Shown: piece by piece, positions 1 to 34,166 of the stretch | Layout: each line of letters begins with the position of its first letter | How positions within the stretch are numbered: position 1 is the stretch's first letter | DNA from: a virus | DNA length: 34,166 bases | Reading direction: 5' to 3' (one strand) | Virus record (IMG/VR): IMGVR_UViG_3300021961_000322 | Span: 1 to 34,166 of that record | Made by a program: the position numbers and the translations under genes | The notes under the pieces: model-generated | Told to the model about the DNA's origin: nothing | The model's input: only the letters and a program-made list of their open reading frames with translations | Databases searched by the model: none

Positions 1-1375
1 CACTTTTCTCCACGAATGTTGAAAATTCATGTATGGTGTCGGCGTCAAATATATTTAGTTTTTTCTCTTCCAGTAAACTCTTGATGGCGAAACACCCTTG
101 TCGTTTCACCGTCTTGGTGGTTCTTACGCCAAGTGTTGTAGACTTGGAAAATCCAGGACTAATGTATGTTTGATTGTTTTCCTTGATGGTGCTCAGTATG
201 TTTTCATACTCCAATTCAGCATACAAAATATCAGCAATCTGACCACCAATGTCATTGGTTTCCACCAACACCATGGCGTTATTGTAATCTTTAGCTGTTT
301 TATGAATCACTTCAGGAAACAACATGGGAGCAATAGTGTTGTTTTTAAACTTTCCCACCAACTTATATGGCATATCTGTGACATCAACAATTGTAAAGGC
401 TGAATAGTCACCACCTACGCCACGTGAAACGTCCACGGTAATCACATAATTTTTTCCTACTTGTGGTTCTTCATATAACATCAATCCCATGTCATTGTAA
501 TAGAAGGGATCCATGCTACTCATTTGTGCCAATGTTCTTCCATTAATCAACGTGTTGCTAGACCCTAAAAACTCACATAACACTTCTTGATTGAACTTCA
601 CTTCTCCAAGTGTGCGTAGTTGTTCTTCGGCCCAAACTTCATCACGCCCAGGAATTTCCCAATAAGGAATGAAATGTGACACAAAGCCGTTCTTGCCTTT
701 TTCTGCTTCATTCCAGAACTTCCAGAAATGATTGTATCCTAACGGTGTGGATGTCAGCAGAATTTTTGTGGTGGTACCGGCAGAAATGGTGGGGTATACT
801 GAGGCAAAAAATTCTTCAGCAACATTGTTGGGAATAATGGCAGCTTCGTCAATGTACAACCAGTTAACAGATTTACCACGAATACCAGATGCTGTTGTGG
901 CGGCTGTGAACACTTTACTGCCGTTCTCTAATTCCACATTACCTTTATTCCAAGTACGAACACCCTGTTGCATCCAGATGGGGAGATGTTCATACATGAT
1001 TTGATACCGGTCCAGAACTTCTCGGGCGGCACTTCCTTTGTTGGCAAGAATGGCAACCGTTTTGCTTTCTTGAAACAATGTGTACCATAGAATACAGGCG
1101 GCGGATGTGATGGTCTTCCCTTGCTGACGCCCTTCCATCAACACCACTTTTCTGTTGTTCAGAATCACTTCTACTTTTTTCCTCTGGCAATCATATAATT
1201 TAAACTTAATTAACCCTTTGTCCAATGATACAATGTGACAATAGGTTTCAATGAAATAGATGGGATCTTTTTGGCATTTCACAAACTCTTGAATTTCTTC
1301 AGGTGTGAATTGATGCTGATACCCAATTGCTTTTAAGTTAGGATTGCCATGATATGAACTTTCTTTATCAATCAT
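1..1375 (-). CDS. 17: Terminase large subunit gp17, ATPase and nuclease (3' truncated by window edge)
   Basis: This is the packaging motor that pumps DNA into the prohead using ATP and cuts the concatemer. I translated 458 codons from the ATG at 1375; the frame is open to the window edge, so the C-terminus is missing. Visible motifs are Walker A GRQQGKT at about residues 82-88, Walker B WLYIDEAA with Asp176-Glu177, coupling motif TSTPLG at 208-213, and the RNase H-like nuclease with Asp315 in VDVSRGVGGDYS and Glu372 in VETNDIGGQ. The HEFSTFV segment near the end matches the neighbourhood of the third nuclease acid in T4 gp17. The ATP-binding loop lies about 80 residues nearer the N-terminus than in T4, so the N-terminal region is short. 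The start overlaps the end of gp16 by 8 bases, which suggests translational coupling. Identification is very secure. Confidence 0.96.
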   Translation of the reverse strand, partial: MIDKESSYHGNPNLKAIGYQHQFTPEEIQEFVKCQKDPIYFIETYCHIVSLDKGLIKFKLYDCQRKKVEVILNNRKVVLMEGRQQGKTITSAACILWYTLFQESKTVAILANKGSAAREVLDRYQIMYEHLPIWMQQGVRTWNKGNVELENGSKVFTAATTASGIRGKSVNWLYIDEAAIIPNNVAEEFFASVYPTISAGTTTKILLTSTPLGYNHFWKFWNEAEKGKNGFVSHFIPYWEIPGRDEVWAEEQLRTLGEVKFNQEVLCEFLGSSNTLINGRTLAQMSSMDPFYYNDMGLMLYEEPQVGKNYVITVDVSRGVGGDYSAFTIVDVTDMPYKLVGKFKNNTIAPMLFPEVIHKTAKDYNNAMVLVETNDIGGQIADILYAELEYENILSTIKENNQTYISPGFSKSTTLGVRTTKTVKRQGCFAIKSLLEEKKLNIFDADTIHEFSTFVEKS

Positions 1376-1766
1376 TCGAACTCTCTATTTGTATTGGTTC
1401 TTGAGCTTGTTTCATGGCTTTCAATAACTCATGAGTTGACCCAACAAACAAATTGTTCTGTGTTTGTATCTTTGGTTTATCTTCTTTTTCTAAATCTTTT
1501 TTACGTTTTTGAACTTCTAGCAAATCTTTTGCCGTGTCTGAAACGGTCTTAATCAATTGACCTGCCACTTCATAGGCACGTGGGTGGTCACTGTTTTTGG
1601 CGATATGGAGAATGCCATCAATGGCTTCATTTCCTTTGTCGATGAGATTACGTAATGTTTCTCTGGCATGAGCAGCATCATCATCTAAAGGAACAGGAAC
1701 AATGACTTCTGTTTCATTCTCTATTTTTGTCACATTGAACTTATCATTTAAATTATCAAATGTCAT
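1368..1766 (-). CDS. 16: Terminase small subunit gp16
   Basis: The small terminase subunit recognises DNA and regulates gp17 during packaging. The 132-residue product is somewhat shorter than T4 gp16 (164). It has a central helical segment (about residues 32-95, including HARETLRNLIDKGNEAI and AYEVAGQLIKTVSDTAKDLL) that would form the oligomerising coiled coil. A charged linker and a short C-terminal tail around NNLFVGSTHELLKAM follow, a motif typical of gp16 proteins in this group. Its ATG shares one base with the gp15 stop (TAATG) and its stop lies inside the start of gp17, so gp15, gp16 and gp17 are probably translated as a coupled set. Position between gp15 and gp17 is exactly as in T4. 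Confidence 0.93.
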   Translation of the reverse strand: MTFDNLNDKFNVTKIENETEVIVPVPLDDDAAHARETLRNLIDKGNEAIDGILHIAKNSDHPRAYEVAGQLIKTVSDTAKDLLEVQKRKKDLEKEDKPKIQTQNNLFVGSTHELLKAMKQAQEPIQIESSND

Positions 1767-2572
1767 TATTCACCTGTATAAATTTCATCAAACTCTTGAA
1801 TGTAGTCGTATGCGTCTGTAGGTAACGCATCAGTAGGATCTGGTTCAGTTGTGATTTTAGTACCAATGAAACTGTTAGTTGGTACTTGTCCTTCAACCAA
1901 AGCAGGATCTGCATAAATGTTCTGAATAACTTTCTTGATAAGATTGGCATCTCGAACATACCCATACATATTTAACTTCACTGTGAAATTCAAATCCCAG
2001 ATTACACTGAGTCGTTTATCAAAACTTCCTTCCCATTCATCTTGATATGTAACATTTTCCAAAACAATTTGCAAGTCATTTCTTACACCTAGTTCTGGAA
2101 TGGTGTTAATGGTGACGTTGAAATCAGGATTGAAATATGGGAGAATTTGTTCAATGATTTGCAATCCATCATCTTGGTTTTTAGCAAACACACTCATGCC
2201 AATACCCATGTTATATGGAGTTGACACAAATGAATATCGAACACCTGTAGCTGTGGTACCAGAGTCATCTACTGCACGAACATTTTGTCGTACTGCCAAT
2301 TTTCTAGATGGATCATAATTGAATGTGGTAATTTCAAATCCTATTCTAGGTAATGTAATGGCAAATGTGGCACGACCTGTTTCTAGTTCTGGAGCTTCAC
2401 GAATACGGTCAATGAATTTTTGCTTAGGAGCATAACTTAAAGGTACAAACAAACTCTGCACCGTTTCATCTGCGTCATTGTTTCTACGTATTTGAATGCT
2501 GTTGAACAATGTTCCAAAAGCAATAATAGCTTTTCTGATATGTTGATGATAGAAATATTTGCTCTTGAACAT
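1766..2572 (-). CDS. 15: Tail sheath stabiliser / tail completion protein gp15
   Basis: gp15 caps the finished tail tube and sheath and is the surface to which the gp13/gp14 neck attaches. The 268-residue length is close to T4 gp15 (272). The N-terminal segment FKSKYFYHQHIRKAIIAFGTLFN and the central segment with VPLSYAPKQKFIDR are characteristic of the family, as is the later region around SVIWDLNFTVKLNMYGYV. The ATG shares one base with the stop of gp14, and the stop shares one base with the start of gp16. No anomaly is visible. Confidence 0.95.
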   Translation of the reverse strand: MFKSKYFYHQHIRKAIIAFGTLFNSIQIRRNNDADETVQSLFVPLSYAPKQKFIDRIREAPELETGRATFAITLPRIGFEITTFNYDPSRKLAVRQNVRAVDDSGTTATGVRYSFVSTPYNMGIGMSVFAKNQDDGLQIIEQILPYFNPDFNVTINTIPELGVRNDLQIVLENVTYQDEWEGSFDKRLSVIWDLNFTVKLNMYGYVRDANLIKKVIQNIYADPALVEGQVPTNSFIGTKITTEPDPTDALPTDAYDYIQEFDEIYTGE

Positions 2573-3312
2573 TAGTATTCACCGAAAGGATTTATAGCTG
2601 TGAAATCCAAGATGTCTTGGCCTTCAGTTTCAAATGATGCGTTGTCACTAAATGGTACCAATGCTCGGGTACCAAATTGTTCTTGAACAATGCTAAATCC
2701 TGATTGTAGTAACAATTCATCTCCTGATTCCATCAAGATGTTATATTCAAACACATCTTGTGAGCTTGCTGTTTCTGCAGCATCAATTTCTTCAACACCT
2801 GTTTCAAACTTCTCGGAACTGTATTGATACAATTCACAGCTCATGCTGTAAATATAGAATTTGTTTAGTTGATAGAAAGGATTTAAATGTTGTACGAATT
2901 TAATTTCGAACATGGAATTTGTTCGAGGAAAATATATTAAATCACCTTCGGCAGGACGAGAAGGTAGTTGTAGCAATTCATCTGGATTACTACCTACAAC
3001 ATCTTCCCATCTACGCTTTGATACCACGAACGTGGCTTGGTCAGTAACTTGAATACCAAACTTGGTGAACAATTCACCATCACCTTCCCACCCTTGAACA
3101 TTGGTGAGATACATTTCCAATGGATAGGCATTGTCAAAGCGGCTTAATACATCTTCACCTAGAATTTCATCTTGCTTCACAGATGTGCGTGGAAGATAGT
3201 AAACATCATGACCGTAAATCTTGATGCTTTCAATGATGAGGTCTTCTAGAAGCCGTTGTTCATTTGTGGTTCCAGATGTACTACCTGATTGAAAATAGAA
3301 ATTGGTGGCCAT
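2572..3312 (-). CDS. 14: Neck protein gp14
   Basis: gp14 works with gp13 to close the portal after packaging and to accept the tail. The 246-residue product is near the T4 length (256). Typical segments are the N-terminal LLEDLIIESIKIYGHDVYYL, the middle region with GDLIYFPRTNSMFEIKFV, and the C-terminal FTAINPFGEY, all recognisable from marine T4-like gp14 proteins. It starts one base after the gp13 stop and its stop overlaps the gp15 start by one base. Gene order and size leave little room for another assignment. Confidence 0.94.
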   Translation of the reverse strand: MATNFYFQSGSTSGTTNEQRLLEDLIIESIKIYGHDVYYLPRTSVKQDEILGEDVLSRFDNAYPLEMYLTNVQGWEGDGELFTKFGIQVTDQATFVVSKRRWEDVVGSNPDELLQLPSRPAEGDLIYFPRTNSMFEIKFVQHLNPFYQLNKFYIYSMSCELYQYSSEKFETGVEEIDAAETASSQDVFEYNILMESGDELLLQSGFSIVQEQFGTRALVPFSDNASFETEGQDILDFTAINPFGEY

Positions 3313-3313
3313 G

Positions 3314-4282
3314 TTAGCCTACCATGAAGTCAACAGGCAACTCGTATCTGGATTGCATTTCTGTTTCTAGTGCATTTAATTCTGCTAATGCTTCATCAAA
3401 GATGACTTGTCCGTTCATTGTGACGCCGCCTGGAAGTTGCATCCCACCAAACTTCTTCATGTTCTCACCCCATTGACGTTTAATAAGAGCGGTCACGTAA
3501 CGGCGAAGAAACATATCGTTATAGATTTCTGTATACGTTTCAGGATCTAGTGCTCGATACACTTCAAACACAATGTAATCACCATCTTCAAATGTTTCAT
3601 CCATGTTCACATCTAAATGAATACTGTTTTTCTTTCTGTTAAAAGAGAAACTTCTGGAGCCGGCAAACATATCATCCAATAATTGAAGATGCATCTTCAC
3701 TTGATTGTAATAGATGACATCAGATGAAAGTAGATTGTACATATCATTCAAACGGAATTGATACACCACATCAAAGATGTTGGTGTTGGCACGGCTGCTA
3801 CCAGCGTCACCGAAAGGAAGAACACGAATGATGCCAGTTACAGCATCTGATACCGTGAAGTCTCCTGATGTCCAACTTTTTTCTGTATAGGCAGTGGTGG
3901 CGTGTAACGTTGTAGAGAAGCCAGATTCACTACCTGTGATGGTTTCTCCATTACTGAATGTGCCATTCACATCTCGAATTTTCAACGTGTTGCTGCTTTT
4001 CACTGCATATACTTTTGCAGTGGCACCTGATGTTGCACCTGTGATGACTTCATTCACAGTGAATTGACTTGCAAAAATTGTAGACAAACGAAGTTCAGAT
4101 GCTTCAACTTGCGCCTTCAAGTATACACGTTCCACACCGTCGAAATGATATTCATTCCAATAATCAATGGCATCTTGTACTCTATCTTCCACTTGGTCAT
4201 CATCAACGTTAATTTCAATAACGGGATACCCAAGGCGACGGAGACAATAATCTTTTAATTCCGTTCTTGTTGTGATTGCCAT
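3314..4282 (-). CDS. 13: Neck protein gp13 with an inserted TSGATx module
   Basis: gp13 forms the head-completion ring under the portal with gp14. The N-terminal part (ELKDYCLRRLGYPVIEINV, then a segment with AIDYWNEYHFDGVERVYLK) and the C-terminal half (LRRYVTALIKRQWGENMKKF, LPGGVTMNG) are typical gp13 sequence. Between them, about residues 72-132 contain a small beta-rich module with VITGATSGATAKVYAV and NGTFSNGETITG, which resembles repeats in two other virion proteins of this window and looks inserted. Total length is 322 residues against 309 for T4 gp13. The start is supported by AAGGTAAC a short distance upstream of the ATG. The gene follows the 1242-residue fibre, at the place where T4 has wac before gene 13. 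Confidence 0.93.
   Translation of the reverse strand: MAITTRTELKDYCLRRLGYPVIEINVDDDQVEDRVQDAIDYWNEYHFDGVERVYLKAQVEASELRLSTIFASQFTVNEVITGATSGATAKVYAVKSSNTLKIRDVNGTFSNGETITGSESGFSTTLHATTAYTEKSWTSGDFTVSDAVTGIIRVLPFGDAGSSRANTNIFDVVYQFRLNDMYNLLSSDVIYYNQVKMHLQLLDDMFAGSRSFSFNRKKNSIHLDVNMDETFEDGDYIVFEVYRALDPETYTEIYNDMFLRRYVTALIKRQWGENMKKFGGMQLPGGVTMNGQVIFDEALAELNALETEMQSRYELPVDFMVG
3887..4069 (-). repeat. TSGATx beta module inside gp13
   Basis: About 60 codons encode the pattern GE/NE-x-I-TG-xTSGATAxV followed by NGTFSNGETITG. Related units occur in the 740-residue protein (near 16712-16894) and the 1402-residue protein (near 18690-18850). The boundaries are estimates from translation. Confidence 0.5.
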
Positions 4283-4293
4283 GAATTGTTACC

Positions 4294-7200
4294 TTATTGC
4301 TTGTTGATTTTAGCTTCTAATTCTTCAATCTTCTTTTGTTGTTCCTTGATGGCTTCAATCAAGAGTGGGACAAGTTTTTCATATTGAACAGTAAGATATT
4401 CTGTTTCTGTTTGGTGCTCTTTCACAAATGGTGCCACACGAACTGCTTCTGGAAGAACTGCTTGTACTTGTTGTGCGCTTACACCCACTTGTTGTTTGTC
4501 ATTCTTGAATCCGAATGACTTAGCCAGTTCATTTTCTGTGTAGTAGTAACCATTTAACATCATCACTTTATCTAATGCCCCATCAATCTTTCCAGAGAAA
4601 TTCTTGAGGCGTTCATCTGAATAGAAGGCGGTGATTTCACCTGTGGCTCTGAAGGCACCTACGTTATCGGTACCACCACTACCATCAAGTTTAATGGTAT
4701 CATCTGCGTCATTATCACATTGAATGTGAAGAACTGTGGTTTCACCGGTGGATGCATAATAATTAATTTGTGCTATATCACCTGAACCACCACCTGGGTC
4801 AGCACCGAACTTGATACCGTTGGCTGTTGTTGAACCGTTGGAAACTGTCAACACACCAGTTGAGGTCATGTTGGCAAATGTCACATTGGAACTTGTGGCA
4901 ACTGCTTGACCGATGCTAACTGCCGTACCTGACACAGACACACCAGTACCTGCTGTCACTACTGTGATGTCAGCAGAACCGTTGAATGACACACCTTGAA
5001 TGTTTCTTGCTGTTGCCAATGTTGTGGCAGTTGATGCATTACCAGAAAGTGCAGCAGTGATGGTGCCTGCACTGAAGTTACCTGAAGCATCACGTGCCAC
5101 AACCTTAGATGCTGTATTGGCACTTGTGGCGTCTACAGCAAGTGTTAAACCTGCGCCTTCAGAACCACCGTTACCACCAGTGATGTATGAACCGTTAGTG
5201 ATGCTGGCGACATAGTTACCTGTGGTGTCTGTACCAAGTGCCACACTATCAGCAGCAATAGTTGTGGCGATTGAGATGTTTCCAGAACCATCAAATGATG
5301 CTGAAGTACCTGTGACATCCCCTGTCAATGATAGTGTACGTCCTGTTGCCCAGGCGCTTGCTGTTGAAGCATTACCTGACAATGTAGCGGTGATGGTGCC
5401 TGCGCTGAAGTTTCCTGAGGCATCACGGGCTACAATTGTTGAAACGGTGTTGGCGTTGGTGGCATTGCTAGTTACAGTGAATGTTGAAGCGCCAGAACCG
5501 TTGTATGTTGCAGAACCAGACAATCCAGTTCCGGACACACCCATGGTCAAGGTATCAAGATTAGTACCTAGTGCCTTACCTGAAATGGTGCTGTTTGTCA
5601 ACTTGGCATTGGCAACAGAGCCAGCCACTAATTGACTTCCATCAATGGTTTTGTTGGTGAGTGTTTGTGTACCTGATGTTGTGACAAGTGGAACTTCAGC
5701 GCCTGTTAATCCGGCTCCCCAACTATCTGTGGATTCATCCCATGTGATGGAGGCATTTGTGGATGTACCACGTTCCACTTCAATACCAGCATTTTGACTT
5801 GGTGTGCCAGCTTCATCACTGTTCAACACAAGGATGTTGTCGCCAATAGTTACCGTGTTGCTGTTCACAGTTGTTGTGGTACCTGAAACGGTCAAGTTAC
5901 CAGCAATTGTGACATCAGCACCTGACATGGTGATGGCTGATGTTGGTGTGGCACCAGACTTGATGACAAGTTCACCACCTGATTGTGTGAAGGCACCAAA
6001 TGTTGTGCCTCCATCCTTCAACAACACATCGGCACCATCTGCATCAAGAATGATGTCTCCTGCGGCATCCAATGTGATGTCGGCAGCACTATCAATTTCT
6101 GCGATAACAGGTGTTGTTAATGTCTTGTTGGTTAATGTTTGTGAGCCAGTTAATGTGGCAACAGTTGAATCAATGGCAAACGCACCAGATGTATATGTTA
6201 ATCCTGTGCCTGCTGATAAATGAGCGCGCACTTCTGTGGCGCTAGGACCTGTGTATGTGAACACACCTGTACCTGAATCGTAACTGAAGCTACCATCACC
6301 ACCGGCATCTGTGGCACTTACTGCTCCACGTGCACGTGCATCTGTATACCAAAGATTGACTGGGCTTCCATCTTCAGCAATATCATCAGTAACCAATGTT
6401 CTGGTACCACCAAGTGCAGTTGATGTGCCATTGATGGTGATGCTGCTGTTTGTTAATGATGAATTACCAATGTTGCTAAGAGTGTTGGTGCTACCACTGA
6501 TGCTCTTGTTAGTTAAGGTGTCAGTTGTAGCACGACCCACCAATGTATCTGTGGAAGTTGGTAATGTTAAAGTTCCAGTGTTGCTAATAGTAGAAATTAC
6601 TGGACTTGTTAATGTCTTGTTTGTTAATGTTTCACTACCGGCTAGTGTGGCAAAGTCGGCATCAGTAACAGCAGTATTGAATTCAGCAATTGTTCCTGAA
6701 ACTGTATTGCTACCCAAGGCAATTGTTTTACCTGTGAGTGTTTGTGTACCTGTTAAGGTGGCAACAGTTGAATCAATAGCGATGGTGACTGCAGAAGAAC
6801 CATTGTAGCTGGTACCTGACAATCCTGTGCCGATTGTCAATGTTGCCAAGTTACCACCAAGAGTGATGCCAGAGATGGTGGATGCTGCCAATTTAGAAAC
6901 TTCAATAGAAGCAGATCCACTGATGTCAGCGTTCACAATGGTGCCATCAGCAATCATCGTAGAGGTAACAGAACCTGTATCGCCTGTTGTGACCACAGTT
7001 CCAGTAACATCTGGAATTGTGATGGTTCTATCAGCAGTTGGGTCTGTGACCGTTACAGTTGTTTCAAAATTGTCAGCGGTGGAACCTTCAAACACAATGC
7101 TTGCATCATTCAATGTCAATCCGGTAACTACAGGACTTGTTAATGTTTTGTTAGTAAGTGTATCTGTTGTGCCACGACCCACAAGAGTATCGGTGCTTGT

Positions 7201-8022
7201 AGGTAATGTTAAAGTTCCAGTGTTGCTAATTGTGGCAATCACTGGACTTGTTAATGTCTTGTTTGTTAATGTTTGTGTGGCAGAAGTACCTACTATGTTA
7301 TAGTAATCAGTACCGTTTTCTGTGTACTGCCAAGTGTCTGTGGATTCATTCCAACGAAGAAGAACATTGGTGTCATCACCGCGTTCTACTTCAATACCAG
7401 CATTTTCAGATGCACTGCCTGTGGCATCACCATTCAACAATACAATACTATCACCTAAAGAAATGGTGTTAGAACTTACCGTAGTAGTGGAGCCGGATAC
7501 CGTTAAGTTACCAGCAATGGTAACATTGGCACCTGACATGGTGATGGCAGTTGTTGGTGTAGAACCTGATTTAATAACAAGTTCACCGCCTGTTTGTGAA
7601 AGACTACCGAAAGTTGTTCCTCCATCCTTAAGAAGAACATCAGCGCCATCAGCATCAAGAATAATGTCACCGCCAGCATCCAATGTGATGTCTGAGGCGT
7701 TATCAATTTCTGCGATGACAGGTGTAGTTAGTGTCTTATTGGTTAGTGTTTCACTGCCAGCCAACGTGGCAAAACTTCCATCACTCAACGCAGTATTAAA
7801 TTCAGCAATAGTACCAGTTAAGGTGTTACTGCTTAAATTAATGGTCTTGTTAGTAAGAGTTACAGTTGATGTTCCAGAAAGTAATGCATGACCACCTGCT
7901 GTAGTACCGTCGTGCACTCGTAGAACATTCAGTGTGGTATCAATACTAAGTTCACCGGAAGCACCAGTGAATGAATTGTTTTGAGCAGTTGTACCTCTTC
8001 TAAACTGTACCTGTGTTGGCAT
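4294..8022 (-). CDS. Long tail fibre with C-terminal Peptidase_S74 intramolecular chaperone
   Basis: This 1242-residue fibre protein is probably part of host attachment. The N-terminus ([17 protein letters not shown], then ASGELSIDT) is a short tail-fibre module shared in outline with two neighbouring genes. The long shaft is rich in Thr, Ser, Gly and Ala and carries about nine TLTNKT-type units plus large internal duplications. The last 108 residues form a Peptidase_S74 domain starting at YSDERLKNF; Ser1135 and Lys1140 have the spacing of the autocleavage dyad known from endosialidase-type fibres, so the C-terminal domain is predicted to trimerise the fibre and then cut itself off. The end ([18 protein letters not shown]) is a coiled coil. 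CCTAGGAGAATATAG before the ATG provides a strong ribosome binding site. The receptor is unknown. Confidence 0.93.
4297..4620 (-). other. Peptidase_S74 chaperone domain of the 1242-residue fibre
   Basis: The domain begins at Ser1135 (codon 4620-4618) with S-D-x-R-L-K, followed by [33 protein letters not shown] and [14 protein letters not shown], the standard order of S74 motifs. The catalytic Ser and Lys are both present. Cleavage just before the Ser is known for the family and is predicted here, not shown. Confidence 0.88.
5719..6138 (-). repeat. Copy B of a 420-bp in-frame duplication in the fibre shaft
   Basis: These 140 codons run from [16 protein letters not shown] to DESTDSW. They match 7330-7749 over the whole length without a gap, at an offset of exactly 1611 bases. 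Protein similarity is high (shared [20 protein letters not shown] and NAGIEVERG), with many silent differences, so the duplication is not recent. Confidence 0.9.
6505..6630 (-). repeat. Copy B of a 126-bp in-frame duplication in the fibre shaft
   Basis: Forty-two codons including [20 protein letters not shown] match 7147-7272 at 40 of 42 residues by eye. The offset is 642 bases (214 codons). It is a separate duplication from the 420-bp one. Confidence 0.85.
7147..7272 (-). repeat. Copy A of the 126-bp duplication
   Basis: This is the partner of 6505-6630 and encodes the same 42-residue block with two substitutions (Ala for Ser and Gly for Ala). It lies just downstream, in reading order, of copy A of the 420-bp duplication. 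Confidence 0.85.
7330..7749 (-). repeat. Copy A of the 420-bp duplication
   Basis: This is the partner of 5719-6138. It encodes 140 residues from [16 protein letters not shown] to NESTDTW. A shorter relative of the same block is present in the 676-residue fibre near 14465-14899. Confidence 0.9.
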
Positions 8023-8040
8023 CTATATTCTCCTAGGCGT

Positions 8041-8394
8041 TTACGTCAATGCCCCTAAATCAGTAGTAGCTAATGCACCAACCGGTGCAGTTAGGCAGTC
8101 AAATGTTCTGTCAATGGATTGTCCAAATGCATCTACACCAGCAGTTGTTAAATCACCATAATCACCCGTAGGAAACACAATGGCAGCAACTGCTGCTTCT
8201 AGTGCATCAATTTGATCCTCAAGGTTGGCAGGAATGTCAGCAAAATTAGCAATTGGTACAATGACATCACTGGAATTACGAAGATAGATTATCTTGTCTG
8301 CCGTGTTAACTGCCATTTCACCCACAACAAGGTTGCTTGTTGTGGGCACTGCACTACTTATTTCACTTCTTTTAGGTTTAATTATGACTGCCAT
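8041..8394 (-). CDS. Small fibre-associated structural protein with a tail-fibre N-terminal module
   Basis: The 117-residue product begins with a tail-fibre-type N-terminal module (VIIKPKRSEISSAVPTTSNL, then VGEMAVNTADKIIYLRNSS). This has the same outline as the N-termini of the adjacent 565- and 1242-residue fibres: a short K/R-R-S/G-T segment, then GE-L/M-A and a surface description segment. A short helical segment (NLEDQIDALEAAVAAIVF) follows, then a Gly/Thr/Ala-rich tail. The start overlaps the preceding 60-residue gene by 13 bases. It is probably a short fibre, a fibre base or an adaptor. The specific function is unknown. Confidence 0.8.
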   Translation of the reverse strand: MAVIIKPKRSEISSAVPTTSNLVVGEMAVNTADKIIYLRNSSDVIVPIANFADIPANLEDQIDALEAAVAAIVFPTGDYGDLTTAGVDAFGQSIDRTFDCLTAPVGALATTDLGALT

Positions 8395-8564
8395 TGACCG
8401 TTATTTTCTTCTGGTTTCGGTTGTATTGCTTGATTTTTTAATTCTTGTAGTTCTTCTTGGGCCATAGCAAGTTGAGTCGCTAACATGGTTTTTTCCATTG
8501 TTAATGTCTTAACTTGCTCGGCCAAAGTTTGTATATACTTGTTTAAAAACTTCTGTGAATCCAT
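8382..8564 (-). CDS. Small coiled-coil protein upstream of the long fibre
   Basis: This 60-residue protein is predicted to be almost entirely helical, with a heptad-like run at about residues 5-45 (LNKYIQTLAEQVKTLTMEK, then LATQLAMAQEELQELKNQ) and a polar Pro/Asn/Glu tail. It has no recognisable catalytic feature. It sits between two fibre genes, overlaps the next gene by 13 bases and is preceded by a possible variant late promoter. A small helical protein also sits immediately before the other S74 fibre (15487-15684), so a role in fibre oligomerisation or attachment is an attractive guess. I do not recognise a family. Confidence 0.75.
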   Translation of the reverse strand: MDSQKFLNKYIQTLAEQVKTLTMEKTMLATQLAMAQEELQELKNQAIQPKPEENNGQWQS

Positions 8565-8578
8565 GATGTAATCTCAAT

Positions 8579-8586
8579 TATTTATT
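8579..8586 (-). promoter_or_regulatory. Possible variant late promoter AATAAATA
   Basis: AATAAATA on the coding strand differs at one base from the T4 late consensus TATAAATA. It overlaps the stop of the 565-residue fibre and ends 14 bases before the ATG at 8564. The same extended TAATAAATAATT context recurs at 13455-13462. AT-rich chance occurrence is possible. Confidence 0.35.
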
Positions 8587-10282
8587 AGTAGGTTCCACCG
8601 TCAATTGTGTTTGTCCAAGCAGGTGTGCCTGAGTTGGAATACAAGAAGTATCCGTTGGTACCTGCTGCTGTGGCTTGGATGGCACTTGTTCCGTTACCAT
8701 ACAACACACCGTTTGATGTGAATGTTGAAGCACCAGTACCACCATCTGCTACGCCAATGGCTGATGCCAATGATGAGACGGTACCACCTGTCAAGTTGGC
8801 AACAATGGTACCGACTGAATAACCAGTACCAGATGTGTTAACTGTGGTTGTAGGTTCTGCTTGTAACCCTACGAAGAACTTGAAGATGTTGCTATCTGAA
8901 GCATCACGGAACCAACCGGCATACTTTGTGGTTGCGGCTTCAACATATTCACCATACACACCAGTGTCAACTGAGTTTGCTGTGTTACCATCAGCCAACT
9001 TCAAGATTACGTCATCAATGGAAACTGTTGTTGAGTTCACAATTGTTGATGAACCGTTAACAGTCAAGTTACCTGCAACTGTTACATCAGCACCTGACAA
9101 TGTAAGAGCTGTTGTGCCACCTGATGATTTGATGTTGTTTCCTGTAACTGTTAAGTCACCGGCAACAGCAACGTTTGCACCTGAAAGTGTAAGTGATGTG
9201 GCTGATGAGGACTTGATGTCATTACCTGTAACAGTTAAATCACCTGCTACTGCAACATCACCTGAACCTGAGAATGTGATGGCAGTTGTGCCACCTGACA
9301 TCTTGATGTCATTACCACCAACAGTCAAATCACCAACTAATGCAACATCGTTGGTCAATGCCACAGTTACAGTGGCACTTTCTGAACCTGAACCTGTGAT
9401 GGAGATTTGATTGGCTGTACCAGACACACCTGCCACATAGTTACCTGTGGTGTCAGTACCTAGTGCCACTGAGTCAGCAGAAATGGTTACTACACCTGCT
9501 TCTGTTACAGTGATGTCACCTGAGAAACCTGCATACACATAATCAGCTACATTTTCAGCTGTGATTTTCTTATTGGCAGGCACTGATGCGTCATATACTA
9601 GAAATTCATCATCATCAGCAAGAGTTAAAACAGAACCTGTACCTGTGATATCAACCTTAGTACCTTGTACTGAGTTGATGGTTACAGCACCTGAAGAAAC
9701 TGTGAAGTTGGTTGAATTGAAAGATGCTACACCCTTGTTAGTATCAGATGCATCTTCTGCTGAAATTGTCACAGTATTGTCTGTGACAGCAGTATCAATA
9801 CCTTCACCGCCGGTGAATGTTAATGTTTGACCAGTGCTGAATGTGTCAGTACCAGTATCACCAGACAATGTTAATGATGATGAGGCAGGTGCTGCAAAAG
9901 ATAGAACACCTGAACCGTTTGTGGTTAAGATTTGTCCTGCAGAACCGTCAGCAGCAGGAAGTGTGAAGGCTACGTTGGATGCAATTGTTGCTGCTGCCTT
10001 CAATGTAACAGTATTGCTACCATCAGCATCTTTTAGAACAACAGCATCACCCACGGTACCATCACGTGGATCCAAGAAGCTGTCAACAGTATTGGTGTAA
10101 TACTTACCACCAATCTTGTCAATTACTGCTGTGGTGCCATCTGAAGCTACAGATTCAATGTACAGAACAGCATTGGCACCACTACCAGTGCGGTCTTCGG
10201 CATATGCCAATTCACCTTCTGCAAGGTCGCTTGTTGTTGGAGCGGTAGAACCTGTTGACCGCTTAATTTGAATTACTGTCAT
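8585..10282 (-). CDS. Tail fibre protein without an S74 domain
   Basis: This 565-residue fibre-like protein starts with VIQIKRSTGSTAPTTSDLAE, the N-terminal module seen in many marine phage fibres. The shaft contains four successive units of about 28-30 residues around VAVAGDLTVTGNDIKSS (residues 313-416) and the segment GVADGGTGASTFTSNGVLYG near the C-terminus, a common fibre motif. The protein ends in TIDGGTY, nearly identical to the end of the 70-residue neighbour (NIDGGTF). It has no S74 chaperone, so trimer formation would depend on its own tip or on another protein. AGGAGTG about nine bases before the ATG is a good ribosome binding site. Confidence 0.88.
   Translation of the reverse strand: MTVIQIKRSTGSTAPTTSDLAEGELAYAEDRTGSGANAVLYIESVASDGTTAVIDKIGGKYYTNTVDSFLDPRDGTVGDAVVLKDADGSNTVTLKAAATIASNVAFTLPAADGSAGQILTTNGSGVLSFAAPASSSLTLSGDTGTDTFSTGQTLTFTGGEGIDTAVTDNTVTISAEDASDTNKGVASFNSTNFTVSSGAVTINSVQGTKVDITGTGSVLTLADDDEFLVYDASVPANKKITAENVADYVYAGFSGDITVTEAGVVTISADSVALGTDTTGNYVAGVSGTANQISITGSGSESATVTVALTNDVALVGDLTVGGNDIKMSGGTTAITFSGSGDVAVAGDLTVTGNDIKSSSATSLTLSGANVAVAGDLTVTGNNIKSSGGTTALTLSGADVTVAGNLTVNGSSTIVNSTTVSIDDVILKLADGNTANSVDTGVYGEYVEAATTKYAGWFRDASDSNIFKFFVGLQAEPTTTVNTSGTGYSVGTIVANLTGGTVSSLASAIGVADGGTGASTFTSNGVLYGNGTSAIQATAAGTNGYFLYSNSGTPAWTNTIDGGTY
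9035..9346 (-). repeat. Four tandem fibre-shaft repeats of about 28-30 codons
   Basis: Units start at about residues 313, 343, 371 and 400 with V-A/T-L/V-V/A-GDLTV, then G-N-D/N-I-K-S-S. The same array type occurs in the 676-residue fibre, so the two genes share a shaft building block. Confidence 0.8.
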
Positions 10283-10314
10283 TTACTGCACTCCTGATTT
10301 GAGTTTATACTTTG

Positions 10315-10527
10315 TTAGAATGTTCCACCGTCTATGTTACCAACATTTGTTGTTGCAGCTTGCGCTACCCATTTTTCTGTTGCTGCATCATATACCAAAG
10401 TATAGCCATCCTCTAAATCAGCTGAATCCACATTTTTCAATTGTTCAAGATTAACAGAAGGAATGTTTACTTTCCGAACTGTTGTGTTGATACTGGGTTG
10501 TGCGTTTGCGGTTACTCGTAAAGCCAT
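10315..10527 (-). CDS. Small virion protein ending in IDGGTF
   Basis: The 70-residue product has a segment LEDGYTLVYDAATEKWVAQA at about residues 38-57 and ends NVGNIDGGTF. Both are recurrent in small structural proteins of marine T4-like phages, where such proteins sit among fibre genes. The C-terminus matches that of the 565-residue fibre encoded next. Its start shares one base with the stop of the upstream 115-codon gene, so translation is probably coupled. The function is unknown; a small fibre connector or decoration is possible. Confidence 0.75.
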   Translation of the reverse strand: MALRVTANAQPSINTTVRKVNIPSVNLEQLKNVDSADLEDGYTLVYDAATEKWVAQAATTNVGNIDGGTF

Positions 10528-10868
10528 TATCGTGTCACCTCAGGTGTTACTGTGATGATGCCTTCTAGAACCCGGGTTACTGTGCTACCATCAGCAACAG
10601 GTGCGACAATTTCCACATCATAAACATACCGACCAGCTTTCAATGCTGATGTTTGTGCATCTGTTAAAGAAATTGTCAACTCACCTGTTGTTGGATCATC
10701 AGCAGCTACGGTAAATGATGTGTAGCTTGTGGCTCCATAACTTTTCCGTAGTTGAGCTCTGAGTGTGTAACCAGTTAAATCAATTTCATTTGCGTTAGCA
10801 TCTGAGACTGTAATACTCAAAGAAAATGTTGTTCCTTGGTCAATCACCAAGTTTTTAACTGTAGCCAT
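10527..10868 (-). CDS. Small beta-sandwich structural protein
   Basis: The product (113 residues) has the pattern VIDQGTTFSLSITV, IDLTGYTLRAQLRKSYG, GELTISLTDAQTSALKAGRY, YDVEIV and VLEGIITVTPEVT. This is an immunoglobulin-like or BppU N-terminal-like fold seen in many phage baseplate and fibre accessory proteins. I chose the ATG at 10868 because GAGAA lies five bases before it; an in-frame ATG at 10874 would place this site too close. An exact late promoter lies just upstream, so this gene begins a late transcription unit covering the small fibre genes. The function is inferred only from fold-like pattern and position. Confidence 0.78.
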   Translation of the reverse strand: MATVKNLVIDQGTTFSLSITVSDANANEIDLTGYTLRAQLRKSYGATSYTSFTVAADDPTTGELTISLTDAQTSALKAGRYVYDVEIVAPVADGSTVTRVLEGIITVTPEVTR

Positions 10869-10900
10869 GGACATTCTCGTTCATAGGTGATTACTACAGT

Positions 10901-10908
10901 TATTTATA
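10901..10908 (-). promoter_or_regulatory. T4-type late promoter TATAAATA
   Basis: An exact TATAAATA lies on the coding strand in the 40-base gap between the 371-residue gene and the small beta-sandwich gene. By T4 spacing, transcription would begin near 10895 and give a leader of about 27 bases with a GAGAA ribosome binding site. Confidence 0.75.
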
Positions 10909-10914
10909 ATTGTT

Positions 10915-12030
10915 CTATTGTGGACCGTGATTTTCTTCAAAATACTTCTGTAACCAGTTCCAATCCACAGTGTTTTTCAGAACTTCCTTGTCGTCCCGAT
11001 GTTGTTCAGCATATTCATGCCCTTCTTTTGCACCCTTCAAGACCCAATCAGAATATTGTCCTTCTGCAAACGACAACCAACGGTCCAACCATAAATGAGC
11101 ATCATCACCATAGTTCACGGTCAATTTCACTGTTTCACGGAATGCTGTTCTCCAAGCCTCATATTCTGATGTAGCAAACACAGCTTCACTTACTGTTCTT
11201 GGAACTGTGATAGTCTTGCTGTATTGTGTGAAATCTAGACCGAAATCTTCTGGTGTATTTAACACTAGATTGCTATTGTAACATACCACACCCATGTGTC
11301 CATATTGTAATCTATTGCTCATGTTTTTTGCATGAAAAATGATATGTGCATCAGAAATAGTTTCCACAGGATAATCAAACACGGAACCATCTGTGATGTA
11401 ATTTTTACCTGTTACAACAAAGAATTGTGTAGCATCTCCTGCCAAATCCACACACCGATGAAACATTTTTCTACGGCCATTAATGCCATCAATACGAACA
11501 GCACGTGGGCATAATTTCACCAAATGCTTCCAATTCTCGTCAGCATTGTTTTCTCCGTTACTTACGAAAAATACTGGAACTTGATCCTTCTTGGCAGTTC
11601 TTCGAACCTTTAAGGTGTGTAGTGCCACGATAGGGTCCACTTCAATAATCATCTTGTCAGACCATTCCCACGGATCATCACTTTCCTTCTTCATCTTTTC
11701 AATGACTTTCTTTTCTCCGGCCCAGCCCGCAATAAACACTTGTTCAGCATCCTTACGAACAACAAACACTACAGGACCAGAAATGTGTTCCCAAGTGATG
11801 CCATCTGTACAACGATACAGTTTACGTTCCGATCCCTTACCGTCAATGATGTCAACATAATCAAATGCCGTTAGTTCTTTATCTCCAGCTTGGGCCCATC
11901 CACCAGCATCCTTCACTGTATCTATGAAATCTGTGAACCATCCAAGACTACGAACCCAATGCTTTGTTTCTAAAATCCAGTGATGTTTAAACAAATCACT
12001 ATGAGCCAACCATGTTTCATTATTCAGCAT
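10915..12030 (-). CDS. Conserved phage protein of unknown function in a glycosyltransferase cassette
   Basis: The 371-residue protein is rich in aromatic residues. The region at about 177-255 carries RAVRIDGINGRRKMFHRC, TQFFVVTGKNYI, HIIFHAKN, LQYGHMGVVCYNSNLVL; a pattern of FHA-R/K-N followed by YGHM recurs in phage proteins found beside glycosyltransferases. The N-terminal 120 residues carry CTDGITWEHISGPVVFVVRK. No GT-A DxD site, Walker motif or membrane segment is obvious. Its start overlaps the glycosyltransferase gene by 11 bases, so the two are probably co-translated. A role in modifying a sugar or a virion glycan is inferred from context only. Confidence 0.85.
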   Translation of the reverse strand: MLNNETWLAHSDLFKHHWILETKHWVRSLGWFTDFIDTVKDAGGWAQAGDKELTAFDYVDIIDGKGSERKLYRCTDGITWEHISGPVVFVVRKDAEQVFIAGWAGEKKVIEKMKKESDDPWEWSDKMIIEVDPIVALHTLKVRRTAKKDQVPVFFVSNGENNADENWKHLVKLCPRAVRIDGINGRRKMFHRCVDLAGDATQFFVVTGKNYITDGSVFDYPVETISDAHIIFHAKNMSNRLQYGHMGVVCYNSNLVLNTPEDFGLDFTQYSKTITVPRTVSEAVFATSEYEAWRTAFRETVKLTVNYGDDAHLWLDRWLSFAEGQYSDWVLKGAKEGHEYAEQHRDDKEVLKNTVDWNWLQKYFEENHGPQ

Positions 12031-12736
12031 GTTTCTTCACCCTTTTCATTTTGGTAATTTTTTTGATTTCATTGTCTATACGTTTTTCTTCATTTACACC
12101 TAAACTGGAACCAAAGGCCCATTGACCTATGTGACGAACTTGTGTGCTTAAATTCATATCAATGAGGATTTTATATCCGACACTCCTAAGTTTTTGTTGG
12201 AAGTAGAAATCTTCTCCGTGCCAATCTCCATCATAATATTCAAAGTTGAAGTATGGAGGTTCAATTTTTTTCAATATTTCGGTTTTCATCATCATACAAC
12301 CCATTCCTACACCTTCAACTTCTTGTAAGTCTTGATGATGTTCTAAAGGTAACCAGTTTTCCCAATTGCCACGTTCTGGGTATGCAACAGTTTGCAAAGG
12401 AACTGAACGTTTCATATAATTGGAACACACTACATCAACATTGTGACCCATCAATCGCATTGCAGTGGTGCTTGGAAACATCATGTCTGAATCTAGCCAT
12501 AATGCATAATCTGCTTTGATAGCTAATGCCTGTTTTGCCAATGTTTCACGTTGCTTTAATAAAATTGTACTCTGGTCATATATTACGTGAACGTCAATAC
12601 CTGCCATGGTTGTAGTTTTCACTAGTTCCACTAACGACGCAGTAAATAAACTATACATAGATTCCTTACAAGGAATTAATACAGCTAGTTTAGTGGGTTT
12701 AGTTTTCCAAACACTTAAATCATAAATGTTCTTCAT
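12020..12736 (-). CDS. GT-A fold glycosyltransferase
   Basis: The 238-residue protein has a nucleotide-sugar-binding start (KLAVLIPCKESMYSLFTASL), then YALWLDSDMMFP with a DxD metal-binding motif at residues 82-84, GVGMGCMMMK at about 142-151, WHGEDFYFQQKLR (Gly-Glu-Asp at 174-176) and VRHIGQ with His202. This order matches small GT2-like phage glycosyltransferases. Donor and acceptor are not readable; likely acceptors are virion fibres, DNA or host surface sugar. Its ATG overlaps the previous stop as ATGA, so it is coupled to the 152-residue gene. It interrupts the structural genes and is probably a host-adaptation gene. Confidence 0.85.
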   Translation of the reverse strand: MKNIYDLSVWKTKPTKLAVLIPCKESMYSLFTASLVELVKTTTMAGIDVHVIYDQSTILLKQRETLAKQALAIKADYALWLDSDMMFPSTTAMRLMGHNVDVVCSNYMKRSVPLQTVAYPERGNWENWLPLEHHQDLQEVEGVGMGCMMMKTEILKKIEPPYFNFEYYDGDWHGEDFYFQQKLRSVGYKILIDMNLSTQVRHIGQWAFGSSLGVNEEKRIDNEIKKITKMKRVKKHAE

Positions 12737-13191
12737 AATCCAGCAACCCCTGCTGCCAATGAGGTGGATTGCGTGGTGATGTCTCTAATCATGGATGTAA
12801 TTTCAAAAACTCTTTTTACGAATAACTGATAATCTGCAAGAGGAAATTGTGTGACAGTATTCAATGTATCTACACTATACTTGTCATAAATTAAAATTTC
12901 CATGGCAGCCATTCTCGCCCATTTTTCAATAATGGCAAATCTTGTGGTCTGCGGCTCGTTGTTCAACAAGTTCAATAAATGTTGAGGATCATATTGTGCT
13001 AGAATGTCCTCAAGAAATGCAATCCGTTCTGGCCACTCATTCTTTTCTTTTAAATATTGTAGTTCATACAATAATTCAGACAAGACCTTTTTATCGTACC
13101 CAATAGAAACCCATCGGACATACCTTTCTTCATATTCCGATGGGTGTGTGTTAACTGAATTTATTAATAAGTCATAGATGTTTTCACTCAT
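12733..13191 (-). CDS. Helical protein of unknown function, first gene of the glycosyltransferase cassette
   Basis: The 152-residue product is predicted mostly helical (for example LSELLYELQYLKEKNEWP, EKWARMAAMEILIYDKY, LFVKRVFEITSMIRDIT), with a small Ala/Gly-rich end. I see no catalytic signature or signal peptide and do not recognise the family. GGAG eight bases before the ATG supports the start. It is the first gene behind a sigma70-like promoter and its stop overlaps the glycosyltransferase start by four bases, so it probably belongs functionally with the next two genes. A chaperone for fibre assembly is another possibility. Confidence 0.78.
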   Translation of the reverse strand: MSENIYDLLINSVNTHPSEYEERYVRWVSIGYDKKVLSELLYELQYLKEKNEWPERIAFLEDILAQYDPQHLLNLLNNEPQTTRFAIIEKWARMAAMEILIYDKYSVDTLNTVTQFPLADYQLFVKRVFEITSMIRDITTQSTSLAAGVAGL

Positions 13192-13222
13192 GATTCACTC
13201 CACTAAAAATAGTATAATAAGA

Positions 13223-13250
13223 AATATATATCAATTCTATAAAATGTCAA
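13223..13250 (-). promoter_or_regulatory. Sigma70-like promoter before the glycosyltransferase cassette
   Basis: On the coding strand TTGACA (13250-13245) is followed after 16 bases by TATATT (13228-13223). The -35 is a perfect bacterial consensus; the -10 is near consensus. It lies in the only gap above 60 bases without a gene in this area and ends 31 bases before the ATG at 13191. It differs from the TATAAATA late promoters elsewhere in the window, suggesting the cassette can be transcribed early by host RNA polymerase. Confidence 0.55.
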
Positions 13251-13253
13251 GTA

Positions 13254-13430
13254 TTAATAGACTTGGGGTGTTGTTCTCCCGCCGAAGTTTTGAGATAGTA
13301 AGATGGCTCCGGTGGTTATACCAATTTGTGCACCTAAATCTGCACGCAATCTAGCAGCACCTGCCAGACCATATGCATTACGCACACGCCCCATCGTGAT
13401 TGCCGAACCAGTATTTGGTATTGTACCCAT
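13254..13430 (-). CDS. 58-residue small virion-associated protein
   Basis: This short gene fills the gap between the 676-residue fibre and the cassette. The ATG at 13430 is preceded by AGGGGTAA and the frame ends with TAA at 13256-13254. The product has 58 residues, starting MGTIPNTGSAITMGRVRNAY, followed by a Gly/Ala-rich segment and ending in GGRTTPQVY. The pattern of a short start with G-S/P-A-I-T/S-M, then LRADLG, is like small proteins often found beside phage fibre and baseplate genes; the function is not known. Codon choice and the ribosome binding site look normal for this genome, and both neighbours would otherwise leave an unusually long empty gap. Confidence 0.72.
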   Translation of the reverse strand: MGTIPNTGSAITMGRVRNAYGLAGAARLRADLGAQIGITTGAILLSQNFGGRTTPQVY

Positions 13431-13453
13431 TGTTTACCCCTAAAAGGCCAAAA

Positions 13454-15484
13454 TTATTTATTACAGTTGCAATTCTTTTTTACTTCATCGAGTTCAGCCT
13501 TTAGGCTCTTTACTGCTTCAACTAATAGTGGAACTAACTTTTCATATTTCACTGCCAAATATTGTTCATCAATTGGTGCAGGAGTAACAGCTTGTGGTAA
13601 CACTGCTTGAACTTCTTGTGCACTCAAACCAACTTGTACAGCATCATTGTTATAACCCAATGATTTAGCTAATTCATTTTCAGTGAAGTAGTAACCATTC
13701 AATGTGGTTACTTTTTCTAGTGCATTGTCAATGGTGCCATGGAAATTCTTTAAACGAGCGTCTGAGTAGTATGCTGTGATTTCATTGGTGGCCCGGATTT
13801 CACCTGCGGTTCCAGAACCTGCGGTACCTACACCTAAGCTATTGAATTGAACGTTGGAACTTGTGGCGACAGCTTGACCAATTGAGAAGGTGACTGCACC
13901 TGTGGCACCGCTGACACCTACACCGGTACCTGCCACTGCTGATGTTACACCGGTGTTAGAAATAGTAACTGCACCTGTAGCGCCTGATACAGAAATACCA
14001 GTACCTGCTACGTTAGAAGTTACACCAGCGTTGGTTAGTGTGACTGAGCTACCAAGAGCAACAGAACCACCACCTGACATACCTGTACCTGCTGTCACAG
14101 TGACGGAGCTGTTTAGAAGACCACCGTTTGGAAGTCCTGTGCAATTGGTCAATGTGCCACTTGATGGTGTACCAAGTGCTGGTGTTGTTAAAGAAGGACT
14201 TGTTGAAAGAACAACACTACCTGAACCTGTGGTGCCGTTGCTCAAATTGGATGCAGCAATTTGTGAACCACCGATACGATATTGTTTGCCGGCTGCAACA
14301 TTCATGTGTTCTGAACTTGTCCATGAATCATTGCCGTTGTTATATGTAAATGTCTTGTTGGTTGCTGTTGTGGCTTCAACAGTGATACCTGCACCATCAG
14401 CACCTGCGTTTGTGGAATTACCCTTGGCAAGAGTGATGTTCACATCATCCACATCAAGTGTGGTGCTGTTCACAGTGGTTGTTGTACCGTTGATGGTTAA
14501 ATTACCAGCAACTGTTACGTCAACACCTGACAATGAGATGGCAACAGCGCCTGTTGATGACTTAATATCATTACCAGTAACTTGCAAATCACCAGCTACA
14601 GTGACATCAGCAGTGTTCAATGTAATTGCTGTTGTACCACCTGAGGACTTGATGTCATTACCACCAATGGTTAAATCACCTACTAATGCAACTTCTGCAC
14701 CTGTTAAGTTGATGGCGGCTGTGTTGGATGAACTGCTGGCAATACGAAGTTGACCTGCATTGTTTACTAACCGACCAAATTCAGTACCACCATCCTTCAA
14801 GATGATGTCGCCACCATCAGCATCAAGATTGATGTCTGCGCCTGCATCAATAGTAAAATCTGCGGCAGTATCAATTTCTGCGATGACAGGTGTTGTTAAT
14901 GTAGGAGTATTAGCGAATACTAAAGAACCAGTACCTGTTTCATCAGTTACAGCAGCTAACATTTGTGCTGATGTGGCAGTCAACGTGTTGTTTGCTAAAT
15001 TGATGGTCTTGTTAGTAAGTGTTTGTGATACATCAGTACCCACCATCGTAGTTGTGGCATCAGGGATAGTGATGGTTCTATCTGCTGTTGGGTCAACAAC
15101 TGTTAGTAATGTTTCAAAGGCGTCAGCGGTTGCACCTTCAAAATACAAACCATTGGTAACGATGGCAGCATCTAACGTTTTGTTGGTGAGTGTTTGTGCA
15201 CCGTCCAATGTTGTTAGAACGCGTGTTGCTGAACCTGTATAGAACTTGAAGTCACCGGCGTTGTTCCAAAAGTCGCCAGAGACAGGTGAAGTGGGATCGG
15301 CACTACCAGCTACAACACGAATACTAGCAGTTGAAGAACTACTGGTAACGGTTGTTAGTTTACCGGTCATGGAGTTACTACCATCTTTCTCCAATTTATC
15401 GGTATTCAAATTACTAAAGTTATCGTCAACTTCAGTATTTGTTAGTGGTGTACCTTTTACGTTTCTTAAGGTTAATGTGGACAT
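13454..15484 (-). CDS. Tail fibre with C-terminal Peptidase_S74 chaperone (second copy type)
   Basis: The 676-residue fibre begins STLTLRNVKGTPLTNTEVDD and FSNLNTDKLEKDG, an N-terminal module common in marine phage fibres and different from that of the 1242-residue fibre. The shaft shares blocks with the other fibres: [31 protein letters not shown], then GNDIKSSGGTTAI repeats. The C-terminal 103 residues form an S74 domain with Ser574 and Lys579 in YSDARLKNF, then QVGLSAQEVQAVLPQAV. It ends in a coiled coil and a Cys-x-Cys tail (KKNCNCNK). GAGGATAA before the ATG is a good ribosome binding site. Two S74 fibres in one phage suggest two fibre types or two receptors. Confidence 0.93.
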   Translation of the reverse strand: MSTLTLRNVKGTPLTNTEVDDNFSNLNTDKLEKDGSNSMTGKLTTVTSSSSTASIRVVAGSADPTSPVSGDFWNNAGDFKFYTGSATRVLTTLDGAQTLTNKTLDAAIVTNGLYFEGATADAFETLLTVVDPTADRTITIPDATTTMVGTDVSQTLTNKTINLANNTLTATSAQMLAAVTDETGTGSLVFANTPTLTTPVIAEIDTAADFTIDAGADINLDADGGDIILKDGGTEFGRLVNNAGQLRIASSSSNTAAINLTGAEVALVGDLTIGGNDIKSSGGTTAITLNTADVTVAGDLQVTGNDIKSSTGAVAISLSGVDVTVAGNLTINGTTTTVNSTTLDVDDVNITLAKGNSTNAGADGAGITVEATTATNKTFTYNNGNDSWTSSEHMNVAAGKQYRIGGSQIAASNLSNGTTGSGSVVLSTSPSLTTPALGTPSSGTLTNCTGLPNGGLLNSSVTVTAGTGMSGGGSVALGSSVTLTNAGVTSNVAGTGISVSGATGAVTISNTGVTSAVAGTGVGVSGATGAVTFSIGQAVATSSNVQFNSLGVGTAGSGTAGEIRATNEITAYYSDARLKNFHGTIDNALEKVTTLNGYYFTENELAKSLGYNNDAVQVGLSAQEVQAVLPQAVTPAPIDEQYLAVKYEKLVPLLVEAVKSLKAELDEVKKNCNCNK
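13455..13462 (-). promoter_or_regulatory. Possible variant late promoter AATAAATA
   Basis: AATAAATA overlaps the stop of the 676-residue fibre and lies 24 bases before the ATG of the 58-residue gene. It shares the extended TAATAAATAATT context with 8579-8586. One mismatch from the T4 consensus makes this uncertain. Confidence 0.35.
13457..13765 (-). other. Peptidase_S74 chaperone domain of the 676-residue fibre
   Basis: The domain starts at Ser574 (codon 13765-13763). It contains [39 protein letters not shown] and [17 protein letters not shown], parallel to the domain in the 1242-residue fibre. The Ser/Lys dyad is intact. Confidence 0.88.
14465..14899 (-). repeat. Shaft block shared with the other two fibres
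   Basis: Residues about 196-340 start with [15 protein letters not shown] and DGGDIILKDGGTEFG, as in the 420-bp block of the 1242-residue fibre. They continue with three GDLTIGGNDIKSS-type units as in the 565-residue fibre. The segment therefore joins building blocks that are separate in the other two genes. Confidence 0.75.
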
Positions 15485-15486
15485 CG

Positions 15487-15684
15487 TTATCCTCTATTTG
15501 CAATTAAGAGTTGTAGCATATTTTTAATATCTGTTAATTCTTGTTTTACACTATTTATATCAGTTTCAAGTTCTTTCATTTTGTCTTTACTGTATCTTCT
15601 GGCTTTATATGCTGCCAACCCATCAAAGTCAGTGTTTACTACAGCAGAGCTAGACTTGTCACGTTGAATTTTCGTTTCATCCAT
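15487..15684 (-). CDS. Small coiled-coil protein before the S74 fibre
   Basis: The 65-residue product has a polar N-terminus with a short segment AAYKARRYSKDKM, followed by a helical heptad run (LETDINSVKQELTDIKNMLQ) to near the end. It lies between the 740-residue structural protein and the 676-residue fibre, two bases before the latter's ATG, and contains a late promoter for the fibre within its coding sequence. Small proteins of this type are common at this place in marine T4-like phages. The function is unknown; oligomerisation or fibre attachment is possible. Confidence 0.75.
   Translation of the reverse strand: MDETKIQRDKSSSAVVNTDFDGLAAYKARRYSKDKMKELETDINSVKQELTDIKNMLQLLIANRG
15552..15559 (-). 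promoter_or_regulatory. T4-type late promoter inside the 65-residue gene
   Basis: An exact TATAAATA on the coding strand lies within the small coiled-coil gene. By T4 spacing transcription would start near 15546 and give a leader of about 62 bases for the 676-residue fibre. Confidence 0.6.
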
Positions 15685-15688
15685 GAGA

Positions 15689-17911
15689 TTATGCCATAAG
15701 TGCTAAAGCACGCATACTGTTTACTGTTGGAACATAGTAGGAATCCACACTGGTCATCACAATCTTCACTGCAAACACACTGAATTGAGTGAAAGTTGAA
15801 CCGTTAGCCACATATTCAAACACACCTGAGCTGTTCAATCCACCCACTACAGTGCTTTCATCATGACCATTTTTGTCAAACTTGTACACCAATTCACCTG
15901 CTCCTAGACTGTTGCTGGCTGCACTCTTAATCATTTGTGTCCAAGGCCGATTCTTAGGTTCTGTGGTATCACCCACACCTAGAAGTTTTCCGTACACAAT
16001 CACATCTGTGCCAGCTGGAATATCGGCATCCAAGAACACCATTAAATCATCTGCTTCACCACCAGTTGGAAGTGACACGAAACGTGTATGATATTTTGCA
16101 TTACCCTTCACATCAGTTGCTTCATAATCCACGGTGATGATGTCATCAGTTCCAGAGACAGCAGCATTAGCTGTCAATGTGATGCTATCACGTGCAGTGA
16201 CCGCACGTACCACACCTATAACCTTACCTTCAGAGTTACGAAGCACTGCACCTGGGATTACTTGGTCAATGAACGCAGTTTCATCACCGGATGTTTTGCC
16301 GGTAATAGTTGTGCTACCAGTGCTAAATGTAGATGTGCCTGACAATGTTCTTCTGGTGCTACGAATCACATTTTCATAACCTACAATTTGTGATTTTGTG
16401 ATGTCAACCACAGGTGAAATATTGGAATTGCTAGTTGAGAAATTTACTTTCACCATTACAGAACCTTCTGTATCGTCCGTGATGTTCAATCCCCCAGCCA
16501 GTGTTTCATATGAATGTGAGTACACAGTTTTTTCTTCACCCAATGTAAAGACACCTTCTTTCTTCATGGGTGTATATGATGCTGGATCCACTTCAGATGA
16601 ATTGTAGATTTTATGTTCAAATGATACAGCTGAGTCATTGTACTCAATGTATGAGATGCCAGGTGCCAAACGATGTAGAAGTTTTCCTTCAACATTATCT
16701 TCATATGGTTCTAATGAAATGATGGCAGTACCTGAGCTTGATGCCGCTGATGTTCTCTTGATTGTTATAGTTTCACCGTCACTGAAGGTACCAGAAACAA
16801 TTTCCACATGAGCCACTTTGTTGTAACGGTCAAAGTTTAACACAGTTCCTGTTGCACTGCTGGTTACACCTGTGAGAGTGTCACCCACCAATACTTCAGT
16901 TGAGTTGGAAGAAATGCCAAGATAATCAATCTTCTTGTTCTTTAAAATCAATGTTCCACTTGATACATTGAAGTTGGCACGATACACCGTGAACTTCATG
17001 TCTGCTGATTCTGAGACGGTCCAATTCACGCTGTTGCTTGAAATGTACAACCGACCAGCAGCGGGTTGTTTGTCAATTTTTTCTTCTGTACCAATTTTGT
17101 TTTGTCCAAGAACTGCTGTCCAAATTTCATATCCTTCACGACCACCGGCAGGCAATAGAACTACAGCATATTCTTCATTGTTCTTCAAGTACACAGGAGA
17201 TTCAAATGTGAATTGTGTTGGTGCCTCAGCATCAGAGGACACATTCACATCTTTAGGATATAATGTTACTGTGCTGAAGGGAAGAATTTCTGTTCCAGGA
17301 TTTCCATTGGTTGTGGTTCGAATTTGTAATGTAATGGGTACATTGGCCACAGAAGGCTTCGTCTTGAAGAATACATCAATCTTGGTGATGAAGATACCAT
17401 TGTTTTGCCCAGACACGAAGAAAGTTTGAGCAACTGGATCTTTGAATGATGTTGTAGATGGATTGACTGTTACAGTACGTTCTACAGATAATTCTCTGGG
17501 TGATGTTGAACGTGCAAATGTGATGTTAGGTGCACGTGTGGATCCTATCTTACCTGTGTCATAAGTGATAGCACCCTTAGATGTGTAGGAGGTAATAGCC
17601 ACACAATCTGTTTCAGCTGTAGGATTTGAAGGATGATTAATCAATGTGAACAGACGAGTTCCTGTCTTGAATGTTTCAGCAGGAATACGAAATACACCAG
17701 ATATTTCACCGTTGTTATCAGTTACAAGATTTCCTCCAAACACTGTAGCAGTTATGTTACGGCAGTGGTCGGTGACAAGTTGTCCGTCAAAGAAAGGATA
17801 CACCCGAGTGTTTGGCTTCAATCCTTTGGCATTGAAGTTCACTGTGGCACTACGCATATAGCTTAGTGGTTCATCAGCAGGTGCTTGTAAATTTGGTGGA
17901 TTAATGGACAT
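15689..17911 (-). CDS. Large virion structural protein (740 residues)
   Basis: The N-terminal ~100 residues contain ATVNFNAKGLKPNTRVYPFF and VFRIPAETFKTGTRLFTL, a beta-rich module widespread in large structural proteins of marine myoviruses. Next come DPVAQTFFVSGQNNGIFITK and VDVFFKTKPSVANVPITLQI-type sequence (about residues 158-200), typical of proteins that accompany DUF4815 proteins. Residues about 340-400 carry a TSSATGTV/FSDGETITI module similar to that in gp13. No enzymatic motif is visible. The gene follows the 1402-residue DUF4815 gene by 12 bases, with an AGGA site before the ATG. It probably forms a peripheral baseplate or fibre-base structure replacing T4 gp9-gp12. Confidence 0.85.
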   Translation of the reverse strand: MSINPPNLQAPADEPLSYMRSATVNFNAKGLKPNTRVYPFFDGQLVTDHCRNITATVFGGNLVTDNNGEISGVFRIPAETFKTGTRLFTLINHPSNPTAETDCVAITSYTSKGAITYDTGKIGSTRAPNITFARSTSPRELSVERTVTVNPSTTSFKDPVAQTFFVSGQNNGIFITKIDVFFKTKPSVANVPITLQIRTTTNGNPGTEILPFSTVTLYPKDVNVSSDAEAPTQFTFESPVYLKNNEEYAVVLLPAGGREGYEIWTAVLGQNKIGTEEKIDKQPAAGRLYISSNSVNWTVSESADMKFTVYRANFNVSSGTLILKNKKIDYLGISSNSTEVLVGDTLTGVTSSATGTVLNFDRYNKVAHVEIVSGTFSDGETITIKRTSAASSSGTAIISLEPYEDNVEGKLLHRLAPGISYIEYNDSAVSFEHKIYNSSEVDPASYTPMKKEGVFTLGEEKTVYSHSYETLAGGLNITDDTEGSVMVKVNFSTSNSNISPVVDITKSQIVGYENVIRSTRRTLSGTSTFSTGSTTITGKTSGDETAFIDQVIPGAVLRNSEGKVIGVVRAVTARDSITLTANAAVSGTDDIITVDYEATDVKGNAKYHTRFVSLPTGGEADDLMVFLDADIPAGTDVIVYGKLLGVGDTTEPKNRPWTQMIKSAASNSLGAGELVYKFDKNGHDESTVVGGLNSSGVFEYVANGSTFTQFSVFAVKIVMTSVDSYYVPTVNSMRALALMA

Positions 17912-17923
17912 AATAATTCCTAA

Positions 17924-20900
17924 TTAAATTGCGTTAACGTCTTGGAAACCAAATGATGATATTGGTTCTATTTCACCACCCTTCCATGCCATGCCACCGC
18001 CGTACACTGAAGCTGGGTCACGTCCAGTTGCACCGCCGCCGCCTCCTCCATATACAGGAGGTGTTTCTTCAGGTGGTGCTGGAGAATCCAATGGCAAGAA
18101 CACTGGGAATCCTTCATCAATGATGGTGGGTGTCACTGAGATGATGGCTGGAGGACCTAGAGCGCCGCCCACACTATCAATCTTGATGGGTTTCAAGTTC
18201 CAATTTTGTTCCACGAACACAGGAACCACAGGTTTTTCTTTCTTCACTGGAGGTGGGGGAGGTGGAGGAGGAAGTACTTCTTCGTATATGATAATTGGCA
18301 TTGGAATTTTTACTTCCACAATTTTTTCAACTTCACGAATTACTTCCACTTGTTTTTCAACTTCCTTGATGATGACTTCAGTGTTGTAGTGATTGATGAT
18401 TTGTGGTTGTGTTCTGTGTTCATACCAGATATCTTCAGCAGGAATTAAACCAATGCTACCTTCATATCCATACACAACATTATTGGTCACGGATACTGAT
18501 TCAGATGCATAAGGGTTTTCTGTGAACACCACGTGTTCATAAGGTAATGTTGCAATTTCACCATCAGCAGGGTAACTCACCAAGTCTGGACGGAAATCGG
18601 CAGCAAGAATGGCTGTTGTGATGCCTGTGTATGTAATTAATCCTGTGGTGCTAGTTGTAGTACCGGTCACTGTGTAGGCTGTGTTGGCTACGAAAGTGCC
18701 TGTGCAATTCACAAGATATAAACGAATCCACTTGTAATTTCCACCACGTGCAATTTCTACACGATGTTCAACTTCACCTGTTGCACCTGATGTGGCTTGA
18801 CTTACAGTTTCACCAATACCGAAGTTGGTGGCACCAACTGTTTGACGAACAACAATCTTGGCATCTGTTGGAGCTAACAATATACTACTGGTGCTAGCCA
18901 CTTCTAAATCAATTGGGTCGGCATCTAAGCGAGGAGAAAGCACGCCTTGATAAATTAAACAATCATTGGTTTCATTGTTCAAGTTGATTTTTTCAGCTCT
19001 ATCAAATGAATCTACTAGAACACCGTTCTTGAATCGTTCTTCACCTGTGTCATTATATATCAAAGCATTGATGGTCTTTTGTTCCAAGAAAGAAAGTTTT
19101 GTGAATTCTTCCAATGAACCCAGACGCTTTTCAATGACACCAATGTCTGCCATGGTGTAACGGCGTTGTAAATCTGCCTTGCTGAAGCTAGATGCATTTA
19201 CAGGACGTCCAGCCAATTTTGCTGCCTTTGGTGATAGAGCAGGGAATGGAGGAAGTTGTAACACACCTAAATCCATGCAATTGCTTGGTAACTTAGGTGT
19301 TAATGGATTTTCAGATGCCAATCCTTGAACCACAGTGAAGTTGCCATCTGCGTCCAACACCACTCTGTCAATACGGGGAAGATTCCATTCAACATCAGTG
19401 ATGAATTCTTCTTGTGGATGAGGAATGTAGAATGGTGTGAATCCTGTGTATGCCTTGGTTGATGCTGTGTATCCAATGGGATTGATGTTGGAAGATGTCA
19501 ATGTAGTTGTGGATGTTGCCACGTTGGCTACAGTGACACGGAAATCTACACAATCACGCATTTCATATTTCTTACCATTGGATGCCATGTAAACAGGCAT
19601 CTTGTGCCAATCTATTTGTGTAGATGTTGGGCTACTACCTTGTGCAGGCAATGGATATGAATCTACATTGAAGAAGGCGCCAGCACTATGAACAAAATGG
19701 TCCACACGAACAACATATCTACGTTCTTCTAAGAATCCTCCATCAATGGTTCCTAGATTGTAGTGGCTGTCTGTTTGGCCATTTTTAATTCTAAATTGTC
19801 CTGTGTAGTCATCGCCTGAAGTGTTGATGGTGGCCCAGCTTGTTTCCACATCTCCTGCCTTCACATAATCCACAGCGTAAATGTCATACAATCCAAGTGA
19901 AGCGGGTGTTGTGAATCTCTTAGCTACCACATCCCAGTTAGGATGAGCAACACGTAATGGTGTAGAGCTAGTTGTGGTAATGGATGCAGCAGAATTGCCA
20001 GTTAATACTACAATAGGTCCAGTAGATGTTCCATCATTTCTTGCTGTTACAGAAGAAACAGTACCAAGCAACGCATTGGCACTAGTGTAAATTTTGCTAC
20101 CAACTGGACAATCTTCGGTTGTAATGTCCACAGAAGCATTATATGAGAAGGCAATGTTTGCACTTCCTGTGGATGCTGTTGCTGTTAAGTAGGTACCAGA
20201 ACTTACATATCCTAACTTCTTGGTTGTTTGAATACGAACATATCGGTCGTTACTCAACGTTTTTGTTCGTGGGGTAACATCAGAACGAGAAACAGAAGCC
20301 AACACAGACACAGTAGGACTTCCAGTTAAACTACCTGGAGTATAGATGTTGAAGTTGATGGTGTTGGTACCAGGTGTAACTGTTGTATTGGCGCCCACCA
20401 TGTTGATAACTTGTCCCGCTGTGTAAATGGTGCTACCTGTGCTAATAGTAGTTTCAGCAATAACTATGAATTCTGTTAGAATTGTTGCATTGGTTGATGT
20501 CGTGAATGCAAAGTTTTCATCACCTGAAACGCTAACAGAAGCAGAACCGTTGGCTGCTACTGCTACAGAAGTGAAATGTTTTCTGTAGACAAATGAATTG
20601 TCTAGTGTGTTAGGTTGTAATGTTTTAACGTAATCGTAAGTGGTAGGAATAATGTAAGGTGCAAATGAACTTTCTTTCAATACAGCAGGTGTATCAGCTA
20701 CGTCTGCATGGAAATCTTTTGAAGCATTATCAAAATAAATGCCACGAATATCACTTACACTGCCACCTGTCATTTCAATATCATAAAGATATACACGATA
20801 ACGTGCGGTTGCAGAACCTGATGTTCCTGAAATGTATTCTACAGTGGCAATACGAGCAGTACCTATTTCTGAACCTGGAGCTGATGTTGATGAGTAAGTA

Positions 20901-22132
20901 CCTGCTGTTACTGCACCTGCTGCGGCGCCACGTAATGATACCAATGATCCATTAGAAGGAATGTTACCACACATTTCATCTACAATCAAATAGTTTCCAT
21001 ATGCAGTAGATAAACGAACAGCGGTTCTTTCATTGGTGTCTGTAGGCTTTACAACATCAAGATATTTTGTGGCAAACAATTCATATTCAAATCCACGAAC
21101 ATATGCCTTACCTGGTTCCACACCAAGAGCAAGTTTTCCATTGTCGCCACCTTGTCCTGATGTGTAGACACCATCTGTGTCATCATCCACTAAGTGTTCA
21201 CGAATATGATAGTTGAATGGACGCACAACATAATCACCTGATTCATCATAGGTTCTACGTGCCAAAGTTTTATTTAATTCAGCATATTGTGTTCTATCAT
21301 ATCTACGACTGATGGCACCTGCACTTACTTCGTAAAGTACGAAGAAACCTTCTACTGTTTCATTGATGGGATAAGCTACAAGTTCTGTAGATAATTTGAA
21401 ACGGTCAGCACCAGGTGCGGTATAGTTGAAGGCACCTTGTGCTGGATCCAACAATGTTTCGTCATCATCAGATGTGATGACTTCTTCAGATACTAAAAAT
21501 CCTACTTTTTTGCTTGGTGTTTCGCTATATTTTTCTAATACAATGGTTTGTGCGTAGTGACGAATGAAGTAACCGTTGGCATACACAACACCATCACCCA
21601 CAGAGAATAAAGAACCTTTAGTCACAGGTGTTTGTGAAGCATCTGCAATAATGACTGTTATGTTTTCATCATCATCTTGTGTTAATACTTCATCGGCAGC
21701 AAATGTTTCAGTGGTTCCTGAATCACCTTGTGAAACGTATTGTAGAAACAATGCCTTATACGTAGTGGTTTCACTACCAGTAGCAACTTTCTTCACAACA
21801 GCTTTCACGTTGTCATCAGCACCAACAAGAATTTTTCCTTCCAATGCTAGTAGAGCTGCATCGGTGATTTCTTGACCGGCTGTATCTGTATCTAAAATTT
21901 TAATAACATCAACACCAAAATTTGTGGATTCTGGGCAACCAGAAATAACAGAACCTTCCTTGAAGATGTTATCACCAAATCGTTTAATTTGGTCTTGAAG
22001 GATGGTTTGTAATTGTGTTAATTCACGAGCTTGTACAGCAAAACCAGGCTTGAACAAAACTCTGTGGAAGTTTTTGTCCAAATCAAAATCATCATAATAT
22101 GGATAGGTGTTGAGATTTAGCTTAGTGGCCAT
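17924..22132 (-). CDS. DUF4815-type giant virion structural protein
   Basis: This 1402-residue protein has the DUF4815 hallmark near its start: YPYYDDFDLDKNFHRVLFKP, then AVQARELTQLQTILQDQI and FGDNIFKEGSVISG at about residues 12-66. The long middle part is beta-rich and carries one TSGATGEV module. Near the C-terminus a charged segment with EVEKQVEVIREVEKIVEVKI could be a coiled coil. It is followed by eight consecutive prolines (about 1288-1295) and a Gly-rich end with six glycines. Family members are major baseplate-associated proteins in marine T4-like phages, whose exact position is not settled. The gene is located where T4 has genes 9 and 10, but I see no clear sequence similarity to those. 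Confidence 0.88.
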   Translation of the reverse strand: MATKLNLNTYPYYDDFDLDKNFHRVLFKPGFAVQARELTQLQTILQDQIKRFGDNIFKEGSVISGCPESTNFGVDVIKILDTDTAGQEITDAALLALEGKILVGADDNVKAVVKKVATGSETTTYKALFLQYVSQGDSGTTETFAADEVLTQDDDENITVIIADASQTPVTKGSLFSVGDGVVYANGYFIRHYAQTIVLEKYSETPSKKVGFLVSEEVITSDDDETLLDPAQGAFNYTAPGADRFKLSTELVAYPINETVEGFFVLYEVSAGAISRRYDRTQYAELNKTLARRTYDESGDYVVRPFNYHIREHLVDDDTDGVYTSGQGGDNGKLALGVEPGKAYVRGFEYELFATKYLDVVKPTDTNERTAVRLSTAYGNYLIVDEMCGNIPSNGSLVSLRGAAAGAVTAGTYSSTSAPGSEIGTARIATVEYISGTSGSATARYRVYLYDIEMTGGSVSDIRGIYFDNASKDFHADVADTPAVLKESSFAPYIIPTTYDYVKTLQPNTLDNSFVYRKHFTSVAVAANGSASVSVSGDENFAFTTSTNATILTEFIVIAETTISTGSTIYTAGQVINMVGANTTVTPGTNTINFNIYTPGSLTGSPTVSVLASVSRSDVTPRTKTLSNDRYVRIQTTKKLGYVSSGTYLTATASTGSANIAFSYNASVDITTEDCPVGSKIYTSANALLGTVSSVTARNDGTSTGPIVVLTGNSAASITTTSSTPLRVAHPNWDVVAKRFTTPASLGLYDIYAVDYVKAGDVETSWATINTSGDDYTGQFRIKNGQTDSHYNLGTIDGGFLEERRYVVRVDHFVHSAGAFFNVDSYPLPAQGSSPTSTQIDWHKMPVYMASNGKKYEMRDCVDFRVTVANVATSTTTLTSSNINPIGYTASTKAYTGFTPFYIPHPQEEFITDVEWNLPRIDRVVLDADGNFTVVQGLASENPLTPKLPSNCMDLGVLQLPPFPALSPKAAKLAGRPVNASSFSKADLQRRYTMADIGVIEKRLGSLEEFTKLSFLEQKTINALIYNDTGEERFKNGVLVDSFDRAEKINLNNETNDCLIYQGVLSPRLDADPIDLEVASTSSILLAPTDAKIVVRQTVGATNFGIGETVSQATSGATGEVEHRVEIARGGNYKWIRLYLVNCTGTFVANTAYTVTGTTTSTTGLITYTGITTAILAADFRPDLVSYPADGEIATLPYEHVVFTENPYASESVSVTNNVVYGYEGSIGLIPAEDIWYEHRTQPQIINHYNTEVIIKEVEKQVEVIREVEKIVEVKIPMPIIIYEEVLPPPPPPPPVKKEKPVVPVFVEQNWNLKPIKIDSVGGALGPPAIISVTPTIIDEGFPVFLPLDSPAPPEETPPVYGGGGGGATGRDPASVYGGGMAWKGGEIEPISSFGFQDVNAI

Positions 22133-22138
22133 GTGTTA

Positions 22139-24799
22139 TTAGAAGTTGATATACAATTTAAATGTTTCAGTTTGTTCAAGTTGTCGAACAAGAGGAGCGA
22201 TGTTGTTATAGTAGATAACTTCACCGGTTCTTTGAGAAATTTCTGGTTGTGTCAAAGAAGTGACGGTAAGACCAGATGTACCTGTCGTTGTGTTTTCTAG
22301 AACCGATTCTTCTGTGATATTATTTATCACAGGTAGCAGATAGATTACATCATCTTCTTCATTCACATACACAACAAGATATTTACCGTTACTATCTGTT
22401 GTTACAACATCATCAAGATGGTATTGTGTAGCATCAGGAACATTCAACACAAAACAGGCATTTCCTGTGTTAGATGAAAACAATGTTTCATTGTCAGCAG
22501 TTTTAATGTTCTTGATGATTCCATATTGACGGAAATCATTTTCCAAAAAGAAATCTTCTTGGAAATCTTCGATACTTACTGTAATGCCTAGAGTTGTAGC
22601 AAACAATTCTTGTGGAATGTTGGAACCATGTCCGCCTTGTGGAGAAATGACAGCTCGAAGTTCTCCGTTGGTTCCATCTCCATTAATTGTCAATTCAGCA
22701 AACGTGTATCCTTGACCACGGTCCGTGATGGTCACAGCGGTGATTTCACCATCAACTACAGTGAGTTCAGCAGCAGCACCTTCACCATCTCCATTGATGT
22801 TCACAGTGGTTGTAGCATCGACATATCCTGTGCCTCCATCTACAATTTCAATGAAGTCAATTTGTCCGTTTGTGGCAACGGCATATCCTGCCACGTTTTG
22901 ATTGATGATGTTGGGAAGGTCTGTTGTTTCAATGGTGACAGAACCTGAGGCACCCGTGCCTCCTCCCCCAAGAATCAATACGAAAGCAAAACTATACCCA
23001 GAACCACCGTTTGTTAAATTCAATTCAGTAACTAAACCACTACCAACTACAGCAGATGCTTCAGCTCCTACACCATCACCCACAATGATGACAGAAGGTG
23101 TTGTTGTGTAACCTGACCCTTGGTCTTCTAAGATGATTTCACTGATAGTACCGTTATGGTCAAATCGTGTGGATGTACCATAGAACTTCACAGGAATGTA
23201 ATCGGCTGTTAAAAACTTCACACGGTCGGCGGCAGGTACTTCATACAACAATTGCCAAATGTATCCATCTGATAACGTCTTGGGGCCCACTTCCGAGAAA
23301 GTTGGCTTCACAGTAGATGGATTACCATTGTTATTACTTAAACACTTATAAATTCTGAAATTGTCGGAGTTGAATACATAGAAATCCAAATCAGACATAT
23401 CTATTGTATCATCATATTGGTCATACACGGTATCTGTTGTCCAATCAATTCTATCTGCCATCAAGGTTACATCACTTGGATTTACTTTCTTCACACCTAA
23501 AATGTTCCGTTTAATGGAAGAATCATCTGCACGTGCATCTACAGGAGTTGGCGGTGTGGGTTCATTAGCCCATTCCGTTGGTCGTGATAGAAACACATAG
23601 AAATAATCGTGAGGATTTGGATAATTTGTAAGTGTGAAAGTATTGATGGTAACTGTTTGGTCCAAAGGACCTGTCAACGTCATGTCCCCTAATTCAAAAT
23701 CAGGTTTGATGTTGATGGCTGTACCTGCTTCTGCATTAGCCAATGTTGTAGCCAACTGAAATGTGTTGTTGGTTAATTTAATGATATAGTAATGAGTGGT
23801 GTCTGTCAACGTTGAAATGCTTCCTCCATCTTCTGTGAAGATGACTTCTTGACCGGTTACAAAACCGTGAGAAGCAATATACAACGTGTTATCAAGGCGT
23901 AAAAATGCTTGATAACTGTTTCCAGTACCAGTTAAATTGATTGCTGACCCACCAGATGTCAATGACAACTGAAAAGTGTCAGTTGTGGCATTCACAACAT
24001 AGTATTCATTGTTATTGGTTAATCCTCCAATGGCAGTACCACCGTTGGAATAATATGTTACTATATCGTCATCAGATAAACCATGATTCAATGATGTGAT
24101 GGTTTCTGTGCTTATATCAACACCTGTAGTAGGAACTGTGATGCCATGTAAATTCACAAGTTGTGTATCTACCGCAGCACCGTCAAAATATTCTTCCATC
24201 AACACCAATTGAAATGCTGACCCTGATGGAGATCCATCAAGGTTGATAGCTGTGGGTGTTGAAGCAATGGCATATGCTCTACTTGTAGCCAACTTAATGG
24301 TATCTTCATCAATAAAAATCACATAGTAAGATACTGCATTCACCATGTTGGTGATGCCAGTTGTGGCACCATTTTCAAAGTACAGCACTTGGTCACCTTC
24401 ATTGAATCCATGGTCAACATAGGTGATGGTATCTTCACTGGTGTTTATTGCCGTGTCAGCAAATTGAATACCACGAAAGGTCAATGTTGTCACTTCTTCA
24501 CCCGTGGGTGTTAGAAGTTCTATGCTGGTGCCATTCGTTGCAATATAATCTTCAGTTAAGATTTTATCACCATCAACGTACACCTCCACTCTGCCTGGGG
24601 TGTATGCCAAAGTTTTACCCTTGACATCTTCCCCAGAGAAAGTGGTGTCACCAGCCGCTGCCGAATAGGTATACATTGTTGTATCTAGTGTATTCAGAGT
24701 GTTCAACTCTCCACTAGGAACATTTAATGTATTTACAATATCTCGGTGAAAACTGCGTGCTAGTTCCGTCCGGAACCTAATCGGCAATAAAGCTGGCAT
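22139..24799 (-). CDS. 8: Baseplate wedge protein gp8, enlarged by repeat insertions
   Basis: Landmarks of T4 gp8 (334 residues) are present but spread over 886 residues. The N-terminal helix is PIRFRTELARSFHRDIVNTL; the core has YFYVFLSRPTEWANEP and PTPVDA (about 399-422), FRIYKCLSNNNGNP (481-494) and LSDGYIWQLLYEVPAADRVK (509-528); the C-terminus has GEVIYYNNIAPLVRQLEQTE. Between the helix and the core lie three repeats of HGF-type modules (about 122-367). After the core lie GSGYT-type repeats (about 558-720). gp8 forms part of the wedge and contacts gp7 and gp10 in T4. The insertions probably form additional domains on the baseplate surface. The stop lies six bases before the start of the DUF4815 gene. 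Confidence 0.9.
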   Translation of the reverse strand: MPALLPIRFRTELARSFHRDIVNTLNVPSGELNTLNTLDTTMYTYSAAAGDTTFSGEDVKGKTLAYTPGRVEVYVDGDKILTEDYIATNGTSIELLTPTGEEVTTLTFRGIQFADTAINTSEDTITYVDHGFNEGDQVLYFENGATTGITNMVNAVSYYVIFIDEDTIKLATSRAYAIASTPTAINLDGSPSGSAFQLVLMEEYFDGAAVDTQLVNLHGITVPTTGVDISTETITSLNHGLSDDDIVTYYSNGGTAIGGLTNNNEYYVVNATTDTFQLSLTSGGSAINLTGTGNSYQAFLRLDNTLYIASHGFVTGQEVIFTEDGGSISTLTDTTHYYIIKLTNNTFQLATTLANAEAGTAINIKPDFELGDMTLTGPLDQTVTINTFTLTNYPNPHDYFYVFLSRPTEWANEPTPPTPVDARADDSSIKRNILGVKKVNPSDVTLMADRIDWTTDTVYDQYDDTIDMSDLDFYVFNSDNFRIYKCLSNNNGNPSTVKPTFSEVGPKTLSDGYIWQLLYEVPAADRVKFLTADYIPVKFYGTSTRFDHNGTISEIILEDQGSGYTTTPSVIIVGDGVGAEASAVVGSGLVTELNLTNGGSGYSFAFVLILGGGGTGASGSVTIETTDLPNIINQNVAGYAVATNGQIDFIEIVDGGTGYVDATTTVNINGDGEGAAAELTVVDGEITAVTITDRGQGYTFAELTINGDGTNGELRAVISPQGGHGSNIPQELFATTLGITVSIEDFQEDFFLENDFRQYGIIKNIKTADNETLFSSNTGNACFVLNVPDATQYHLDDVVTTDSNGKYLVVYVNEEDDVIYLLPVINNITEESVLENTTTGTSGLTVTSLTQPEISQRTGEVIYYNNIAPLVRQLEQTETFKLYINF
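22640..23128 (-). repeat. GSGYT-type repeats in gp8
   Basis: Units follow the pattern GG/QG-S/T/Q-GY, then V-x-I-x-GDG-x-GAEA, then a short G-V/I-T-x-V/L segment, for example DQGSGYTTTPSVIIVGDG and DGGTGYVDATTTVNINGDG. At least four units are visible. The same repeat type occurs in the gp7-like protein. Confidence 0.75.
23699..24436 (-). repeat. Three HGF-type repeats inserted in gp8
   Basis: The units cover about residues 122-190, 231-293 and 303-367. Each has an HG-F/L step (for example DTITYVDHGFNEGDQVLYF), a YYV/YYI strand, a TF-x-L or TI-x-L strand and an AIN-L/I end. T4 gp8 has no counterpart. Confidence 0.8.
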
Positions 24800-24809
24800 T
24801 AGTTTTTAA

Positions 24810-25268
24810 TTATGAAAGTGTGACAGTCCAAGTAATGGTCATAGCGTCAGATGCACCCTTGTTCACTACTGAGAACACAGTGCGGCACAACATGGTACCT
24901 GCTGATGAAGCATTGAAGATACCTGCTTCCACAAGAGCGCCAGTACCTGTACCTGCTGGGAATGTGCAAACATATTGCACTGAATCGTTGGTGCTTGATG
25001 ATGTGGTTTGTGTTGAAGATGTCAACCCTGTGCGTGATGAAGCCACTGCACCACCAAGTGCTGTGTCACCAGCTGCTGGTGAAGTGTTGTCAGTGCCCAC
25101 TTCCATGTGTGACATTACACCTGATGATGTGCCAATCATACGTGATGTGATGTAGGCCTTACCTACTGACACAACTAGATTGTCAACATGACGTTCTTCT
25201 TTTACAACACCATTTTCATCATGTAGAACGATTGTCAACTTACCGGTTGCTTTGATTAATTCTTCCAT
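24810..25268 (-). CDS. Small virion protein between gp7-like and gp8
   Basis: The 152-residue product has an N-terminal strand region (ATGKLTIVLHDENGVVKEER, then VDNLVVSVGKAYITSRMIG), then MEVGTDNTSPAAGDTALGG at about residues 55-73 and a beta-rich C-terminal half with LVEAGIFNASSAGTMLCRTV. The pattern of an 'E/G-x-G-T-x-x-x-x-PAAGDTALG' loop followed by EAGIF is frequent in small phage structural proteins next to baseplate or fibre genes. The ATG follows AGAGGAAAAA and an exact late promoter lies about 50 bases upstream. T4 has no gene here. The function is unknown. Confidence 0.8.
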   Translation of the reverse strand: MEELIKATGKLTIVLHDENGVVKEERHVDNLVVSVGKAYITSRMIGTSSGVMSHMEVGTDNTSPAAGDTALGGAVASSRTGLTSSTQTTSSSTNDSVQYVCTFPAGTGTGALVEAGIFNASSAGTMLCRTVFSVVNKGASDAMTITWTVTLS

Positions 25269-25309
25269 TTTTTCCTCTGGTTGTTTTGGTTGTCGAAAAA
25301 CTACTAATC

Positions 25310-25321
25310 AATACTAGTATT
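25310..25321. repeat. Perfect 12-bp palindrome at a late promoter
   Basis: AATACTAGTATT is a perfect inverted repeat. It overlaps the last bases of the TATAAATA box at 25318-25325 and covers the predicted start of transcription. It has no loop, so it is more likely a protein-binding site or chance than a terminator. Confidence 0.4.
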
Positions 25322-25325
25322 TATA
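25318..25325 (-). promoter_or_regulatory. T4-type late promoter TATAAATA
   Basis: An exact octamer on the coding strand lies in the 63-base gap between the gp7-like gene and the 152-residue gene. T4 spacing would put the transcript start near 25312 and give a leader of about 44 bases. Confidence 0.75.
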
Positions 25326-25331
25326 CAAAAT

Positions 25332-28300
25332 TTATAAACTATATCCAGATCCCACATAATCTCCTTCAACATATGGAGAAGCAGAGTATCTACCGTTCAC
25401 GAAATAACTATCTACCCAGATGGTTCCACCTGCGTCTGTGATATTTTGTGTATCAGAGATATTCTTTAATGGTTCCAGAACATTGGCGTCTGAGACGGTA
25501 GTTGTGTCAGCTGGGACAACATAATCAATATCAAATGCTGTGGCATCTGATACAGTGATTTCTTCTAAGAAGTCACTTGTTGCGTCATTGTTTTGGCTGA
25601 AGTCATTAGTTAAATCATCAGCAAGTGTAACTACTTCAGAGATACCAAGCGCAATTTCCTTCACTAGAACATCTGAAGTACTTATATTGTCTGTGGAAAC
25701 TTGATTTATTTCCAAAGTTGCGGCATCAGCAAGTGACAATGATTCAGACAAGTCACTGGAAGCATCATCTTCTTGATTGAAACTACGAATTGCTGTATCA
25801 GACAACGAGATGCTATCAGTTAAACTAAAACTAATATCTTTTTCTAAAACATCTGTTGTGGTCACGGTATCAGAAACAGATACTGGAATCACAATCAATA
25901 CATCTAAACTATCTGATGCAGAAATTGTATCAGATAGCATATTATCTGTTTCTAACACAACATTTTCAATTGTTGAGTAGGAATCTGATACTGTGAGTTC
26001 AACATCTTTTACTAAAACGTCAGATGTAATTACATTTTCAGTTTTTTCTAATTCAACACTTAATGAAGTAATGTTATCAGTTACAGGTTGCGAATCTAAA
26101 ATCACATTATCTAATGCGAACGCAAGAGTATCATTCAATCCTACATCTTCTTGGAGGTCAGATGTTACGTCATCTTGTTGATTGAAGTTTACACTTGTAG
26201 TATCTGAAACCGTGATAGTATCAGTAAACACCATGTCAGTTATCAATGTTGTAACTTCTGATGTTGACACTGAATCGGTGTATAAGGTTTCTGTTTCTAG
26301 TGCTGTGCTATCTGTTGTTGTGAATGTATCAGATAATGTTTTTTCTACATCAAATGATGTAACATCAACTGTAGATACATCTTCTTGAAGGTCAGATGTT
26401 ACGTCATCTTGTTGGTCAAAATCATGTCGTAAACTATCTGTGATGGTTACACTATCAGTAACGGAAATTGCCACACTAAAAATGGCTTCATCTGTTGTTG
26501 AAGTGCTATCACTCAATGATTTTTCTACATCTTGTGTTAACACATCACCTGTGGTTACAACATCAGATGTACCAATACTTGTATCTAGTGTCAACACATC
26601 TGATGTAGATGCTGTGTCTGAAGGATATTGGAGATATACAAGAGCCACTTCCACGTTGTCAGAAGTAGATAATGTGTCTGTGGTTACAGGACGACTAATA
26701 GCCTTGGCCACATCTTCTGAGATTGTAACTGTGTCTTCCAATGCACGATATGGTAAATCCTCAACATCCACTTGATTGAAGTCATCTTCAACTACCACTT
26801 CAGGTGGTGTGATGTCACCTGTCAACAACAAGTTGGAGAACATCTTGAAGCCAGCTGGATGTGAACTCTTTAAATATGTGCTCTTCCAGTTAGATAATTG
26901 TTCTGTGGTTTCAATGACATAGGAATAGGGTTGATAGTAATCATTGTCTTGAAGAACAATGATGTCGGACACGAAGCCAGCGTTATCAACATATTCACCA
27001 GGTGCATGATAGATGTGACCTGTGGCAAACGTGATGGCAGCAGTTGAAGAACCTGAACGACCGTTGTTGAAATCCACAGAGAAGGTTTTCACAGGTGTGT
27101 ATCCTGTGGAAATGTTCACTTCAAACACAGCTCCAGTACCTGAACCCGAGGCGGTCAATGATGTTAAAGGAAGTCCTGTGGCGGGATTGATTTCTGTGCT
27201 ATAGTTGGAACCACCGTTCACCACCGTGACTTGTGTGATTTTGCCGCCAGATACCAACACACGGAATTCGGCACCAGAACCGTCACCTACAAGATTCACA
27301 GCAGTGGCACCTACAGCATATCCAGAGCCACCGTCTAGAATGGTGACAGATTCAATTACACCTGTCTTACGAACCAAGAACTTCTCACCGCTATCCACGA
27401 TGGACAACAACTTGATTTTACCCCGTGTAGGAGCAGATGCATAATCACCGAACAATGTGTAATCTTCAAGGAAGTATTGTTCAGCAAATGTGTTTTCTGT
27501 TTTAACTACACGAACAATGGCGTTGTTTTGCAGTAGTTCATAGGCATACGCAGCAGACCCTGTGGTAACTTCCGTGTAGTCACCGGCAAAGTATAACCCT
27601 TCTAGACCTGTTTCTGAAACGAAGTAGGTATCGTCACGACGAAATTTGCTACCTGGTTCATCAACACTAAGAACCGATGTTAGCTGTTTGGAGATGGTAC
27701 CATATGTAATAGTTTCATCATCAACATATTGCACATATACGTGCGTATCATAGTTACCTAAACTTGGTGCTAATGTAAGGTCAGCAGAAATGTCATCTGG
27801 AAATTGATAGCTGGGATTGATGTCAACTTGCAGTTGATAGATGTTAGGACGTGATGTTTCATAGACATCTAAGCATCGTGTGGTAACTGTTCGCGCAAAA
27901 TTACCAGCTCCTTCAATGTATTCCAAATAATATAACGTAATGACTTTTTCTTTCAGTTCATAGATGTTTTCATCTGGAAATTCTGTAGTATCTACCTTGA
28001 TGAAACGTTTTCTGCTCCATCTACCATCTGAAGCACGAAGAAGATAATCACCTGGATATTTTACGGTAGCTGTATCATTGAACATGAAACGGAAAAACAT
28101 TTCCGTAGCCGTTTCAGAACCTTTAGCTTCGTAATATTGATTGATGTATTTTATCAAACGACGGTTATCAAGAACCGTGTCGCTTGGCATATCATAAGCG
28201 AACTGATTTCTGAAATATGGAATGAATACATCCAATGTTTCATCAATGTCCATCCAATCCATGTTGCTAAGAAGCACATCATGTGCCTGACCTTGATTTT

Positions 28301-28412
28301 CTAGAAACTTATAATAGTGTTCTAGGAAGGTGACAAATTGCGGGTATTCAGCCCGAACAAATTCAGGAATTTGTCCTGAAATTAAATGATGTAGCTTTCT
28401 CTTAATGGACAT
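25332..28412 (-). CDS. 7: Baseplate wedge gp7-like protein with repetitive acidic Ser/Thr tail
   Basis: Residues 1-532 resemble the C-terminal third of T4 gp7 (1032 residues): FVRAEYPQFVTFLEHYYKFL, then RRLIKYINQYYEAKGSETAT and FRFMFNDTATVKY match the T4 region with KGIEASYKFLFKVLYNEE, and SSHPAGFKMFSNLLL matches T4 HPVGFGF. The T4 N-terminal beta-propeller-like part is absent. GSGY-type repeats occur at about 352-432. From about 555 to 995 the protein is a repeat array with units such as SDTVTTTDVLEKDISFSLTD. The last 30 residues are aromatic and Gly-rich (WVDSYFVNGRYSASPYVEG). The gene lies directly after gp6, sharing one base, as in T4. I am confident of the gp7 relationship; the role of the tail is unknown. 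Confidence 0.82.
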   Translation of the reverse strand: MSIKRKLHHLISGQIPEFVRAEYPQFVTFLEHYYKFLENQGQAHDVLLSNMDWMDIDETLDVFIPYFRNQFAYDMPSDTVLDNRRLIKYINQYYEAKGSETATEMFFRFMFNDTATVKYPGDYLLRASDGRWSRKRFIKVDTTEFPDENIYELKEKVITLYYLEYIEGAGNFARTVTTRCLDVYETSRPNIYQLQVDINPSYQFPDDISADLTLAPSLGNYDTHVYVQYVDDETITYGTISKQLTSVLSVDEPGSKFRRDDTYFVSETGLEGLYFAGDYTEVTTGSAAYAYELLQNNAIVRVVKTENTFAEQYFLEDYTLFGDYASAPTRGKIKLLSIVDSGEKFLVRKTGVIESVTILDGGSGYAVGATAVNLVGDGSGAEFRVLVSGGKITQVTVVNGGSNYSTEINPATGLPLTSLTASGSGTGAVFEVNISTGYTPVKTFSVDFNNGRSGSSTAAITFATGHIYHAPGEYVDNAGFVSDIIVLQDNDYYQPYSYVIETTEQLSNWKSTYLKSSHPAGFKMFSNLLLTGDITPPEVVVEDDFNQVDVEDLPYRALEDTVTISEDVAKAISRPVTTDTLSTSDNVEVALVYLQYPSDTASTSDVLTLDTSIGTSDVVTTGDVLTQDVEKSLSDSTSTTDEAIFSVAISVTDSVTITDSLRHDFDQQDDVTSDLQEDVSTVDVTSFDVEKTLSDTFTTTDSTALETETLYTDSVSTSEVTTLITDMVFTDTITVSDTTSVNFNQQDDVTSDLQEDVGLNDTLAFALDNVILDSQPVTDNITSLSVELEKTENVITSDVLVKDVELTVSDSYSTIENVVLETDNMLSDTISASDSLDVLIVIPVSVSDTVTTTDVLEKDISFSLTDSISLSDTAIRSFNQEDDASSDLSESLSLADAATLEINQVSTDNISTSDVLVKEIALGISEVVTLADDLTNDFSQNNDATSDFLEEITVSDATAFDIDYVVPADTTTVSDANVLEPLKNISDTQNITDAGGTIWVDSYFVNGRYSASPYVEGDYVGSGYSL
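25428..26750 (-). repeat. Array of about 19-20-residue Asp/Ser/Thr repeats in the gp7-like tail
   Basis: Units have a core of S/T-D-x-I/V-x-T/S-x-D followed by hydrophobic and acidic positions. At intervals of 78, 135 and 60 residues a marker FxQxxDxxSD-type segment returns (FDQQDDVTSDLQED, FNQQDDVTSDLQED, FNQEDDASSDLSES, FSQNNDATSDFLEE). Two of these are almost identical in DNA (26143-26180 and 26377-26414, 37 of 38 bases by eye). Confidence 0.85.
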
Positions 28413-30298
28413 TATACTTCAGTGTATGGACGGCTACTAATAGATAAACCAGGAACAATATTTGCTGCTGAATTACTTTGACTATCATCTAAAGTTAAAA
28501 TGCTATTTCGTGATGGTAATGCTGCTACAGCAAATGCAGATGTGTCTGATGTTCGTACCACAGCACTTGAAATGTTTTGATATAAAGGTTGTGGACGTAC
28601 ATATAGGTATAACTCTGACACATTACCAACATACTCAGTAACAATAACATTTTGTAGGGTCACAATACCAGTATTGTAATGAATGGTACCGACGGTCAGG
28701 ATAGGTAAATTGGTATCTTTACTTATAAATTTAATGGTGCCACTTCCATCATCGTTGCTAACAGCATCATCACTAAAATCTTGTAGGTATCCTTCATACG
28801 TTAAGTCATTGATGGTAGTTAAAAAATTGCTGCTTCTAAATGTTTCTGGGTCAATGGCTGTTAAGAAATTCAACACTTTAGAATATCCAGATGTGTTGTT
28901 AAGACCGATAGGTATTCTTTTTTGTAGTCGCATTTTAAACAACGAACTAACAATTGAAGTGTTAGTTTGTTTAACACGCTCAGACAATTTCGATAGGAAA
29001 AATGTTCTATCTAAAGTTCCTAACTCATTGTCAAAATAATCTTCAATGGCAGCGGACACAAGAACAGAAATATCCGAGGCTTTTAATGATGTTAATTTTG
29101 GATTGTAATTTACAATACCTTCTAAACCAAGATAAACATATTCAGGATCCACAAACTCATGTTTAATGCTCATCACACTTCTTGGACGCAATATGGATTC
29201 CTTAATGAAATCTTGGTCTGCAGTGGTGATAACAGAATTGGAGACCGGATCTACAGAAATAAACACTGAACCGTAAACAGGAGGATCATTTTCTTCTCCG
29301 CCCCATACAGTTACTTCGCGTGCTTTCGGAAAATTCTGTTTGATAATGGTTCTGTAATCTTCAGCTGTGACGGCACGATTTCTGTTGGCATTATATCTAG
29401 GTGCATTGAAACGAATACTGTCAACGCTTTCTTTACCGGTTCCTCCATTGGCGGGAGAAGTAACAGTGATGGTTACCTCATCTTCTCCGTCAATATCACC
29501 CACCAAAGAAAAATCTCTGGCACCGTTGGGAGCTGCTCCCTCTGAAACGATATATGTGACGGTTACAATGTTACCAGGTGTTAAACTTGCTCCCACATTG
29601 TCATCACCAAACACGAGTTGGTATTGCCCTTCATTGTTTTCTTCCACCCAAAACACTTTGCTGGTGCTTGTGATGTCAACAATTGTAGATGTTTTCACCC
29701 AGTCTGTGGATGCTAGATTTGATGATGATGTTTGTACCGACACTAAAATAGTAGTGGTATCTACATTGTTATTTGGAATAATTAATGGTCCTGATGTGTT
29801 ATCAGAACCAATTAAAAATGAATTGGATAGATAAATGCCTTCAATCAATTCCACATCAGTGAATTCAAACACACCACTTTCATTGAGAGTAGCAGTCTGT
29901 GATTCATTCACGTTGAATGTGAATGATTGTCCGTTAATGGATGCGTTAAACTTCACATCAGGCGTGATGCTTAAAGTAGATTCACTAGTCACATCTTGGG
30001 TAACAATTAAATCCACTTGTGCTTTTGCTGATGTTGTGGAACGAGGGCTGTATCCAAGCATTTTTGCCAGAGAAACCACAGATGTTCTTTTAATGGCGGT
30101 ATCAATGAACATTTCATTGGCTTGTAAATTGGCCAATACAGCATTGTAATGTGTGTTATATGCCAACACATCTAACAACAAACTTAATGCAGAACCCGTG
30201 AAGTCATAGTCAGTGAACTCAGGTTGTGCTGCCAGATAGGTTCGTAAATTAGTTTTAATCGTGTCAAAATCTAATTCTGTGATGTTGAGTTCTGCCAT
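28412..30298 (-). CDS. 6: Baseplate wedge protein gp6
   Basis: gp6 links the wedges into the ring around the hub and is the core of the contractile baseplate. The 628-residue length is near T4 gp6 (660). The N-terminal segment ELDFDTIKTNLRTYLAAQPE, then YDFTGSALSLLLDVLAYNTH and SLAKMLGYSPRSTTSAKAQV, is diagnostic, as are VTAEDYRTIIKQNFPKAREV and VFISVDPV in the middle. The ATG shares one base with the gp25 stop and the stop shares one base with the next ATG, so gp25, gp6 and the gp7-like protein are probably translated together. Confidence 0.96.
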   Translation of the reverse strand: MAELNITELDFDTIKTNLRTYLAAQPEFTDYDFTGSALSLLLDVLAYNTHYNAVLANLQANEMFIDTAIKRTSVVSLAKMLGYSPRSTTSAKAQVDLIVTQDVTSESTLSITPDVKFNASINGQSFTFNVNESQTATLNESGVFEFTDVELIEGIYLSNSFLIGSDNTSGPLIIPNNNVDTTTILVSVQTSSSNLASTDWVKTSTIVDITSTSKVFWVEENNEGQYQLVFGDDNVGASLTPGNIVTVTYIVSEGAAPNGARDFSLVGDIDGEDEVTITVTSPANGGTGKESVDSIRFNAPRYNANRNRAVTAEDYRTIIKQNFPKAREVTVWGGEENDPPVYGSVFISVDPVSNSVITTADQDFIKESILRPRSVMSIKHEFVDPEYVYLGLEGIVNYNPKLTSLKASDISVLVSAAIEDYFDNELGTLDRTFFLSKLSERVKQTNTSIVSSLFKMRLQKRIPIGLNNTSGYSKVLNFLTAIDPETFRSSNFLTTINDLTYEGYLQDFSDDAVSNDDGSGTIKFISKDTNLPILTVGTIHYNTGIVTLQNVIVTEYVGNVSELYLYVRPQPLYQNISSAVVRTSDTSAFAVAALPSRNSILTLDDSQSNSAANIVPGLSISSRPYTEV

Positions 30299-30696
30299 TA
30301 TCGTAATCTCTCTAGTGTAACCGTCAAGGACGTAGGTTGATTGATACCTATAGGTGTGAAGTATATGGAAATTTCATATGAGTTTTCATCTTCATTAGGA
30401 AACACTTCTACCAGTTCCAATGTAATTCTGGGTTCATATTGACTTATGGTGTTCTCAAGGCTTCGTTTGATAGCTAGTGTTGTGATGGCATCCGCAGGCT
30501 CAAACAACAAATTATATAATGGGGACCCCACATTGGGTTGAAACAATCGCTCACCTAAATTAGTAAACAACAACAGTTTCAAAGATTGTTTAATGGCATT
30601 TGCATCTACTTTTTTCAACACATCCTGAGTCTGAGGATGTGCCGCAAAAGATAAATCCAAGTCTTTGTATAGTTTGTTAGGTGAAAGAATAGGCAT
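30298..30696 (-). CDS. 25: Baseplate wedge protein gp25
   Basis: gp25 belongs to the GPW/gp25 family, binds the gp6 dimer and nucleates sheath assembly. The length of 132 residues equals that of T4 gp25. The family core is visible: LLLFTNLGERLFQPNVGSPL, FEPADAITTLAIKRSLENTI and the EPR motif at residues 88-90, then ITLELVEV. No Shine-Dalgarno sequence precedes the ATG, and a late promoter is only 10 bases upstream, so the transcript from that promoter would have a leader of about five bases. In T4 gene 25 lies away from gene 5; here it lies between genes 5 and 6. Confidence 0.95.
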   Translation of the reverse strand: MPILSPNKLYKDLDLSFAAHPQTQDVLKKVDANAIKQSLKLLLFTNLGERLFQPNVGSPLYNLLFEPADAITTLAIKRSLENTISQYEPRITLELVEVFPNEDENSYEISIYFTPIGINQPTSLTVTLERLR

Positions 30697-30706
30697 TTTT
30701 ATTTAA

Positions 30707-30714
30707 TATTTATA
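30707..30714 (-). promoter_or_regulatory. T4-type late promoter TATAAATA upstream of gp25
   Basis: The exact octamer lies in the 21-base gap between gp5 and gp25. T4 spacing puts the transcript start near 30701, five bases before the gp25 ATG. Confidence 0.7.
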
Positions 30715-30717
30715 TGG

Positions 30718-33255
30718 TTATGCGAGAGCTATGAAGTTGTTGAATTCTTTTTCACGGTCAGCCAACCCATTGAATCCGCCGTTCACAACTCTTGTGACAG
30801 CTCGAACAGCAGGGAGGGCTCCTTCATCAGCTTTATTATTCAAGTTTCTTGAATTCCAGAACCAAGCAGCAGAAAGAAGTGGGTATTTGTCAGCTACCAA
30901 CTCTGGATTAGCCACAACATCTTCAGGAACAAATCTTCTAAATGCAGCATAATTCTGTTTTCCTGTTAATTGAATGTATCCGCGACCACGATATCTGTAT
31001 CCATCTCCTGACGCTTCATCACCATTACCGATACGATTGGCGTATGCTCGGCTACCTATTCTTTCTGGCTGACGTTCATATTGTCTAGCTATTTCATCAG
31101 TTGGGAAATATTTACCAAATACTGAACGTAACGACTTGGCTGAATAGTTTAAGTTCTCTCTAACAGCTCGGAAATGACCGCTTTCATGCGAACATTGTGC
31201 CAAGAAGTGTGATAGTCTTTGTGGTGTGTTGATGTTGAATTTACATACTACTTCTGGAATTTGTTGACGAACAGTTTCTGGAATTTTACCTTTCAGTTTA
31301 TTAATAAATGCAGCCATTTCAGCTGACACACAATCTGAAGATGTTGTGGGTGCAGCTGGCGGTTCTTGGCAACTATCTGGTAGATGCACATACTTCACTT
31401 TACGGTTTGGATTTGGATATTTCACAAAACATCCGCATCCTGAACGATTAAAACCGGCTCCACCTGTAGTGTTGCCTTCAATTGTTTTGATACGTTTATC
31501 TGGGGGAGCATCAGGATAAATACCTGCCACAATTCCAATATGATTGGCATGATTAGGACGAGATGGATCACCGTAATATAATATGGCAGCACCTAGTTTA
31601 GGTGTATCAGACAACAATCCTTTTTCTCTTCCCCATCTATCCCAAGCGGCACAAGCAGCAGGCCCATAACTCTTTGGCGGAGCAGTTGCACCAGCAGCCG
31701 TCCACCAGGAATATACAGCAGAAGCACACCATTCTGCACCTTTACCTTCTTTCTTAATTCGGTCGGCATGGAAACCACCAGAACCAGTAGCGTTCACCAT
31801 GGTGTCAATGATGCCGGATTGGCCAGGAGGAAGTTCTCCTCCCCCTAATTTACCACCCGTATTATTGGCAGCTCCTCTTGAGGTTCCTGTCTCCAACATT
31901 CCCACATACTTCACGGCTTCATTAATAACTGCCTGTGCAAGTTCGCAGGTGGATTGTTGAGGTTCTGGATTTGAAGCTGGAGCAGAAATCACTTCTCCGA
32001 CATCTGCTTCCGATTGTTTCAATGAAGCATATTCTTGTGACATGGGATCATCTGATTGTCGTGCTTCTAAAGCTTCGGCAAAATATGCAGCTCGGTCTTC
32101 GGGAGTTAATGTGAATCCAGGAGGAGTTATTTCTGGTTCTTCAGGAGTTTTTTCATCTACTGGTGATAATTCAGGAACAGTGAAGGCTGGAACTGGTTGA
32201 GGAGGTGCAACTGACAATGCTCCCTTAAATGTTCCTTGGAATATGTTACCTTCTGTAATGGGACTAGAGAAACTTGTTTTTGTAGTTGCGCCAATTTTAA
32301 CATTGGCACCGGATTTCATTAATATGTCAGTAGAACTATTAACTGTGAAATCTTCATTGGTATGAACCGTGATGTCTTTTCCTGCAGCCATGTCAATTTT
32401 ACCAGCCACATTCAATTCATAATCTCCATGAACGTGTGTTTTTAAATCACCATCTACTTGAAGATTACAATTGTTTTTCACTAAAATGTTACAACTACCT
32501 TCAACTGTGATGTTGGCTTTTCCTTTGATGTTGATGAATCCATTACATTCAACAATATGATAATCATCACCAACAATACGTCGAACCATGGTTCCTGCAC
32601 CGTCAACTTCAACAAAGGTTCCTTTGTTATGATACACATGCAATCTTTCTGATCCAGGTGAATCATCTATTTCAATTAGATGTCCATTTTCTGATTGTGT
32701 AACGTGATTGAATGGGTATTTTGGGCCATATGGAATTTCTGGTTGTTCCCAGGTTCCCCCATCTAAGGCCACATCTACTAATAAAGTTCGTTCATCTTTC
32801 TTCTTTTGAACAATTGTTTCTTGAACTTTTTGATTTCTTGCTAAACGATTAGTATCAGGTTCATTAATGTATTCTGGTAATGGATATTTTCTATTTGGGT
32901 CTTGAAAACCAAAATTGTTTCTATTTTGAATTTTATCATAATAGGAACGAGCCATCACACCACCTATGGTTCCAATCATCAATGGTTCTTGACAATCTTC
33001 TCCATCACGGAAAAATCCAACCACCCAGGTACCTTCTACAGGTCCTGTGGGTGTGGTGCCTATGCCAGACATGGCAGCTGAAGTGATGGGTTGCATGGGA
33101 TATGCCCATGGCAAACTCTCGGTAGGAAGTTCCACCTTGTCAGCATTATGATAACCGACAATACGTACTTTACATCTTCCTAAAAAGAGAGGGTCATTTC
33201 TATCTTCAACAACACCAACCCACCACCAAAATCCGTTACCGTAAATGTTTTCCAT
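30718..33255 (-). CDS. 5: Baseplate hub/spike gp5-like protein with CHAP-like and GH19-like lytic domains
   Basis: This 845-residue central spike protein has the gp5 plan but different enzymes. Residues 1-100 form the OB-fold (WWWVGVVEDRNDPLFLGRCK, VEGTWVVGFFRDGEDCQEPL). Residues about 185-330 form a beta-helix spike with short V-x-G steps (NGFINIKGKANITVEGSCNI). A Pro/Glu linker follows. Residues about 437-626 look like a CHAP/NlpC-type cysteine hydrolase with Cys510 in AEWCASAVYSWW and His572 in NHANHIGIVAG. Residues about 641-845 look like a GH19 lysozyme/chitinase-type domain with Glu691 in SHESGHF and Glu747 in GNGDEASGDGYRYRGRGYIQ. T4 gp5 (575 residues) has one lysozyme domain between OB-fold and helix. 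Local digestion of peptidoglycan during injection is predicted. AGGAATTGAGAT precedes the ATG. Confidence 0.92.
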   Translation of the reverse strand: MENIYGNGFWWWVGVVEDRNDPLFLGRCKVRIVGYHNADKVELPTESLPWAYPMQPITSAAMSGIGTTPTGPVEGTWVVGFFRDGEDCQEPLMIGTIGGVMARSYYDKIQNRNNFGFQDPNRKYPLPEYINEPDTNRLARNQKVQETIVQKKKDERTLLVDVALDGGTWEQPEIPYGPKYPFNHVTQSENGHLIEIDDSPGSERLHVYHNKGTFVEVDGAGTMVRRIVGDDYHIVECNGFINIKGKANITVEGSCNILVKNNCNLQVDGDLKTHVHGDYELNVAGKIDMAAGKDITVHTNEDFTVNSSTDILMKSGANVKIGATTKTSFSSPITEGNIFQGTFKGALSVAPPQPVPAFTVPELSPVDEKTPEEPEITPPGFTLTPEDRAAYFAEALEARQSDDPMSQEYASLKQSEADVGEVISAPASNPEPQQSTCELAQAVINEAVKYVGMLETGTSRGAANNTGGKLGGGELPPGQSGIIDTMVNATGSGGFHADRIKKEGKGAEWCASAVYSWWTAAGATAPPKSYGPAACAAWDRWGREKGLLSDTPKLGAAILYYGDPSRPNHANHIGIVAGIYPDAPPDKRIKTIEGNTTGGAGFNRSGCGCFVKYPNPNRKVKYVHLPDSCQEPPAAPTTSSDCVSAEMAAFINKLKGKIPETVRQQIPEVVCKFNINTPQRLSHFLAQCSHESGHFRAVRENLNYSAKSLRSVFGKYFPTDEIARQYERQPERIGSRAYANRIGNGDEASGDGYRYRGRGYIQLTGKQNYAAFRRFVPEDVVANPELVADKYPLLSAAWFWNSRNLNNKADEGALPAVRAVTRVVNGGFNGLADREKEFNNFIALA

Positions 33256-33256
33256 A

Positions 33257-34166
33257 TTATCTCAATTCCTTTTGATAAGAATCTTTCATGACTTCCAAAT
33301 ACATTATATGCTTGTTTGTTGAAAACTGATGTCGAATGGCTGTGATAAGATAATTACCTGACAGATAAGGGTCAGTTAAATCACGACCAGTAGCCGCACT
33401 TAAATCACGTTCTGTGGATTTTGGAATGTTAAGTGCCACCACTTTACCCACTTCAATGTCTGTTCTTCCAGGTACTTCAATAGTTAAATGCAATTTACCA
33501 GCTTCATACATTAAACTGTTTCTTTGAGCCACCCATTTTTCATATAAAGGGTCTTTGTTTTCATCAAACATTCCGTATTGTTTAGTTCGTACACGACGAT
33601 ACATATCTGGTTTTCTAGGTAAATCACGTGGAAATGTTTGTGATTTACCTTGGTCATGTAGATTCAATACTTTATCATGATACTCATATTGATTATGAGG
33701 ATTTTCATAATATTGTTTCAATGTGATGTCATGTGTAATTAAATTGCTAGTGTAATATCCATAATCTTGTGCTTCAAACACATCAAAAAATGTTGAAGGA
33801 CTTATGTTGGAAATTCTTTTGAATTGCGCACTAACATTTAAAGTTTCATCAGATGATGCACTTGCACTATATGTGAATGTATCATAGATGTTAGATACAC
33901 CTAATCGAATCAAATGTTCAATGCTAGTTAAATAGAAATTTTTGTTGCTTTCATAAAATACTACATTGGGTGCATTTTTATAACTTCTTGCACAAATCCA
34001 ATTTATCAGTTTCAATGGAGACCAAAAAGGAGACACCACCGAAGTGCTAGATGCATGTTCTTCTAGAATTAACAAGTTCTTTTTATCCTTCAAATACTTA
34101 TCAAAAATAGTTTGAATCATCTCATGTGTTTTTCCAGAAAACTTTTTACTCACTCGTGTAATGTTA
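33257..34166 (-). CDS. 27: Baseplate hub protein gp27-like (5' truncated by window edge)
   Basis: The reading frame is open to the window edge, so the gene probably starts outside. A GTG at 34153 has no ribosome binding site and I regard it as internal. The 302 visible codons include SPFWSPLKLINWICARSYKN, which resembles hub proteins of marine T4-like phages, and a C-terminal domain with LTIEVPGRTDIEVGKVVALN and SGNYLITAIRHQFSTNKHIM, the type of domain at the end of T4 gp27. gp27 trimers bind gp5 and form the base for the tail tube; the gene ends one base before gp5, consistent with this partnership. In T4 gene 27 lies elsewhere. Assignment rests on pattern and neighbour, not on alignment. 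Confidence 0.75.
   Translation of the reverse strand, partial: NITRVSKKFSGKTHEMIQTIFDKYLKDKKNLLILEEHASSTSVVSPFWSPLKLINWICARSYKNAPNVVFYESNKNFYLTSIEHLIRLGVSNIYDTFTYSASASSDETLNVSAQFKRISNISPSTFFDVFEAQDYGYYTSNLITHDITLKQYYENPHNQYEYHDKVLNLHDQGKSQTFPRDLPRKPDMYRRVRTKQYGMFDENKDPLYEKWVAQRNSLMYEAGKLHLTIEVPGRTDIEVGKVVALNIPKSTERDLSAATGRDLTDPYLSGNYLITAIRHQFSTNKHIMYLEVMKDSYQKELR

Follow-up and report, generated by a model that had tools for sequence, protein, structure and literature searches.

Can the central spike of a T4-type virus carry two different wall-cutting enzymes beyond its needle and still work as a spike? The question is raised by one gene in the window, meaning the whole 34,166-nucleotide stretch analyzed here (IMG/VR virus record IMGVR_UViG_3300021961_000322, positions 1 to 34,166). 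T4 gp5 has one GH24 lysozyme before its beta-helix, as the first-pass annotation correctly stated; this enzyme is located between the OB domain and the helix. That annotation placed two putative hydrolases on the window protein, both C-terminal to the helix, and reasoned that such a spike would need a different geometry or a proteolytic release step. Domain order, a fold model, and GH19 matches agree with the two predicted enzymes, one peptidase-type and one glycan-cutting, both past the beta-helix. The suggested need for release does not hold up against known systems, as described below.

Architecture of the Spike and Its Neighborhood

The gene lies on the minus strand at 30718..33255, exactly where it had been annotated, and the parts and neighbors given below lie on the same strand. 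It encodes an 845-residue gp5-type central spike, or tail-associated hydrolase, from an ATG start with an SD-like AAGGA upstream. Residues 1-160 (32776..33255) form the OB (hub) domain, which matches PF06714 at 2.3e-29 over residues 37-152 and aligns with T4 gp5 residues 4-123. The needle, a triple-stranded beta-helix at residues 169-340 (32236..32751), aligns with T4 gp5 residues 376-561. The E-values for this stretch are significant, and its match to PF22178 (5.8e-5) is under the curated cut-off. Overall, T4 gp5 chains match the spike at 5e-46. No GH24 lysozyme is present between the OB domain and the helix; the two are contiguous, as in lysozyme-less gp5 of the KVP40 type. As KVP40 illustrates, a GH24 domain in that position is a trait of T4 itself and not of the wider gp5 family. 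The helix is followed by a Pro/Glu-rich linker of 96 residues (341-436; 31948..32235), which precedes the CHAP-type domain. The first part of this linker can be aligned with the linker of two relatives bearing an M15 peptidase (L031 and L032), and its dN/dS is about 0.1-0.24.

The neighboring genes fit a baseplate locus. Upstream, a gene that runs to the window edge (33257..34153) matches the tail protein family phrog_350 at 4e-44; its position suggests a T4 gp27-type hub. Downstream are the baseplate wedge genes gp25 (30298..30696; PF04965, 1.6e-17) and gp6 (28412..30298; phrog_219, 2.5e-153), and no PAAR gene is present between the spike gene and gp25. With its OB domain, helix, and baseplate-gene neighbors, the 845-residue protein is, on sequence grounds, a T4 gp5-type central spike, and by homology to T4 gp5 it would be a trimer. 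Elsewhere in the window, two open reading frames, at 17927-22132 (1402 aa) and 15692-17911 (740 aa), match different parts of the profile phrog_358, a family of unknown function.

The NlpC/P60-CHAP-Type Domain

Residues 437-629 (31369..31947) are predicted to form a cysteine peptidase/amidase domain of the NlpC/P60-CHAP type, a prediction that draws on an AF2 model, VIA-align and BFVD structure matches, and PHROG profiles. A shallow profile of six close homologues was replaced by an alignment of 47 sequences, drawn entirely from the window and IMG/VR. Its invariant segment positions (W79, C80, A81, H142, G164, and N165) include Cys510 (31726..31728), His572 (31540..31542), and Asn595 (31471..31473) of the protein, which are predicted to be the nucleophile, the general base, and the third catalytic residue, respectively. 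The first two had already been singled out, correctly, in the first-pass annotation. Asn595 belongs to an EGN motif with Glu593, which is kept in at least 90% of the 47 sequences. A Cys-rich segment that had been suggested to take part in release or geometry (Cys607/Cys609) does exist; it is not conserved, Cys607 being Gly in the related contig L004.

The AF2 model of residues 437-629 built on the 47-sequence alignment (pLDDT 85.9, pTM 0.86) has a predicted NlpC/P60 hydrolase fold; structure prediction of each domain had been proposed as a check. VIA-align matches it with a Z of 13.6 to 7cfl, a Clostridioides difficile NlpC/P60 autolysin (rmsd 3.0 over 121 residues), and its match list consists mostly of NlpC/P60 peptidoglycan hydrolases, with the T6SS amidase Tse1 near a Z of 10. 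In BFVD, the structure matches are phage proteins of TIGR02594 and CHAP type (best 2e-9), and Foldseek against the PDB yields weak matches alone (best 5.9e-3).

Profile searches, proposed as a further check, gave a divided answer. PHROG endolysin profiles match the segment at about 1e-7, whereas the window's own segment matches nothing in Pfam or NCBIfam. A sequence search of the PDB with this segment returned nothing relevant. A close relative (L005) reaches 7.8e-5 and 23.5 bits with the CHAP family PF05257, below the curated cut-off of 26. The domain is assigned at the level of the NlpC/P60-CHAP superfamily only. It is divergent and has a large N-terminal insertion. Weak alignments through the motif were obtained with endolysins of Streptomyces phages and with a CHAP protein of a Microcystis phage, and all three of these proteins that were tested are PF05257 members. 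When the profile of six close homologues was compared with the CHAP domain of phages PhiW-14 and nACB2, the motif was aligned but the match probability was 9.5%, a low value probably due to the shallowness of both profiles.

The GH19 Domain

The assignment of residues 640-845 (30721..31338) as a predicted GH19 domain of the muramidase type is secure at the sequence level. The domain matches the PWe1 endolysin (9ms6, 4.8e-36), PaGH19Lys (9eoi, 4.7e-35), and the SPN1S endolysin (4ok7, 2.6e-26), and the profile check proposed for it gave a match to PF00182 above the cut-off (2.1e-6; 28.2 bits versus 25.5). PaGH19Lys is an assayed muramidase with the catalytic pair E51 and E60, the latter tested by mutation (PMC12329726). 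Glu691 (31183..31185) aligns with its Glu51 and Glu700 (31156..31158) with its Glu60, and both are invariant in alignment A5. The first-pass annotation had paired Glu691 with Glu747. The former stands; the latter is rejected as the second catalytic residue because the alignment to 4OK7 and 9EOI gives Glu700 as the partner. Glu747 is within an NGDEASG stretch, part of which is absent from the SPN1S endolysin. In the pairwise alignment, the nine listed active-site positions of PaGH19Lys (H50, E51, E60, Y103, Q127, T129, I187, N188, and R197) correspond to H690, E691, E700, Y738, Q762, T764, V824, N825, and R834 of the spike. Eight are identical, and Ile187 is replaced by Val824.

Recurrence, Selection, and Exchange Past the Helix

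The CHAP-GH19 C-terminus was found in 12 further IMG/VR contigs from different metagenomes (L001-L011 and L116), one of which is cut within GH19 (L008) and two of which are without the 5' part (L009 and L010). The fusion to a spike recurs in at least five lineages, and the same single-frame fusion in other contigs shows that it is not an assembly artefact. For diverged pairs with unsaturated synonymous change, dN/dS is 0.06-0.17 in both enzyme domains, values that place both under purifying selection as judged from codon comparisons. The spikes of L004 and the window are 98% identical in the core and 77% identical in the CHAP-type domain (codon ~440 onward), and DNA identity falls where the enzyme half begins. 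This contrast suggests recombination at the linker/enzyme boundary. A scan with the window family found no relatives in GTDB genome contigs, and phage records contained no DNA-level match. The gene psbA, sought as a cyanophage marker, was not found.

Loci for gp5 were drawn with a core profile, and 79 were examined outside L029 and L030 (78 from the draw plus L116). An M15 motif is present past the helix in 12 of these 79 loci, which were not dereplicated, and most of the remainder are without a C-terminal enzyme. PF08291 matches were obtained in all six M15 loci tested, four of them above the cut-off. The nearest core relatives have an M15 peptidase at the same post-helix place, with a partly homologous linker, or nothing there, which argues that this site is an exchangeable cargo position. 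A 404-residue spike in one contig (L037:5998-7212) ends inside the linker without an enzyme, with gp6 further downstream, and is possibly a natural case of cargo loss.

Whether C-terminal enzymes exclude a PAAR tip was also considered. As a general rule this was rejected, given that on three short contigs (L038, L039, and L040) a spike with a C-terminal M15 peptidase is followed closely downstream by a PAAR-motif gene. Searches of window-type contigs and of the nearest M15-type contigs, which reach 101 kb but may all be fragments, revealed no PAAR gene. It is conceivable, if rather doubtful, that in the window type up to six flexibly clustered enzymes (three each of CHAP type and GH19) replace the rigid, PAAR-tipped needle end. 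In that case, digestion of the wall would proceed from the spike's front and not from its flanks.

Proposed Mechanism and Alternatives

Our preferred reading, to which we assign a probability of about 0.82, is that the gene encodes a virion central spike in which each chain bears a C-terminal arm consisting of a predicted NlpC/P60-CHAP peptidase/amidase followed by a predicted GH19 muramidase. We infer its presence in the virion, its activity, its bond specificity, the order of action, and the lack of proteolytic release. Tail contraction would drive the helix through the outer membrane and carry the tethered enzymes into the periplasm. Given a trimer by homology, the needle would bring in each enzyme in three copies. 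One enzyme would act on the peptide part of the wall (stem peptides or cross-links), the other would cut the glycan strands at the MurNAc-GlcNAc bond, and the wall would thereby be opened locally for the tube. The 96-residue linker could let the enzymes hang below the helix or fold back beside it. A two-domain AF2 model based on five close homologues has a pLDDT of 43 and is unusable for locating them.

The alternatives concern what becomes of the C-terminal half. It might be cleaved off or separately translated to act as a free endolysin or a virion-released hydrolase, with the spike as its carrier. The long Pro/Glu-rich linker ahead of the enzymes would suit such an event, the gene of PhiW-14 and nACB2 is split between the two enzymes, and T4 gp5 itself is proteolytically matured by cleavage after its lysozyme. 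However, there is no SD-preceded internal start before the CHAP domain, the only candidate being a GTG at codon 611, within the domain, and the relatives' contigs have a separate Amidase_2 gene; together, these observations make a lysis role less likely. Moreover, VgrG3cp is a VgrG that acts with a muramidase as a fused C-terminal domain (PMC9927483), and the hub gp15 of Anabaena phage A-1(L) has two wall-cutting activities in one baseplate protein, as shown by assay (PMC10966104). These precedents indicate that proteolytic release is not required, and the M15 peptidase that relatives have in this position also speaks against the need for it. We consider the free or released enzyme unlikely. 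A short Amidase_2 open reading frame (184-aa open frame) is located at 95730-96101 of L005 (IMGVR_UViG_3300021093_003813) and is possibly the lysis endolysin of the lineage.

It is slightly less likely still that either domain is inactive as an enzyme or has a wall-binding role only. The CHAP-type domain, with its divergence, its large insertion, and the absence of a Pfam match in the window, would be the natural suspect; however, Cys510, His572, and Asn595 are invariant, the GH19 active-site residues are kept, and purifying selection acts on both domains. Chance resemblance is contradicted by the E-values and structure matches. Misassembly of a spike gene with an endolysin gene is already refuted by the same frame in independent contigs from different metagenomes, and the probability left to these two explanations is negligible.

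Comparison with Known Systems

T4 gp5 shares the OB domain and the triple beta-helix with the window spike and differs in its single GH24 lysozyme before the helix. It is not the nearest comparison, since the spike core, as judged by alignment, is of the KVP40 type. The gp5 of Vibrio phage KVP40 and the spike of D479 have a core without an inserted enzyme that is 42-49% identical over residues 7-300, and the KVP40 gp5 record annotates the missing T4 lysozyme. In contrast to the window protein, these spikes (421 and 388 aa) are too short for C-terminal enzymes and have a PAAR gene downstream. Genes of ~161-167 aa are located between gp5 and PAAR in KVP40, D479, and D510 (loci L019, L016, and L021); those of KVP40 and D510 have no Pfam match above the cut-off.

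Complementary enzymes on one spike have precedents. The gp5 of Synechococcus phage BUCT-ZZ01 (UTS51949.1, 939 aa) is a T4-type spike with two predicted complementary hydrolases, a GH19 domain (PF00182, 1.7e-8) and an M15-type domain (PF08291, below cut-off). Its core pieces are 42-56% identical to the window spike, and its M15-type arm shares 33-38% identity with the M15 arms from IMG/VR. However, its GH19 domain is between the OB domain and the helix, the T4 position, so that past the helix there is a peptidase only, of M15 and not CHAP type. Delftia phage PhiW-14 and Acinetobacter phage nACB2 have a CHAP/TIGR02594 domain followed by GH19 on a gp5-type spike, the GH19 domain being assigned by alignment in both (PhiW-14 scores 24.4 bits in Pfam, just under the cut-off). 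In these phages, unlike in the window, both enzymes come before the helix, and a gene break separates them (OB-CHAP/GH19-helix). The family phrog_1259 had been considered as an earlier example of a CHAP domain beyond the helix; it was dropped because its CHAP segment matches the OB-CHAP gene found in PhiW-14 and nACB2. In a Melnitz phage, the OB domain is accompanied by a VanY-type match that falls below the cut-off, and a weak match of M15 type lies beyond the helix. These cases indicate that phages have put a glycan-cutting and a peptide-cutting enzyme, both predicted, on the same needle in three or more domain orders, which makes it possible to test whether the position of tail enzymes relative to the helix (before or past it) is an adaptation to the wall type of the host.

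The post-helix position is likewise known elsewhere. In V. cholerae VgrG3/VgrG3cp, a peptidoglycan hydrolase is fused past the spike helix, and this C-terminal enzyme varies by strain (PMC9927483). Such evolved spikes differ in belonging to a bacterial T6SS, in carrying one enzyme (lysozyme-like or pesticin-like), and in being accompanied by immunity proteins. The A-1(L) enzymes differ in being on the hub and not on the spike. The window spike indicates that T4-type spikes have an exchangeable cargo at their end, much as evolved VgrG spikes of type VI secretion do. The order OB-helix-linker-CHAP-GH19 was not found among the phage records and papers examined; what is new, among the records examined, is that both hydrolases are distal to the needle. 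The spike is not categorically new, its parts, their pairing, and the post-helix position each having precedents. In this T4-like virus from environmental metagenomes, known parts are arranged in a new way; other phages, and the injection machines of bacteria, combine them differently.
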